Assembly: GCA_947644195.1 (NCBI GenBank) | Contig: CANRZB010000019.1 | Coordinates: forward strand, 1 to 53,889 | DNA: 53,889 nucleotides | Direction: 5' to 3' | Source of the DNA: an uncultured Clostridium sp. | GTDB lineage: Bacteria > Bacillota > Clostridia > Lachnospirales > Lachnospiraceae | Shown: one piece after another, positions 1 to 53,889 of the stretch | Numbering within the stretch: the first letter of the stretch is position 1 | How the letters are laid out: every line of letters begins with the position of its first letter | Translations under genes and position numbers: made by a program | Notes under the pieces: generated by a model | Database searches by the model: none | What the model was told of the DNA's origin: nothing | What the model saw: the letters and a program-made list of their open reading frames with translations, nothing else

Positions 1-66
1 ATTTCTTATTTTGGACTAGAACCGTCTCTCAGAAAAAATGGGGAAAGTCAAAAAAACTCGACAACA

Positions 67-95
67 TTGACAACTTCACGATATTTCGATATCTT
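67..95 (+). promoter_or_regulatory. Sigma-A-type promoter of the symporter gene
   Basis: TTGACA at 67-72 and TATCTT at 90-95 are separated by 17 bp, as in a vegetative promoter. A TATAGT at 96-101 is a poorer alternative. Because the -35 box lies inside the longest possible reading frame of the symporter, this placement argues that the N-terminal extension before 178 is not translated. A short inverted repeat (GTACC 138-142, GGTAC 157-161) sits in the leader; I cannot assign it a role. Confidence 0.55.
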
Positions 96-177
96 TATAG
101 TATGTGTGCTTTTGCAGAAACACAATGATTACATTGCGTACCAAGGAACAATTCAAGGTACAGAAAGAGAGAAAACT

Positions 178-1713
178 ATGTTAAAGTTACTGATTCTATT
201 GGTTTACTTCGCGGTCTTGATCGGCATCGGCCTTTACTGCCGCAAAAACGCCACAGACGTCAACGGTTTTGTTCTGGGTGGAAGATCTGTCGGTCCCTGG
301 CTGACCGCTTTTGCTTACGGAACCTCCTATTTTTCCGCCGTTGTATTCGTGGGCTACGCCGGACAATTCGGATGGAAATACGGGGTTGCTGCCACCTGGG
401 CGGGCATCGGCAACGCCATTATCGGCTCCCTGTTGGCATGGGTCGTACTGGGAAGACGTACCCGTATTATGAGCCAGCATTTGGATTCTGCCACCATGCC
501 ACAGTTTTTTGGCAAACGTTTTGGCAGTCCCGCTCTTAAAATTGGGGCCTCTGTAATTATCTTTATCTTCCTGATCCCGTATACCGCCTCCTTATATAAT
601 GGTCTTTCCCGCCTCTTTCAAATGGCATTTGACATTGACTATTCCATTTGTATCATCATCATGGCGGTACTGACTGCGATCTATGTCATAGCCGGCGGAT
701 ACATGGCAACAGCCATTAACGATTTTATCCAGGGAATCATTATGCTGTTCGGTATTGTCATTATTATTGCTGCTGTAATCGCCAGCAAAGGCGGATTTAT
801 GGCTGCCCTGGATGGTTTGGCAAAAATCTCTGACGAGACAGTTTCGACCACGCCGGGTATCTTTGCCTCCTTTTTCGGGCCGGATCCACTCAACCTGTTA
901 TTCGTTGTGATTCTTACCTCTTTGGGAACCTGGGGACTTCCACAGATGGTTCAGAAGTTTTATGCCATTAATAACGAAGATTCCATCAAGAAAGGAACCA
1001 TCATCTCTACGATTTTTGCTTTAGTTGTGGCTGGAGGCTGTTATTTCCTGGGCGGCTTTGGCCGTCTGTTCTCCGATCAGATTGACGTAGAAGCAAATGG
1101 ATTTGATTCGATTATCCCAACCATGCTTTCAAATCTGTCGCCGGTTTTGATTGCATTAGTCGTGATCCTGGTGCTGTCCGCTTCCATGTCAACCCTGTCT
1201 TCTTTAGTCATTGCGTCCAGTTCTACCTTGACCATTGATTTTCTGAAAGACAACTTTATCAAGAATATGAGTGAGAAAAAACAGGTACTGTATATCCGTG
1301 CTTTAATTGTGGTATTCATCGCCATTTCCGCAATACTGGCGCTGATCCAATATAAGAGCTCTGTGACCTTTATCGCACAGCTCATGGGGGTATCCTGGGG
1401 TGCACTAGCGGGATCGTTCCTGGCGCCATTTATGTATTCCCTATATTCCAAAAATATTTCCCGCATTTCCTGCTGGGTATGTTTCCTGTTCAGCTCATTA
1501 CTGATGATGGCAAATATCTTTTGGAGAGATGCTTTTCCAGCAATTATCCAGTCTCCGATCAATTGCGGCGCCATTGCCATGTTAGTGGGACTCATCCTAG
1601 TTCCCGTCATCAGCCTGTTTACGCCAAAACCGGACAAAGAGCTCGTGGATAATGCCTTTGCCTGCTATGAAAAAGAAACGACAGTTTCCCAGAAAACGGC
1701 GCTTGGAAAGTAA
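178..1713 (+). CDS. Sodium:solute symporter (SSS family)
   Basis: A 511-residue integral membrane protein that probably couples Na+ entry to uptake of a small solute. It has about 13 hydrophobic segments and the early SSS-like stretch GFVLGGRSVGPWLTAFAYG followed by YFSAVVFVGYAG, which in this family lies in the Na+/substrate region. The length fits the family. The start at 178 (MLKLLILLVYF) is preferred because the frame upstream contains the -35 box and lacks a ribosome site, while GAAAGAGAG precedes this ATG. It is monocistronic, with its own promoter and a strong terminator. The substrate cannot be read from sequence; proline-, sugar- or carboxylate-type transport are all possible. Confidence 0.85.
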   Translation: MLKLLILLVYFAVLIGIGLYCRKNATDVNGFVLGGRSVGPWLTAFAYGTSYFSAVVFVGYAGQFGWKYGVAATWAGIGNAIIGSLLAWVVLGRRTRIMSQHLDSATMPQFFGKRFGSPALKIGASVIIFIFLIPYTASLYNGLSRLFQMAFDIDYSICIIIMAVLTAIYVIAGGYMATAINDFIQGIIMLFGIVIIIAAVIASKGGFMAALDGLAKISDETVSTTPGIFASFFGPDPLNLLFVVILTSLGTWGLPQMVQKFYAINNEDSIKKGTIISTIFALVVAGGCYFLGGFGRLFSDQIDVEANGFDSIIPTMLSNLSPVLIALVVILVLSASMSTLSSLVIASSSTLTIDFLKDNFIKNMSEKKQVLYIRALIVVFIAISAILALIQYKSSVTFIAQLMGVSWGALAGSFLAPFMYSLYSKNISRISCWVCFLFSSLLMMANIFWRDAFPAIIQSPINCGAIAMLVGLILVPVISLFTPKPDKELVDNAFACYEKETTVSQKTALGK

Positions 1714-1764
1714 AACTATTAATCCTTAATGGTCAGTCACTATATCACTAAAATTTAACAAACT

Positions 1765-1825
1765 AAAAAACCTGCATCCACGATTTCCCGCCTAACGGGA
1801 GCACATCATGGATGCAGGTTTTTTT
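1765..1825. terminator. Bidirectional intrinsic terminator
   Basis: Perfect 10-bp arms CCTGCATCCA (1771-1780) and TGGATGCAGG (1809-1818) are flanked by six A on the left and seven T on the right. It can stop both the rightward symporter transcript and the leftward acyl-CoA ligase transcript, which converge here. Confidence 0.9.
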
Positions 1826-1840
1826 CACTAATTCGTTCGC

Positions 1841-3472
1841 TTACATGGTCTCTTTTGCCACCAGATTATCTGCGCCATATTTCTTACGCAATTTTGGTTT
1901 CTCAATCTTGCCGGTAGCATTTCTCGGAATACTCTCAAAAATAATTTCCTTTGGACGTTTGTACCGCGGGAGCTGCAGGCAGAACTCTTCAATCTCCGCC
2001 CGAGTACAGGTCATATCTTCTTTCACTTCAATAATAGCGGCCGTCTTTTCTCCCAGACGGTAATCCGGCATACCAATAACCGCAACATCTTTAATCTTGT
2101 CATAGCGGCGCAGGAAATCCTCAATCTGTACCGGATAGATATTTTCACCACCACTGACGATAACATCTTTCTTGCGGTCTACCAGAAAATAAAATCCGTC
2201 CTCATCCTGCATTGCCATGTCTCCGGTAAACAACCAGCCGTCCCGGATCGTTTCCGCTGTTGCTTCCTCATTATTGTAATAGCAAGTCATGACTCCCGGC
2301 CCTTTGACGCAAAGTTCTCCTACTTCCCCCTGTCTTACCGTTATTCCCTGTTCATCCACAATCTTGCACTCCCAACGATAACCCGGTACGCCTATTGCTC
2401 CAACTTTATGTATGTTCTCCATGCCCAGATGAACGCAACCCGGCCCGGTAGATTCCGACAAACCATAATTGGTATCATAATCGTGATTAGGAAAATACTC
2501 TTTCCAACGTTTGATCAAAGAGGGTGGAACCGGCTGCGCTCCAATATGCATCAGCCTCCACTGCTCAAGCTGGTAATCTTCCTTTTTCACTTCTCCGCTC
2601 TCCAGAGCATCCAAAATATCCTGCGCCCACGGTACAAGCAGCCAGACGATGGTACAATGCTCTTTGGAGACAGCCGAAAGTATCGTCTTAGGCTTGGTTC
2701 CCTTTAACAACACAGACCGGCTTCCTGCTACCAAACTACCCATCCAGTGAAATTTCGCACCGGTATGGTAGAGTGGCGGAATACACAGAAAGGTATCTTC
2801 CCTGCCCGTGGCATGATGTTTTTGTTCCATCTCTGCCGCCTGGGTCAAACTCCGGTGTTTATGGAGAATCGCTTTCGGAAATCCGGTAGTGCCGGAAGAA
2901 AAATAAATGGCGCCATAGTCTTCATCCGTAATCTCAATCCCCGGAGACTGGCTGGAACAGTCAGCCACCAATTCATGATAACTCTCGGCAAAGCCCGGAC
3001 AATTATCCCCCACATAGATCAGAAGGCGCCCCTTGCTGAGCCGCTCCGCATATGCTTCAATTCGACCGATAAATGCAGGCCCGAATACTACCATATCTAC
3101 TTCTGCCAGCTCTGCGCAATATAAAATCTCATCGGCATCGTAGCGAAAATTAAATGGTACTGCAATCGCACCGCTCTTTAAGACCCCAAAATAAATCGGC
3201 AGCCATTCCAGACAATTATACATTAATATAGCTACTTTATCCCCCTTACGGATACCACGGCTCAGCAGCATATTCGCAAAACGGTTTGCCTTCTCGTCAA
3301 AGACAGCCCAGGTAATTTCCCGGCGATATGGCTCAAACCGGGATGGCTCGATCAAATCGTATTCCTTCCAGCTAATCCTCCGGGTCTCCTGTTCCTCCGG
3401 GTTAAGCTCTACCAGAGCCACTTCCTCCGGGTATAATTGTGCATTTCTCTCCAAATAATCCATTACCGGCAT
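1841..3472 (-). CDS. AMP-forming acyl-CoA synthetase/ligase
   Basis: A 543-residue class I adenylate-forming enzyme that should activate a carboxylic acid with ATP and transfer it to CoA. The P-loop-like core motif YFSSGTTGFPKAILH, the NYGLSESTG motif, the GELCVKGPGVM and GWLFTGDMA hinge region, DRKKDVIVSGGENIYP, and the C-terminal lysine in PRNATGKIEK are all present. The layout is that of medium/long-chain fatty acid or crotonobetaine/carnitine-type CoA ligases. The ATG follows AAGGAC with 8-nt spacing. It appears to be a single-gene unit, so the acid substrate cannot be inferred from neighbours. It is not closely similar to the second, shorter ligase at 49.5-50.7 kb. Confidence 0.85.
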   Translation of the reverse strand: MPVMDYLERNAQLYPEEVALVELNPEEQETRRISWKEYDLIEPSRFEPYRREITWAVFDEKANRFANMLLSRGIRKGDKVAILMYNCLEWLPIYFGVLKSGAIAVPFNFRYDADEILYCAELAEVDMVVFGPAFIGRIEAYAERLSKGRLLIYVGDNCPGFAESYHELVADCSSQSPGIEITDEDYGAIYFSSGTTGFPKAILHKHRSLTQAAEMEQKHHATGREDTFLCIPPLYHTGAKFHWMGSLVAGSRSVLLKGTKPKTILSAVSKEHCTIVWLLVPWAQDILDALESGEVKKEDYQLEQWRLMHIGAQPVPPSLIKRWKEYFPNHDYDTNYGLSESTGPGCVHLGMENIHKVGAIGVPGYRWECKIVDEQGITVRQGEVGELCVKGPGVMTCYYNNEEATAETIRDGWLFTGDMAMQDEDGFYFLVDRKKDVIVSGGENIYPVQIEDFLRRYDKIKDVAVIGMPDYRLGEKTAAIIEVKEDMTCTRAEIEEFCLQLPRYKRPKEIIFESIPRNATGKIEKPKLRKKYGADNLVAKETM

Positions 3473-3538
3473 GATCTTATGTCCTTCTTTCTATTAATTT
3501 CCTGCGGCCAATGCAGCAGGTTACTGTTTTTTCCCAAA

Positions 3539-3568
3539 CAGGGCGATGAGCCAATGCCCATCGCCCTG
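3539..3568 (-). terminator. Hairpin after the Fn3 protein gene
   Basis: Perfect 10-bp inverted repeat CAGGGCGATG / CATCGCCCTG, just downstream of the leftward Fn3 gene. The T-tract is weak (TTTGGG), so termination efficiency is uncertain. Confidence 0.55.
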
Positions 3569-3581
3569 CTATATTCTTTAT

Positions 3582-4256
3582 TTATTTCACAGTATAGTTC
3601 TTTGCCCACTTACTGTAAACAGTTTTTCCATTAATCTTCATTTTGGTACGAATACGAATCGTAAATTTTGCCTTGCTGTTGACCTTTGTTTTAATGGATT
3701 TCGTCAGTTTGCCACTGATGGAGGCCAGCGGCTTCCATTTTTTCTGGCCGGCAAAGCGATATTGTGTCTCATATTCTGCACCCTCGGCAGTCTTAAAAGT
3801 AATCGTCAATCTGTTCTTCGCCCGTTTGTATGACAGCTTTGGCTGTGCCAGCGCCGAAGAAACCGTAACTTTCACGGGCGCGGTAAATTCCCCATAGACA
3901 TCGGTCCAGGATACCATCCGGTAGGTCCGGATACGATACTGATACGTATGCCCCTTTTGTACCTTGGAATCCGTAAAACTGGTCACGTCTGCCCCCACTA
4001 AAAAGGCAATTTGCTGAAAAGAACCAGAGCCTTCCGCACGGACAATCTCATATGCGTTAGCATCCCGATCCATACTCCAGGTCAAATTCACAGATGCAGA
4101 CTTAGCGATTACATTCCTGACCGGTGCAGTCTGTGCCCGAAACGAAGATACTGCTGCCTCTGCGTCTGTTCCATACAACAGTACGAATACAGTTGCCAGA
4201 AAACATACCAGTAACCCTTTCCCTATCGCGGTCGCTCTGTTATTCTTCTGTTTCAT
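3582..4256 (-). CDS. Secreted fibronectin type III-like protein
   Basis: A 224-residue exported protein. Residues 1-35 form a signal peptide (basic start, LLVCFLATVFVLLYG core, likely cleavage after AEA). Residues about 38-130 look like one Fn3 domain (NLTWSMDRDANAYEIVRA, then GHTYQYRIRTY). Residues 140-224 are a Lys-rich beta domain resembling the Fn3-like tail modules common on clostridial surface proteins. No enzyme or sortase motif is visible, so retention in the wall would have to be non-covalent. The start overlaps the stop of the upstream coiled-coil gene by four bases (ATGA), implying translational coupling. The function is unknown. Confidence 0.7.
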   Translation of the reverse strand: MKQKNNRATAIGKGLLVCFLATVFVLLYGTDAEAAVSSFRAQTAPVRNVIAKSASVNLTWSMDRDANAYEIVRAEGSGSFQQIAFLVGADVTSFTDSKVQKGHTYQYRIRTYRMVSWTDVYGEFTAPVKVTVSSALAQPKLSYKRAKNRLTITFKTAEGAEYETQYRFAGQKKWKPLASISGKLTKSIKTKVNSKAKFTIRIRTKMKINGKTVYSKWAKNYTVK

Positions 4257-5440
4257 GAATTAGCTTCCTTTACTGTTGCATCAACGACAGCTTCCTGTTC
4301 CAGTATAACGCTTTGTTCCACCGATGTAAACATATTTGTGCCGTCTGCCGCAATTTCCCCAGTCTGGACTGCCTCGGTGGATGCTTCGATTCTGGCTTCC
4401 GTTTCCCTCTCGTCTTCCTGGTTCTTGAGATAAGCAATTCGCCGGCGCAGATATTCCATATCCGCTTCCATCAATTCCCAATTTTCCTTGCGCCGATGTC
4501 TGTTCTTATATTTTACCTCTGCCGCCTGGATCTCACGGGTTAATTTCATAAGTTCACGGTCTTTCTCCTGCATAGTCTCTAATTTTTGGCGCTCCTCTGA
4601 CCGTTTTACTACGATTCCCATCTTCTGGCTGGCGTCATTTTTACACCGCACTCCGTCATTTTTCTGCAGGAACTCCGCTTTGATGTTTCGCAGTTTCTTT
4701 CTGGCTGTCCGTACCATCTTCCGCGCATGGGTAGAGGCAATGCTGATCTCTTTCTCACTATATTTCCCCGATGCCGCCTGTCTCTTGACCTGTGTCAGGC
4801 TGGAAGTTGCCTTTGTCAGAGCATTAGATGCCTGCATAATATTTTTGGCACCCCGAATTGCCGTAGAAACCTGTTGATAGCGATACGGCAGTTTCTTTTT
4901 AGATTTTTTTGCATCTGCCTTTTTCTGTTTCATGGTTTCCAGCATCTTTTTTAAACGCTCAAGCTCTGTCTCTGCTTTCTTTTCTTCCTCGTCCGGATTG
5001 ATAAACTGTGATACTTTCTCCTGTTCCTCTTCCAGTTCCTCCGTGTCAATTTCATCGGGTTCGCTTTGGCCAAAATCCATGCCATCTCCTACCGGCCTCC
5101 AGTTCCAACCGTTCGCTCCCTGTCCTGGAATCTCTGTTTTGTCTGTATTATCTGACATGCCAGGATTCCCTGTTTCTTCCATCTCCTGTAACCAGTAGGC
5201 CACTTCATAACGTCTGGCTGAAATATCATTTTGATACTCCGGCGAGGCATACGACCTTGGATTGATCCTGTTCGGATCCGTAATTTTCTGGCTGGATGTT
5301 CGATTCCTGCCCGACGCTTTCGTATATTTAGCCGCAATATTCCTCGCCGAAGATGCGGAAGTCCGGCTGCGCTGCCGGTTTGTAGTGCGATTTGCCCTGG
5401 CATGTTCCCACGCAGAGCGGTTTTCTTCGATTCTTCTCAT
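4253..5440 (-). CDS. Uncharacterised basic coiled-coil protein
   Basis: A 395-residue protein that I do not recognise. The start at 5440 (MRRIEENRSAWEH) is fixed by a perfect AAGGAGGT at 5452-5445; a longer frame to 5536 has no ribosome site. Residues 1-75 are Arg/Ser/Thr-rich and probably disordered. Residues 105-165 are acidic. Residues 165-200 and 270-350 are charged heptad-like helices (for example ELERLKKMLETMKQKK). There is no signal peptide or membrane segment. It is translationally coupled to a secreted Fn3 protein through an ATGA overlap, so the two probably act together. A structural or scaffold role is a guess only. Confidence 0.6.
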   Translation of the reverse strand: MRRIEENRSAWEHARANRTTNRQRSRTSASSARNIAAKYTKASGRNRTSSQKITDPNRINPRSYASPEYQNDISARRYEVAYWLQEMEETGNPGMSDNTDKTEIPGQGANGWNWRPVGDGMDFGQSEPDEIDTEELEEEQEKVSQFINPDEEEKKAETELERLKKMLETMKQKKADAKKSKKKLPYRYQQVSTAIRGAKNIMQASNALTKATSSLTQVKRQAASGKYSEKEISIASTHARKMVRTARKKLRNIKAEFLQKNDGVRCKNDASQKMGIVVKRSEERQKLETMQEKDRELMKLTREIQAAEVKYKNRHRRKENWELMEADMEYLRRRIAYLKNQEDERETEARIEASTEAVQTGEIAADGTNMFTSVEQSVILEQEAVVDATVKEANS

Positions 5441-5854
5441 AGTTACCTCCTTGTCTATGATGCCCCTGACAATACAGCGGATGCAGCAAATCCTTTTGCC
5501 ACAAAATAGAACAAGCCAGTTACGGCCAAATATCATATCATTCCACTGCCAACAAAATCGTGCATAGTTTACACGAACTGATTTAGTATTATATCGGCCA
5601 AAATACTATTAAATTTAACCAATTTCAAGGCGGAATCCTCCTAGTGTCTTGTCTCCCATCAGGGCAACCAGGAAATGCTGTTTCCCTGAATCTCTCATAG
5701 AGAAGCCTTTACGAACCCTTCAAAAAATGTTATATTATAAGAGATGAAACGATTACCTGTACAGAGACACTAGCCTATTGTTCTGATAGGAAATGTACTG
5801 GTATTGCCACCAGAAATATGGTAAATGTGAAAACAGAAACCGAGGTGTATCATT
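5441..5854. other. Divergent intergenic region (414 bp)
   Basis: It must hold the promoters of the leftward coiled-coil gene and the rightward hybrid kinase. A TATAAT-like box is visible on the minus strand near 5590-5600 without a convincing -35 box. Short terminal inverted repeats CTAGTGTCT (5641-5649, and its complement ending at 5773) bracket a 133-bp AT-rich block that contains a TCAGGG / CCCTGA hairpin at about 5659-5690. No supportable gene is seen. Confidence 0.4.
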
Positions 5855-8020
5855 GTGAATAAAAAAAAGAATCTCCAAAAAATTTATATGATAGTGATTG
5901 CTTCTACCATAGTAATTCTCTGCCTTGTCTCATTTTTTTACATTGGACATTTAAAGCAAACCATATCCGATCATACCATTAGTTCCATTAGCGAAATTGC
6001 AGAACACGACAAATCAACCATTGAAACCTATATGGAACTCTGCTGGAAGGATCTCCAGGAAATCAAAAACCGGCTGGCTCAATATGAATGTCAAACTGTA
6101 CCGGATATAGAAAACAGAATGAAACTGGAGTCCGCTACTGGTAATTTTACAAAAATCTATCTCCTGGCAGAAGACGGCACCATATATTCTGACAATTCTC
6201 TAACCGATCCGGGCGACCCAAATACGACCGAAAAAAAACCAGACCTGCTGCCCTATTTTGCGGATGGCAGAGAGAAAGTAGTCATGCGCTTTGAAAACAC
6301 AGAAGAATCCGGCAAAAGTATCCTTTATGGCATCCGGCTTGAACACTTTGAAACTGCCGGAATACCCATGATGGCGCTTGTGGGTATCAGTGATATCTCT
6401 GTCATTCAGGATTATATGGTAATTGACAGCTTTTTCAAAGACGGAAACGCCCGTGGACACAGTGCCCTGATTGATATCTACGGCAACTACATCGTTGACA
6501 TCAACAAAAAAACATATCAAAATGAGAAAAATAATCTATTTCAACATTTGACCGAATCGGAAAGCTCCGAACTGTCTAATGAGGAAGTCGCCCAAAAAAT
6601 AAAACATTCCGAAACCTTTGCTTTTTATCACTCCCATACTGGGGAATCTAACCGGAAACTATTTTATTTTATTCCCTTTCCTGAAGAAATCGACTTGTAT
6701 TTTATCATGTCGGTCAATGAAGAAGTATTTAATGATAAGAACAAAACCTTTGTCACAATCAGTATGTCTTTGTTGTCCGTGGGTGTCATAACGGTAATCC
6801 TGATGCTGTTAGTCGTGATGTATTTCCAGAATAAATACATACGGACTTCCGAAAAAGCGAAGTCTCAAAAAGAATTTCTCTCCAATATGAGCCACGAAAT
6901 ACGGACGCCATTAAATGGTTTGATCGGCATGAACCATCTGATCCGAGTACATATTGATGATGACAGCCAGAAGCCACAAATCAAAGAATGGTTAAAAAAA
7001 TCACAAAGCACTGCCAATTATCTACTGTCTTTGATCAATGATATCTTGGATATGTCAAAGCTCCAAGCCGGAAAGGTTGATATCATTCACGAACCATTGT
7101 TAGTAGAAACCCTGGTCGATGAAATCGCAGCGATGCAGGCAGACAATATCCAGAGTCGGGGAGTGACATTCCATGTTGAAAAAGAAATTCTTGAACCCTG
7201 CATTGAGGGGGATGCCACCCGGATCAAACAAATATTAATGAATATTGTCGGCAATGCCGCCAAATTTACACCAAAAGGAAAAGAGATCCGCTTCTCCGTC
7301 CACCAGGAAAAAATTGACGACACCCATGTCATTACCACCTATCAGTGTGCGGATACCGGAATTGGCATTTCCAAAGAATATATTGGAAAAATTTTTGACT
7401 CCTTCAGCCAAGAACGGCAACGGAATGAAAACGGGATCAAGGGAACCGGTTTGGGAATGGCAATCAGTAAATTGCTTGCCAATGCCATGGAAGGCGATAT
7501 TACCGTTACCAGCGAATTGAATGTGGGAAGCACCTTTACGGTAACGATTCCCTCCACTATCGTGAGGGAAATCCCTGATTATCTAACCGAGAACCAGCAG
7601 GAGGACACCGAAGTTTCCACATCCCGACAGACAGAGCAGAAACCGATAAAAATCCTGGTTGCTGAAGATGTTGAAATGAATGCGGAAGTTCTTTTGGAAA
7701 TCCTTAAGTTAGAGGGTTTTGAAACCGCTCATGCTGCCAACGGGCAGGAAGCGGTAGATCTTTTTGCACAATCAGAAATCGGAGAATTCGATATTATATT
7801 GATGGATATGCAGATGCCGGTTATGGATGGTTGTACCGCATCTCGTAAAATTCGAGCACTTAACCGGGCGGATGCCGAATCTGTTATGATCTATGCCTGC
7901 ACCGCCAATACTTTCCAAGAAGATCGGGATTTAGCCCTGGAAAGCGGTATGAATGATTTTCTGACCAAACCGATTGATGTCAATATTCTGCTGAAAAAGA
8001 TGGCAACGTCTCATTCATAA
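5855..8020 (+). CDS. Membrane hybrid histidine kinase with receiver domain
   Basis: A 721-residue sensor. TM1 (about 10-32) and TM2 (about 299-322) flank an extracytoplasmic Cache-like domain. The HisKA box EFLSNMSHEIRTPLNGLIGM places the phospho-accepting His at about 347. The HATPase region shows MNIVGNAAKFTPKG (N box), CADTGIGI (G1) and GTGLGMAIS (G2). A receiver domain follows with candidate phospho-Asp 651 in LMDMQMPVMDG. There is no HPt or DNA-binding output, so signal must pass to a partner encoded elsewhere. It starts at GTG with GAGGTG 7 nt upstream. It stands alone between a divergent gene and convergent metG. The ligand is unknown. Confidence 0.88.
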   Translation: MNKKKNLQKIYMIVIASTIVILCLVSFFYIGHLKQTISDHTISSISEIAEHDKSTIETYMELCWKDLQEIKNRLAQYECQTVPDIENRMKLESATGNFTKIYLLAEDGTIYSDNSLTDPGDPNTTEKKPDLLPYFADGREKVVMRFENTEESGKSILYGIRLEHFETAGIPMMALVGISDISVIQDYMVIDSFFKDGNARGHSALIDIYGNYIVDINKKTYQNEKNNLFQHLTESESSELSNEEVAQKIKHSETFAFYHSHTGESNRKLFYFIPFPEEIDLYFIMSVNEEVFNDKNKTFVTISMSLLSVGVITVILMLLVVMYFQNKYIRTSEKAKSQKEFLSNMSHEIRTPLNGLIGMNHLIRVHIDDDSQKPQIKEWLKKSQSTANYLLSLINDILDMSKLQAGKVDIIHEPLLVETLVDEIAAMQADNIQSRGVTFHVEKEILEPCIEGDATRIKQILMNIVGNAAKFTPKGKEIRFSVHQEKIDDTHVITTYQCADTGIGISKEYIGKIFDSFSQERQRNENGIKGTGLGMAISKLLANAMEGDITVTSELNVGSTFTVTIPSTIVREIPDYLTENQQEDTEVSTSRQTEQKPIKILVAEDVEMNAEVLLEILKLEGFETAHAANGQEAVDLFAQSEIGEFDIILMDMQMPVMDGCTASRKIRALNRADAESVMIYACTANTFQEDRDLALESGMNDFLTKPIDVNILLKKMATSHS

Positions 8021-8086
8021 AGCAAAGGAATCATGACGCAGCCTTAATGATGCAATTTTTATAGAATGGGATTGGAAAAACAGGGT

Positions 8087-8164
8087 GTTTCGCACAGCGA
8101 AACGCTCTGTCTCCGGCGTTGCTGGGTGCCAATGGCACTCGTATCGCAGACCGGAGCAGAGCGT
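8087..8164. repeat. Two adjacent hairpins between the hybrid kinase and metG
   Basis: A 17-bp palindrome GTTTCGCACAGCGAAAC (8087-8103) is followed by a longer imperfect hairpin: ACGCTCTG plus CTCCGG (8102-8116) pair with CCGGAG plus CAGAGCGT (8151-8164), with an inner GTGCC-AAT-GGCAC stem. The two genes converge here, so this may end transcription, but there is no clean T-tract. The small palindrome recurs on the other strand at 10331-10345 in the metG leader. Confidence 0.5.
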
Positions 8165-8198
8165 AGAATTGCTGTAAATAACTTATTCCTATTAGTTT

Positions 8199-10190
8199 TT
8201 AACAAATCTCTGCCCCTGCCGGCATCTTTTTCTCTGGCACAACCAATGCCAGGTTTCCCTCGGCATCCTCCGCACACAGCAGCATCCCCTCTGACAGAAC
8301 GCCAGCCAGCTTAGCAGGTTTTAAATTGACCAGTACCATGACTTTTTTGCCGACCATTTCTTCCGCACTGTAATGCTGTTTAATTCCTGATACAATCTGT
8401 TTTACCTCACTGCCGACACGAACCTGGGAGCACAAGAGCTTCTTGGACTTTTTCACTTCTTCACAAGCAATAATCTCTCCAACCTGGAACTGCATTTTCA
8501 TGAAATCATCGAAGGTAATTTCTTCTTTCGCTTCGATATCAATGACCTCGGTTTCCTCCTCCACTTCGCCAGACTCCGCCTTTGCCTCAGCAATCTGTTT
8601 CTGTTTTATTTCTTCTGCCTTTGCCATTACTTCTTTCGGATCCAGACGCATAAAGAGAATTTCCGGTTTTTCTGTAACCTGGAGATCAGACGGTGTTTTC
8701 CCAAAATCTTCCATATCCTGGAAATCCCGTTTCTGAGTATTTAATTGCGACAGAATTTTTTCCGTCGTATCCGGCATAAATGCTTCCAACAGACTGGCGC
8801 CTATCGTAATCGCCTCTACCAGATTATAAAGCACGGTAGAAAGACGATCTTTTTTCGCCTCATCTTTCCCCAAAATCCAAGGTTCCGTTTCATCAATATA
8901 TTTATTGCAGCGTTTGAACAAGCTGAAAATTTCTGTGATCGCATCTGCGACACGAAGTCTATCCATCTTTTCGGACACCGATTTTGCAACGGCAACCGCC
9001 TTGTCTTTCAATTCCTGGTCTACTGCTTCTGCAACTCCCCGATCGGACACGACACCACCCAGATATTTATTGGTCATGGAAATGGTTCGATTGACCAGAT
9101 TTCCCAGTACATTCGCCAGATCTGAATTCATCCGCTCCACCATCAGCTCCCAACTGATCACGCCATCATTTTCAAAAGGCATCTCATGAAGGACGAAATA
9201 ACGGACAGCATCTACACCAAAGATCGCAACCAGGTCATCCGCATAGATCACATTCCCCTTGGATTTGCTCATTTTGCCGTCTCCCTGCAGGAGCCACGGA
9301 TGCCCAAATACCTGTTTTGGCAACGGCAGATCAAGTGCCATCAGCATGATCGGCCAATAAATTGTGTGGAACCGCAGGATATCTTTTCCAATCAGATGAA
9401 GATCTGCCGGCCAAAATTTGTCATACAAATTCTCTCCATTTTCCGGTGCGTGACTTCCATCCATATCAAAGCCTAATCCCGTAATATAATTGCTTAGTGC
9501 ATCCACCCAAACATACACCACATGCCCCGGATCAAAATCTACCGGAATTCCCCATTGAAAGGAGGTACGGGAAACACAGAGATCCTGCAGTCCAGGCAGT
9601 AGAAAATTATTCATCATCTCATTCTTGCGGGACTCCGGCTGAATAAATTCAGGATGGGTATTGATGTGTTCAATCAAACGGTCCGCATACTTGCTGAGTT
9701 TGAGAAAATACGCCTCCTCCTTGGCCGGCTGGCACTCGCGCCCACAGTCGGGACACTTGCCATCCACCAACTGGGATGTTGTAAAAAAAGATTCGCACGG
9801 GGTACAATACATTCCCTCATAATACCCCTTGTAGATATCTCCCTGCTCATACAGCTTCTTAAATATCTTCTGCACCTGTTTCTCATGATAATCATCCGTG
9901 GTACGAATAAACTTATCATAGGAAGTATTCATCAGATCCCAGATTGTCTGGATCTGCCCGGATACATCATCCACGAACTGCTTCGGTGTCACTCCGGCTT
10001 CCTCCGCCTTCAGTTCAATCTTCTGCCCGTGTTCATCCGTTCCCGTCTGAAAACGGACATCGTATCCCTGCAGCCTCTTAAACCGCACGATACTATCTGC
10101 GAGCACTGCCTCATACGTATTGCCGATATGTGGCTTACCAGACGTATAGGCAATCGCTGTGGTTAAATAATATGTCTTCTTGTCTGCCAT
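8199..10190 (-). CDS. metG: Methionyl-tRNA synthetase
   Basis: A 663-residue class I aminoacyl-tRNA synthetase that charges tRNA-Met. The HIGH-like motif KPHIGNTYE is near residue 19. A CTPC...CPDCGREC zinc knuckle lies around 128-150. KMSKS is at about 306-310. From about residue 560 there is a C-terminal tRNA-binding (EMAP/Trbp111-like) domain beginning MKMQFQVGEIIACEEV. The start is set by AGGAGG 8 nt before the ATG. Expression is controlled by the T-box leader 270 bp upstream, so it should rise when uncharged tRNA-Met accumulates. It appears monocistronic. Confidence 0.97.
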   Translation of the reverse strand: MADKKTYYLTTAIAYTSGKPHIGNTYEAVLADSIVRFKRLQGYDVRFQTGTDEHGQKIELKAEEAGVTPKQFVDDVSGQIQTIWDLMNTSYDKFIRTTDDYHEKQVQKIFKKLYEQGDIYKGYYEGMYCTPCESFFTTSQLVDGKCPDCGRECQPAKEEAYFLKLSKYADRLIEHINTHPEFIQPESRKNEMMNNFLLPGLQDLCVSRTSFQWGIPVDFDPGHVVYVWVDALSNYITGLGFDMDGSHAPENGENLYDKFWPADLHLIGKDILRFHTIYWPIMLMALDLPLPKQVFGHPWLLQGDGKMSKSKGNVIYADDLVAIFGVDAVRYFVLHEMPFENDGVISWELMVERMNSDLANVLGNLVNRTISMTNKYLGGVVSDRGVAEAVDQELKDKAVAVAKSVSEKMDRLRVADAITEIFSLFKRCNKYIDETEPWILGKDEAKKDRLSTVLYNLVEAITIGASLLEAFMPDTTEKILSQLNTQKRDFQDMEDFGKTPSDLQVTEKPEILFMRLDPKEVMAKAEEIKQKQIAEAKAESGEVEEETEVIDIEAKEEITFDDFMKMQFQVGEIIACEEVKKSKKLLCSQVRVGSEVKQIVSGIKQHYSAEEMVGKKVMVLVNLKPAKLAGVLSEGMLLCAEDAEGNLALVVPEKKMPAGAEIC

Positions 10191-10411
10191 GTTCTAATCC
10201 TCCTGTTTGCCATGTTCCTAATAAATACAGTGAACACTCCCGTGGAGAAGTCCTCTCGCACGAGTCCGCCTCCCAACGAAGTGTTCTTTTACTTTATAAG
10301 CCAGACTTTTTCCTATAAAGAAACAAAGAATTTCGCTGTGCGAAACTCTTACGCCGAGTGCGAGTCGCATAGGCGACATCTTCATTACGCGCGAGTGCGC
10401 ATCCCGCGGAG
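10191..10411 (-). other. Hairpin-rich metG leader downstream of the T-box
   Basis: About 220 nt of 5' leader lie between the T-box terminator and the metG start. It contains a run of small perfect hairpins with 3-4 nt loops: GCGC-GAGT-GCGC (about 10391-10402), GTCGC-ATAG-GCGAC (about 10366-10379) and TTTCGC-TGT-GCGAAA (10331-10345). The last is the complement of the palindrome downstream of metG. No small gene is supported. Confidence 0.45.
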
Positions 10412-10470
10412 CGTTTTTTATATGATAGGAATAGTCCAGTATGGACTACTTTCCTATCATATAAAAAACG
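10412..10470. repeat. Interspersed palindrome, copy 1
   Basis: Arms of 19 bp (10412-10430 and 10452-10470) are perfectly complementary, and an inner TAGTCCA-GTA-TGGACTA stem completes a hairpin of about 27 bp. The core 55 bp (10414-10468) recurs with one mismatch at 53368-53422. On the minus strand its leading T-run is also the T-tract of the metG T-box terminator, so the element is fused to that terminator. Confidence 0.75.
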
Positions 10471-10760
10471 CCTTTAAGAACTGGTCTGCACCAATTCTTA
10501 AAGACGAGTATTATCCCGTGTTACCACTTTAATTCATCCCCGGCTCACACCGGAAATCTCTGCCACTGCACTAATGATACAGCGAGACGCTTTAACGGGC
10601 GCACCCGTCGCAGCCTGACAGGAAATATTCCTTCCTGTTTCGGTGCGCAGCTCCGAGACCATCTTCCCTCATTTCATGATATGCCCTTTCTCAGCTGACG
10701 GGTTCTCTGTGATACATTCCATGAGATACTCTTCTCTTCCTAGCCTTTTTCTATGATTAT
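10463..10760 (-). promoter_or_regulatory. T-box leader (tRNA-Met sensing) of metG
   Basis: The minus strand carries the T-box sequence AAAGTGGTAACACGGG (10530-10515), followed by a strong intrinsic terminator: 16-nt arms at 10506-10491 and 10484-10469 with six T. The antiterminator bulge that reads the tRNA acceptor end would form with the T-box instead. A Stem I-like region lies at about 10740-10600; a candidate Met specifier is the ATG at 10662-10660 in GAAGATGGTCTC. The specifier position is inferred from the downstream gene and was not folded. Confidence 0.87.
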
Positions 10761-10766
10761 CTTTTT

Positions 10767-10795
10767 ATTCTAGTCTAACCCTGCGTATTTGTCAA
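10767..10795 (-). promoter_or_regulatory. Sigma-A promoter of the metG T-box transcript
   Basis: TTGACA (10795-10790), 17-bp spacer, TAGAAT (10772-10767). It is placed directly before the T-box leader. Confidence 0.8.
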
Positions 10796-10872
10796 TACTC
10801 TTTTTCTTTTTCTTTATTTTTTCCAAACCCTGCCAACGCTATTCTCCGGTTAAAAACCGCAAAAAAAGTAAA

Positions 10873-10901
10873 TTGCTAATGACGTTAAAATAAGATATAC
10901 T
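10873..10901 (+). promoter_or_regulatory. Promoter of the GH5 glucanase gene
   Basis: TTGCTA (10873-10878), 17-bp spacer, TATACT (10896-10901), about 50 nt before the start codon. Confidence 0.55.
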
Positions 10902-10953
10902 GGAATCTCAAAATTACAGTCACTGATCACAAGCGACAAAAGGAGGATATTTT

Positions 10954-12948
10954 ATGAAGTCGAGAAACAACAAAACCAACTGCAAAAAGCTGGTTGCTTT
11001 ATGCCTGCTTTTTGCAATGCTTGTTACAAGCATTGGCGCCTTTGGAACTCTGACAGAAGTACAAGCAGCAAAAAAACAGAAGGCAACACTCAAATTTAAA
11101 AAATCAACAATTACCCTGCAACAGGGGAAAAAGGCTACCGTCAAAATGAAAAAGACCAAGATCAAAAAAGTGAAGATCAAAAAATGGTCCATCAAAAACA
11201 AGAAGATTGCTAAGGTTACAAAAAAGGGAGTGGTAACCGGTCTTCGTGTTGGGAAGACCCAACTGACCTGTAAAGTGAAGTATTTAGCAAAAGGAACGAA
11301 AAAATACAAAAATAAAACATTAAAGTGTAAAATCAAAGTTACCGCACCGGCCTCTGCAAATGGCTCCGACAGTTCCTCGGGAACAAACGGCGGCAATTCA
11401 TCCGCAAATGCCGGAAACACTTCCGCTCCAGATGCATCTACCAATCCTGGCAATACACAAACCCCTGATGCGTCTATGGCTCCAGGCAACACCGAAAACC
11501 CGGACGGCACGACAGCACCAGAGCAGACACAAAAACCGGATCAAACAACAGCTCCGGCAGGAACTGAGAATCCAGATGTAACCGCAACACCGGATCAGAC
11601 GCAGGAACCAGAGAACACCAAGGCGCCGGACCAAACACAAAAACCGGATAGTACAGCAGCACCGGACAGCACAAGCACTCCGAATCCGACCAATGCCCCA
11701 ACGCCGGGATTTGGATTGACACCTTTGGAATTTGCTGCCCAGTTAGGAGCTGGTATCAATATCGGTAACTCTCTGGAGAGCAATTCTACGACGGAATACC
11801 TGGCGGAAAATAATTATCAGGGATCGCCAATGAAGGATCTCTACCTGAGCGGCGAGGCAGGATTGAAGCTGGAGACTTCCTGGGGAAATTCTGAAAAAAT
11901 ATCAAAAGCATTTATTCAGGGAATCAAAGCAGCCGGATTTAAGACGATACGTCTTCCAGTATCCTATGTTAACCATGTGAAAACAGAACTCGTTGATGGC
12001 AAAAAAGTATACACCATTGATGAGCAATGGTTAAACCGTGTACAGGAAGTGGTCGACTGGGCTCTGGAAGAAGATCTGTATATCATTATCAATCTCCATC
12101 ATGACGGAGCTGATAATTGTGATGAAAACGGAAACCTGAATGTATTTGGCGGGGAACAGGCATCCTGGCTCAGCCCTCTGAATCACAGCGGCGATGCCTA
12201 TGCACAGATGGAAGCCAAATTTGTCAGCCTGTGGACACAGATAGCGACCAAGTTCAAAAGTTACTCGGATCATCTGCTCTTTGCTGATATGAATGAGTTT
12301 CACCATAAATATGGTGATCCTGAAACGGAGTGGTGCAATGCACAGAACAAACTTCATCAGGCATTTGTCGATACCATCCGCAGCACAGGAGACAATAACA
12401 TCGGGCGTTATCTGATTATACCGGGATACAATACCAATATTGACCATAGTATCAATTATTTAGTGCTTCCAACCGATTGTCAAGAAAATCTAACCACCGT
12501 CAATGACAATACAGTCGGGCACCTCATCGTAGAGGTACATTATTATGATCCACATACCTATGCGGGCGATAATCCATCAGATACCCTGTGGGGAAGCGAC
12601 GCCGGAGAAGGTGCAGCCAATTGGGGACACGAGGATTTCCTGGAAGGTCAGATGAAGAAAATGAAGACCAATTACATCGCCAAAGGAATCCCTGTTGTCA
12701 TCGGAGAATTTGGTGCACCAGAGCACAAGATCGACAAAGAAACAGATCGTAAATACCGCACCTACTACTATTCGTGTGTGGTAAAATCCGCTGTTCAAAA
12801 TGGTCTCGTGCCAATCGCATGGGATAACGGAACTTCCTATCAGCTGCTGGCACGTGATGGATCCGTAACCGAACAGACCATCGTTGATGCAATCATGAAA
12901 TATTCCAGCAATCCATCCGCAGAGATTGTTAAGCCAACAGCTAACTAA
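10954..12948 (+). CDS. Secreted GH5 endoglucanase-like glycoside hydrolase
   Basis: A 664-residue exported enzyme expected to cleave beta-1,4-glucans or related beta-mannans. Residues 1-38 are a signal peptide (cleavage near VQA). Residues 40-130 are a very Lys-rich Ig-like (Big_2-like) domain. Residues 134-250 are a Pro/Thr/Asp linker built on repeats such as DQTQKPD. The GH5 domain spans about 252-650, with RLPVSYVNH, INLHHDG, acid/base Glu448 in MNEF and nucleophile Glu585 in VIGEFGAP. The Ig-like module sits ahead of the catalytic domain and may bind the cell wall or substrate. AGGAGG is 8 nt before the ATG. It is monocistronic with its own promoter and terminator. Confidence 0.9.
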   Translation: MKSRNNKTNCKKLVALCLLFAMLVTSIGAFGTLTEVQAAKKQKATLKFKKSTITLQQGKKATVKMKKTKIKKVKIKKWSIKNKKIAKVTKKGVVTGLRVGKTQLTCKVKYLAKGTKKYKNKTLKCKIKVTAPASANGSDSSSGTNGGNSSANAGNTSAPDASTNPGNTQTPDASMAPGNTENPDGTTAPEQTQKPDQTTAPAGTENPDVTATPDQTQEPENTKAPDQTQKPDSTAAPDSTSTPNPTNAPTPGFGLTPLEFAAQLGAGINIGNSLESNSTTEYLAENNYQGSPMKDLYLSGEAGLKLETSWGNSEKISKAFIQGIKAAGFKTIRLPVSYVNHVKTELVDGKKVYTIDEQWLNRVQEVVDWALEEDLYIIINLHHDGADNCDENGNLNVFGGEQASWLSPLNHSGDAYAQMEAKFVSLWTQIATKFKSYSDHLLFADMNEFHHKYGDPETEWCNAQNKLHQAFVDTIRSTGDNNIGRYLIIPGYNTNIDHSINYLVLPTDCQENLTTVNDNTVGHLIVEVHYYDPHTYAGDNPSDTLWGSDAGEGAANWGHEDFLEGQMKKMKTNYIAKGIPVVIGEFGAPEHKIDKETDRKYRTYYYSCVVKSAVQNGLVPIAWDNGTSYQLLARDGSVTEQTIVDAIMKYSSNPSAEIVKPTAN

Positions 12949-12970
12949 TCCTATCATTCCATAAATTATT

Positions 12971-13019
12971 ATGGGACTGCTATCAATGAATACGATTTTA
13001 TAGCAGTCCCATCTTTATT
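12971..13019 (+). terminator. Intrinsic terminator after the GH5 gene
   Basis: ATGGGACTGCTA (12971-12982) pairs with TAGCAGTCCCAT (13001-13012), followed by CTTTATT. Confidence 0.8.
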
Positions 13020-13036
13020 GTCCTCCTATATTTTTA

Positions 13037-13065
13037 TTGCATCATAATTTCATTCCTGGTACAAT
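13037..13065 (+). promoter_or_regulatory. Promoter of the Gfo/Idh/MocA gene
   Basis: TTGCAT (13037-13042), 17-bp spacer, TACAAT (13060-13065), 60 bp before the ATG. Confidence 0.55.
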
Positions 13066-13124
13066 TGTATTTTAATAATTAACCAATATTAGAAGATAGT
13101 GCAACACCCGGAAAGGAGCAAATT

Positions 13125-14069
13125 ATGATAAAATTTGGAATTATCGGAGCCGGCAATATTGCCCGGAAGTTTTCCCAGGCTGTTTCCCTGACCGAGGGGG
13201 CAGAAGTAACTGCCGTAGCAAGCAAAGACCGTGCTCGTGCAAAAAAATGGGCCGAAGAAGAATCTGTCCCCCACTACTATGGCAATTATGATACCATGCT
13301 TCAGGACGGACAGATCGACGCCGTCTATATTGCTACCACCAATAATTTCCATCTGGAAAATATGTTGGCATGCCTACATGCCGGAAAACACGTCCTATGT
13401 GAAAAACCGCTGGCTATGACCAGCGCAGACGCACAAGAGGTTATCAAACTCGCCAGGGAGAAACAGCTTTTCCTGATGGAGGCCATGTGGAGCCGGTTCC
13501 TCCCCAAATCCCAAACTGTGCGAAACTGGGTTCTGGAAGGAAGAATTGGCAATGTCAGGCTAATGCAGGCAACGATTGGCTGGGTGGGCGATGAGATGCA
13601 CCACCACCGTCTTTTTGCACCGGAACTGGGCGGTGGTTCTCTCTATGATCTGGGGATCTATCCTCTGGAGCTTTTCCCCTACTATACGAACCAAAAAATC
13701 ACTGGTGTCCAAAAACTAGTACACAAACACCCAAAAGGGGTCGATGATTATGTTAGTCTAAACCTCACGCTGGAACACTGCTACGCCAATATGCAATGTT
13801 CTTTTACAACAAAACTTCCAGAAGACGCTTTTCTTTATGGAGACCGGGGATATATACGTATCCCAAAAATCCATTTTGGCACCGACGCCTTTCTCTATGA
13901 TCTGGATGACCAACTGGTAGAATCCTTTCATGGTCCAGAAGAAAATGGCTTTCTCTATGAAATCGAGGAAATGCTCCGCTGTATCAAAGCGGGACGCTGG
14001 GAAAGCGATATTTGCCCACACAGCATGACGCTGGAAGCATGTGACCTATTGGAACAATGCTTAAAATAG
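13125..14069 (+). CDS. Gfo/Idh/MocA-family NAD(P)-dependent oxidoreductase
   Basis: A 314-residue two-domain dehydrogenase. The N-terminal Rossmann fold starts FGIIGAGNIARKF (dinucleotide-binding GxGxxA). The family signature CEKPLAM lies near residue 91. The C-terminal alpha/beta domain contains GGGSLYDLGIYPLEL, which includes the usual catalytic Asp-Gly region. Members oxidise or reduce sugars, inositols, dihydrodiols or bile pigments; the substrate cannot be told here. GAAAGGAG precedes the ATG. It has its own promoter and ends at a terminator shared with the convergent small-peptide gene. The adjacent secreted GH5 makes a sugar-related role plausible, but the genes have separate transcripts. 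Confidence 0.87.
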   Translation: MIKFGIIGAGNIARKFSQAVSLTEGAEVTAVASKDRARAKKWAEEESVPHYYGNYDTMLQDGQIDAVYIATTNNFHLENMLACLHAGKHVLCEKPLAMTSADAQEVIKLAREKQLFLMEAMWSRFLPKSQTVRNWVLEGRIGNVRLMQATIGWVGDEMHHHRLFAPELGGGSLYDLGIYPLELFPYYTNQKITGVQKLVHKHPKGVDDYVSLNLTLEHCYANMQCSFTTKLPEDAFLYGDRGYIRIPKIHFGTDAFLYDLDDQLVESFHGPEENGFLYEIEEMLRCIKAGRWESDICPHSMTLEACDLLEQCLK

Positions 14070-14076
14070 TAAAATA

Positions 14077-14158
14077 AAAGACTGTTGCAATATACAATAC
14101 TACCAAACTGGCGATATGCCATATTTTGTAGTTTTGATATTTTGCAACAGCCTTTTAT
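14077..14158. terminator. Bidirectional terminator between oxidoreductase and peptide gene
   Basis: Long imperfect hairpin: AAAAG-CTGTTGCAA on the left pairs with TTGCAACAG-CTTTT on the right, with inner pairing through ACTAC / GTAGT. A- and T-runs on both sides allow use in either direction. Confidence 0.75.
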
Positions 14159-14190
14159 GTAGAAAAACCATTCGTCAGATATCGTCTTTC

Positions 14191-14247
14191 CTAACCAAAC
14201 AAAAATTTCAGCCACTCATATAAATCGTTGATACCAAAAAACTGCAC
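14191..14247 (-). CDS. Putative 18-aa amphipathic peptide under LytTR control
   Basis: The minus strand encodes MQFFGINDLYEWLKFLFG, initiating at GTG (14247-14245) with a perfect AAAAGGAGGT (14264-14255) eight bases upstream and stopping at TAG (14193-14191). It has its own TTGAAA/TATAAT promoter with two LytTR-like direct repeats just upstream, and a terminator 35-115 nt beyond the stop. The peptide is aromatic-rich, with N7, D8, E11 and K14 on one helical face. It has no Cys, leader or Gly-Gly motif, so it is not an AgrD precursor. It could be a linear signal, a delta-lysin/PSM-like effector, or the coding part of a regulatory RNA of about 200 nt. It lies downstream of the AgrC/AgrA-like genes on the same strand. 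Translation is inferred. Confidence 0.6.
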   Translation of the reverse strand: MQFFGINDLYEWLKFLFG

Positions 14248-14302
14248 TTCCAATACCTCCTTTTATTATTGACAACCAAATCATAACTTGAACTATGAGT
14301 TA

Positions 14303-14369
14303 ATTATAGACCCCTCGGTATTCCATTTTCAATGCAATTGTTCCGAGCGCTGTATTTTTGTTCCGAACG
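14303..14369 (-). promoter_or_regulatory. LytTR-type operator and promoter of the small peptide gene
   Basis: Promoter: TTGAAA (14332-14327), 18-bp spacer, TATAAT (14308-14303). Five bases upstream of the -35 box begin two 12-bp direct repeats, CGCTCGGAACAA (14349-14338) and CGTTCGGAACAA (14369-14358). They are 11/12 identical with a 20-bp period. Paired direct repeats of about 9 bp one helical turn pair apart, abutting -35, are the usual binding arrangement of LytTR regulators such as AgrA. GACGTTCGG fits most positions of the published LytTR pattern. Regulation by the adjacent regulator is inferred. Confidence 0.65.
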
Positions 14370-14386
14370 TCGTCTGATTTATTACA

Positions 14387-14553
14387 CTAGTACAACGAAA
14401 ATTAAGTTTTGGATAGTTTGACGCAGAATGTTTTTCTGAGAGTGCGGCTTCACAAACACAGGTGTAGCGGTGGCTACATCGAGGCTTGGGGAGTCGTGCT
14501 ATCGGAAAAACAGGCAAGTCAAACCGCCAATTACTTAATATTCGTTGTACTAG
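14387..14553. repeat. 167-bp palindromic (MITE-like) element at the kinase stop codon
   Basis: The ends are inverted copies of CTAGTACAACGAA (14387-14399; complement ending at 14553). Similarity continues inward (ATTAAG, TTTGAC, TGTTTTTC) so the whole block can fold into one long imperfect hairpin with apical stem GTGTAGC / GCTACAT. The terminal CTAG may be a duplicated or palindromic target. The right end provides the TAG stop of the adjacent histidine kinase. There is no coding capacity. A transposase would have to act in trans. Confidence 0.7.
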
Positions 14554-15827
14554 CAGACCATCTGAATTTCCACCGCTAACATCTCTTCTTGTATGTTCCA
14601 GCGAATCGTTCCCTGATATTTCTCGACGACTTTTTTCATATTTTTGGTACCATATCCGTGCCTTTTCTTATTCTTCTTCTCCGTTTCAAAAAAAAAATCC
14701 ACTTGATGCCTTAAACTGTTGCTGACTGTGATGAATAAATACCGTTCATAATTCTTAATCTCCAATTTGAGAACCCGATTTTCCTTCTGCTTTAACAGCT
14801 CATCTCTGGCATTTTCCAACGCATTGGCCAACAGGATGCACAGATCCATGTCTTCCATCTGCATCTCTGATGGAAACCTGCCAACCATCGTGAATTCCAG
14901 CGGGCCCATCGCCCTGATCTCCTCCACAGTCACATTAATAAAATAATCCGCAATCTCGTTACCCGTATAGATACTGCTGTTTTCCCGGTAATCCTGGTCC
15001 AATTGGTTAATATAATCCTTCAATCCGGGCAGATTATTATTGTTACTCAACACCCGCAATGCCGCAATATGTTTCTTGAAATCATGGTGGATCTTTCTCA
15101 TGCCCTCGTCTTTTTCGAGGACACTGTCATAATATTTCCTCTGATAGTTCAGACACTCCTGGTCCATTTCATTTTTATATGTCAGCCACTTTCTGGAATA
15201 GATCATATAGACCAGGACAACACAGATCACAATCAAGAATATCATAACCAGAAGACAGGCAAATAATGCCACCCGCCTGATCTTATCGGTCGTCTCATGA
15301 TACAAGCTGATTTGAACGCTGGCAACGATCACTGCCAAACCCGATACAATGAGAAGAATCAGTATGTAATAGCCGGCAGATAATTCTTCAAAATATGCCC
15401 TGACTTTCCCCCTCCTTTTTCCAACTAAGAAAGCCATAGCAGCCCAGAATAAAATTCCAATTCCGTTCATAATACATTCCTTAGAAAAAGCAACAGCAAA
15501 AATATCATTGCCAGTTACATTCAAGAAAATGCTCAGAAAGAACAAATCTGCGGTAGCAATCAGGATATATTGCAAGAAAAAGATCTGTATGATTTTTATG
15601 TATTTTCCTTGCAGAAAAGAGAAAAAAAAAACGAAACACCATAAAGTACGATAAACCAGAGAATCACTGTGCAAATAACATAGAATGGGGATTCCGGCTG
15701 CCAGGTATCCCAGTGCCAGAAATTGATATCGGTCATGTCTTACACGGAAACCTGCTACACCAATGGAGAAAAAAACATATTTTAAGGTTTCCGAAACCAA
15801 CCAGAATATCCATTCAAATTCTCCCAT
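14550..15827 (-). CDS. AgrC-like GHKL-type sensor histidine kinase
   Basis: A 425-residue kinase with six to seven hydrophobic segments in residues 1-215, then the AgrC/NatK-type H box in MRKIHHDFKKHIAALR, an N box LCILLANALENARDEL and a G box HGYGTKNMKKVVEKY. There is no large extracellular domain, as in kinases that sense peptides in the membrane. The ATG at 15827 shares one base with the regulator stop (TGATG) and has GAGG 8 nt upstream; a TTG two codons earlier is less likely. The stop codon lies within the terminal CTAG of the palindromic element. No agrB or classical agrD is present in the window, so the signal must be another peptide or come from elsewhere. Confidence 0.85.
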   Translation of the reverse strand: MGEFEWIFWLVSETLKYVFFSIGVAGFRVRHDRYQFLALGYLAAGIPILCYLHSDSLVYRTLWCFVFFFSFLQGKYIKIIQIFFLQYILIATADLFFLSIFLNVTGNDIFAVAFSKECIMNGIGILFWAAMAFLVGKRRGKVRAYFEELSAGYYILILLIVSGLAVIVASVQISLYHETTDKIRRVALFACLLVMIFLIVICVVLVYMIYSRKWLTYKNEMDQECLNYQRKYYDSVLEKDEGMRKIHHDFKKHIAALRVLSNNNNLPGLKDYINQLDQDYRENSSIYTGNEIADYFINVTVEEIRAMGPLEFTMVGRFPSEMQMEDMDLCILLANALENARDELLKQKENRVLKLEIKNYERYLFITVSNSLRHQVDFFFETEKKNKKRHGYGTKNMKKVVEKYQGTIRWNIQEEMLAVEIQMVC

Positions 15828-16513
15828 CAGCAATACCTCGCATTCTTCTCACAATATTTTCTGTATTTCTCTCGCACCTCTGCCAGTTTTCTTATCGAAA
15901 TCGGAACTTCATTTCCACGAATCTCTACCGTTTTACCATTGAAACGATCAACCCATTTCGCATTAATCAGATACGTCCTATGGCATCGGATAAATCCCAC
16001 CTGCAACAACTGCTGTTCCAAATCTGCCATAGAGGTCCGAACTAAACGGGTGCTTCCATCGGCCAATATCAGGTTGCTGTACACACGTTCCGAACGGATA
16101 AACAAAATATTTCTGCTGTCAACAGCATCATCCACCAAGACATATTGGTTCATCATGCGAATTGCTGCCTGTAGCACCGTGCCAAATTGCTTTTCCAGCT
16201 GATCCTTCAAAACTAACCCAAATACCTGCAGCCCAAAGGCGGAAAAAACCAGCTCCTCATGGTTGGTTACAAAAATAATCATCGTCTTGCCGCCCAAATT
16301 TTGCAGATACTCTTTTACCTCAAGTCCGTTCCGCTTCGGCATCTCGATATCCAGAACCAGCAAATCAACCGTACCTTCATAAGACAGAAACTGTTCTCCG
16401 TCCTCAAATTCAAGTATTTCAAACAAACTATCTGTTTGCCGCAAAACCTGTTCGCAGATACGCATGATCCGGTTTCTGATGGCGGCTTCATCATCACATA
16501 TTCCTATTATCAA
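15827..16513 (-). CDS. LytTR-family response regulator (AgrA-like)
   Basis: A 228-residue DNA-binding regulator. The receiver domain spans about 1-115, with acidic pocket ICDDE and phospho-Asp in LLVLDIEMPKRNG (residue 55). The LytTR domain spans about 130-225, with RSERVYSNLILADG, VGFIRCHRTYLINAKWV and the NEVPISIRKLAEVREKY tail. I place the start at TTG 16513 because AAAGAGG ends 9 nt upstream. A GTG at 16522 would add three residues but sits against the ribosome site. It is translationally coupled to the sensor kinase. Candidate target: the direct repeats at 14338-14369 upstream of the small peptide gene. Confidence 0.87.
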   Translation of the reverse strand: MIIGICDDEAAIRNRIMRICEQVLRQTDSLFEILEFEDGEQFLSYEGTVDLLVLDIEMPKRNGLEVKEYLQNLGGKTMIIFVTNHEELVFSAFGLQVFGLVLKDQLEKQFGTVLQAAIRMMNQYVLVDDAVDSRNILFIRSERVYSNLILADGSTRLVRTSMADLEQQLLQVGFIRCHRTYLINAKWVDRFNGKTVEIRGNEVPISIRKLAEVREKYRKYCEKNARYC

Positions 16514-16639
16514 ATCGTGCACCCTCTTTATTATACAATCGTTTCTTCTGTTGTAATACTCTGATTCGTGTTACCCCGACATTATATCATTTAATCTGAT
16601 GCAGTGCACCTATAAAATGAAACATTTCTAAACGAATAT

Positions 16640-18583
16640 TTAAAAAACTGGAACTTCATGCGTGGGAGGGAAGCACATATGATCCCGACAGACATAATAC
16701 GTCGTTCTACCGTCCAGCAAGGTATACTCTGCCGTTTCCTCCGTTAAAATGGTAAGATCGGAATACAGTGACAACCGGCATCTGACATCCTCTGCATGCT
16801 CCTGTAAAGACAGTACGGCAACCACCTTGGTCGGCGGATTCTGGTAATAGAGCAACGCTGTCAAAAACACCGTATGTCCCATCGGATAGTCTCCAGTTTC
16901 GGCTGACAAAAAGGCCAGCTGTCTCTCCGCAGCAAGCCGATACTCTTCCTGTTCTGTCAACTGTGACAGACGCACCAGGCAATACGCCATAACAGAATTT
17001 CCGCTTGGCAGTGCACCATCCTGAGTTTCTTTTGGTCTGGTTACCAGGTTGTCATTCTGTGTCCCATACAAATAAAATCCCCCCGATTGTGGGTCCATAA
17101 ATTGTTCCATCGCCGCTTTCGTCATCCGACAGGCTTTCTCCAAATCCTGCCCGTTCCCCGTCACTTCATACAAAGCAAGGCATGATGCAGCATAATATGC
17201 ATAGTCATCCAAAAATCCCCTCACGGAACGAATCCCGTTGCGGCAGCTTACATACAGAACATCCCCTTCCATGAGATTCTTCTCGATATAATCTCTGGCA
17301 GAGAGCGCTACATCCCTATATCGGGCATTTCCAGTAACCCGATACAAAACCGACAATGCCAAAACAGTCAGGGAATTCCAGGCAGTCAGAACCTTGTCAT
17401 CTAAGTGAAGCTTCGCACGGGATTTGCGATATTCATAGAGCTGCTGCCTTTCCTTGGAAAATTGATCTGAAATTTCCTGCCCCTGCAATAAATTAGGAAT
17501 ATTTTTTCCTTCAAAGTTCCCCTGGCTGGTAATATCATAATACTGACAAAAAGCTTGTCCTGTTCTTTCTCCTAATACATCACAGATCTCCTGCTGCGTC
17601 CACACATAATATTTTCCCTCCTGCCCCTCACTGTCTGCATCCTGTGCAGAATAAAACTCGCCTTCCGCCCCTCTCATCTCACGGAACAGATACTCCGCCG
17701 TCTGGCAGGCTGTATCAAGAAAGTCTTTTCGGCCAGAGGCCCGATAAGCTGCTGCATACGACAGAATCAGCAATGCATTATCATACAACATCTTTTCAAA
17801 ATGTGGCACCAGATAAAATGCGTCCGTGGAATACCGCGAAAAACCGTATCCAATTTGGTCAAAAATTCCGCCCCGTCGCATCTTATCCAATGTAAAATAA
17901 ACCTGTTCCGCTGCTGTTTGATTTTTATGAATCCTGGCATACAGGAGTAGAAAAATCAGATTATGAGGCGTGGGAAATTTAGGCGCCTGGCCAAAGCCAC
18001 CATGTTCTGGATCAAAAGTTTGAGAAAATATGGCGGCCGCCTGTTCCACCAACCTAGTATCAATCTCTTTGTCAAGTGCATCCTCCCCCGCATGAACGGC
18101 TTCCACAATCTGTTCCGCGGTCTCCAGCAACCCGGAACGACTATTCTGCCACTTATCGGCAATTGTCAACAACAAATCCCGAAAACCAATCATCCCATAC
18201 CGGGTTTCTGGCGGAAAATATGTCCCGGCAAAAAAGGGTTTCTGCTCTGCCGTCATAAATATACTCATTGGCCAACCGCCCCGCCCTGTAAAAGCCTGAC
18301 AAAACGTCATATACACACCGTCAATATCTGGTCTTTCCTCCCGATCCACTTTAATAGAAATAAAATATCGGTTTAGAATGGCAGCCACCGCTTCATTCTC
18401 AAAACTTTCCTCCGCCATCACATGGCACCAGTGGCAAGTACTATAGCCAATGCTTACAAAAACCGGCTTGTTTTCACGGTCTGCCCGTGCAAAAGCCTCC
18501 TGGCCCCATGGATACCAATCTACGGGATTCTCCGAATGTTGCAGCAGATATGGACTGCTCTGACCTTTGAGATGATTTGTCAT
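16640..18583 (-). CDS. YyaL/SSP411-like thioredoxin-domain protein
   Basis: A 647-residue cytoplasmic protein of the DUF255 family. The N-terminal thioredoxin-like domain (1-165) holds the signature [16 protein letters not shown] and an active-site-like CHWC motif in [11 protein letters not shown]. The rest is an (alpha/alpha)6 barrel like that of N-acylglucosamine 2-epimerases ([18 protein letters not shown], for example). Family members occur from bacteria to mammals, but their biochemical role is not settled. AAAGGGA precedes the ATG. It is transcribed alone, downstream of an SDR gene on the same strand with a 68-bp gap, so a joint transcript is possible. Confidence 0.88.
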
Positions 18584-18651
18584 AGTTACTATCCCTTTGC
18601 TCCCCTTCGTCTTACTTCACAGCAGTTTATGCACAAAATAATACTTCCCTT

Positions 18652-19410
18652 TTAAACCTGCGTTGCCCCATCTACTGATAGCACAGTACCTGTGACATAG
18701 CTGGACAGGTCGCTGGCTAAAAATAATACGGCGTCCGCTACTTCCTCGGGCTCCCCGATCCTGCCAAGCGGTATCGTGGCTGCCATTTTCTGCACCAATT
18801 CCTCGGGAAGCGCAGCCACCATATCTGTTCTGGTTACGCCGGGAGCCACTGCATTAACCCGGATCTGGTCTTTACCAAGCTCTCTTGCCAGAGATTTCGT
18901 CAAGCCATTTACTGCATATTTCGAAGCCGGATATCCGCATCCTGCCGGCTGTCCATAGATACTAACCATAGAACTCATATTGATAACGGATCCCCCACCC
19001 TGTTCTTTCATCGTCAAAGCAGCCGCCTTGGTACAATGGAATACCCCGGTTACATTAAGGCGCATAATCTTTTCAAAATCTTCCGGCTGATAATCATAGA
19101 GAGACTCCCTGGCGGAGATTCCTGCATTATTCACCAGGATATCAATTCGTCCAAACTGTTCCCTGACTTGCCCGAACGCTTTCTCCACTTCCTGGTACTG
19201 ATCCAGAGACGGACAGAAACCGATTACCTCCGCATCCGGCCGTTCCGCCTTGATCTGCTCCAACGCACGGTCCACCGTTTCCTGCCGGGATCCAAATAAT
19301 GCAACCCTGGCCCCTGCTTCCAAAAATCTCTGAACCACAGAGTAACCGATTCCCCTTGTTCCTCCTGTCACAATCGCTGCCTTGCCATCCAACATCTTTG
19401 ATACATCCAT
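18652..19410 (-). CDS. Short-chain dehydrogenase/reductase (FabG-like)
   Basis: A 252-residue classical SDR. It has the Rossmann motif TGGTRGIG near residue 17, NNAGIS around 92, catalytic Ser in INMSSMVS, Tyr-xxx-Lys in YPASKYAVNG, and VAPGVTRTDM after it. The C-terminus SSYVTGTVLSVDGATQV matches FabG-type 3-oxoacyl-ACP reductases and glucose dehydrogenases. It is not in a fatty acid cluster, so the substrate is open. AAGGAGG is 8 nt before the ATG. Confidence 0.88.
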   Translation of the reverse strand: MDVSKMLDGKAAIVTGGTRGIGYSVVQRFLEAGARVALFGSRQETVDRALEQIKAERPDAEVIGFCPSLDQYQEVEKAFGQVREQFGRIDILVNNAGISARESLYDYQPEDFEKIMRLNVTGVFHCTKAAALTMKEQGGGSVINMSSMVSIYGQPAGCGYPASKYAVNGLTKSLARELGKDQIRVNAVAPGVTRTDMVAALPEELVQKMAATIPLGRIGEPEEVADAVLFLASDLSSYVTGTVLSVDGATQV

Positions 19411-19603
19411 AATTCATCCTCCTTCATAGATTAATGTTATGTTTCATTGCCTAAATATACATAAAATTCTTCCCCTACCTAGTGTACTGACCTGTCCCTT
19501 CCTCCATTCATTAGTTTTACCAGTATTTACATTTTTATGTAAATATAAGGAATTAACAGCATTTTCATATTTTAGGACAAGTTTCTGGACAACATTTCAC
19601 AAA

Positions 19604-19639
19604 AGAAAAAGACACTGCAATGACAAAACATACAGTGCC
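19604..19639 (-). terminator. Terminator of the small membrane protein gene
   Basis: GGCACTG (19639-19633) pairs with CAGTGTC (19617-19611) on the minus strand, with extra inner pairing, followed by a T-tract. Confidence 0.75.
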
Positions 19640-19661
19640 TGTTTGTTGACCTGCAAAACGA

Positions 19662-19913
19662 TTACATCATACCAGATGTACCGTAAGTAGCAGGAAGTGC
19701 GGCTAAAATTGCTGCTCCAAAAATAATACTAACTATGAAACTAACAACCATCATAATCGCCGAAACAATTAACATTGCCTGTGCCCATTTCTTCCGGGTC
19801 CCATTGCCAGAACCAGCTGCCCAGACAATTAACAGAATAATATTCACACATGGAATACAACTAAGCAAAATTGTTCCAATCCACTGGCCTAATGTCATTT
19901 CATCATCATACAT
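19662..19913 (-). CDS. Small two-helix membrane protein
   Basis: An 83-residue protein with two hydrophobic helices (about 10-32 and 45-72) joined by a short basic loop GNGTRKKWAQ, and an acidic N-terminus MYDDEMTLGQW. The overall plan resembles small CD225/DUF4870-like membrane proteins but I cannot assign a family. The start at 19913 follows GAGGGAGG at 9 nt; an in-frame ATG at 19970 lacks a site. It is monocistronic with its own promoter and terminator. Confidence 0.65.
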   Translation of the reverse strand: MYDDEMTLGQWIGTILLSCIPCVNIILLIVWAAGSGNGTRKKWAQAMLIVSAIMMVVSFIVSIIFGAAILAALPATYGTSGMM

Positions 19914-19970
19914 GTTATTCGTCCTCCCTCTTATATACTCATGAAATTTAAATTCTCTTTCACTTTTCAT

Positions 19971-19999
19971 ATTTTAACATTGATTCAGTAATATGTAAA
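19971..19999 (-). promoter_or_regulatory. Promoter of the small membrane protein gene
   Basis: TTTACA (19999-19994), 17-bp spacer, TAAAAT (19976-19971). Confidence 0.5.
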
Positions 20000-20070
20000 T
20001 AAAAATCTGACTTTCTGAATTTTCACTTTATAGAATTACAATATAGAAAAACTAATCCTCATAGTTTTCA

Positions 20071-20138
20071 TTGACAAGAATAAACTAAAGTGTATATAAT
20101 ACACGTACAAAAAATCGTACAATCAATCGTACAAGAAA
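20071..20138 (+). promoter_or_regulatory. Promoter and operator repeats of the toxin-antitoxin locus
   Basis: TTGACA (20071-20076), 18-bp spacer, TATAAT (20095-20100). Three direct copies of CGTACAA begin at 20104, 20116 and 20128 with a 12-bp period. YefM-family antitoxins bind TGTACA-type sites at their own promoter, so these repeats are the likely autoregulatory operator. Confidence 0.7.
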
Positions 20139-20151
20139 GGGATGATCCTCT

Positions 20152-20409
20152 ATGTTAGCAGTCAATTATTCTACAATCAGAAATAATCTAAAAACTTACT
20201 GTGACGAAGCAACGGACAACAATGAAACTGTGATTGTTACACGTAAAAACGAAAAAAATGTAGTAATAATCAGCCTGGAACAATACAACCAAATTATAAA
20301 AGCTGCTAAAAATTCAGAATATCTTGCTATGATCGACAGAGGAATTGAACAGCTTTCTTCCGGCAGAGGTCAGCAACACGAATTGATTGAGGTGGAAGAT
20401 AATGAATAA
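20152..20409 (+). CDS. YefM/Phd-family antitoxin
   Basis: An 85-residue antitoxin. The N-terminal DNA-binding domain starts VNYSTIRNNLKTYCDEA, continues ETVIVTRKNEKNVVIISLEQYN, and gives way after residue 50 to the toxin-wrapping tail. The layout and length match YefM, which represses its own promoter and neutralises YoeB. The start is preceded by GAAAGGGATG. Its last eight bases overlap the toxin start, the normal coupling in this family. The toxin frame carries a nonsense codon, so this antitoxin may now be an orphan repressor. Confidence 0.87.
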   Translation: MLAVNYSTIRNNLKTYCDEATDNNETVIVTRKNEKNVVIISLEQYNQIIKAAKNSEYLAMIDRGIEQLSSGRGQQHELIEVEDNE

Positions 20410-20662
20410 ACTATGGTCAGACCGAGCGTGGGACGATTACTTGTACTGGCAAATGTAGGATAAAAATACTCTTAAAAAAATAAATGAGTTAGTCAGGGAT
20501 ATTGAACGTAACGGACTGTCCAAGGGAACCGGAAAGCCAGAACCACTAAAACACAAAAAAGCCTGGAGCGGGCGTATAGATAAAGAAAACAGATTGGTTT
20601 ATAATATTGACGATCAAAAAAATCTATGGATCATAGCCTGTAAGGGACACTATGAAGATTAA
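20402..20662 (+). pseudogene. YoeB-family mRNA interferase with premature TAG
   Basis: The frame reads as an 86-codon YoeB toxin (ribosome-dependent RNase) interrupted by TAG at codon 19 (20456-20458). The sequence around it, YLYWQM-stop-DKNTLKKIN, aligns with the family pattern WQxQDKK, so the codon was most likely CAG. A single C-to-T change explains it. All later family residues remain: Glu in GKPEPLKHKK, Arg in KENRLVYN, His in ACKGHYED. There is no frameshift. It is probably inactive unless TAG is suppressed; the intact remainder suggests the mutation is recent. Confidence 0.85.
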
Positions 20663-20755
20663 ATGGATTGATAGAATCTGCTTCCCTAACAATTAACACC
20701 ACCGCTCCCAGCATCACCATACCAGAAACGGCGCAGTAGTATATCTATTTGTGCA

Positions 20756-21220
20756 TCATCTGGAAAATGATTGCCTCAGACACCAACGCAGCAAATTCCT
20801 GTGTTCATAATGCATCGGTGTCTTCCACTGTTCCCCAGGCATCATTTCTTCTGGAAAATACGACGCTATTCGATATAAATAGACCACCATCAAAAGTATG
20901 ATCATCCCCCAAAGTATCCATTTCCAGCCAAATACCGATTTACCCAATACATAGCGGCAAATTATGAAATACAGCAAAAACATGCCGACTGCATAAATTG
21001 CCGGATTCATGATCCATGCTTTATGCAATTGCAGTGTCATAACGTAAAATCCTGCCTTTGTCAAACCACAAGCGGGACACGGAAAACCTGTCAGCAAAAC
21101 ACATGGACACATATTGCCAAACAACAAGTTCGCCACAATGATATAGATACCTGCCAACAGCACGCCATTATAATATGCTTTCATATCCTGCTCTAAATAC
21201 AGAAATCCCTCCCATTTCAT
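20756..21220 (-). CDS. DUF2752 membrane protein
   Basis: A 154-residue protein with three to four hydrophobic segments. The family signature is visible as CPCVLLTGFPCPACGLTKAGF: two Cys pairs and the CGLT core that define DUF2752. Proteins of this family are common in Clostridia and Bacteroidetes, and their function is unknown. GGAG is 11 nt before the ATG. It lies downstream of the hydrogenase-like gene on the same strand, but a terminator hairpin and a 49-bp tandem repeat separate them, so it is probably transcribed separately. Confidence 0.75.
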   Translation of the reverse strand: MKWEGFLYLEQDMKAYYNGVLLAGIYIIVANLLFGNMCPCVLLTGFPCPACGLTKAGFYVMTLQLHKAWIMNPAIYAVGMFLLYFIICRYVLGKSVFGWKWILWGMIILLMVVYLYRIASYFPEEMMPGEQWKTPMHYEHRNLLRWCLRQSFSR

Positions 21221-21246
21221 CTTCCTATAAACTCCTATTCCAAATC

Positions 21247-21393
21247 ATAGAAAATCATTTCTTCTCATCTATCCGTATGCCACTGCCTCAAAACCATTGA
21301 AAACTGTTTCTTCCCATCTACCTGTATTCCACCGCCTCAAAACCATTGAAAACTGTTTCTTCTCATCTACCTGTATGCCACTGCCTCAAAATA
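21247..21393. repeat. 49-bp direct tandem repeat, three copies
   Basis: Units at 21247-21295, 21296-21344 and 21345-21393. Copies 2 and 3 differ at only a few positions; copy 1 is more diverged at its start. The repeat is intergenic, between the DUF2752 gene and the hydrogenase terminator, and encodes nothing evident. There are no spacers, so it is not a CRISPR. Confidence 0.85.
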
Positions 21394-21396
21394 TAG

Positions 21397-21464
21397 AAAT
21401 CAGCATCTACACTTCCTGCGGAATGGATACCCTTAGTATCCTGTCCCGGTGCAGATGCTGATTT
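21397..21464 (-). terminator. Long hairpin terminator of the hydrogenase-like gene
   Basis: AAATCAGCATCT (21464-21453) pairs perfectly with AGATGCTGATTT (21408-21397); a second stem (GGATAC / GTATCC) lies in the loop. The T-tract is weak (ATTTCTATATTTTG). Confidence 0.65.
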
Positions 21465-21517
21465 TCTGTTGCACAATAATTTTTTCTGATCCGCACAACG
21501 GATCACACCCCTACTAT

Positions 21518-22966
21518 TTACCGATGCATCGAGAAAGAATCCATCGGATAATTCTCTAAGTTCGCATGAACTCCACGGTCGTCTGCCTGATCTAAGAGCA
21601 TGTTTCGGTCTTTCATCGCTGCCTTTTCTGTGCGGTGCTGGCTTGGGCCACCCACACAACCTCCTTCACAGACCATACCTTCCACAAAATCTTCTGGTAA
21701 ACGACCCAGTTTCAATAAGGTTAATGCTGCCTTACATTCTGCTGCACCGTTACATACACGAACCTTCAGGTCTGTATTTTCATCTGCCTCTTCCAGACAT
21801 TTTATTACAGCCGCCGTAACACCGCTGGAGTTAGCAAATTTCTTACCATAAATACTAGCCTCCTGCTTTGCATTTTCCTCTGGCTCAAAATGCACATCTT
21901 TCGCTTTCAGCATGGCGCGCATTTCGCCATACGTCAATACATAATCTGCATTACCCTCGATCGTTTTGTCCTGGCTCTCGGCTTTTTTTGCCACACAAGG
22001 CCCGATAAATACCGTCACTGCCTCCGGGTCTGCTGCCTTGAGCATACGGGATACCGCACACATTGGAGAAACTGTAGTTGACACATTCTCATATAATTCA
22101 GGAAAATGTTTCTTAACCATATTGACAAATGCCGGACAGCAGGATGTCGTCTTTTTCTTGCCGTCTTTGTAAGCCTCTGCCCACTCCTCAGCCTCAGAAG
22201 CTGCGGTCATGTCGCCGCCTAAACCGACTTCCACCATATCCTCAAATCCAATTTTTTTCAGGCCAGTACGAATACTTTCCATCGTAATATCCTTACCAAA
22301 CTGTCCCTCCGTCGCCGGCGCTACCATCGCATAGACTTTCTTGCCGGCACGCATGGCATTTATAATATCCACAATAAATGTTTTGGAACCAATTGCACCG
22401 AATGGACAGCTATGGATGCAATGTCCACACTGGATACATTTTTCCTCATCAATGACACAGATACCATTTTCATCATAAGACATCGCATCTACCGGACAGG
22501 CTCTGCGGCACGGACGCATCAGATCTGCAATGGCATTATACGGACATGCCTTGGAACATAACCCACATTCTTTACACTGGTTTGGATCAATATAGGCACG
22601 ATCGCGACCCATGGTAATGGCTCCAAATCGACACGCCTGCTGACAGGACTTTTTCATACATTTCCGACAGTTATCCGTAACCACATAACGGGCGATTGGA
22701 CAATCCTCGCAGGCCGCCGAGATTACCTGGATCATATTGTCACTTTCCTTATCTCCCGGGCACTTCCCCTCTGTCAGCCGAACCCTCTGCCGGATAATTT
22801 CTCTCTCTTTATAAATACAACAACGGAATCGGGCTTTCGGGCCTGGAATCAATTCATAGGGAAGTAATTCCTTCTTTTCATCCAGAGCTCCCTCATAAGC
22901 TAGTTTTGCTACCTCACGTAGTACCTGATGTTTGATATTTAAGACGGTTGCATCATCTGCTAGCAT
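21518..22966 (-). CDS. [FeFe]-hydrogenase-like ferredoxin protein (group B type)
   Basis: A 482-residue iron-sulfur protein. The N-terminal half has Cys clusters for several 4Fe-4S centres (NCRKCMKKSCQQACRFGA, CKECGLCSKACPYNA, CIQCGHCIHSCPFGA). The C-terminal half has the H-cluster motifs in variant form: TSCCPAF for L1, GPCVAKKAES for L2, and EGMVCEGGCVGGPS for L3. All four cluster cysteines are kept, while the group A consensus (PGW, MPC, GGGQP) is not. This matches short monomeric group B hydrogenases of anaerobes, whose physiological direction is unclear. AAAGGAG precedes the ATG. No maturase (hydE/F/G) lies in the window. Confidence 0.82.
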   Translation of the reverse strand: MLADDATVLNIKHQVLREVAKLAYEGALDEKKELLPYELIPGPKARFRCCIYKEREIIRQRVRLTEGKCPGDKESDNMIQVISAACEDCPIARYVVTDNCRKCMKKSCQQACRFGAITMGRDRAYIDPNQCKECGLCSKACPYNAIADLMRPCRRACPVDAMSYDENGICVIDEEKCIQCGHCIHSCPFGAIGSKTFIVDIINAMRAGKKVYAMVAPATEGQFGKDITMESIRTGLKKIGFEDMVEVGLGGDMTAASEAEEWAEAYKDGKKKTTSCCPAFVNMVKKHFPELYENVSTTVSPMCAVSRMLKAADPEAVTVFIGPCVAKKAESQDKTIEGNADYVLTYGEMRAMLKAKDVHFEPEENAKQEASIYGKKFANSSGVTAAVIKCLEEADENTDLKVRVCNGAAECKAALTLLKLGRLPEDFVEGMVCEGGCVGGPSQHRTEKAAMKDRNMLLDQADDRGVHANLENYPMDSFSMHR

Positions 22967-23119
22967 ACCTTTTCTCCTTTCTTACTCTTTCGTAATGATT
23001 GACCGGTATCAGTATAACATGGATCTACTATAAAATCTAGTTGGGAGAGAGCCAGAATATGACAAATTCCCATCCTTTTTATTCCTGTATCTCCTATATG
23101 ATACTTTTATGACACAAAA

Positions 23120-23211
23120 TATGCTATAATGTTCATGAAAGCAATGAGCCATGCAAAAAAATGATCAAATCATCTGGCTGCTTGCAGACAGAATGATTTG
23201 GGAATTTTTTT
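23120..23211 (+). promoter_or_regulatory. Promoter and possible attenuator ahead of the GH25 gene
   Basis: An extended -10 (TGC-TATAAT, 23122-23130) is followed by a leader of about 110 nt. In that leader AAATCATCTG (23167-23176) pairs with CAG-A-ATGATTT (23189-23199), followed by GGGAA and seven T. This has the shape of an intrinsic terminator upstream of the start codon, so premature termination is possible. No known riboswitch class is recognised. Confidence 0.45.
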
Positions 23212-23244
23212 ATAGTTATTTAATACTTGAATGGAGATAATCAG

Positions 23245-25002
23245 ATGAGAAAAAGAATAGTAAGCACTTTCCTTGCGATAGCGATGACCTTATCCGTCGG
23301 CACAGGTCTCAGTTTTTCAAAACCTGTACCAGCCAATGCCTTCGATACTCTAAACGGCGTTCTCAGCAGTTCCAGTCCGTTTACCACCTCAACTTACCAG
23401 CATGCCGAAAGATTCCTGGGAATGAATGTCTATCATGGAATTGATGTGTCTTACCACAATGGAAATATTGACTGGGAATCTGTGGCAGCAGATGGAGTCG
23501 AATATGCCTTTCTCCGTGCCGGTTACCGGGGATATGGCAACGGGTCCCTCCAACAGGACTCCAAATTTACCACCTATGCTGCTGATGCAGCCCAGGCGGG
23601 CATCCCAATCGGTGTCTATTATTTTACCGAAGCAACTAACGAAGCAGAAGCCATCGAAGAAGCGCAAGACTGTATCCGCATGATTGAGGAAAACAACATC
23701 AATGTTACGCTACCGATCGCACTGGATTATGAATACCAAAAAAATGCCGCAGGTGAATTAGTCAGTCCCAAAGCAGGTCTCTCCAAAGAAGCAGCCACCG
23801 CCAATTGTATCGCTTTCTGTGATACCATTGCGGAAGCAGGCTACACGCCAATTATCTATGCTAATCGGAGTGATCTGGTAACCCTGATTGACGGGGCTGC
23901 CTTATCCGAAAATTATGGTATCTGGCTGGCAAACTACACTACCGCAACTTCCTACAGTAACAACTACCAAATCTGGCAATATACGAGCAGTGGCAAAGTA
24001 GATGGAATTTCTGGCAAAGTAGACTGTAACTTCTGGTATACCCAGGGAGAACTCAGCATCACAACGCCGGCCAAAAAAACCTATGACCTGAAGACAGCCA
24101 CCATAGAGGCGATCCCTACCCAGACGTTTACCGGAAAACAGATCAAACCGGCACTCAACATTAAAGTTGGAAGCAGAGTACTAACCGCAGGAAAGCATTA
24201 CACTGCTGTTTATACAAATAATACCAATCCAGGCAAGGCTACAGTTACAATCTCAGGCAAGGGAAGCTATATCGGTACACGAAGCATAACCTTTAAGATT
24301 AAACCGGCCGCTGTTACCGCTCTAACAGCCGAAACAACTGCTTCCAAAATCGCACTGGAATGGAAAGGAAGCGCCGCCTATTCCGGCTATGAGATTTACC
24401 GCCGAACCACCTACAATGGCGATTACAGCAAAATAAAGACAATAAATAAGGGCGACACTATGGAATGGACCAATAAAAAGCTATCCAAGGAACGGGAATA
24501 TACGTACAAAATCCGTGCATTTGCCAAAGTTGAAACTGCCATTTACTATGGTCCGTTTGTCAAAATTACAGCCAGCGCCTTGTCTGGCACAAAAGCGGCA
24601 TTAAACAAAAAATACCGCACAATATTAAAGAAACCAGCCGCCAATTCCAAGAAACTGGTTGCTGTGCCATATGGCGCCACAATCCGTTACCTGGGCAAAA
24701 CCGTATTGCAAAATAAAAAGAAATTCTATCATGTACAATACAAAAAAGGAGGGAAGCTCTATGATGGCTACCTTTCCTCCAAAAAGGGCCTGACGTTTCG
24801 CAAAGCCATGGTCACAACTGCCAAAGTGAAATTACGTTACGGTGCAGGCACGAATACCAAAATCCTGGCACAGGTGCCAAAAAACCAGGCAGTCATCACC
24901 TTATCTTCCAAGAAAAAGAAAGGAACGGTTTGGTATCGGACGTATTATCTCAAGGGAAAACGACTACTGACAGGATATATTTCTTCGGATTATTTGGAGT
25001 AA
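23245..25002 (+). CDS. Secreted GH25 lysozyme with Fn3 and SH3-like domains
   Basis: A 585-residue muramidase predicted to cleave peptidoglycan. Residues 1-33 are a signal peptide (cleavage near ANA). The GH25 domain runs about 60-265, with YHGIDVSYHNGNIDW, FLRAGYRGYG, catalytic Asp/Glu in LPIALDYEYQ and IWQYTSSG near the end. It is followed by an Ig-like module (280-355), an Fn3 domain (360-445) and two bacterial SH3-like segments (455-585) that may bind the wall. The start at 23245 (MRKRIVSTFL) follows GGAGA at 8 nt; an ATG six codons upstream lacks a site. It may be coupled to the small YCII-like gene 39 bp downstream. Confidence 0.88.
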   Translation: MRKRIVSTFLAIAMTLSVGTGLSFSKPVPANAFDTLNGVLSSSSPFTTSTYQHAERFLGMNVYHGIDVSYHNGNIDWESVAADGVEYAFLRAGYRGYGNGSLQQDSKFTTYAADAAQAGIPIGVYYFTEATNEAEAIEEAQDCIRMIEENNINVTLPIALDYEYQKNAAGELVSPKAGLSKEAATANCIAFCDTIAEAGYTPIIYANRSDLVTLIDGAALSENYGIWLANYTTATSYSNNYQIWQYTSSGKVDGISGKVDCNFWYTQGELSITTPAKKTYDLKTATIEAIPTQTFTGKQIKPALNIKVGSRVLTAGKHYTAVYTNNTNPGKATVTISGKGSYIGTRSITFKIKPAAVTALTAETTASKIALEWKGSAAYSGYEIYRRTTYNGDYSKIKTINKGDTMEWTNKKLSKEREYTYKIRAFAKVETAIYYGPFVKITASALSGTKAALNKKYRTILKKPAANSKKLVAVPYGATIRYLGKTVLQNKKKFYHVQYKKGGKLYDGYLSSKKGLTFRKAMVTTAKVKLRYGAGTNTKILAQVPKNQAVITLSSKKKKGTVWYRTYYLKGKRLLTGYISSDYLE

Positions 25003-25041
25003 ATGGTACACCGAACACAATTGAAAGGAGAATATGAAACA

Positions 25042-25332
25042 ATGATGTATATGATGACGATTGAGAAAAGTAAAACCTATAATAAATTGACGAAAAAGGT
25101 AGTAATGGAACATGTTGAAAATATAAGAAAACTGGACGATGAAGGAAAGCTGGAAATTTGCGGTGTCTTTCATGGCTATCCGGGAATGGCAGGTATGTAT
25201 ATCCTGAAAACAGAAAGTCGCGAAGAAGCGGAAGAAATTTGCAAGGCGGAGCCGTTGGTAATAGGAGGATATGCAACCTATAAATTAGTTGGCTTTCAAA
25301 TTGCAAACAGGGAAAACAATTATTTGCTTTAA
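25042..25332 (+). CDS. YCII-related small protein
   Basis: A 96-residue protein with a ferredoxin-like alpha/beta pattern: MMTIEKSKTYNKLTK, then ENIRKLDDEGKLEICGVF and SREEAEEICKAEPLVIGGYATYKLVGFQ. The central EEAEEICKAEPLV stretch is the typical YCII/muconolactone-isomerase-like signature. No activity can be assigned. AAAGGAG is about 11 nt before the chosen ATG at 25042. It follows the lysozyme gene closely. Confidence 0.65.
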   Translation: MMYMMTIEKSKTYNKLTKKVVMEHVENIRKLDDEGKLEICGVFHGYPGMAGMYILKTESREEAEEICKAEPLVIGGYATYKLVGFQIANRENNYLL

Positions 25333-25380
25333 CTTGTAAAAAACTATCTTTGGCTAGTATCATCCAGCATTTACAGAGAG

Positions 25381-25436
25381 AAATCTAAAACCGAGACTGT
25401 TACAAAACTGGGGTTTGTTACATCGGTTTTAGATTT
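25381..25436 (-). terminator. Hairpin that includes the YdeI-like gene stop codon
   Basis: AAATCTAAAACCGA (25381-25394) is perfectly complementary to TCGGTTTTAGATTT (25423-25436). The right arm is the last codons of the leftward YdeI-like gene and the TAA falls in the loop. The same stem may also serve the convergent YCII-like gene. Confidence 0.65.
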
Positions 25437-25978
25437 CTATTAAGCCTGTCCACCATCCAAGCGATTCGCTTTTCCCGTCCGGCTTCCGTCTTTGCGTCAA
25501 AATACGCCTTTGTGTAAGTCTTCTTTACCGATAAAGACATGGCCTCAAAATTTGTACAGGCAGGCTCATATCCTTGCAGCAATGCAGATACACAGGCAAT
25601 TTGGTCCTCCGTAATCGGCATCGGTTTTGGAGCATCCCATTGACCATTCTTTTTGGCTTCCCCTATTTTCTTTCTGCCGTAATCCGTCATAAGCCCTTGT
25701 TCTTCCAGTCTTTTTACCAACGCCTTATTCTTCTCTGACCATTTACTTTTTTCCCTTCGCATAGAAAAATATTTCTTGTAAGTTTTATCATCAATGCTCT
25801 GCATTTTTCCGTCTATCCACCCAAAGCACAGAGCTTCTTCCAGAGCTTCGCCTGCTTTTATCGTTTTCGGCCCGCCAGCTTTGCCAAATAAAAGCCAAAC
25901 GCCAGCATTTGACAGACAATGCTGATCAAGCCATTTCCTAAATTCTTCTCTGTTTGCAAATTCCAAGACATCACTCAT
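25418..25978 (-). CDS. YdeI/OmpD-associated family protein
   Basis: A 186-residue soluble protein. Family features: FANREEFRKWLDQHCLSNAGVWLLFGK at the start, EALEEALCFGWIDGKMQSID in the middle, and RREKSKWSEKN followed by a helical C-terminal half. YdeI relatives are found near bacteriocin resistance and stress genes, but their mechanism is unknown. The start at 25978 (MSDVLEFANRE) follows AAAGGGG at 8 nt; the in-frame ATG at 26008 has no site. It is transcribed alone. Confidence 0.72.
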   Translation of the reverse strand: MSDVLEFANREEFRKWLDQHCLSNAGVWLLFGKAGGPKTIKAGEALEEALCFGWIDGKMQSIDDKTYKKYFSMRREKSKWSEKNKALVKRLEEQGLMTDYGRKKIGEAKKNGQWDAPKPMPITEDQIACVSALLQGYEPACTNFEAMSLSVKKTYTKAYFDAKTEAGREKRIAWMVDRLNRNLKPM

Positions 25979-26026
25979 TATGTACTTCCCCTTTCCTTCA
26001 AATAGCATTGAAATTTCCTATCAGGG

Positions 26027-26089
26027 TTAGGGTGTCAAAAGAATCATTTCCATACAGAGCAAAGGAATCTAACCCTTTTGACATCCTAA
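26027..26089. terminator. Hairpin downstream of the PepSY lipoprotein gene
   Basis: TTAGGGTGTCAAAAG (26027-26041) pairs with CTTTTGACATCCTAA (26075-26089) with one wobble pair; inner ATTTCC / GGAAT pairing is possible. There is no T-tract, so terminator versus inserted palindrome cannot be decided. Confidence 0.45.
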
Positions 26090-26102
26090 TTTGAACATCC
26101 TT

Positions 26103-26750
26103 TTAGTCATCTATGGTGTCCTGCTGGTATTCCAAAATAATTCCATTGTGTGCGTTAATCTCAAACTCATATTCTTTATTCCCACTCACAAACTCTAATT
26201 CATATACAAGCAAGCCATCTTCCCGGTCTCTTTTTTCTTCTTTCCAGGATCCATCCTGTTCCGTCAGTCCCGCTTTTGCCAGGGCTATTTTTTTGGCAGC
26301 CTCCATACCAATTTCTTCTTTATCCGTATCCGTGCTTTTTTGATTTACTTTCTTATTATTGTTTTGTTTGGATGTCGCTGGCTTTTTGGTTGCAGAAACA
26401 TTCGTCACCCCAGAAGCAACCTCATCCTTTTTGGTGGTTGTCCCTGTTCCTGCGGTATCATTTCTGTCTTCTTCCGCAGAATCCTGCGTTTCTCCAGTGG
26501 CAGAATCCTCTGCTCCATCATCCACAGAATCTTTTATTCCATCACCGGCAGGATCCTCTGAATTTCCAGAATCTATCGTCCCTTCTCCGGTTTCCTGCCC
26601 CGCCACATCAGCAGCCCCCTCTGTAATGCCTGTCTCCTCTGTAACCGCCGGAGTATCCGGGTCATTTGCTTTGTCCTTTACCTGATTCGAACATCCGAGC
26701 ATACAGAGCGTACACCCGGCAACCAGCGCCAAAAGATACGTTTTCTTCAT
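26103..26750 (-). CDS. PepSY-domain lipoprotein
   Basis: A 215-residue exported lipoprotein. The signal peptide ends in lipobox LGCS (Cys at about 20). Residues 25-135 are a low-complexity Asp/Glu/Gly/Thr linker. The PepSY domain occupies about 147-212 (AAKKIALAKAGLTEQDG, LVYELEFVSGNKEYEFEINAHNG). Such domains are thought to inhibit or modulate proteases or peptidoglycan enzymes at the cell surface. AAAGGATG precedes the ATG. It stands alone, upstream of the YdeI-like gene on the same strand. Confidence 0.8.
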   Translation of the reverse strand: MKKTYLLALVAGCTLCMLGCSNQVKDKANDPDTPAVTEETGITEGAADVAGQETGEGTIDSGNSEDPAGDGIKDSVDDGAEDSATGETQDSAEEDRNDTAGTGTTTKKDEVASGVTNVSATKKPATSKQNNNKKVNQKSTDTDKEEIGMEAAKKIALAKAGLTEQDGSWKEEKRDREDGLLVYELEFVSGNKEYEFEINAHNGIILEYQQDTIDD

Positions 26751-26833
26751 GATATCATCCTTTCTTCGTGCTTTTTCTATTGCTGTCCATAGTATTCGTC
26801 GTCACAAGGCATAATATACATGAATAAATTCAC

Positions 26834-27562
26834 TCATTCCATCCTGGAATTCTGCTCCGTTTTCTCTAACAAGATTTCCCGAACAGTCTGCCCAATATGC
26901 TTCTTTTCTGCCCGTTCCATCTGATCCATATAGATCGGTTCACAATATTCGATAATAATATGTGTGCTATGTACCCATGGTAAATGTTTTTCAAACGCTT
27001 CATCCGTATTGTTCAGGGCGACCGGGATAATCGGGCGTTTCGACTTATCTGCCAGTTTGAAACTGGCTTCATGGAATGGCAGCAACCCCTCCCCGGTATT
27101 TCTGGTTCCCTCCGGTGCAATATACACAGAAGTTCCATTTTTCAACAGCTCAATCCCTTCTAAGATCGTCTTCATCCCCTGTTTCATATCGTCCCGATCC
27201 AGGAACAGACAATTCATATATTTCATCCACCGGGAAACCAATGGTACTTTTGCAATTTCTTTCTTAGAAACATAAGACGATGGCACCGGCGCCGTCATAT
27301 AACCGACGATAATATCAAAAAAACTCCGGTGATTAAACACATACAAAGCGCTCCCATCCCGCAAAATATTCTCTTTTCCTTTGATGGTAACCCGAATCCC
27401 CGAGATCCATAGAATCACCCGAAATCCCCAGGCAACAAACGGTTGTGAAAAGCGATGTTTGCGAACCGGATCCTTTTTCCCCAGGAAAAATCCAATCAAA
27501 AACATCGGCAGACTAATCAGCCAATAAATTAATAAAAATACTCCAATTAAAACTGTTCTCAT
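26834..27562 (-). CDS. 1-acyl-sn-glycerol-3-phosphate acyltransferase (PlsC family)
   Basis: A 242-residue membrane-associated acyltransferase that would add the second acyl chain to lysophosphatidic acid. An N-terminal hydrophobic hairpin is followed by the catalytic H-x4-D motif in FNHRSFFD (about residue 80), the FLDRDD motif and PEGTRN, all standard for PlsC. The ATG at 27562 follows GAGGG at 5 nt; a GTG four codons upstream is possible. It follows the VanY-like gene on the same strand, separated by a hairpin. Confidence 0.85.
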   Translation of the reverse strand: MRTVLIGVFLLIYWLISLPMFLIGFFLGKKDPVRKHRFSQPFVAWGFRVILWISGIRVTIKGKENILRDGSALYVFNHRSFFDIIVGYMTAPVPSSYVSKKEIAKVPLVSRWMKYMNCLFLDRDDMKQGMKTILEGIELLKNGTSVYIAPEGTRNTGEGLLPFHEASFKLADKSKRPIIPVALNNTDEAFEKHLPWVHSTHIIIEYCEPIYMDQMERAEKKHIGQTVREILLEKTEQNSRME

Positions 27563-27602
27563 TTTTTCCCTCACTCATCTTCCTATTTGTAACCATTTCA
27601 GC

Positions 27603-27638
27603 GGAAAGTCCCTCTGTTTCTATCCAGAAGGACTTTCC
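27603..27638 (-). terminator. Hairpin after the VanY-like gene
   Basis: GGAAAGTCC-TTCTG (27638-27625) pairs with CAGAG-GGACTTTCC (27616-27603). There is no T-tract, so it may be a weak terminator or a processing hairpin. Confidence 0.5.
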
Positions 27639-27644
27639 CCCCAA

Positions 27645-28796
27645 CTACTCTCTATTTTCCCCTCCATACACATCCTCGGTCTCCGCAGGAGGGGCTGTCG
27701 GTACCGACGTCGGAGCTGGTTTTTCAACCTGTGGCGTCGGCGCAGGTGTCTTGACCGGTGCGGCGGTGGCTTTAGGCTTCTCTGTTGCCTTCGTGTTTGG
27801 CTCTGGTTTTGGCGCCTTGGTCTTTTTTGGTTTCACCGGTTTTTTGGTCGCCTTCGGTTTTTTGGTCGCCTTCGGCGTCGGTGATGGACTTTTTTTCGGA
27901 CGATAGGATGGATTGCTAGTAGGAGCTCCTGTCATCTGCGCGCCATCCGGCATCCCCTCATCCGTATCCTGTACCACTTTATCTGGCGCCACCTTATGAT
28001 CTACAGTTGTAGTCTGATAATACTCCTCTAACGTTAGATTTTTTTTGTGTAAATATTTCGCCAAATTTTTCCCCACATAGCGGATATGCCATGGTTCGTA
28101 GGAATATCCCGTGATATCGGACTTATCCTCTGGATAACGGATGATAAAACCGTATTTATGGCAATGATCTGCCAGCCATTTCCCTTCCTCCGTTTCTCCA
28201 AAGTTCTCCTCTAATGCACATCCAATCCGGCTGCAGGACACATCTATCGTCAGTCCGGTTTGGTGCTCACTAGATCCGGGCATCGCTGACACGGAATCAG
28301 CCTGCTTCTTACCTTTGACAGCTACATTGCGGTCATAAATCTGTTTTTGGCGCAGATAGGAACGGTACGCCGATACCGCCTTGAGATAATACCCTTTCTC
28401 TGCAGCCGCTGCAAATAATTCCTCCAGGGCAGTTGCTGCAATCTTTCGCATATAACTTTTTTCATAAATCCCATAATAACTGAATGAAACATTTGGCCTG
28501 ACCAAATCCGGTGGAATATAGTCCTCCGGCAGCAAGTATTCATGATTAACCAGAACCGTTATGCTTTCCGGGTCCGTGTCAACCTCAATCAATGGTTTTG
28601 CTATTTTGGGCTGGTTTTCTGACTGGATCACCGTGCCATCCTCCGGGCGTTCATCCTCTTTTTCATTATAATAATATTCATAATGTTCCTTGGGTGTGTC
28701 TTTCGTTTTTTTATGTTTCATACGATACACGGCGCCAACAACCCCTGCAAGCACCATTACAGCCAGAAGTCCTTTGAAAATAATTCTCTTTCCCAT
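27645..28796 (-). CDS. VanY-family D-Ala-D-Ala carboxypeptidase, membrane-anchored
   Basis: A 383-residue protein with an N-terminal signal anchor (5-23). The LAS-type zinc peptidase domain spans about 110-250: SAYRSYLRQKQIYD, SSEHQTGLTIDVS (first zinc His and Asp) and EPWHIRYVG (last Glu and His). It should trim the terminal D-Ala of peptidoglycan stems. Residues 290-383 are a Lys/Pro/Thr-rich tail (KKPKATKKPVKPKKTKAP) resembling the tails of the kinase-operon proteins. The start at 28796 follows AGGGG; an ATG one codon upstream is equivalent. It may shape wall precursors together with the window's other wall enzymes. Confidence 0.87.
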   Translation of the reverse strand: MGKRIIFKGLLAVMVLAGVVGAVYRMKHKKTKDTPKEHYEYYYNEKEDERPEDGTVIQSENQPKIAKPLIEVDTDPESITVLVNHEYLLPEDYIPPDLVRPNVSFSYYGIYEKSYMRKIAATALEELFAAAAEKGYYLKAVSAYRSYLRQKQIYDRNVAVKGKKQADSVSAMPGSSEHQTGLTIDVSCSRIGCALEENFGETEEGKWLADHCHKYGFIIRYPEDKSDITGYSYEPWHIRYVGKNLAKYLHKKNLTLEEYYQTTTVDHKVAPDKVVQDTDEGMPDGAQMTGAPTSNPSYRPKKSPSPTPKATKKPKATKKPVKPKKTKAPKPEPNTKATEKPKATAAPVKTPAPTPQVEKPAPTSVPTAPPAETEDVYGGENRE

Positions 28797-29177
28797 CATA
28801 TCCCCTTCTTTGGTATCATGCTTGATTCCAGAGACAGAAAGTCCCTGTTTCCCCTGTAAAATGAAATACTCTCTCATATCATTGCCAGAACTCCCTCGTA
28901 CCTCCCATTATTCTGGGCTGCTATATGCTAGAGACTGGTTTCACTGTGAACAGTATAGCAATATTATGTCAAAAATTCTACCGTCTATCCTGGATATTTT
29001 CTTGAAATTTGTATTAAGATTTTGTAACATATTGGTTACAAAGCATCCCACAGTGCAAGCAAATCCAATAAACTATTTGTTTCCGGGCGAAAGCAAATAG
29101 CTTTGTTCCGACATGAAATTTCTTCGGGGTTTCTCGTTCGGTTCTTCGCAATCAATCGCTCAGAAATGAGGATGAAT
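28797..29177. other. Divergent intergenic region (381 bp)
   Basis: It lies between the leftward VanY-like gene and rightward ispE. A TTGTAAC / GTTACAA inverted repeat is at about 29024-29041, and a TTTGC / GCAAA repeat surrounds 29070-29100. I do not find a convincing paired promoter. No RNA gene or small coding sequence is supported. Confidence 0.35.
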
Positions 29178-30059
29178 ATGAATCATATCTTAACAAAAGC
29201 ACCCGCAAAAATCAATCTGACTCTGGACATTCTAGGGAAACTGGACAACGGCTATCACAAGTTACGAATGATAATGCAGACCATTGACCTCTGCGATGAA
29301 TTAACTTTTGAAACCACGAGAGAGCCTGGTATCCATCTTCAAATGAATCAGCCTCTCCCGGACCACTGCCCAACAGAACAAAATCTGGTTTATCAGGCCG
29401 CTGACCTGATACGAAAAAAAATGCAGAGATCCGATGGCCTGCATATTTATTTAGACAAAAAAATTCCTGCTGCCGCTGGATTGGCAGGAGGCAGCACCGA
29501 CTGTGCCGCCACCCTGATCGCATTAAATGAGCTCTATCAACTGAACCTATCCCGGCAGGAATTATGCGAAATCGGAGTAACCCTAGGCGCAGACGTCCCT
29601 TTTTGCATCTGCCAGGGCACCATGTTATCTGAGGGGATTGGGGAAATCTTGACGCCATTACCCGCACTGCCACCACTATGGGCCTTGCTGATCAAACCAG
29701 ATATCTCTGTCAGCACTGGTTATGTATACAGCCATTTTGATCAGGAACACCTAGCCTACCATCCCGACACAGAGCGAATCATAGATGCAATCCGCTGCAA
29801 GGATCCCGCCACAGTCGCCCGTCATCTGTCCAATGTCCTGGAAACAGTGACGATTCCTGCCTTCCCAGTGATTCAGGAGATCAAAGATTTTCTGATCCAG
29901 GAAGAAGCAATCGGCGCCCTGATGAGCGGAAGCGGGCCGACCACATACGGATTGTACCAGGATGAAATCCGTGCCCGTATGGCTTATCAAAAAGCCCAGA
30001 ATCGCTATCCAGACTATGATGTGATTCTGTGTCAAACCCAGATTCCAAAAAATAACTAA
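29178..30059 (+). CDS. ispE: 4-diphosphocytidyl-2-C-methyl-D-erythritol kinase
   Basis: A 293-residue GHMP kinase of the MEP isoprenoid pathway, phosphorylating CDP-ME. It has KAPAKINLTLDILGKLDNGYH at the start, the ATP loop PAAAGLAGGSTDCAA near 97 and the GHMP C-terminal motif MSGSGPTTYGLY. Length is normal for the family. The start at 29178 (MNHILTKAPAKINL) is chosen because GAGG lies 6 nt upstream; ATGs at 29166 and 29172 are alternatives. It is followed 95 bp downstream by an uncharacterised gene with its own ribosome site. Confidence 0.93.
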   Translation: MNHILTKAPAKINLTLDILGKLDNGYHKLRMIMQTIDLCDELTFETTREPGIHLQMNQPLPDHCPTEQNLVYQAADLIRKKMQRSDGLHIYLDKKIPAAAGLAGGSTDCAATLIALNELYQLNLSRQELCEIGVTLGADVPFCICQGTMLSEGIGEILTPLPALPPLWALLIKPDISVSTGYVYSHFDQEHLAYHPDTERIIDAIRCKDPATVARHLSNVLETVTIPAFPVIQEIKDFLIQEEAIGALMSGSGPTTYGLYQDEIRARMAYQKAQNRYPDYDVILCQTQIPKNN

Positions 30060-30154
30060 AGTTTTCCAGAAAACTGCCGATACAGATAGTACAATATCGT
30101 ATCGTAACATTTGTGACCCACGGATGGATCACACCAGAAAAAGGAGGTTCAATT

Positions 30155-30787
30155 ATGGATGTATCAGTAACCAAAGGCGTTTCAAGCGCATATACCAATG
30201 CTACACAGGATAAGACAACAGCAGAAAAGACTGCTGCTGCAAACGCTGAGGACAAAACAAAAAAAGAAGAGGAAGCAGTCGTATTTGAAAAGAGCGAGGA
30301 AAAGAACAAAGTTTCTACCAACAAAATTTATAACAAAGATGCCGTCGTTGCAAAATTAAAGGCAGATCAGCAGTCCCGTCTTGATTCTTTGCAGAGTCTG
30401 GTTTCCAAATTATTAAATAAACAGGGATCAACCTTTGATCTGGCTAACGGCAAAGGTCTGGCTGCACAGTTCCGTGAGGCTGCTAAAAATGCAGATCCAG
30501 ATACCATCAAAGCTGCACAGGAATCCATCGGCGAGGACGGTTACTGGGGTGTAAATCAGACCTCCGATCGTTTGGTCAGCATGGCGATCGCATTATCTGG
30601 TGGAGACACCTCTAAAGCAGATGAAATGATGGCTGCTATTGAAAAAGGTTACAAACAGGCAACCAATGCCTGGGGTGAGAAACTTCCTCAGATTTGCCAG
30701 GATACGATGGAAGCTACCCGTCAGAAAATGGCTGATTGGAAGAATGGCACAACTTCTGCTGCTGATTATTCCAACTATCTTTCTTAA
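30155..30787 (+). CDS. Uncharacterised soluble protein with GYWGV..TSDR motif
   Basis: A 210-residue protein. Residues 1-60 are charged, Ala/Thr/Glu-rich and probably disordered. Residues 65-205 are helical, with the conserved-looking stretch EDGYWGVNQTSDRLVSMAIA, then LSGGDTSKADEMMAAIEKG. I have seen this pattern in hypothetical proteins of flagellated and non-flagellated bacteria but know no function. There is no signal peptide. The start at 30155 has a strong AAAAGGAGG 7 nt upstream; an in-frame ATG at 30113 does not. It ends at a strong bidirectional terminator, so its transcript converges with the kinase operon. Confidence 0.7.
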   Translation: MDVSVTKGVSSAYTNATQDKTTAEKTAAANAEDKTKKEEEAVVFEKSEEKNKVSTNKIYNKDAVVAKLKADQQSRLDSLQSLVSKLLNKQGSTFDLANGKGLAAQFREAAKNADPDTIKAAQESIGEDGYWGVNQTSDRLVSMAIALSGGDTSKADEMMAAIEKGYKQATNAWGEKLPQICQDTMEATRQKMADWKNGTTSAADYSNYLS

Positions 30788-30860
30788 GGAAAGAAAAATC
30801 GAATGAAGTCTCAGATACTGCTGGGACTACATACCACTATAAGTTGGTACAAAGACAGAC

Positions 30861-30900
30861 AAAACTACCAGAGAAACGATATGTCTCTGGTAGTTTTTTT
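30861..30900. terminator. Bidirectional terminator at the end of the kinase operon
   Basis: AAAACTACCAGAGA (30861-30874) pairs perfectly with TCTCTGGTAGTTTT (30884-30897), followed by more T. It closes both the rightward 210-aa gene and the leftward FHA/kinase operon. Confidence 0.9.
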
Positions 30901-30906
30901 CATCCA

Positions 30907-32163
30907 TTATCCCAATCGGATGGCCTCCCGCTGGTCTCCTAAATACACAACCGTTCCCGGATGTACCACCATATAACTGCCCGAAGTAACTTTTCTTCCA
31001 TTGGATAACATGGTTCCCGTTACCGAATAATCAATGACCTGATAACATCCGGTTACCTCGTCATAACGGATTCCACAATGCCGCCTGCTGATCTGAGGGG
31101 AGGTAAAAGTCACCTCACAGAATTCCTCATCCCGGCCAAGTACAATTTCCTGTCCCGGTTCCATTTCAAAATCAAATCCCGCGTATTGCCCCTGTACCCC
31201 ATGTAAATATCCTTTGACTTCCATCTGCATTGGAAAAACCGGCGCACTTTCCTCGACAGGCTGTCTCTGTGGCTTCTCTCCCGGCGGGCGCACCTGTATC
31301 TGCTTCTCCGGCAGAGGATTTGCCCCAAAAATCTCCCACTGCTCAACCTCCTCCGCTTCGGATGCCGCATCCAGAAACAATTCTTCCTGTCTCTCTGCTT
31401 TGCTGTATGGACGCCATATCGTCCAGAACAACAATGCGGTCACAATCAGGATACCTCCTGCTGCAAAGCTCATATAATATCCCTGTGCAGCGAATTGCTG
31501 TAGAATCATGCGAATGGAATATTCCCCTACCTCATTAATCTGTAAAATCTCTGCAGGAATGAGATCAAAAGATACCACATAGTTCGAAACCCGTTCCCAG
31601 ATCAATTCCGGCAAAATTTCCAACCACGCCATATTTAATCCAATCGTAACTACCCCGGTAAAAAACATCAGAAAGCGCTGTGTCTTGCGGCGCAGCAACA
31701 TTACCAGGATGGTAATGATCGCCATCAAAGAGGGAAGGAGAAGAAGAATTCCCATGATCCGAAAGGTTTCCTCCAAATGTGCCCATTCGATTTGTTCTCC
31801 CGTCCGATACTCTATTCCACGGAAATTTAACGTTCCATCGTTTGTCAAACACCAGAGGGCCAGTTCTGCTCCCGTGATAGAATGGCTCCGTCCCTGCAGT
31901 GCAGCATCAATTTCTTCCTGATATTGATAGGATTTCTCTGCCCTTCTTGAAGTTCCCCGTTCATAAGTGTCCACAATATCTGTCGTACCAGAATTTCTTG
32001 CAACTTCCATATTTTTGCGTTCTGCCATCCGATTCACTTCCATGATCATCGACAGATAACCGTCACCTGAAATCGACATGCGAGGCAGGAACAGGCAGCC
32101 GACCACTCCCACTAATAAAATAATTCCCAAAAATATTTGCCATTTCCATCTTTTCTTTTCCAT
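30907..32163 (-). CDS. Membrane protein with C-terminal FHA domain (operon gene 7)
   Basis: A 418-residue protein. TM1 (8-26) is followed by an extracytoplasmic segment with SGDGYLSMIMEVNRM, then three more hydrophobic segments (about 130-250) and a Pro/Glu-rich cytoplasmic linker. The FHA domain occupies about 325-416, with IVLGRDEEFCEVTFTSPQISRRHCGI: the Gly-Arg and Ser-x-x-His residues that bind phosphothreonine are intact. This makes it a membrane-bound reader for the three co-encoded Ser/Thr kinases. GGAG precedes the ATG; the gap to the upstream kinase is 12 bp. It is the last gene of the operon. Confidence 0.82.
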   Translation of the reverse strand: MEKKRWKWQIFLGIILLVGVVGCLFLPRMSISGDGYLSMIMEVNRMAERKNMEVARNSGTTDIVDTYERGTSRRAEKSYQYQEEIDAALQGRSHSITGAELALWCLTNDGTLNFRGIEYRTGEQIEWAHLEETFRIMGILLLLPSLMAIITILVMLLRRKTQRFLMFFTGVVTIGLNMAWLEILPELIWERVSNYVVSFDLIPAEILQINEVGEYSIRMILQQFAAQGYYMSFAAGGILIVTALLFWTIWRPYSKAERQEELFLDAASEAEEVEQWEIFGANPLPEKQIQVRPPGEKPQRQPVEESAPVFPMQMEVKGYLHGVQGQYAGFDFEMEPGQEIVLGRDEEFCEVTFTSPQISRRHCGIRYDEVTGCYQVIDYSVTGTMLSNGRKVTSGSYMVVHPGTVVYLGDQREAIRLG

Positions 32164-32175
32164 GATGTTACTCTC

Positions 32176-34503
32176 CTACCCCATGGTTAATGGATCTTTT
32201 GGCTTCTTTGCCGGTTTCCGGGTTACCTTTGGTTTGGCCGCCGGTTTTTTCGTCGGCTTAATCTTCTGCATGGGATCTTTTTCTTTTGGTTTCTTGGTTG
32301 GTTTTCGGGTTACCTTCGGTTTCTTTGCCGGTTTTGGTGTCTTTTTGGGCGGTTCCGTAGCCTTCGGTTCTTCGGTCGGGGCCTGTTCTGCACGAACCTC
32401 AACCTTGACCTCGGTATTCTTATCAAAACAGCTATGGTCCACACTGGTAACCACATCCGTAGATTTCATGTCCTTAGGTCCTTTTACCTTACAATATTTC
32501 CTCAACTGTGCCACGGTAATTGTTCCTAACGGAATCGGAATCTGTTCTTTTACCGTACTAAAAATGATAGGAGGATCCGTCCTGCCGTCATAACCTTTTC
32601 CTTTTTTGAGACCCTCCGCATTGACTTTTGCAATCGTTCCTGCCTTCTCCTTAAAACTAAAGTAGGTTGCACTATAATTACGGTCAGACAAAGCACTATC
32701 CTCAAATTGTCCATTTTTTCCATAAGGCATGCGCACCTGATCAATATCCATGCCAACATAATCCGACTGTGCTGCGTCTGCACCAAGCAGATAGTAGTTG
32801 CCTGTATAAACGTGAATATTCAATTTAAACACTTCCACCGGATTCTGTGCTATCAGATCTTCTACCGATACCTCTGTCTCTTTATAGGTAATACTGCTAA
32901 TCTTCCCCCAAGGTTCTCCTTCACCGCCATCCTCCGAAACACTTTTTCCGGGAAGGGCGTTCTGATCGTAAGTAATCTTAGCTTCGGCCTCTTTGTTATA
33001 AGGGAGTCCATGGATCCAGGCTGGATCAAAATCTGTGCGGTATGGACTGGCAATGACCAGTCGCATCAGTTTTCTAGTGGGATCATAGGCTTTGACATCC
33101 TGTTGAAAATTAGACAATGCATTTCCATTGGTAAAACATCCTTGGTTGGGAAAATCCTCTAAACCTGCATCCGGATCGGTAGTCAAATCAGAATATTCCT
33201 GGATGGTATCCGATGACACCGTATTATCATAATGATAGATCAATTCCAGCTGGTCCTTTGAAAACCCATAGTTATTCGTCCAGATTCTCTTAAATTCATC
33301 ATAGCTCTGCCCTGCACGAATATTGAATTTATCGGCTACATTCACTTCAACAGACTGATCGGATCGATGCATATTTCGAACTACCGTGCTAACCACAGCG
33401 CATAAAATAATAATGGCTAAGATCCCTCCGACGATCATCGCTTTTTTGGCATTGGAGATATCCCGGATTTTCTGCATCACCGTCTGCGGCGGCTCCTCCT
33501 CCTGAGGCAGAATCCATTCAGGTTCGTACACTGGCTGAAAATCCTTTCCATCCAACGCTTCCATAAATTCATCCACTGTCTGCAAACGGTATTCTGGATC
33601 TAGATATAAACACATGGTAATTGCCATCTCCGCTGACTCTGGTATCTGAACGCCCCTTGCCGCCAGAGTTTCCATACGGTCCAGTCTCATCCGATCCGTT
33701 GCAGATGGCGGCTTAATCCCTGTCAGCATCCGATAGAACAGCGCAGATACTGCATACAAATCCGTATATGGGCCCTGTTCCATTGTCCTTGTATATTGCT
33801 CAATCGGAGCATAGCCCGATTTTAATACTATCGCACGCTGTCGATCCCCCGCTGCCGCTGATTTTGCAGCGCCAAAATCAATCAACTTAATGACACCTTC
33901 ATTCGTAACAAAAATGTTATCCGGTGCAATATCCCGGTGAAGAATCCCTCTGTTATGAACTTCCCGCAAAGTGTGCAGGACCGTAAGGATCACACGTCTG
34001 GCCCATTCATAATCCACACGGTTCCCCCGCTCCCGAAGGATTTGCTTGACATCCATTCCCTCCAGAAATTCCATAATAATATAACCCGTGCCGTTTTCTT
34101 CAAAAAAACTGTAGATCTGCACAACTCCCTTGACGTCTTGCAAGCTCGCAACATTTCTTGCCTCTTCCAAAAACTGTTCCAGGCCAGAACGGAAATATCC
34201 CTGTGTATCACCGGCAGTCACCGTTACCGTTACCCCATCCGTTCCCCTTGCTGTCAGATTGGTAGGGAAATACTCTTTGATCGCAACCTTGCACTGCAAT
34301 ACCTCATTCCAACCCACATAGGTATTACCAAATCCACCTTTTCCAATTGCATTTCCTACAAAGAATTTATTTTGTAGTAGAGTACCTGGCTTTAGATAAC
34401 GCCTCGCATCCCATTCCATTCGTTTTAATGGTGTCCCACAATGCGGACAAGCATCGGCACTTTTGTCCGGCAACGTTTCAAAGCAATGATAACAACGGTT
34501 CAT
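32176..34503 (-). CDS. Zinc-ribbon receptor Ser/Thr protein kinase (operon gene 6)
   Basis: A 775-residue transmembrane kinase. The N-terminus is a Cys4 ribbon (CYHCFETLPDKSADACPHC). Kinase domain about 40-300: GKGGFG loop, catalytic Lys in VAIKEYFP, LHRDIAPDNIF and LIDFGAAKS, then APIEQY. All key residues are present. TM at about 355-376 (AMIVGGILAIIILCAVVSTVV). The outer domain (377-690) is not recognised. The tail from about 690 is Lys/Pro-rich (KPTKKPAAKPKVTRKP), a possible wall-binding or anionic-polymer-binding tail. It differs from PASTA kinases, having no PASTA repeats. GAGG precedes the ATG; gap 17 bp from the upstream kinase gene. Confidence 0.87.
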   Translation of the reverse strand: MNRCYHCFETLPDKSADACPHCGTPLKRMEWDARRYLKPGTLLQNKFFVGNAIGKGGFGNTYVGWNEVLQCKVAIKEYFPTNLTARGTDGVTVTVTAGDTQGYFRSGLEQFLEEARNVASLQDVKGVVQIYSFFEENGTGYIIMEFLEGMDVKQILRERGNRVDYEWARRVILTVLHTLREVHNRGILHRDIAPDNIFVTNEGVIKLIDFGAAKSAAAGDRQRAIVLKSGYAPIEQYTRTMEQGPYTDLYAVSALFYRMLTGIKPPSATDRMRLDRMETLAARGVQIPESAEMAITMCLYLDPEYRLQTVDEFMEALDGKDFQPVYEPEWILPQEEEPPQTVMQKIRDISNAKKAMIVGGILAIIILCAVVSTVVRNMHRSDQSVEVNVADKFNIRAGQSYDEFKRIWTNNYGFSKDQLELIYHYDNTVSSDTIQEYSDLTTDPDAGLEDFPNQGCFTNGNALSNFQQDVKAYDPTRKLMRLVIASPYRTDFDPAWIHGLPYNKEAEAKITYDQNALPGKSVSEDGGEGEPWGKISSITYKETEVSVEDLIAQNPVEVFKLNIHVYTGNYYLLGADAAQSDYVGMDIDQVRMPYGKNGQFEDSALSDRNYSATYFSFKEKAGTIAKVNAEGLKKGKGYDGRTDPPIIFSTVKEQIPIPLGTITVAQLRKYCKVKGPKDMKSTDVVTSVDHSCFDKNTEVKVEVRAEQAPTEEPKATEPPKKTPKPAKKPKVTRKPTKKPKEKDPMQKIKPTKKPAAKPKVTRKPAKKPKDPLTMG

Positions 34504-34520
34504 TTCACTACCTCACATTT

Positions 34521-36989
34521 CTATTTCGTCACATCCTGATCCTGTATGTTTTGATATTCGTCGCAATAGGTGCGCAATACGGCTTCTGTATCCGCAGGCG
34601 AAACATCTAACTGTGATATCCCTGTTGCAAAACGATGGATATTACCGCTTCCCCTGCCAAGTAAAATACAGGGGAATGACCACTGTTGCACCAGATTTTT
34701 GACTACTTTCTGCGACGGGTTGACCTCAAAGAAAGAGGTAAAACTGTCCCCCTGCGCTGTCTCTGTCATAGAAAGTGGATATGTCGTTTGATGATTACTA
34801 TTACTATGTTGCTGCTCTAATGCGAAATAGACCAGACGCATCCCGGCAACTCGTTTATTTTCAGAGGTGAGTGCGGACACCGCCAGTTTGCCAGTATGCA
34901 TCGCAAGCATCTTCCCTTCTACCGTTGGCACATATACCTCATAAGGAATGTTGCTGTTACCAATCCGGGCCTCCGCCAGTACACTGCGGTATCCCGAACC
35001 GGCCAGAATACTACTGCCATATAGAACATCTTCCGATTTCTTGTCGTCTGTCAATTTCCACCTGCAGTTCTTTTTGGTATGTTCGCTCATTCCAAGATAT
35101 TGCACCATGGTTCGAAGATACTCGGAACCGAACAGAAATTTCCCTGCCTGTAGATTAAATGCATCGCTGTCTGCCAGAATCGCCAACTGTGCCGCTGTCT
35201 GCCACCCCCGCTGTGTGGTTTCCAGAATTGCCACTTTACCTTTTTCATTCTCCTTCTGATCCACTACAATTTCATTGCCCAGATAGGTATATTCCCGCCC
35301 CTCTGTATTTGCCTGTAATACTTTTTGTAAATCAATCGTACCGTCTTTGTTCTGCTGTCCCAACATACTGCTGGTAAGCATCTTTCCCTCCTGCATCGCC
35401 GCTGGATCAGCGACCAAAATCTCTGCCTTACTGCTTCCCTCCTGCCGCCATATGCTTTTGGTATCCGTCGTTCCAATCGCATACAGCAAAAGAATATCAA
35501 AGGAAGTCGGCATTTCCGTCTGCGAGCGATATTTGTCCTCATATTGGGACAGATAAACATGAGTCCGGTCATCCACACTGGCTGCTACGTTATCCCGATA
35601 GGATATCAGGGAATAATTGTCGGGATCCGCTACCCGGTCAGATACAAACACATCGGGAAACGCATCACTTCCTTTCGCCTCCTGCAATGCCTCTTCCATG
35701 GTTCTGCCATCCTGTGCTATATTGACGATCTCATATTTCACTTTCTGATTCTCTTCTTTGATTCGACGAATCACCTTAGAATCGCCCTCGGAAACTTCCT
35801 GCATTTCAGCCGCTACTTCCTGCAAAGTCCCCTGCATCCCTGGCGTATCCACCCAGACTGTCAAAGTATCTTCGGTCACTTTGGTATCAAACATGATATT
35901 TTTTGCCCCGCGGACAGCATGGTACACCAGAGTTCCGCTCACGCCGATGGCAATGAGCAACAAAATGGAAACCATCGCAATCCAACCCCGGGTCCGCCTT
36001 TGGCGACGGATCTTTTCCTGTGGGTATTCGGCACGTCTACGCCCAAGTAATGCATCGCTGAACTGGTTCATATTCTGACAGCGTAATTCCGTCTGCACCG
36101 CCATCGCTTCCATAATCACGCGGTCAAGGGAGGAATCTATCCGTGCACCGGCCTCCACCGGGGTCGGGAGCGTATCATTCCGCCAACGCTCCAAAGCCTC
36201 CTGAGGACGTATTCCCGTAACCATATGATATAGCATGGCGCCAATCGAATAGATATCTGTATAAAACCCCTGGCTGCCCTCCACCCCGGGGTACTGTTCC
36301 GGCGCCGTATAACCGGGCTTGATTACTTTTTCCTCTATGACCTGGGAATCTTCCAGACTGGCAGAACCAAAATCAAATAATTTTATAGAAAGATCGGATG
36401 CAATAAAGATGTTATCCGGGCTGACATCACGATGAATGATCCCCTTGGCATGCAGTTTCTTGACCGCCTCCACAATAGAACCAGTAATTTTCAACGCCGT
36501 TTCCACAGAAATCCGACCGTTTTGTTCCATATAATCCTGCAGCAGCGGATCATCTACATATTCCATGATAATATAAGCCGTATTATTCTCTTCAAAAAAA
36601 TCGTAGACGTGAACAATATCTTTTGCTTTCCCAAACCTGGCTATACTGCGTGCCTCCATTAAAAAACGCTGCACCTTGTCCCGATACCGATGCCCCTGGT
36701 TCTGCGTTAAAAGCCAAACCCTTTTCTCCCCCGCCGCCCTGGAAACAAAACCGGTTGGAAAAAATTCTTTGACGGCAACTACAACACCAAGCGTCGTATC
36801 ATAGCAGCGATATGTGATTCCGTAATTTCCCACTCCAATCACTGTTCCAACAATAAAATGTTCACCTAACACTGTGCCGGGGGCCAGATAGTATGGCTGT
36901 GCCGGATCAGCGCCCTCTGCAAAACCGCAATTTGGGCAGATCCGTGACTGTCCCTTGATCTGAAAACAATTCAAACACAAATCAGCCAT
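34521..36989 (-). CDS. Zinc-ribbon Ser/Thr kinase fused to a solute-binding-like outer domain (operon gene 5)
   Basis: An 822-residue transmembrane kinase. Cys4 ribbon at 4-20 (CLNCFQIKGQSRICPNC). Kinase domain 35-300: GVGNYG, AVKEFFP, IHRDVSPDNIF, LFDFGSASL, TAPEQYPGVEG, all intact. TM about 333-357 (WIAMVSILLLIAIGVSGTLVYHA). The outer region (358-822) begins TLTVWVDTPGMQGTLQEVAAEM and continues with DAFPDVFVSDRVADPDNYSL. This resembles family 1 extracellular solute-binding proteins, but it is permanently tethered and has no ABC partner here. The likely role is ligand sensing outside and phosphorylation inside. AGGAGG about 9 nt before ATG 36989 sets the start; a GTG at 37007 is less likely. 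Confidence 0.83.
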   Translation of the reverse strand: MADLCLNCFQIKGQSRICPNCGFAEGADPAQPYYLAPGTVLGEHFIVGTVIGVGNYGITYRCYDTTLGVVVAVKEFFPTGFVSRAAGEKRVWLLTQNQGHRYRDKVQRFLMEARSIARFGKAKDIVHVYDFFEENNTAYIIMEYVDDPLLQDYMEQNGRISVETALKITGSIVEAVKKLHAKGIIHRDVSPDNIFIASDLSIKLFDFGSASLEDSQVIEEKVIKPGYTAPEQYPGVEGSQGFYTDIYSIGAMLYHMVTGIRPQEALERWRNDTLPTPVEAGARIDSSLDRVIMEAMAVQTELRCQNMNQFSDALLGRRRAEYPQEKIRRQRRTRGWIAMVSILLLIAIGVSGTLVYHAVRGAKNIMFDTKVTEDTLTVWVDTPGMQGTLQEVAAEMQEVSEGDSKVIRRIKEENQKVKYEIVNIAQDGRTMEEALQEAKGSDAFPDVFVSDRVADPDNYSLISYRDNVAASVDDRTHVYLSQYEDKYRSQTEMPTSFDILLLYAIGTTDTKSIWRQEGSSKAEILVADPAAMQEGKMLTSSMLGQQNKDGTIDLQKVLQANTEGREYTYLGNEIVVDQKENEKGKVAILETTQRGWQTAAQLAILADSDAFNLQAGKFLFGSEYLRTMVQYLGMSEHTKKNCRWKLTDDKKSEDVLYGSSILAGSGYRSVLAEARIGNSNIPYEVYVPTVEGKMLAMHTGKLAVSALTSENKRVAGMRLVYFALEQQHSNSNHQTTYPLSMTETAQGDSFTSFFEVNPSQKVVKNLVQQWSFPCILLGRGSGNIHRFATGISQLDVSPADTEAVLRTYCDEYQNIQDQDVTK

Positions 36990-37055
36990 TCCGCTTCTCC
37001 TCCTCACTCAAACAGGCAAAACAACTCATTCTCTCCCATACTATTTCACCCGGTT

Positions 37056-38138
37056 TTATTCCAGGCGGAATCGGTTCGACCGATCACCAATATCAATTGT
37101 CGTTCCTGGATCCAAAGCAATTTCTACATTTTGGGGTAACCGGACAGGGGCTCCATTGATATAACACCCATTGCTGGAGTGATCCTCTACATAAAATTTC
37201 TGTTTCTGTGCATACCAGGTAATCAGACAATGGTTCCTGCTAATATGCGAAGCATTGGTAAAAACCAGATCGTTAGATAAATCTCTCCCCAAGTGCAGGG
37301 TTTCCTTATCTCGAAATGAAATCTCTTTTCCAGCAAAGACACCTGATATCCCCACCATAACACCTCTAGGCGACAATATAGTATCCGCTTTTTCCCCATT
37401 TGGCTCCATGGTTGCCGTTTCCAGTGCCACATTGATTTCCGTCTGGGTCTGAGACAGGATCGGATTCTCCACTTTATTTCCCGGAACCCTCATAACATCT
37501 GTCTGGGTATAGGACACAGAATCCTCCTCCTGCCGTCGTTCCCCTGACAGAGGAGACATCCCTGGTATTCTGCCCTGCTGCCGCTCGGGTCTCTCAGAAG
37601 GGATCTCCGTATCCGTCCGCACATAAGAAAAGTCCCTAGATCCCGTAGAATTTTCTTCTGTCTGATGCATTGTTATCCACAGAGATCTTCCCTGGATGGC
37701 CAGTGTAACACAAGCAGATGCCAACACAAACCACCAACCGATTCCCTGAACGTATTCCTGGGCATCGTTCAACCTGCCCGGCCACAAACTTCTGCTCAAT
37801 AGTATTTGGCATAAATAAAGAGTCCCTGCCGCCAGCCCTCCTAGAACTGCATATCCTCTGTTTAATTTCCCGATAAAGCTACAGATACCGGCAAAAATAG
37901 ATAAAAGCAATGGCAACAGAATCAATATAACCGCCAGAAAACGGGCGCCGCCGGATGCGGATAATGCATCCGCCCCATTTCCTGGCATCAGATATCCCAT
38001 AATCAAAGAAAATTGTGAATAGACCTGTTCCGGATAGTTCTCCTGCCTGATAGACAATACCGGCAAAAAGACAGCCAACACATTTGACAGCAGGAACAGA
38101 CCTCCTATCATCCGAAGCTTATCCAAAGAACGATTCAT
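37056..38138 (-). CDS. Polytopic membrane protein with C-terminal FHA domain (operon gene 4)
   Basis: A 360-residue protein with four hydrophobic segments in residues 10-155, a cytoplasmic linker rich in Thr/Asp/Glu (residues 160-255, including SYVRTDTEIPSE and VSYTQTDVMRV), and an FHA domain at 265-358. FHA signature: HLGRDLSNDLVFTNASHISR followed by NHCLI and DHSSNGCYING, with phosphothreonine-binding residues intact. The two near-identical (S)Y(V/T)(R/Q)TD motifs in the linker look like phosphorylation sites for the neighbouring kinases. GGAGG precedes the ATG; gap 12 bp. Confidence 0.8.
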   Translation of the reverse strand: MNRSLDKLRMIGGLFLLSNVLAVFLPVLSIRQENYPEQVYSQFSLIMGYLMPGNGADALSASGGARFLAVILILLPLLLSIFAGICSFIGKLNRGYAVLGGLAAGTLYLCQILLSRSLWPGRLNDAQEYVQGIGWWFVLASACVTLAIQGRSLWITMHQTEENSTGSRDFSYVRTDTEIPSERPERQQGRIPGMSPLSGERRQEEDSVSYTQTDVMRVPGNKVENPILSQTQTEINVALETATMEPNGEKADTILSPRGVMVGISGVFAGKEISFRDKETLHLGRDLSNDLVFTNASHISRNHCLITWYAQKQKFYVEDHSSNGCYINGAPVRLPQNVEIALDPGTTIDIGDRSNRFRLE

Positions 38139-38150
38139 TCTAATCCTCCA

Positions 38151-39779
38151 TTAATGTACATTCGGATTCATTTGTTCCTGTAATTTCCGAATGACTTCTG
38201 ACCAATTATGCTGATCATCGCAAAGCGGCATGAACCACAATTCAATATCTCCGATTACAATTAAATCATAAGGTTTTAAAGGCATCGGTAATAATACCAC
38301 TTCATCATTGACATAGACCAGCTCATTGGACTCTCCCGGCTGAATAAAATATTTATGGTGTTTTGGCTCATAGACTACAATCGCATGTTTATTTCTGGAC
38401 ACGCTCTTATCCCCAGTCAAAGCAATATCCATACCTGTGTCTCGGCCAATATAATTTTTACCTACTCTCAAATGGAAATCCTGTCCAATGTGGGAACCGT
38501 TTAGTGCGATTAACCATCCCACACAAGGCGTCGGAAGTGCCTGTGCTGGCTGTAACGGAGGTGCTGTGAAAACATCCGGCTCTGCCACTCTGTCTTCCTT
38601 CCCAGTACTCTCCACAGCCGGCTCAGATACAGGTGTGCCCACAGGCGATGCTATATCCGCTACAGGTGTTGCTTCTGGAGCTTCCGGTGTTGTTTCTATA
38701 GCCTGTGGCACAACCGGTGCTGAAGGCGCTTTGGATACAAAAATTTCATCATAAAATGCAACTGTATGCTCATCATCGTCATCATCTGTGGAGGCGCCAA
38801 ACATAGCGACCGCAGGAGATGGCGCCGTAGGAGATGGCGCTTCCGCAGTCGGAGCTGTTTCGGGTACTCCGAACTCTGGCACAAATGGCCCCGGCGTTCC
38901 CAGCTCTGCCGCTGGTTCTGGTGTTACAAACGGACCTGGTGTTTCCACTCCTGGCATGTTTACCGGCTCTGCCGCTACAAATGGATCTGGTGTTTCCACT
39001 CCCGGCATGTTTACCGGCTCTGTCGCTACAAATGGATCTGGTGCTTCCACTCCTGGCATGTTTACCGGCTCTGCCGCTACAAACGGATCTGGTGTTTTCA
39101 CGCTTGGTTCCTCTGCTGATTCTGTCGCCACAAACGGACTTGGTGCTACCTCTCCTGGCTCATCTGGCGCTACAAACGGATCCAGCTCTCCCCCATCTAC
39201 AATTTCTGTCGGCTGATCTTCTAATGCCGGATCTGCCATATCTGGCATTTCCCGATAATCCCCTACTGGAATTTCCTCTACACTTGGCTGCGGTATCTCC
39301 CAGGCTGCCGGTATCCCTACGGACGGATTCGGTTCTGTCGATGCCAACGGCTGCTGTTCCGTGGTCTCCTCTATCTCTGTGGATACGAATGGTTCCGGTT
39401 GTTTAACAGTCTCAAAACCTGCCAATTCAAACGGCTCTGGTTCTCCCGTCACTTCATTATCCAGCGATTCAAACGATTCTGTTTCTCCAGTCGCTCCGAC
39501 ATCCGGCATCACAAACGGTTCCGGTTCTCCGGTTACTACCGAATCCTCAGAAACGGTCTGGTCCGTTTCAAGATCCTGCGGAGTTTCTGTCGGCGTCCAC
39601 TCCAATGGGACCGTCATATCATCATCACGTTCAATTTTTGACATCGCCGGTTTTGGAGCGGATGGAGCACCACCAAAAATCGCATTGACATCCAGCTTTG
39701 AACCACCTGCACAATGAGGACAGCTTTCAAACTTTTCTTCATCATAAAAGTGCCCATTCACACATTTTGTTAATTTCAT
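38151..39779 (-). CDS. Zinc-ribbon FHA protein with a long acidic repeat linker (operon gene 3)
   Basis: A 542-residue soluble protein. The N-terminal ribbon CVNGHFYDEEKFESCPHC matches those of the operon kinases in style. Residues 45-400 are a Thr/Pro/Glu linker with many EPFV or DPFVA motifs, including 17-residue tandem repeats at about residues 225-275. The FHA domain lies near 425-520 (YIGRDTGMDIALTGDKSVSR, then NKHAIVV). The Thr-rich linker may be a multisite kinase substrate that recruits FHA proteins. GGAGG precedes the ATG; gaps are 15 bp upstream and 12 bp downstream. Confidence 0.8.
   Translation of the reverse strand: MKLTKCVNGHFYDEEKFESCPHCAGGSKLDVNAIFGGAPSAPKPAMSKIERDDDMTVPLEWTPTETPQDLETDQTVSEDSVVTGEPEPFVMPDVGATGETESFESLDNEVTGEPEPFELAGFETVKQPEPFVSTEIEETTEQQPLASTEPNPSVGIPAAWEIPQPSVEEIPVGDYREMPDMADPALEDQPTEIVDGGELDPFVAPDEPGEVAPSPFVATESAEEPSVKTPDPFVAAEPVNMPGVEAPDPFVATEPVNMPGVETPDPFVAAEPVNMPGVETPGPFVTPEPAAELGTPGPFVPEFGVPETAPTAEAPSPTAPSPAVAMFGASTDDDDDEHTVAFYDEIFVSKAPSAPVVPQAIETTPEAPEATPVADIASPVGTPVSEPAVESTGKEDRVAEPDVFTAPPLQPAQALPTPCVGWLIALNGSHIGQDFHLRVGKNYIGRDTGMDIALTGDKSVSRNKHAIVVYEPKHHKYFIQPGESNELVYVNDEVVLLPMPLKPYDLIVIGDIELWFMPLCDDQHNWSEVIRKLQEQMNPNVH
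38953..39105 (-). repeat. 51-bp in-frame tandem repeat in the FHA linker
   Basis: Three units of 51 bp (GGCATG at 38953, 39004 and 39055) encode the 17-residue unit PGVETPDPFVAAEPVNM with small changes. The period keeps frame, so the copy number can vary without breaking the protein. Confidence 0.8.
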
Positions 39780-39794
39780 TTCATCACTCCTCCA

Positions 39795-40652
39795 TTATAT
39801 AGTTTCCTGATACTGTAACAATGCGACGGTCGTATTATCCTGAGACCGCAAGTTTTGTTCTACGGCAGTCTCAACCAGCTTTTTTGCCTTATCCTCAACC
39901 GAAGAATTTTCACTTAATATATCCTTGATCTGCTCTGCAGACAGCACCTTTGTCATGCCGTCGCTCGTCAGCAGAATGATATCGCCTGACTGCAAGGTAA
40001 ACGGATCCATATTGACATCCATCAAACTCACATTACCTATCCCCAAAAAACTGATCAACGCTTCTCTTTGCCGGTTTGTATCTGCCTCTTCCTGCGTCAT
40101 CTGGCCCTGCTCGACCAGGCTCTGCAGCCGCAGCATATAGTTGTGATCCCTCGTCACCTGTGTCAGCGTATCACCCCGAAGAATATAAATTCTACTGTCG
40201 CCTACCGAGGCCCAGTAGAGATGATCCCCTTCTACCAACACAGCCACTATGGTAGTACCAGAGCCTCTGCCCCCTTCTTTCGGAAATTCATGGATCGTTT
40301 TATCAATGGTTTTGATTCCACTGATCAAAAAATTCGGGACGTTGACTTCCCTGTCCTCCTGGATCTGCTCAAAGGTATCCTTAATCATTTGTATGGCAGT
40401 AGCACTGGCCTGTCCCCCGTTTGCCATACCGCCCATGCCGTCACAGACAGCAGCTAATATCCTGCTTTTCTGCATCGCAGATGCATGTCCTTCCGTAGAA
40501 ATATACACTGCATCCTCCTGCGTCATCCGATCTCCTATAATGCTATAGGAAGCAGTAAGAAGTCCCGGTCCCTGCCTTTTTTCCATCGAATTATGTATTT
40601 GCTTTGAAGCCTGTGCAGCCTTTCCAGACCGTTTCTTTTTATTATGACGCAA
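39795..40652 (-). CDS. PP2C-family Ser/Thr protein phosphatase (operon gene 2)
   Basis: A 285-residue metal-dependent phosphatase. Residues 1-30 are basic. The PP2C motifs follow: IGDRMTQEDAVY, AAVCDGMGGMANGG (metal-binding Asp/Gly), WASVGDSRIYILRG, LLTSDGMTKVLS and QDNTTVALL. It would reverse the phosphorylations made by the three operon kinases. The start codon appears to be TTG (40652) with GGAGGTG 11 nt upstream inside the kinase gene end; only three bases separate the two genes, so they are probably translationally coupled. Confidence 0.9.
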   Translation of the reverse strand: MRHNKKKRSGKAAQASKQIHNSMEKRQGPGLLTASYSIIGDRMTQEDAVYISTEGHASAMQKSRILAAVCDGMGGMANGGQASATAIQMIKDTFEQIQEDREVNVPNFLISGIKTIDKTIHEFPKEGGRGSGTTIVAVLVEGDHLYWASVGDSRIYILRGDTLTQVTRDHNYMLRLQSLVEQGQMTQEEADTNRQREALISFLGIGNVSLMDVNMDPFTLQSGDIILLTSDGMTKVLSAEQIKDILSENSSVEDKAKKLVETAVEQNLRSQDNTTVALLQYQETI

Positions 40653-40655
40653 CCG

Positions 40656-41948
40656 CTATTTCACCTCCAAATACAGTTCATACCGCTTTGACACCAAGTA
40701 CAATTTCCCACCAGGTTTTACGTTAGTGGACCTTCCTTTGCCAATTAGCCCATTTTCTGTAAAAGTACCGTTAGCTGATTTATCCGTAACTACAAAATGT
40801 CCCTTATGACTGTCATATCGGATCATGCAATGAATCCGGCTGACATCAGGCCCACAGACACAGATCTCACAATCGTTCGATGACCTGCCCATATGAATAT
40901 CCCGATCCGCCTCAAATTTCCATTTCCGGCTCTCTCCCTCCACATTTAACTGGAGATACGGCACCGGAATTGCAATTCCCTCTGCTTTCTTGATCTCTTT
41001 GACAAACTCCGTCATGCTCTGAATACGGTTATGGCAATTCAGAACCATCGCATGCTCCATTACCTGGCTGATCTTTTCGGATAACGCAGAATTCCTCTCA
41101 TGCAGCGGAATCAGTGTATCCTCCTTCAATCGGTTCATTGATGGCACCGGCTGTTTCCCTGTGACCAGATAATAATAGGTTGCTGCCAGAGCGTAGACAT
41201 CTGTCCAAGGACCCTGCCTGCCTTTATCATCATACTGCTCCGGGGGGGCAAAGCCCGGTTTTACCAGTACAGACATGCTCTTCTGGTCATGCCCCGAATA
41301 CTGACGAATCGCTCCAAAATCAATTAATTTTAGGGAATTATCATGCATAATCATAATATTATCTGGACTGATATCGCGATGCAGCAACCCTAACCCATGC
41401 AGTTCCTGTAGCGGATTAGCGATCGCTTTTACAATAGATAAGGCATGTTTTTCATCAAACAGTCTGCCCTTTTTGTTCATATATTCTGCCAATGTCATGC
41501 CCTGCAGAAATTCCATCACTATGTATGCCGTATTATTCTCACGAAAGAAATCAGATACGTTGACAATAACCGGATCTGTACTCATCGTCCCTAACACTCT
41601 CGCCTCATTGACAAAAACTTCCAATCCCCTGTGGTACATTTCTGCCTTGTCGGAATCCTTGAACTTCACACGCATATGATCATCCATCCGCTTGACCCAT
41701 TCCCGCGGATAAAATTCTTTTACCGCTCGAACTTTGGTTGTCTTATCATCATATGCGAGATAGGTAATACCAAAACCACCGCTGCCCAATACTCGTCCAA
41801 CATAATACCGGTCCTTCAGGATATGTCCCAAAAGGAGGGCAGATTCATTCCGTGGTTTCTTCTCCACATAACCACATTCTCTGCATGTGCTTCCCGGTTC
41901 ATACCCGACCGGCCGAAAGCAATTCGGACATAAATTATCCTCCAACAC
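40656..41948 (-). CDS. Zinc-ribbon Ser/Thr protein kinase with C-terminal FHA (operon gene 1)
   Basis: A 430-residue soluble kinase. Cys4 ribbon in the first 30 residues (LCPNC, CRECGY). Kinase domain about 45-305: GSGGFG loop, AVKEFYP, LHRDISPDNIM, LIDFGAIRQ, APPEQYDDKGRQG, all catalytic residues present. FHA domain 335-430: IHMGRSSNDCEICVCGPDVSR, then IHCMI and DKSANGTFTENG. It can therefore write and read phosphothreonine in one chain. The start is taken as GTG 41948, eight bases after GGAGGAG; a GTG at 41969 precedes that site and is unlikely. It is the promoter-proximal gene of the operon. There is no TM, unlike the other two kinases. Confidence 0.87.
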   Translation of the reverse strand: MLEDNLCPNCFRPVGYEPGSTCRECGYVEKKPRNESALLLGHILKDRYYVGRVLGSGGFGITYLAYDDKTTKVRAVKEFYPREWVKRMDDHMRVKFKDSDKAEMYHRGLEVFVNEARVLGTMSTDPVIVNVSDFFRENNTAYIVMEFLQGMTLAEYMNKKGRLFDEKHALSIVKAIANPLQELHGLGLLHRDISPDNIMIMHDNSLKLIDFGAIRQYSGHDQKSMSVLVKPGFAPPEQYDDKGRQGPWTDVYALAATYYYLVTGKQPVPSMNRLKEDTLIPLHERNSALSEKISQVMEHAMVLNCHNRIQSMTEFVKEIKKAEGIAIPVPYLQLNVEGESRKWKFEADRDIHMGRSSNDCEICVCGPDVSRIHCMIRYDSHKGHFVVTDKSANGTFTENGLIGKGRSTNVKPGGKLYLVSKRYELYLEVK

Positions 41949-42105
41949 TACCCATACTCCTCCATTCACTAAGTAAAGAGTTCTCCCTACTCTTTACCGG
42001 TTATGCTTAAATTCTGTCATTGGTAAGAACCGTTCCCCATTCCTCTCATTTCATTTCCATTAATGCGGAAATGACCATTCTATTCACGACAAATACCCAA
42101 TATTA

Positions 42106-42134
42106 ATTATATCAACAGCGGCGCACTTTGTAAA
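42106..42134 (-). promoter_or_regulatory. Promoter of the kinase/PP2C/FHA operon
   Basis: TTTACA (42134-42129), 17-bp spacer, TATAAT (42111-42106). The transcript would have a leader of about 150 nt with two hairpins: CATTTCC / GGAAATG near 42050-42075, and GTAAAGAG / CTCTTTAC (41998-41971) just before the ribosome site. Confidence 0.7.
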
Positions 42135-42137
42135 CAT

Positions 42138-42181
42138 AAAAGAGCACCCCGTTTCCGATTTTTCCGAAGCCGGGATGCTCT
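42138..42181 (-). terminator. Terminator of the Ig/LRR surface protein gene
   Basis: GAGCATCCCG (42180-42171) pairs with CGGGGTGCTC (42151-42142), with one wobble, then four T. It overlaps the region just upstream of the kinase operon promoter and separates the two units. Confidence 0.85.
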
Positions 42182-42205
42182 CAAATATACGTTTACTTGA
42201 TTCTA

Positions 42206-45200
42206 TTATTTCTTTTTATACTTGGCCTTTTTGCTAATGCCAGACTTCTTGAAAAGCTTAGTATACGCTTTCGCTTTTTTCTTTGGTACCGTTACGGTAA
42301 TCTTTTTAGAACCCTTTGCAAACGCTTTTGCACCAATGGATTTTAATACAGTGGACATGACAGTTACTTTGGTCAGTTTCTTGCAGCCATTGAATGCATT
42401 TTTTCCAATGGACTTCACATTCTTTCCAATGGTAACCGATGTTAGCTTCTTGCTTCCTTTGAATGCATTCGCCTTGATGCTGGTTACTTTATATTTCTTT
42501 CCGCTCACAGTCACAGTATCTGGAACCTTGACGGACTTAGCATTTTTTGCTTTGGAAAGGGCTACCTCTCCCTTGGAAGCAGAAGGATTAGTTACTACAT
42601 AGGTAGAACCGCCATTCGTTACTTTGGAATTCTTGGCAGGCACATCTGCTACTGGTGTCTGCTGTACCGGTGGCTGTGCGGATGGAGGTGCCATTGTTGG
42701 AGTGGCATTTCCCGGTGTCCGGTCATTTTCTCCTTTGACGGTCACACTAACCGTTTTGGAGACAGACGGTGTCAGTTCCGAAGTAACCTTGATGGTTGCT
42801 GTACCAGCTTTTAATGCAGTAACAACACCTGCTTCGGTCACAGAAACGATGTCTTTGCCTTCAACTACTTCAAAACGAACCGCTTTATTGGATACGCTTT
42901 CCGGTAACACTTTAACCGTAAGAGTCTGTTTATCATCAACACGGGTCAATACAATCTGATCTACACAGGAAATTCCCGTTACCTGCTCATGAAATCCTTT
43001 TACGGTCAGATTAAAGGTTGTTGTCTCATTTGCGGTATTGGAACTATACTTTGCTTCAATTTTAACCGCTCCCTCTGCCAGGGTAGTCACTTTCCCCTCC
43101 GCATTGACAGTTGCAATATTCTCATCACTGGAAGACCAGGTAATGCTTCCGTTTAAGCTGGTCGCATTTTTAGGCTCATGCTCCTTGCTTTCTAACATGA
43201 ACTGCTGACCAACCTTTGCTGTTCCTGCATTGGTCTTGACGTCTGTCATGATAGCTTCTTTTCCGGCATCCACTTTCTCGCCCAATTCCAGAATCTTGGT
43301 AATATACACATCCTTGATTTCAATACGCTTTTCGGCATATACCTCAGGATCATACAAAGTGGTTGCACGAACAGTAATATAACTATTTCCTGTAGATTTC
43401 ATGGTAGTTAAAATACCGGTTTCCTCATCAATAGATGCAAATTCTCCGGCATCGTCCCCGATGATAGACCATTTTACTTCCGGCACACCTGCATTCGGTG
43501 CATTATTGACCCGGACCTTCAACGGAATATCCGTCCAATGTCCCTCAACTACACCGCTCGGTGTAATCCTCTGCAATTTCTCAGCATCGGTAGTATCAAT
43601 TTCCAACTGATCCTTGGTCAACTGGAATGTCTCATCATTGACATACAGGATATAGCTGACAGACTCGGTCAAATCTACAACGCTGGTAGCCGTGACAACT
43701 ACTTTTCCTTCTTGCAGACCATTAATCTTAACACTGCCGTCTGTACCTGTATAAGGTTTTGCAACCTTTCCTTTGGTTCCTTTGATCGTATCTGTAATTT
43801 CAAACTCCAGGAATGGATCCGTCAATTTCAGTGTAAAGACCTCGTCATTGAGATATACTGCCGGTATATCAGCCTCTCCCTGCCGAATATGAATAACTGC
43901 TCTGTTATAGTATTCCTGATCTGTGACATCATAATTATCGGTATGGCGCATTGTCAAATTTTCTGCACTGCTCACAAAACGAATGATGCAATCTGTTTTC
44001 GCCTCATTTTTACCGGTCATTTCTACAGCCAGACGGAAATAACCGATCCCCTGTTTTGTCAGGGTTTTACCTGGCGTCGTAACAAATTTATTCGCTTCGT
44101 TGATCTCTGTATTCTTGGAGGCATCCAGGAGATCTTCATTGCGGTAAATTTTATCTACTTCGGTCAATTCCTTCAGGTAATATTTAATCATATATTTACA
44201 GTCGTCCTGGAAATTTTTATACTTGGACTCTTTAAAATCACGGACACCGGAAAAGTCAGATTTGGTAGCTTCCGCCAGATCCAGGATGTTTTCCTGTCCC
44301 GTCTCCCCGGCTTCAAAGTAATACACATCTTTCTGCTCATTACCGATCTTCTCCGACTTCACAGAGTAATCTAACCCTTCTATCAGTCCCGCCTGTGCAA
44401 AATCCATGCTAATCGTAGAGAAGTTGTTTTCATCCTTGGTAAAGTTCAGAATAATGCGTGGCAGATCAAAAATCTTTTTGCCGTCTTTACCGTATACCTT
44501 GGCATCCATCGTAATCTCTTTCGCAGCAGCCGCAGATTCAATCTGTTGAATATAATCTTTATATTCCTGACTGCTTTCGTCTTTGAACGGAGTCACAAGG
44601 TTTACTTTTCTACCATTATTATAGAACAGAAATTTACCTACCTTGGTAGATACTTCTCCATTGCCGGCTGCATCCTGAGTAAGGCCAATCGCCTCATCTG
44701 TCCCATATCGCATTTCCCATTTTACATGGTCAACATCTACCAGATCCAAGGCATATGGCGCATTGTCGGTAATTTTAAAGTTAATATCCTCATTTAAGCG
44801 GATTGTGTACTGGTTCTTCTCAGAATCTTTATCCGTCACACGAATATCGTCACAGTTTACTCTCGCCTTATAATCTCGTTCCTTGACGATCAACTTCACA
44901 GAACTGCTAGGGCGTCCACCACAGGTGGTATCCAGGGTAATTCCATTTTCACTGGTTGCCGCCAGGGTAGTCAGCCTGTTACCAGAGGTAATCTTCGCCT
45001 GCTCTGTGGATGCGCTGACAAAGCCCACGGTATCATCTGCCAGGTATTCCGGCGAAACGGTGGTATACAGTCTCATATTTTCCACATGGCCATTGACAGT
45101 CAGGCTCTTGCCATTCTCTGCAACATTGACTACAGGCGTATTATCAATTGCCATATCGTAATCGTCAAACTGTGCTTCAATGCTTTCCTTGTCCAAAACT

Positions 45201-45652
45201 ACCGCACCGGTAACCGGATCTTCTGCTTTTACCTTAATATCGCAGGTTGCTTTCTTTTTATCATTTTTGATATTCTTTCCGGTTGCTGCGATCGTATAAG
45301 TACCTTCCGGTGTTCCAGCCTGTACTGTAACCACGCCAAAGGCGTCAATCGTAATTTTTGTCTTGGCTAATTCTACTTTATCAGCCTGTTTCGTACCGTA
45401 TTCATCAATTGCCCAGGTACAGTCCACATTACAATCCAGGGTAAACTTTACATTGCTCCTGGCCGTAATCACAGATGTTCCATCACTCTGGGCTACCGAA
45501 ATATTTTCATCTTCCGGAACTAAATCTGTGCTTATGTAGACTTTCTTGGTCTCATACGGTGTCTGTGCACTGGCTGGTTGTCCGACATAAAGGCCAGACA
45601 CCAACATAGCAGCCGATAATGCCACCGCTGCCATTCTTTTCGCTAATCGCAT
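42206..45652 (-). CDS. Large secreted Ig-like (Big_2) and BspA-type LRR surface protein
   Basis: An 1148-residue exported protein with a signal peptide (1-29, cleavage near ASA). Most of the chain is beta-rich with Big_2-type repeats, clearest at about 830-915 (ITWSSSDENIATVNAEGKVT) and 925-1000. After a Pro/Thr linker (1000-1035) come BspA-like leucine-rich repeats (LTSVTIGKNVKSIGKNAFNG) and a Lys-rich end. No sortase motif is visible. Such proteins act in adhesion or wall organisation. AAGGAGG precedes the ATG. It has its own terminator; the FtsW-like gene lies upstream on the same strand. Confidence 0.82.
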   Translation of the reverse strand: MRLAKRMAAVALSAAMLVSGLYVGQPASAQTPYETKKVYISTDLVPEDENISVAQSDGTSVITARSNVKFTLDCNVDCTWAIDEYGTKQADKVELAKTKITIDAFGVVTVQAGTPEGTYTIAATGKNIKNDKKKATCDIKVKAEDPVTGAVVLDKESIEAQFDDYDMAIDNTPVVNVAENGKSLTVNGHVENMRLYTTVSPEYLADDTVGFVSASTEQAKITSGNRLTTLAATSENGITLDTTCGGRPSSSVKLIVKERDYKARVNCDDIRVTDKDSEKNQYTIRLNEDINFKITDNAPYALDLVDVDHVKWEMRYGTDEAIGLTQDAAGNGEVSTKVGKFLFYNNGRKVNLVTPFKDESSQEYKDYIQQIESAAAAKEITMDAKVYGKDGKKIFDLPRIILNFTKDENNFSTISMDFAQAGLIEGLDYSVKSEKIGNEQKDVYYFEAGETGQENILDLAEATKSDFSGVRDFKESKYKNFQDDCKYMIKYYLKELTEVDKIYRNEDLLDASKNTEINEANKFVTTPGKTLTKQGIGYFRLAVEMTGKNEAKTDCIIRFVSSAENLTMRHTDNYDVTDQEYYNRAVIHIRQGEADIPAVYLNDEVFTLKLTDPFLEFEITDTIKGTKGKVAKPYTGTDGSVKINGLQEGKVVVTATSVVDLTESVSYILYVNDETFQLTKDQLEIDTTDAEKLQRITPSGVVEGHWTDIPLKVRVNNAPNAGVPEVKWSIIGDDAGEFASIDEETGILTTMKSTGNSYITVRATTLYDPEVYAEKRIEIKDVYITKILELGEKVDAGKEAIMTDVKTNAGTAKVGQQFMLESKEHEPKNATSLNGSITWSSSDENIATVNAEGKVTTLAEGAVKIEAKYSSNTANETTTFNLTVKGFHEQVTGISCVDQIVLTRVDDKQTLTVKVLPESVSNKAVRFEVVEGKDIVSVTEAGVVTALKAGTATIKVTSELTPSVSKTVSVTVKGENDRTPGNATPTMAPPSAQPPVQQTPVADVPAKNSKVTNGGSTYVVTNPSASKGEVALSKAKNAKSVKVPDTVTVSGKKYKVTSIKANAFKGSKKLTSVTIGKNVKSIGKNAFNGCKKLTKVTVMSTVLKSIGAKAFAKGSKKITVTVPKKKAKAYTKLFKKSGISKKAKYKKK

Positions 45653-45818
45653 AAACTTCCTCCTTTAAAAAATAAGTACAATAATAGACTCCCGGGATCA
45701 CTCACTGCATATCCCTCACCATGTTTTCCTGAATACTGATAACACGGCCTATCTATCATTGTACCACACATTTTGACAGAATAAAAGAAGTTTTTAAATA
45801 ATAATGTATCATTTTCCG

Positions 45819-47033
45819 TTAGGATCTGGATTCCAACGCTATTTCATATTTCTTCTTTTTGACTTCCCGAACCATATGGGTTCGGTCAACGGAAAGCGCA
45901 ATCCCCATTTCAATCATGGTAAACAGCACCGCAGAACCACCGTAACTGATGAATGGGAGAGAAACACCCGTATTGGGAATTACTGTCAGCACAACCCCTA
46001 TATTTATCAAAGCTTGCAATACGATATGGAAAGCTATTCCCATCACCAGAATCTTTCCAAACAAATTATCACTGTTGACTGCAATACGGATCAGATGATA
46101 GATCAGATATACAAATAATGCAATTAAAACGACTGCACCCACCAAACCCAGTTCTTCACAAATGACAGAAAAAATCATATCATTTTGCGCTTCCGGAATT
46201 TTTCCAAGTTTCTGGATACTTCGTCCCAGGCCCTTGCCAAACAGACCTCCATTCCCTACTGCATATAACCCCTGCAAAGGCTGGTGTCCCTGTTTCTCAT
46301 ACCGTTCTGGTGCAATCCAGGCATAAAAACGTCCAAAACGGAAAGGCATGTTATTGAGTTCTGCCTGTGTGGGCAGGGTATTCTTTAGATACATCCGCAG
46401 TACCACCACCGCTGTCACTGCAAGCGCAATAATTCCCGTATGTAGCTTCCATTGTTCCGTAAATACAAAGGTAAGTAAAAACGCAATCCCTAACAAAATG
46501 ATAGCGGAAGACAGGTTATCACTGATAATATAAATCAACACTGCAGGTACCCCCGCCAAAAAGATCCAAATCTCCCAAATCAGGACGGGATAAATCATCC
46601 TCTCCCGAAATTTAGTAATAAATGCTGCAATTCCGATTGTCATGGTAATCTTAACGATCTCCGCAATCTGAATTCTGATCGGCCCTACTTCCACCCAACG
46701 AGTGGCGTTATGGGACTGCACCCCCAAAGGCGTCAACAGCAGAAAAATGCTGAATACCCCAAAAACATAGAGGGGCACTGCCCATTTGCGCAGGTAGTTA
46801 TAATTAAAGCGGCGGACAATAAACATGGCAACGAAACCGGCTGCCACGAAAACAGCCTGCCTTGTTACCAGATACGTCGGATCATTATTATATTTGGGGC
46901 TCACACTGCAGCCATACGCAGAAGCACTGTAAATCATAATTAATCCATAGATATTTAACAGCACCAAACTGGCAATGACCTTAAAGTCCAAACGCTCCAT
47001 TCCGTTGATAAAAGATGCGATGGAGGATCTCAT
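45819..47033 (-). CDS. FtsW/RodA/SpoVE-family peptidoglycan glycosyltransferase
   Basis: A 404-residue SEDS protein with about ten TM segments, acting as a lipid II polymerase with a class B PBP. It has IMIYSASAYGC near TM1, the loop NDMIFSVICEELGLVGA with the EELG signature, and the C-terminal GVSLPFISYGGSAVLFTMIEMGIAL. FtsW, RodA and SpoVE cannot be separated confidently; no PBP or mre gene is adjacent. AAAGGGA is 6 nt before ATG 47033. It follows a cyclophilin lipoprotein gene on the same strand. Confidence 0.88.
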   Translation of the reverse strand: MRSSIASFINGMERLDFKVIASLVLLNIYGLIMIYSASAYGCSVSPKYNNDPTYLVTRQAVFVAAGFVAMFIVRRFNYNYLRKWAVPLYVFGVFSIFLLLTPLGVQSHNATRWVEVGPIRIQIAEIVKITMTIGIAAFITKFRERMIYPVLIWEIWIFLAGVPAVLIYIISDNLSSAIILLGIAFLLTFVFTEQWKLHTGIIALAVTAVVVLRMYLKNTLPTQAELNNMPFRFGRFYAWIAPERYEKQGHQPLQGLYAVGNGGLFGKGLGRSIQKLGKIPEAQNDMIFSVICEELGLVGAVVLIALFVYLIYHLIRIAVNSDNLFGKILVMGIAFHIVLQALINIGVVLTVIPNTGVSLPFISYGGSAVLFTMIEMGIALSVDRTHMVREVKKKKYEIALESRS

Positions 47034-47057
47034 ATTCATTCCCTTTCTTCTGCCAAT

Positions 47058-47100
47058 GCCTGTCGGCAGGAGTCCCTAAACATCCCCCGACAGGCTTTTT
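47058..47100 (+). terminator. Terminator-like hairpin oriented to the plus strand
   Basis: GCCTGTCGG (47058-47066) pairs with CCGACAGGC (47087-47095), followed by TTTTT on the plus strand only. Both flanking genes are on the minus strand, where the hairpin lacks a T-tract. Confidence 0.5.
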
Positions 47101-47120
47101 ATTCAAGTTCTGGATGATCA

Positions 47121-47843
47121 TTAATCTACCACTGTGATTTTTTTAATCTTTGGCTGATTCTCTGCCAGTACAGTACCGTTCCCATCTTCTACCTTGGTAT
47201 CTTTGCAGATCTGATCTACGACTTCCATGCCTTTAGTCACAGTACCAAACGCCGCATAATCTCCATCCAAAAAATCAGAATCTTCATGCACAATGAAGAA
47301 CTGGCTGCTGGCACTGTCAGGTTGGGAAGACCGTGCCATAGAAAGCACGCCCCTCTTATGGGAAAGTGTATTTTCTACACCGTTGTTCTTAAATTCCCCT
47401 TTGATCGTCTGATCTGAGCCTCCGGTTCCATTTCCGTCGGGATCTCCACCCTGAATCATAAATCCACTGATAATACGGTGAAAGGTCAACCCGTCATAAA
47501 ATTGTTTTTTTGCCAAGCTGATAAAGTTTTCCACCGTAATCGGCGCTACATCTGCATCCAGCTCCGCTTCTATCGTACCGTATTTCTCAACTTCAATGGT
47601 AATATGATGCTTGCCACCAGAAGCGGTATCAGATTTTTCACCGTCAGCGGTATTGTCCACTGCCTGGTTATCTTCCGGCTTCTCTGTCGTTTGGCTGTCC
47701 TGTTCCTGGCGTTCTGTCTTTTGCTGTCCCTCATTTTTTCCCTCCGGCTTTTGGCTATCCTTGCCACATGCCGTAATACATAGTACCAATAAAGAGAGAA
47801 TGATAATACTGATCCATCTTTTTTCATCTACCCTAACCTCCAT
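47121..47843 (-). CDS. Cyclophilin-type peptidyl-prolyl isomerase, lipoprotein
   Basis: A 240-residue lipoprotein with lipobox ITAC (Cys at about 26), a Glu/Gln/Lys/Asp linker (30-75) and a cyclophilin domain (80-240): ENFISLAKKQFYDGLTFHRI, FMIQGGDPDGNGTGG, MARSSQPDSASSQFFI, YAAFGTVTKGMEVVD. It would help fold exported proteins. The start is odd. The best ribosome site (GGAGG) leads to an ATG at 47827 followed by six A that is one base out of frame with the protein; the in-frame ATG at 47843 has only a weak site. Either that start is used or the A-tract has lost a base. Confidence 0.85.
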   Translation of the reverse strand: MEVRVDEKRWISIIILSLLVLCITACGKDSQKPEGKNEGQQKTERQEQDSQTTEKPEDNQAVDNTADGEKSDTASGGKHHITIEVEKYGTIEAELDADVAPITVENFISLAKKQFYDGLTFHRIISGFMIQGGDPDGNGTGGSDQTIKGEFKNNGVENTLSHKRGVLSMARSSQPDSASSQFFIVHEDSDFLDGDYAAFGTVTKGMEVVDQICKDTKVEDGNGTVLAENQPKIKKITVVD

Positions 47844-47906
47844 TGTTTTATTTCCTATTTATAGTTAAGATGCTGTCAAAAATAATATTTCTGATCTGCA
47901 ACCCTA

Positions 47907-49364
47907 CTATCTTACTTTTATTTTCGTTTTCGCCGACTTGCCCCCCATTGTTACCTTGAGGGAAGCACTGCCTTTTTTGATGCCCTTGACAGTAACTGTC
48001 AATTTCGTTCCCGAGACCTTGACCGAAGACACGGATGCCTTTTTGCCGGACAATTTGATGGCTGGCAGATCGGTTGCCGCCTTGGATTTATTCTGCGTCG
48101 TGAGCTGAAAAACAATCTTTGCTTTCTTTTTCCGTTTGATTTTGTTTGACTTTTTGGCGGCTTTGATCTTGGTTACAGAATTTTTGACCGTTACCTTGAT
48201 TGCTGCCGCACTACTTCCAAAGCGCAGCGTCACTGTGGTACTGCTGCCAGCGGCAGCGTTTCCCGGCACCTGGATACGAATCTTTCCGTCATTTTGTAAC
48301 ACCGGCGAAGCAATCCCTGAATTCCCGGATGATGCTAATACCTGCGTGCCGGACGATGCACTCCGCAACAAAGCAAATGTGACTGTGCTGCTTCCTCCTG
48401 CCGGAATAATGACAGAATTGGTTTGTACCAAAATTTTTTCCGCACCCGTATAGGTCGAGTTGGAAACCAGGCCGGATCCTCCTGAAGTCGAGCCATTGGC
48501 AGAACCCGGATCAGATGTTATTCCAGGACCTGGAATATTGCCTGGATTTAATGTTGTGCTTGGAGTATTGCCCGGATTCGGCGTTGGCGTCACTCCAGGG
48601 GCCAACGTGGTGCCGGGTTCCGGAGTATTGCCCGGATTCGGCGTTGTGCCGGGTTCCGGCGTCATTCCGGGTTCCGGGGTATTTCCCGGGTTCGGCGTGG
48701 TTCCTGGGTCTGGAGTATTGCCTGGATTCGGGGTATTTCCAGGATCCTCGGTAGGTTCTGTCCCCGCATTGACTTCAAACTTAAAGTCAATTTCTAAGGT
48801 TTCTATATTGGTAATTCCAAAATCTGCAAATGGATTAAAATCTTTGGTGGTTCTCTCTGCCCCTTCCTCACGGTCAGCCGTAATATTCCCGAGATTTGCA
48901 CTGGAATCAAACAGATAGAACACGGTATCCTGTTTCTGCACATTATCTTGATAGATTGGCTCGCCTGCGGTAAATCCCGCATGTGCAGCCGTGCGTTCTA
49001 TCCCATTGATACGGAGAGACTGGACCGTAATGATACTTTTTGTCCCAAATACAAGATCGCCATCTGCAATACAGATTTTTGCCCTCGTAGTTTGATTGGA
49101 ATGTTGGCTCTCTGTTTGCCGGAAATCCAACGCAAGATGATAGATTCCATCTCCAGTTACTAAAGCTTCCTGCCCAATGGTTTTCGTCTGTGCCTCACCA
49201 CCCGGTCTATGGTAATTGACATCGCTGGCCCACCATCCATCGGTAAAATAGATATATGCGGTTGCTGCTTTGTTTCCATCCGCCGCCTTTGCCATATCCA
49301 GATGGAACAGGCCAATTACGAGCACCGTAATCAATCCCAGGGACAGCCATTTTTTCCAATTCAT
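47907..49364 (-). CDS. Secreted protein with Pro/Thr/Gly repeat linker and Lys-rich Ig-like tail
   Basis: A 485-residue exported protein with a signal peptide (1-28). The N-terminal domain (30-205) is beta-rich, begins ATAYIYFTDGWWASDVNYH and resembles a carbohydrate-binding module in character, but I do not recognise the family. Residues 205-290 repeat NPGNTPEPGTT-like units. The C-terminal 190 residues are beta-rich, ending in Lys-rich KLTVTVKGIKKGSASLKVT, similar in style to the GH5 N-terminal domain. The start at 49364 follows GGAGG at 6 nt. No anchor is visible. Confidence 0.72.
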   Translation of the reverse strand: MNWKKWLSLGLITVLVIGLFHLDMAKAADGNKAATAYIYFTDGWWASDVNYHRPGGEAQTKTIGQEALVTGDGIYHLALDFRQTESQHSNQTTRAKICIADGDLVFGTKSIITVQSLRINGIERTAAHAGFTAGEPIYQDNVQKQDTVFYLFDSSANLGNITADREEGAERTTKDFNPFADFGITNIETLEIDFKFEVNAGTEPTEDPGNTPNPGNTPDPGTTPNPGNTPEPGMTPEPGTTPNPGNTPEPGTTLAPGVTPTPNPGNTPSTTLNPGNIPGPGITSDPGSANGSTSGGSGLVSNSTYTGAEKILVQTNSVIIPAGGSSTVTFALLRSASSGTQVLASSGNSGIASPVLQNDGKIRIQVPGNAAAGSSTTVTLRFGSSAAAIKVTVKNSVTKIKAAKKSNKIKRKKKAKIVFQLTTQNKSKAATDLPAIKLSGKKASVSSVKVSGTKLTVTVKGIKKGSASLKVTMGGKSAKTKIKVR

Positions 49365-49483
49365 AGAAACCCTCCAATCCATTGTAGAACATCCGAGAAA
49401 AATACAAAAATACCTAATATTACTATATTAGCTGATTTTGCACGGCTTGTCTACATCCATTCCTAGGTTTCTGTTTGCTTTTT

Positions 49484-50731
49484 CTATCCCTCTCTCCAGA
49501 TTTCCTGCAGTTTTTCTGTATCAACTTTGCCACTCTCTTTCCTTGGAATATTGGGCAATGAAACGATTCGGGCAGGCATTTCATAATTTGCCAGGTCTTT
49601 ACGCAAATCGGCCATAAAACCGGGCGAGAGTTCTTGTTGCTCATGCAGTACCACAAAGGCAACCCGTCTCTCATTCCCCCGGCTATCCATTAAATTCAAC
49701 ACCACTGCCGACTGAATTTCCGGCTGTGACATCAATTTGTTTTCTATATGCCAAAGAGATACTTTGCGTCCATGTACCTGAACAACCGAATCACTTCGCC
49801 CAATAAAATGCAGACGGTTTTCCTGGTCCAAATATCCACGGTCAGATACGGTATAGGGACAGTTTATCCCCTGAAGAGAATAAGGTGTAGTTACATAGAT
49901 CTGCTGATCTTGCACCTGAACCTGCACACCCGGAAAAGGCTTTCCCACTAATCCTCTATCTTCCGTCATTTCCGTATCTCTGATATAAGTGATATAACTT
50001 AGTTCACTTGCACCGTAATATAAGGTAATACCCGCATCTGGAAAGCATTGTTTCAACTTTTGGACATCTTCCCGGTTCATTCCCTGGGAACCGGACAGAA
50101 TGGTTCGGATGGCTGCATGTTCCCTCTGCAAGACGCGTGGAATACACATTAATTTCGATGGAATCAGATAGATCGTATTCACATGATTCTGTTCTATGAG
50201 GCCTTCCCATTCCCTGGGACAAAATTTATTTTCTGCAATAATCGTACCTCCCACAGAAAACACCGCCAGGTACATATTGAGATTCCCAGTAAAAGCCAGG
50301 CTGCCCTGCGCAAACAGACAGGTATTCCGATCAATCCCGAATATATGGTTTTGCGTCTCAAAAAATCCAGCCCAGCTTTCGTAGGTGCGATACCAGATTT
50401 TAGGCTCTCCGGTTGAGCCGGATGTCATCACCCCCATACAGGCATCCCCATCTCTACAGAATGTTTCCGATCGTTCCCACTCCGTATCTGGTAGGATCAC
50501 TGGAATCTCTCTCCGCTCTATTGTCGCTAAAAACTCGATCAACTGCTCTGCTATGTTTTTCCGACAGATCCCATGCGTCCTACCAGGGTAACATTTTGAT
50601 GGAAAAACAGTGGAATCTCTACTCATTTTCTGAGAAAGCATTACAATCTGCCCATAGCTGTATTCCACTCCCTCCTCCACCAATGCAATCCTGGCGCTTT
50701 CTTGTTTTTTCATCATTTCCAAGTAATTCAT
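49484..50731 (-). CDS. AMP-forming acyl-CoA/acyl ligase (YhfT-like)
   Basis: A 415-residue adenylate-forming enzyme, shorter than usual. It has MTSGSTGEPKIW (phosphate loop), LYYGASELSYIT, VSDRGYLDQENRLHFIGRSDSVVQVHGRKVS and the C-terminal lysine in IPRKESGKVD. The truncated N-terminal domain is typical of small ligases such as B. subtilis YhfT. It overlaps the thiolase stop by four bases (ATGA), so they are coupled. With thiolase and MaoC-like genes under a BirA-type operator, it probably activates or extends an acyl chain linked to biotin or biotin-dependent lipid metabolism. That role is inferred. Confidence 0.8.
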   Translation of the reverse strand: MNYLEMMKKQESARIALVEEGVEYSYGQIVMLSQKMSRDSTVFPSKCYPGRTHGICRKNIAEQLIEFLATIERREIPVILPDTEWERSETFCRDGDACMGVMTSGSTGEPKIWYRTYESWAGFFETQNHIFGIDRNTCLFAQGSLAFTGNLNMYLAVFSVGGTIIAENKFCPREWEGLIEQNHVNTIYLIPSKLMCIPRVLQREHAAIRTILSGSQGMNREDVQKLKQCFPDAGITLYYGASELSYITYIRDTEMTEDRGLVGKPFPGVQVQVQDQQIYVTTPYSLQGINCPYTVSDRGYLDQENRLHFIGRSDSVVQVHGRKVSLWHIENKLMSQPEIQSAVVLNLMDSRGNERRVAFVVLHEQQELSPGFMADLRKDLANYEMPARIVSLPNIPRKESGKVDTEKLQEIWREG

Positions 50732-51936
50732 GTTCCGCCCATCTCCTGTTTAGACCCCGTCCATTTCCATTTTACCGTTTCTCCTGTTCGGCAGGAACGA
50801 ATCAGGATCGCCGTACCCACTCCACCCGCTGCTGCCACACTGCAAACCGCCAGTTTCCCGCCAACGGATTCCAGCGCCTTCATTGCATGGAGAGTAATGA
50901 TTCCACCGGAAGCGCCATAGGGATGTCCGTAAGCTAACGCTCCTCCTAGAATATTATAGCGATCTATTGCTTGTGGATAATTCCTGGCAAATAATTCATC
51001 AATCACTGCAAATGCCTCATTACATTCAAAAAGATCAATCTCCTCTACGGTATAGGAATACTTCTGTAATAATTTTCGAATGGCAGTAATGGCAGTTTTC
51101 GGGCTTTCCTGTGGCTCACCTCCCGCTTCGGCAACTCCCAGAAACTCTGCCCACGGGTGCCAGTCCCACAGATGCACAAGACGCTCCGAGCAAAGCACTA
51201 CAAAAGCCGCACCATCATTCGTCAGGCAGGCATTTCCTGCTGTAATTACCTGTCCTTTTTTAAGGACACATGGTAATCGGTCTAATAAGCGTTGATTCAT
51301 CCGGTCACGAATTCCTTCATCCCGGTTGCATCCCTCGACGACCTCAACCAAAATATCCTGTAATATCCCGTCTTCCCTCGCCTGGCCTGCAAGCCGATGA
51401 CTTCTTAGGACCCAGGGATCCAGATCCCGCCTGGTAATTCCCGCCCCACAAGCCGTTCTTTCTGCCCCGTCCAACATCGCCGTTTGTACATGCTCCCCAG
51501 GCATAAACTGCGCCACGGAATACCAGGCGTCCTGTCCTCCATGTTTTTCAAAATCAGGATGATTCGCATGGTTTCTTCTAAGCGGAGCTGTTGAACTACT
51601 GTCAAATCCACCAGCAATTACCAAATCAGCTTGTCCCGCTTGGATCTTGGCCGCCGCTATGGCAATACTTTCCAGACCGGATCCACATTGTAAATCTATG
51701 GTAACCGCCGGAATACCTGATGGGAGACCTGCTTCCAAGGATGCCAGCCTGGCAATGTTTCCCCCGCCCCCTACTGCATTACCAGCAATTACCAAATCGA
51801 TCCCTGCGTCCAGATATGGTTCTGCCACTCGTCGCAACACTGCTGCACCAAGCTTTTCTGCTGGTACATGGCGATACATTCCGTTTTCTGTCCCAAGATA
51901 GCTTCTCGCTCCATTGACAATAAATACCTTTTCCAT
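50728..51936 (-). CDS. Thiolase-family acyltransferase (YhfS-like)
   Basis: A 402-residue thiolase. The nucleophilic Cys lies in TIDLQCGSGLESIAIAAAKI (about residue 84). The distal motifs are ECNEAFAVIDE, NILGGALAYGHPYGASGG (catalytic His), and CSVAAAGGVGTAILI, where the usual Cys-x-Gly is Ser-Val-Ala. That change at the second catalytic Cys position suggests altered or condensation-only chemistry. GGGGATAA precedes the ATG. It lies 72 bp after the MaoC-like gene and is coupled to the ligase. It resembles B. subtilis YhfS in setting. Confidence 0.8.
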   Translation of the reverse strand: MEKVFIVNGARSYLGTENGMYRHVPAEKLGAAVLRRVAEPYLDAGIDLVIAGNAVGGGGNIARLASLEAGLPSGIPAVTIDLQCGSGLESIAIAAAKIQAGQADLVIAGGFDSSSTAPLRRNHANHPDFEKHGGQDAWYSVAQFMPGEHVQTAMLDGAERTACGAGITRRDLDPWVLRSHRLAGQAREDGILQDILVEVVEGCNRDEGIRDRMNQRLLDRLPCVLKKGQVITAGNACLTNDGAAFVVLCSERLVHLWDWHPWAEFLGVAEAGGEPQESPKTAITAIRKLLQKYSYTVEEIDLFECNEAFAVIDELFARNYPQAIDRYNILGGALAYGHPYGASGGIITLHAMKALESVGGKLAVCSVAAAGGVGTAILIRSCRTGETVKWKWTGSKQEMGGT

Positions 51937-52008
51937 ATTTATCCCCTCTTCTGCGCTGCCTTTCCCGCATAATGCAATGTTTGTGTTACCAGGATGGTTT
52001 TGCAGTTC

Positions 52009-52602
52009 TTATGTTTTTTCTACGCAGCAATCCCAAAGAAGTTCTCCCGTTTCTGCCAAAATACATTGATATCCCCCGCTGCATGAACAAAGACACAACT
52101 CCTGTCCCGCCAAAGCTGGTCCATGAAAACGAATCTCCCATGTATGCCAATCCTCGGCAGAAAGGAATGTCAGGAACCATTCCATCATCTGAAATCCCGG
52201 CACCACCGGATCCGCAGTTCGATGAATCTCATTCGTATCCTCTATAGATATCACAAAATTGAGAATCTCCTCCGCCGTAAAAACATGCCTGCCAATCTCT
52301 GTCTGTTGCAGATCCTTCCATTCCGAAGCCTGCAATCTCTTTGTCCTCTCTCCTGTCTGTGAGGATCTAGCGCTCTGTTTCGTTCGAAATAGCGTTACCG
52401 TAAGGGTATACTCTTCTCCCGGCAATTCCAAAATGACATAATTTTTTCGGCACATTCGAACCATTACCTTACCATAAGTGGAAACAGAGACGGCTCGCAC
52501 AGCTCGCTGACAGTAAATCTTTCCCATCCAATAACCAACATATTTTTTCATCGTAGAAAAACGACGAAAATCCTCCCTGTTGGGCCCGTATTTTGATTTC
52601 AT
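52009..52602 (-). CDS. MaoC/hot-dog-like protein upstream of the thiolase
   Basis: A 197-residue protein of probable double hot-dog fold. The C-terminal half carries the MaoC-like pattern FTAEEILNFVISIEDTNEIH followed by PVVPGFQMMEWFL and IRFHGPALAGQELCL; the Asp and His of DTNEIH match the hydratase catalytic pair. The N-terminal half is less clear. It may dehydrate or hydrate a 3-hydroxyacyl thioester made by the neighbouring thiolase. The ATG at 52602 follows AAGGGA at 9 nt; a GTG at 52650 would extend it by 16 residues. It is the first gene of the leftward, BirA-type-controlled operon. Confidence 0.6.
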   Translation of the reverse strand: MKSKYGPNREDFRRFSTMKKYVGYWMGKIYCQRAVRAVSVSTYGKVMVRMCRKNYVILELPGEEYTLTVTLFRTKQSARSSQTGERTKRLQASEWKDLQQTEIGRHVFTAEEILNFVISIEDTNEIHRTADPVVPGFQMMEWFLTFLSAEDWHTWEIRFHGPALAGQELCLCSCSGGYQCILAETGELLWDCCVEKT

Positions 52603-52701
52603 TCCCCTGATTCCCTTCCCTGTTCTAATCTTTTTTCTGACGAATACCACCCTATTTTTCCTATTTTAATGGATCCCGCCATATTTTATGTTCTGTCTCC
52701 T

Positions 52702-52775
52702 ATTCTAAAGAATATCCAACAATTGTCAACCGCAATGTATTTTTGGTTGACAATTAATTTCTCTTCCGCTATGAT
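52702..52775. promoter_or_regulatory. BirA-type operator within divergent promoters
   Basis: The palindrome TTGTCAACC (52723-52731), 13-nt spacer, GGTTGACAA (52745-52753) fits the biotin repressor operator form. Rightward promoter: TTGACA (52747-52752), 17 bp, TATGAT (52770-52775), serving bioY. Leftward promoter: TTGACA in the left arm (52729-52724), 16 bp, TAGAAT (52707-52702), serving the MaoC-like/thiolase/ligase operon. Each -35 box lies in one operator arm, so a single bound BirA dimer should shut both off when biotin is plentiful. Confidence 0.8.
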
Positions 52776-52813
52776 ATTATCTGATCTTTACAATTACTTT
52801 TAGGAGGAATCCA

Positions 52814-53362
52814 ATGAAAAACAAATTATTTACAACGCAAAATCTTGTAATAATGGCAATGTTCTCTGCCATTCTATGTGTCTCTGCCTATTTAACTATT
52901 ACTCTACCGAATGGTTCCCATATTACACTATTGAATTTTACCATTCTGTTAATTGCTCTGATTTTTCCTGCCAGACAAGGTTTCTGCATTACATTGACCT
53001 GGCTGCTGCTGGGAGCCGTTGGCGTCCCTGTTTTTGCCGGTGGTAATGCGGGACTGGGATATCTCTTTGGAAATTATGGCGGTTACATTCTGGGGCTTCT
53101 AATCACACCTCTGGTTGTCCCACTTCTATCCGGCCCAAAATACCAACGGTTCCGCGCTACCCTGGCTACCATTTTCTCTGTTATCATGGTCGATGCCATC
53201 GGCATGGTCCAATGGATGCTGTTAGCGCATCTCGGACTCCGGGAAGCCTTTGCTGCAGGTTTCCTTTCCTTCATTATCCTGGATCTGGTCAAAGCATGCC
53301 TGGCGCCACAAATCGCTCCGGTATTACGCCTTGTCATCCATTCCAATAGCCCTGTTGAATGA
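52814..53362 (+). CDS. bioY: Biotin transporter substrate-binding subunit BioY
   Basis: A 182-residue membrane protein with six hydrophobic segments; the S component of an ECF-type biotin transporter, also able to act alone in some bacteria. Family features are VIMAMFSAILCVSAYLTI, the HITLLNFTILLIALIFPARQG region and the GAVGVPVFAGGNAGLGYLFG motif, followed by NYGGYILGLLI. AGGAGG precedes the ATG. It is driven by the BirA-type operator/promoter. No EcfA/T genes are in the window, so shared ECF components elsewhere are likely. Confidence 0.92.
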   Translation: MKNKLFTTQNLVIMAMFSAILCVSAYLTITLPNGSHITLLNFTILLIALIFPARQGFCITLTWLLLGAVGVPVFAGGNAGLGYLFGNYGGYILGLLITPLVVPLLSGPKYQRFRATLATIFSVIMVDAIGMVQWMLLAHLGLREAFAAGFLSFIILDLVKACLAPQIAPVLRLVIHSNSPVE

Positions 53363-53367
53363 TCTTG

Positions 53368-53422
53368 TTTTTTATATGATTGGAATAGTCCAGTATGGAC
53401 TACTTTCCTATCATATAAAAAA
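53368..53422. repeat. Interspersed palindrome, copy 2
   Basis: The same 55-bp sequence as 10414-10468 with one substitution (T for A at position 13, which opens one base pair of the hairpin). Its right A-run joins directly to the terminator hairpin of the tRNA operon, so in the minus-strand reading the palindrome again begins in a terminator T-tract. It also lies just after bioY and could end that transcript. Confidence 0.75.
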
Positions 53423-53462
53423 GCTGTGACATGGCGCTTCTGCTCCATGTCACAGCTTTTTT
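53423..53462 (-). terminator. Terminator of the tRNA cluster
   Basis: GCTGTGACATGG (53423-53434) pairs perfectly with CCATGTCACAGC (53445-53456). There are six T on either side in the respective orientations, so it can also stop the bioY transcript. Confidence 0.9.
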
Positions 53463-53464
53463 CA

Positions 53465-53536
53465 CTGGGCTAGCGGGATTCGAACCCACGAGTGCAGGAG
53501 TCAAAGTCCTGTGCCTTACCGCTTGGCGATAGCCCA
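53465..53536 (-). tRNA. tRNA-Gln (UUG)
   Basis: Cloverleaf on the minus strand: acceptor TGGGCTA / TAGCCCA, D arm GCC-GGC, anticodon stem CAGGA-TCCTG with loop CTTTGAC (anticodon TTG), T arm GTGGG-TTCGAAT-CCCGC with one wobble pair. CCA is not encoded. Confidence 0.95.
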
Positions 53537-53672
53537 CTATATTGCAAAGAATTCTCTGCTTTTCCTGCTACTAAGTCTGACTTCTCCATTTCATTCATTA
53601 TCTTAAAGCGTTGGATCCATCGTACCAGTGGAGAAAAAAATCCCTGCTATCTTGATATAACAAGGATGAAAA

Positions 53673-53747
53673 GGTGGATACTGGGATTCGAACCCAGGGC
53701 CTCCAGAGCCACAATCTGGCGCGCTAACCAACTGCGCTATACCCACC
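53673..53747 (-). tRNA. tRNA-His (GUG)
   Basis: Minus-strand cloverleaf: acceptor GTGGGTA / TATCCAC with an extra G(-1) facing C73, the tRNA-His identity pair. Anticodon stem CCAGA-TCTGG with loop TTGTGGC (anticodon GTG), T arm CTGGG / CCCAG. Confidence 0.95.
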
Positions 53748-53753
53748 ATGAAG

Positions 53754-53827
53754 CGTGCCAAGAGGGATTCGAACCCCCGACAACCGGCTTAGAAGGCCGG
53801 TGCTCTATCCAGCTGAGCTATTGGCAC
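53754..53827 (-). tRNA. tRNA-Arg (UCU)
   Basis: Minus-strand cloverleaf: acceptor GTGCCAA / TTGGCAC, D stem GCTC-GAGC, anticodon stem CCGGC-GCCGG with loop CTTCTAA (anticodon TCT), T loop TTCGAAT. Confidence 0.95.
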
Positions 53828-53834
53828 GAATAAG

Positions 53835-53889
53835 AGCGGGTGATGGGAATCGAACCCACGTATCCAGCTTGGAAGGCTGGTGTTCTACC
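53835..53889 (-). tRNA. tRNA-Gly (UCC), cut by the window edge
   Basis: The 3' part of a minus-strand tRNA: anticodon stem CCAGC-GCTGG with loop CTTCCAA (anticodon TCC), T arm GTGGG-TTCGATT-CCCAT, acceptor strand CACCCGC. The 5' acceptor and D arm lie beyond the end of the window. Confidence 0.9.

What the first reader, a model, noticed from the sequence alone, without database searches (positions are those of the whole stretch)
14191..14369. LytTR-boxed transcript encoding an 18-aa amphipathic peptide beside an AgrC/AgrA-like pair
Seen: two 12-bp direct repeats with a 20-bp period abut a TTGAAA-18-TATAAT promoter, then a perfect AAAAGGAGGT and an 18-codon frame, then a strong terminator. Known: AgrA-type LytTR regulators bind paired direct repeats next to -35 and drive RNAIII, which encodes the small peptide delta-lysin, and PSM genes. 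Inferred: the neighbouring LytTR regulator drives this gene, giving either a linear peptide quorum circuit without AgrB/AgrD or an RNAIII-like effector. The transcript would be about 200 nt.
Basis: partly seen in the sequence, partly recalled or inferred. Interest (0 to 1): 0.85.

Follow-up and report, generated by a model that had tools for sequence, protein, structure and literature searches.

The report
Tiny peptide gene beside Agr-like kinase
A bacterium of the family Lachnospiraceae carries a gene for an 18-residue peptide under a promoter that its neighbouring sensor-regulator pair probably controls, and about 30 related loci keep this layout with fast-changing versions of the peptide, which suggests a so far undescribed kind of bacterial peptide signal.

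Summary
On the minus strand, two 12-bp repeats (10/12 identical, period 20) end 6 bp before TTGAAA-18-TATAAT. A strong Shine-Dalgarno, an 18-codon frame (GTG start, MQFFGINDLYEWLKFLFG) and a hairpin follow, beside a GHKL kinase (only NCBIfam match AgrC, far below cut-off) and a LytTR regulator. The long box pair occurs once in the 3.4-Mb draft genome. The nearest regulator relative (48%) has the same boxes, promoter and a homologous peptide at the same place. After the kinase, 19 of 32 related pairs carry a short aromatic peptide fitting my rule, written after seeing members (shuffle mean 1.06, maximum 4; control regions 12 of 649). Codon comparisons favour translation (pN 0.24, pS 0.66). A motif-only search of 397 family genomes added two loci beside such kinases. 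None of 25 loci has AgrB in held DNA; one more distant pair has AgrD and AgrB in that slot, another an AgrD-type frame. My reading: an Agr-like circuit whose AgrB/AgrD module is replaced by a leaderless aromatic peptide, most likely the kinase's ligand. Ligand role, export and output are inferred; a PSM-like effector is the main rival.

The parts
14359..14370 (-). LytTR box 1, ACGTTCGGAACA
   Evidence: sequence; only exact TCGGAACA-N12-TCGGAACA pair in the genome
14339..14350 (-). LytTR box 2, GCGCTCGGAACA, period 20 from box 1
   Evidence: sequence
14327..14332 (-). -35 hexamer TTGAAA
14303..14308 (-). -10 hexamer TATAAT, 18-bp spacer
14256..14265 (-). Shine-Dalgarno AAAAGGAGGT
   Evidence: sequence
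14191..14247 (-). peptide gene, GTG start, MQFFGINDLYEWLKFLFG plus stop
   Evidence: homologue MSMYDINGFYDWLKHLFG at the same place in G016; pN/pS
14078..14155 (-). long hairpin, probable terminator shared with the converging gene
   Evidence: one partial copy (77%, 54 query positions) elsewhere in the genome; not listed by the terminator scan on this strand
14550..15833 (-). AgrC-like GHKL histidine kinase (ATG at 15827 is an alternative start)
   Evidence: Pfam HATPase_c_5; NCBIfam AgrC 39.9 bits against a cut-off of 500; AF2 model, first three PDB matches are the AgrC cytoplasmic part
15827..16522 (-). LytTR response regulator
   Evidence: Pfam Response_reg and LytTR
14386..14555 (-). 170-bp repeat element (MITE-like) between kinase and boxes; the kinase stop codon lies at its edge
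   Evidence: five copies over nearly the full length, this one included, 98-100% identical, and self-complementary ends

Best explanation
The locus is a small Agr-like circuit without AgrB/AgrD. The LytTR regulator, phosphorylated by the AgrC-like kinase, binds the two boxes and switches on a roughly 215-nt transcript whose only product is a leaderless, aromatic, amphipathic 18-residue peptide. The peptide most likely acts as the ligand of that kinase, so that expression feeds back on itself. Shown by sequence: boxes, promoter hexamers, frame, conservation, the link to this class of regulator-kinase pair, no AgrB found. Inferred: binding of the boxes, transcription, translation, export, ligand role, and the output of the circuit.
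For: Same boxes, promoter and peptide homologue beside the nearest regulator relative. 19 of 32 pairs with regulator scores of 140 bits or more carry a peptide fitting the rule after the kinase; shuffle mean 1.06, maximum 4; controls 12 of 649. In 25 curated loci, 20 have an 11-mer pair (9/11 or better) at lag 19 or 20; any other lag from 12 to 40 at most 2. Box plus promoter after the kinase in 20 of 32 such pairs, 20 shuffles mean 1.8, maximum 5. pN 0.24 against pS 0.66 pooled over 11 hand-picked, overlapping comparisons. Motif-only search: 5 of the 7 hits at E below 0.05 lie beside a kinase of this class, two of them not in the query. In one more distant pair (L098) the slot after the kinase holds an AgrD (NCBIfam 24.0 bits, cut-off 19) behind a box pair and promoter, with AgrB next; in a second (L231) it holds a frame scoring 24.4 bits as AgrD, without a box pair and without AgrB in the held DNA. 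None of 25 peptide loci has AgrB in the held DNA.
Against: The test for joint change of peptide and kinase sensor part was inconclusive (partial correlation 0.08, permutation p 0.14). No exporter is seen beside the gene in the window, though G016 has ABC-type genes directly downstream. The only strong box pair in the genome is the peptide's own, so a separate output is unknown. In five related pairs the box stands before a longer frame instead (L076, L089, L092, L070, L106, by eye), and box pairs also follow kinases of more distant pairs without such a peptide. AgrC is an NCBIfam match for only 4 of 9 kinases of peptide loci scanned. The AgrD slot was noticed in two pairs; AgrD was not searched for systematically. 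No expression data.
Confidence: 0.6

Rival explanations
1. The peptide is an effector, not a signal: a leaderless amphipathic peptide like staphylococcal PSMs or a leaderless bacteriocin, whose gene the pair switches on in answer to some other cue.
For: PSM genes are reported as directly regulated by AgrA, and RNAIII encodes delta-haemolysin (PMC10482373, passages). Peptides are aromatic and many are amphipathic. ABC-type genes follow in G016 and L067 (family matches) and, by eye, in L065, L087, L038.
Against: At WIN, L068, L033, L032, L071, L088, L105, L111 I saw no exporter or immunity gene directly after the peptide, by eye on frames of 75 residues or more; for L066 only 975 nt are held. 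One more distant pair carries AgrD with AgrB, another an AgrD-type frame, in the same slot. Members of 10-11 residues (L102, L099) are short for a membrane-active effector.
Confidence: 0.2
2. The peptide never leaves the cell: it inserts into the membrane and tunes its own kinase directly, as a private feedback micropeptide.
For: Length and hydrophobicity suit membrane binding; no exporter seen beside it in the window; the kinase has a membrane part of about five to seven helices.
Against: ABC-type genes close behind the peptide in some relatives; the sister slot holds an AgrD-type signal, which is exported (export recalled).
Confidence: 0.13
3. The transcript acts as an RNA (RNAIII- or SpoZ-like) and the frame is incidental.
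For: C. difficile RgaSR, with an AgrC-like kinase, drives a small RNA through direct repeats (PMC10602386, passages). The window transcript folds better than shuffles.
Against: The most stable part of the fold is the terminator hairpin. Codons appear to be under selection. No Rfam family at this place at gathering score. RNA conservation was not tested by alignment.
Confidence: 0.05
4. Chance: an unused frame behind an unrelated promoter.
For: Short frames with a Shine-Dalgarno are common (12 of 649 control regions fit the rule), and promoter-like hexamers are too (shuffle mean 2.2).
Confidence: 0.02

Closest known systems
Agr quorum sensing (AgrBDCA; AgrB PF04647, AgrD TIGR04223)
   Same: AgrC-like kinase, LytTR regulator, direct repeats before the -35, peptide gene beside the pair and probably driven by it
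   Different: no AgrB at the locus; the peptide is 18 residues, without Cys, without AgrD match, leaderless; the peptide gene follows the kinase. The same genome has AgrB at C2 and C11, with an AgrD-like frame (by pattern) at C11
Staphylococcal PSMs and delta-haemolysin
   Same: short amphipathic peptides under a LytTR regulator (PMC10482373, passages); leaderless nature recalled
   Different: reported as cytolytic effectors; here tightly linked to a regulator-kinase pair and rapidly varying, many with a [FLI]-W-[ED]-[WL]-[LF]-x-x-[LF]-[FL]-G end; homology not tested
C. difficile RgaSR and SpoZ
   Same: AgrC-like kinase and VirR-like regulator acting on a small transcript through direct repeats (PMC10602386, passages)
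   Different: kinase and regulator are orphans, the regulator has several targets, and SpoZ is reported as a regulatory RNA
ComCDE / Blp peptide systems
   Same: membrane kinase, regulator, linear peptide (PMC6563777, passages; LytTR class of the regulator recalled)
   Different: no leader and no processing exporter seen here
SIP-RopB of Streptococcus pyogenes
   Same: leaderless peptide signal of eight residues (PMC6565748, passages)
   Different: the SIP receptor is the intracellular regulator RopB, not a membrane kinase
LytTR regulatory systems (HdrRM, BrsRM)
   Same: direct repeats mostly 12 bp, in a minority 11 or 13 bp apart, close before the -35, with feedback (PMC6193735, passages)
   Different: a membrane inhibitor replaces the kinase; no peptide in the passages seen

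Membership tests
Agr system | AgrC-type GHKL kinase with several membrane helices | tested here: met
   similarity only, NCBIfam AgrC cut-off not reached (39.9 of 500 bits); AgrC among the matches of 4 of 9 kinases of peptide loci
Agr system | LytTR response regulator | tested here: met
   (both domains above gathering score). AgrA itself not shown: NCBIfam AgrA 26.4 bits against 400, behind BtsR 46.0 and LytR 43.7
Agr system | AgrB protease beside the pair | tested here: not met
   AgrB in G000 only on C2 and C11, the window is C19; none in the held DNA of 25 peptide loci
Agr system | AgrD precursor with thiolactone/lactone core | tested here: not met
   no Cys in the peptide; no NCBIfam match for the padded peptide at E up to 1
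Agr system | regulator binds paired repeats at the peptide promoter | not testable with these tools
   repeats are there; binding needs a gel shift
PSM / delta-haemolysin | leaderless short amphipathic peptide | tested here: met
   18 residues from the start codon; hydrophobic moment 0.44 over the last 14 residues
PSM / delta-haemolysin | sequence homology to PSM families | not tested
   peptide is below the 20-residue limit of the family search; no padded copy was run against Pfam
LytTR regulatory system (LRS) | membrane inhibitor instead of a kinase | tested here: not met
   neighbour is a GHKL kinase
ComCDE/Blp-type pheromone | double-glycine leader and peptidase-ABC exporter (recalled) | tested here: not met
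   no leader in 18 residues; no exporter seen beside it in the window, by eye

The most novel reading that the evidence does not exclude
A widespread, so far undescribed class of peptide signalling in Lachnospiraceae: AgrCA-type pairs in which AgrB and AgrD are replaced by a ribosomally made, unprocessed 10-28-residue aromatic peptide, encoded directly after the kinase under a paired LytTR box, with box sequence and peptide varying from locus to locus.
Probability: 0.58. Interest if true: 0.88.

Novelty: new variant of a known kind. Interest (0 to 1): 0.8.

Why it matters
Genomes of this family hold up to 32 places that match this regulator, and what the kinases beside them sense is, to my knowledge, mostly unknown. 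Peptides of 10-28 residues are easily missed by gene callers. If these are the ligands, many such pairs gain a testable, synthesizable signal. A route from Agr-type cyclic signals to unprocessed linear ones would also become visible, since AgrD sits in the same slot in at least one more distant pair.

Tried and rejected
Joint change of peptide and kinase sensor part: partial rank correlation 0.081 given catalytic part and regulator, permutation p 0.14, 24 loci; the same for the regulator 0.089, p 0.15. Inconclusive. First repeat test with free position: 14 of 25 loci at p below 0.05, as it often chose repeats outside the promoter; replaced by the lag count and the anchored test. In the lag count five of 25 curated loci have no pair at lag 19 or 20 (L066, L071, L111, L116, L173). 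In the anchored test a box is found in 17 of the 24 curated loci that it covers (L066, L071, L093, L116, L111, L090 and L173 miss; L038 not covered). The codon count had one comparison (L088/L116) out of register by one residue; mended, pooled pN 0.27 became 0.24. First enrichment count with 350 nt gave 17 of 32, shuffle mean 0.91, maximum 3, controls 10 of 653, as window and L063 lay just beyond the cut; repeated with 400 nt. The rule (15-28 residues, Shine-Dalgarno of 4, hydrophobic C-terminus with G) was written after seeing members, so the enrichment is partly circular; the motif-only search is less so. There 5 of 22 listed hits lie beside such a kinase: 5 of 7 below E 0.05 (G393 and G376 miss) and 0 of 15 from 0.05 to 0.3 (about 1.5 kb held on either side). 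In G442 the kinase frame has an internal stop codon. Of the 60 loci (L073-L116) went into the survey; L117-L132, the weaker matches, mostly Bacteroidota but with two Clostridia (L119, L122), were left out. Four pairs were set aside as too short (L084, L237, L196, L192).

Of the 13 of 32 pairs without a fitting frame, four show a box and an aromatic peptide outside the rule by eye (L097, L102, L099, L105), five a box before a longer frame (L076, L089, L092, L070, L106), L064 a half box and no clear frame, L100 a box and no frame in the short held stretch, L075 and L035 neither. Lactococcin-972-like is my label by eye for short secreted proteins in L065, L067, L069, L070; Pfam gave no match for L067 and L069, L065 and L070 were not scanned. 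Viral contigs: two partial regulator relatives. Phages: no match to a padded, changed peptide (a weak test at this length). Plasmids: 19 records with kinase matches, 23-28% identity in the ten rows shown. Print search: ten searches of the open PMC library listed no paper that I recognised, from title and start of abstract, as describing such peptides; most subscription papers and all bioRxiv preprints are not held. Papers seen as passages only: PMC10602386, PMC6193735, PMC6565748, PMC8895600, PMC12345188, PMC9426450, PMC6563777, PMC10482373.

Full report
What is there. The finding reads on the minus strand. Two 12-bp repeats, ACGTTCGGAACA (14370-14359) and GCGCTCGGAACA (14350-14339), have a period of 20 and end 6 bp before TTGAAA-18-TATAAT. 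A strong Shine-Dalgarno follows, then an 18-codon frame from GTG (14247-14191; MQFFGINDLYEWLKFLFG) and a long hairpin. In the 3.44-Mb draft genome (82 contigs) the pair TCGGAACA-N12-TCGGAACA occurs without mismatch only here; with up to three mismatches there are 41 places against 12 for the reversed control, most of them not looked at. The longer pair with up to three mismatches occurs once, control 0. Box, -35 and -10 together occur without mismatch only here; the next sites have 2 and 3 mismatches. The promoter hexamers alone are not above chance (1 found, shuffle mean 2.2). Since no second box pair stands before the regulator and kinase genes, feedback, if any, probably runs through the peptide.

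The neighbours. The regulator has receiver and LytTR domains; the kinase has the GHKL ATPase domain. The only NCBIfam match of the kinase is staphylococcal AgrC, 39.9 bits against a cut-off of 500; the regulator matches BtsR (46.0) and LytR (43.7) better than AgrA (26.4), all below cut-off. Of nine kinases of peptide loci scanned, four match AgrC (window, L068, L077, L090) and five do not. An AlphaFold model from 27 kinases of these loci (mean pLDDT 82, pTM 0.56) shows about six to seven membrane helices before the kinase part, and its first three PDB matches are the AgrC cytoplasmic part. AgrC-like is fair for the window kinase; AgrC is not shown.

The nearest relative. Among 61 genomes, own included, the regulator's best match outside this genome is G016 (48%). 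A search of the same 61 with the 18-residue peptide alone returned three places: itself, G016:C70 at E 0.04 (per genome), and a weak match inside a long frame in G015. The G016 place lies about 310 nt after the G016 kinase and has the same boxes (ACGTTCGGAACA twice, period 20), TTGAAA-17-TATACT and MSMYDINGFYDWLKHLFG. Two permease-like proteins, one a weak FtsX match below cut-off and one without a match, and an ABC ATPase follow directly; the ATPase scores 207.9 bits against TIGR03608, a putative bacteriocin exporter, with a cut-off of 254.85, behind LolD at 214.2.

A family of loci. They gave 157 regulator frames (147 unique): 95 in the order regulator-kinase, 11 kinase-regulator, 51 without a kinase next to them. 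I curated 25 loci with a short aromatic peptide after the kinase, three more by eye (L097, L102, L099) and two from the motif search (L264, L268): 30 in all, of which L173 has no clear box and some others a weak one. Examples: MVMPYGINDFWELFQIFFGR, MLVDANVFSEWFKFIFGL, MQFYGISSVWDILKRLFG, MFYESGETLWELLKRLFGW, MPYDIGSIWEVLKRFFGG, MFDIWKWLFG. In many a C-terminal motif of about ten residues, [FLI]-W-[ED]-[WL]-[LF]-x-x-[LF]-[FL]-G, recurs; the N-terminal part varies. The box sequence differs between groups (GTTCGGAACA, TATAGCAAA, ACCGTTxxxTCC, GCGACA types) while the two halves of one locus are alike (by eye).

Counts and controls. With 400 nt after the kinase, 19 of 32 pairs with regulator scores of 140 bits or more hold a peptide fitting the rule; 200 shuffles gave a mean of 1.06 and a maximum of 4. 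At 100-140 bits it is 3 of 33 (mean 0.74, maximum 4), below 100 bits 0 of 18 (mean 0.34); downstream of other genes 12 of 649. The rule was made after seeing members. In the 25 curated loci an 11-mer pair with at least 9 of 11 identical occurs at lag 20 in 16 and at lag 19 in 7, 20 loci in all, and at any other lag from 12 to 40 in at most 2. An anchored test (repeat pair, then promoter) finds 20 of 32 pairs, shuffle mean 1.8, maximum 5; it also finds 15 of 33 (mean 1.3, maximum 3) and 5 of 18 (mean 0.8, maximum 2) in the lower score classes, so such boxes are wider spread than the peptides. Pooled over 11 hand-picked comparisons, not independent, pN is 0.24 and pS 0.66; for window against G016 0.27 and 0.79.

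Prediction test. A 14-column profile of the peptide ends, without any kinase information, was run on 397 genomes of the family. Of 22 hits at E up to 0.3, seven are below 0.05. Five of these lie beside a kinase of this class: the window, G182 and G028, which were in the profile (as window, L074, L071), and G375 and G442, which were not. In G442 the kinase is upstream, its frame cut by one stop codon, and box halves ACCGTTTGTTCC and ACCGTTTATTCC precede the gene; in G375 the kinase is downstream. G393, G376 and the 15 weaker hits are not beside one.

The AgrD slot. The same genome has AgrB at C2 and C11 and none on C19; of the 28 genomes of the genus 22 have AgrB, on none of the contigs that carry my peptide loci. 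None of the 25 curated loci has AgrB in the DNA held, 4 to 54 kb each. In L098, a Ruminococcus flavefaciens MAG, a more distant regulator-kinase pair is followed by a box pair (lag 21) with promoter, then a 45-residue frame scoring 24.0 bits as AgrD (cut-off 19), then AgrB. L231 has a frame scoring 24.4 bits as AgrD in the same slot, with no box pair and no AgrB in the stretch held. These two were noticed, not counted; AgrD was not searched for systematically. The slot of the tiny peptide is thus the slot of a known autoinducer precursor in at least one more distant pair, which is my main reason to prefer a signal over an effector.

Results against. The test for joint change of peptide and sensor part was inconclusive. 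Five related pairs have a longer frame behind the box. In G004 a box pair of a related kind precedes a secreted leucine-rich-repeat protein with no regulator or kinase in the 3 kb held, so such regulators may have other outputs. No exporter is seen beside the gene in the window. AgrC similarity is not uniform among the kinases.

Mechanism, with its status. Boxes bound by the regulator: likely from position and literature (PMC6193735, passages: repeats 11-13 bp apart; 4-11 bp before the -35 in S. mutans), not shown. Transcript of about 215 nt: inferred from promoter and hairpin. Translation: supported by Shine-Dalgarno and codon selection. Export: unknown. Ligand of the kinase: inferred from linkage, feedback layout and the AgrD slot. 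Overall 0.6 for the ligand reading, 0.2 for an effector, 0.13 for a membrane micropeptide acting from inside.

Known or new. By membership it is not an Agr system (AgrB and AgrD tested, not met), though it probably works like one. It resembles PSM genes in size and control. Ten searches of the open library listed no paper that I recognised as describing such peptides. I rate it a new variant of a known kind.

Noticed in passing
14386-14555: A 170-bp element with self-complementary ends, five nearly full copies at 98-100% in the genome, this one included. It sits between kinase and boxes, the kinase stop codon at its edge. A similar element lies at the same place in G026:C1 (L038, by eye).
   Followed up: partly
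L067, L065, L069, L070: Regulators of this class beside short secreted proteins that look like lactococcin 972 to me (no Pfam match for L067 and L069; the other two not scanned), with ABC-type genes nearby.
   Followed up: partly
L242:1501-3028 (G004:C129): A box pair of the related GGGAACA kind before a secreted BspA-type leucine-rich-repeat protein (Pfam), with no regulator-kinase pair in the 3 kb held.
   Followed up: partly
L064 (G007:C40): Box pair and a further half box, strong Shine-Dalgarno sites, but by eye only 6- and 11-codon frames behind them: possibly a decayed peptide locus.
   Followed up: no
G000:C11 (L072): An Agr-type cluster in the same genome: AgrB and a frame that looks like AgrD by pattern (not scanned against NCBIfam).
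   Followed up: partly
10497-10750: T-box leader on the minus strand (Rfam) upstream of a frame that looks like methionyl-tRNA synthetase (8199-10190, by eye).
   Followed up: no
10954-12948: Family-5 cellulase (Pfam), probably secreted, with a long Pro/Thr-rich linker (by eye).
   Followed up: no
16640-18583: DUF255 thioredoxin-like protein directly upstream of the regulator on the same strand.
   Followed up: no
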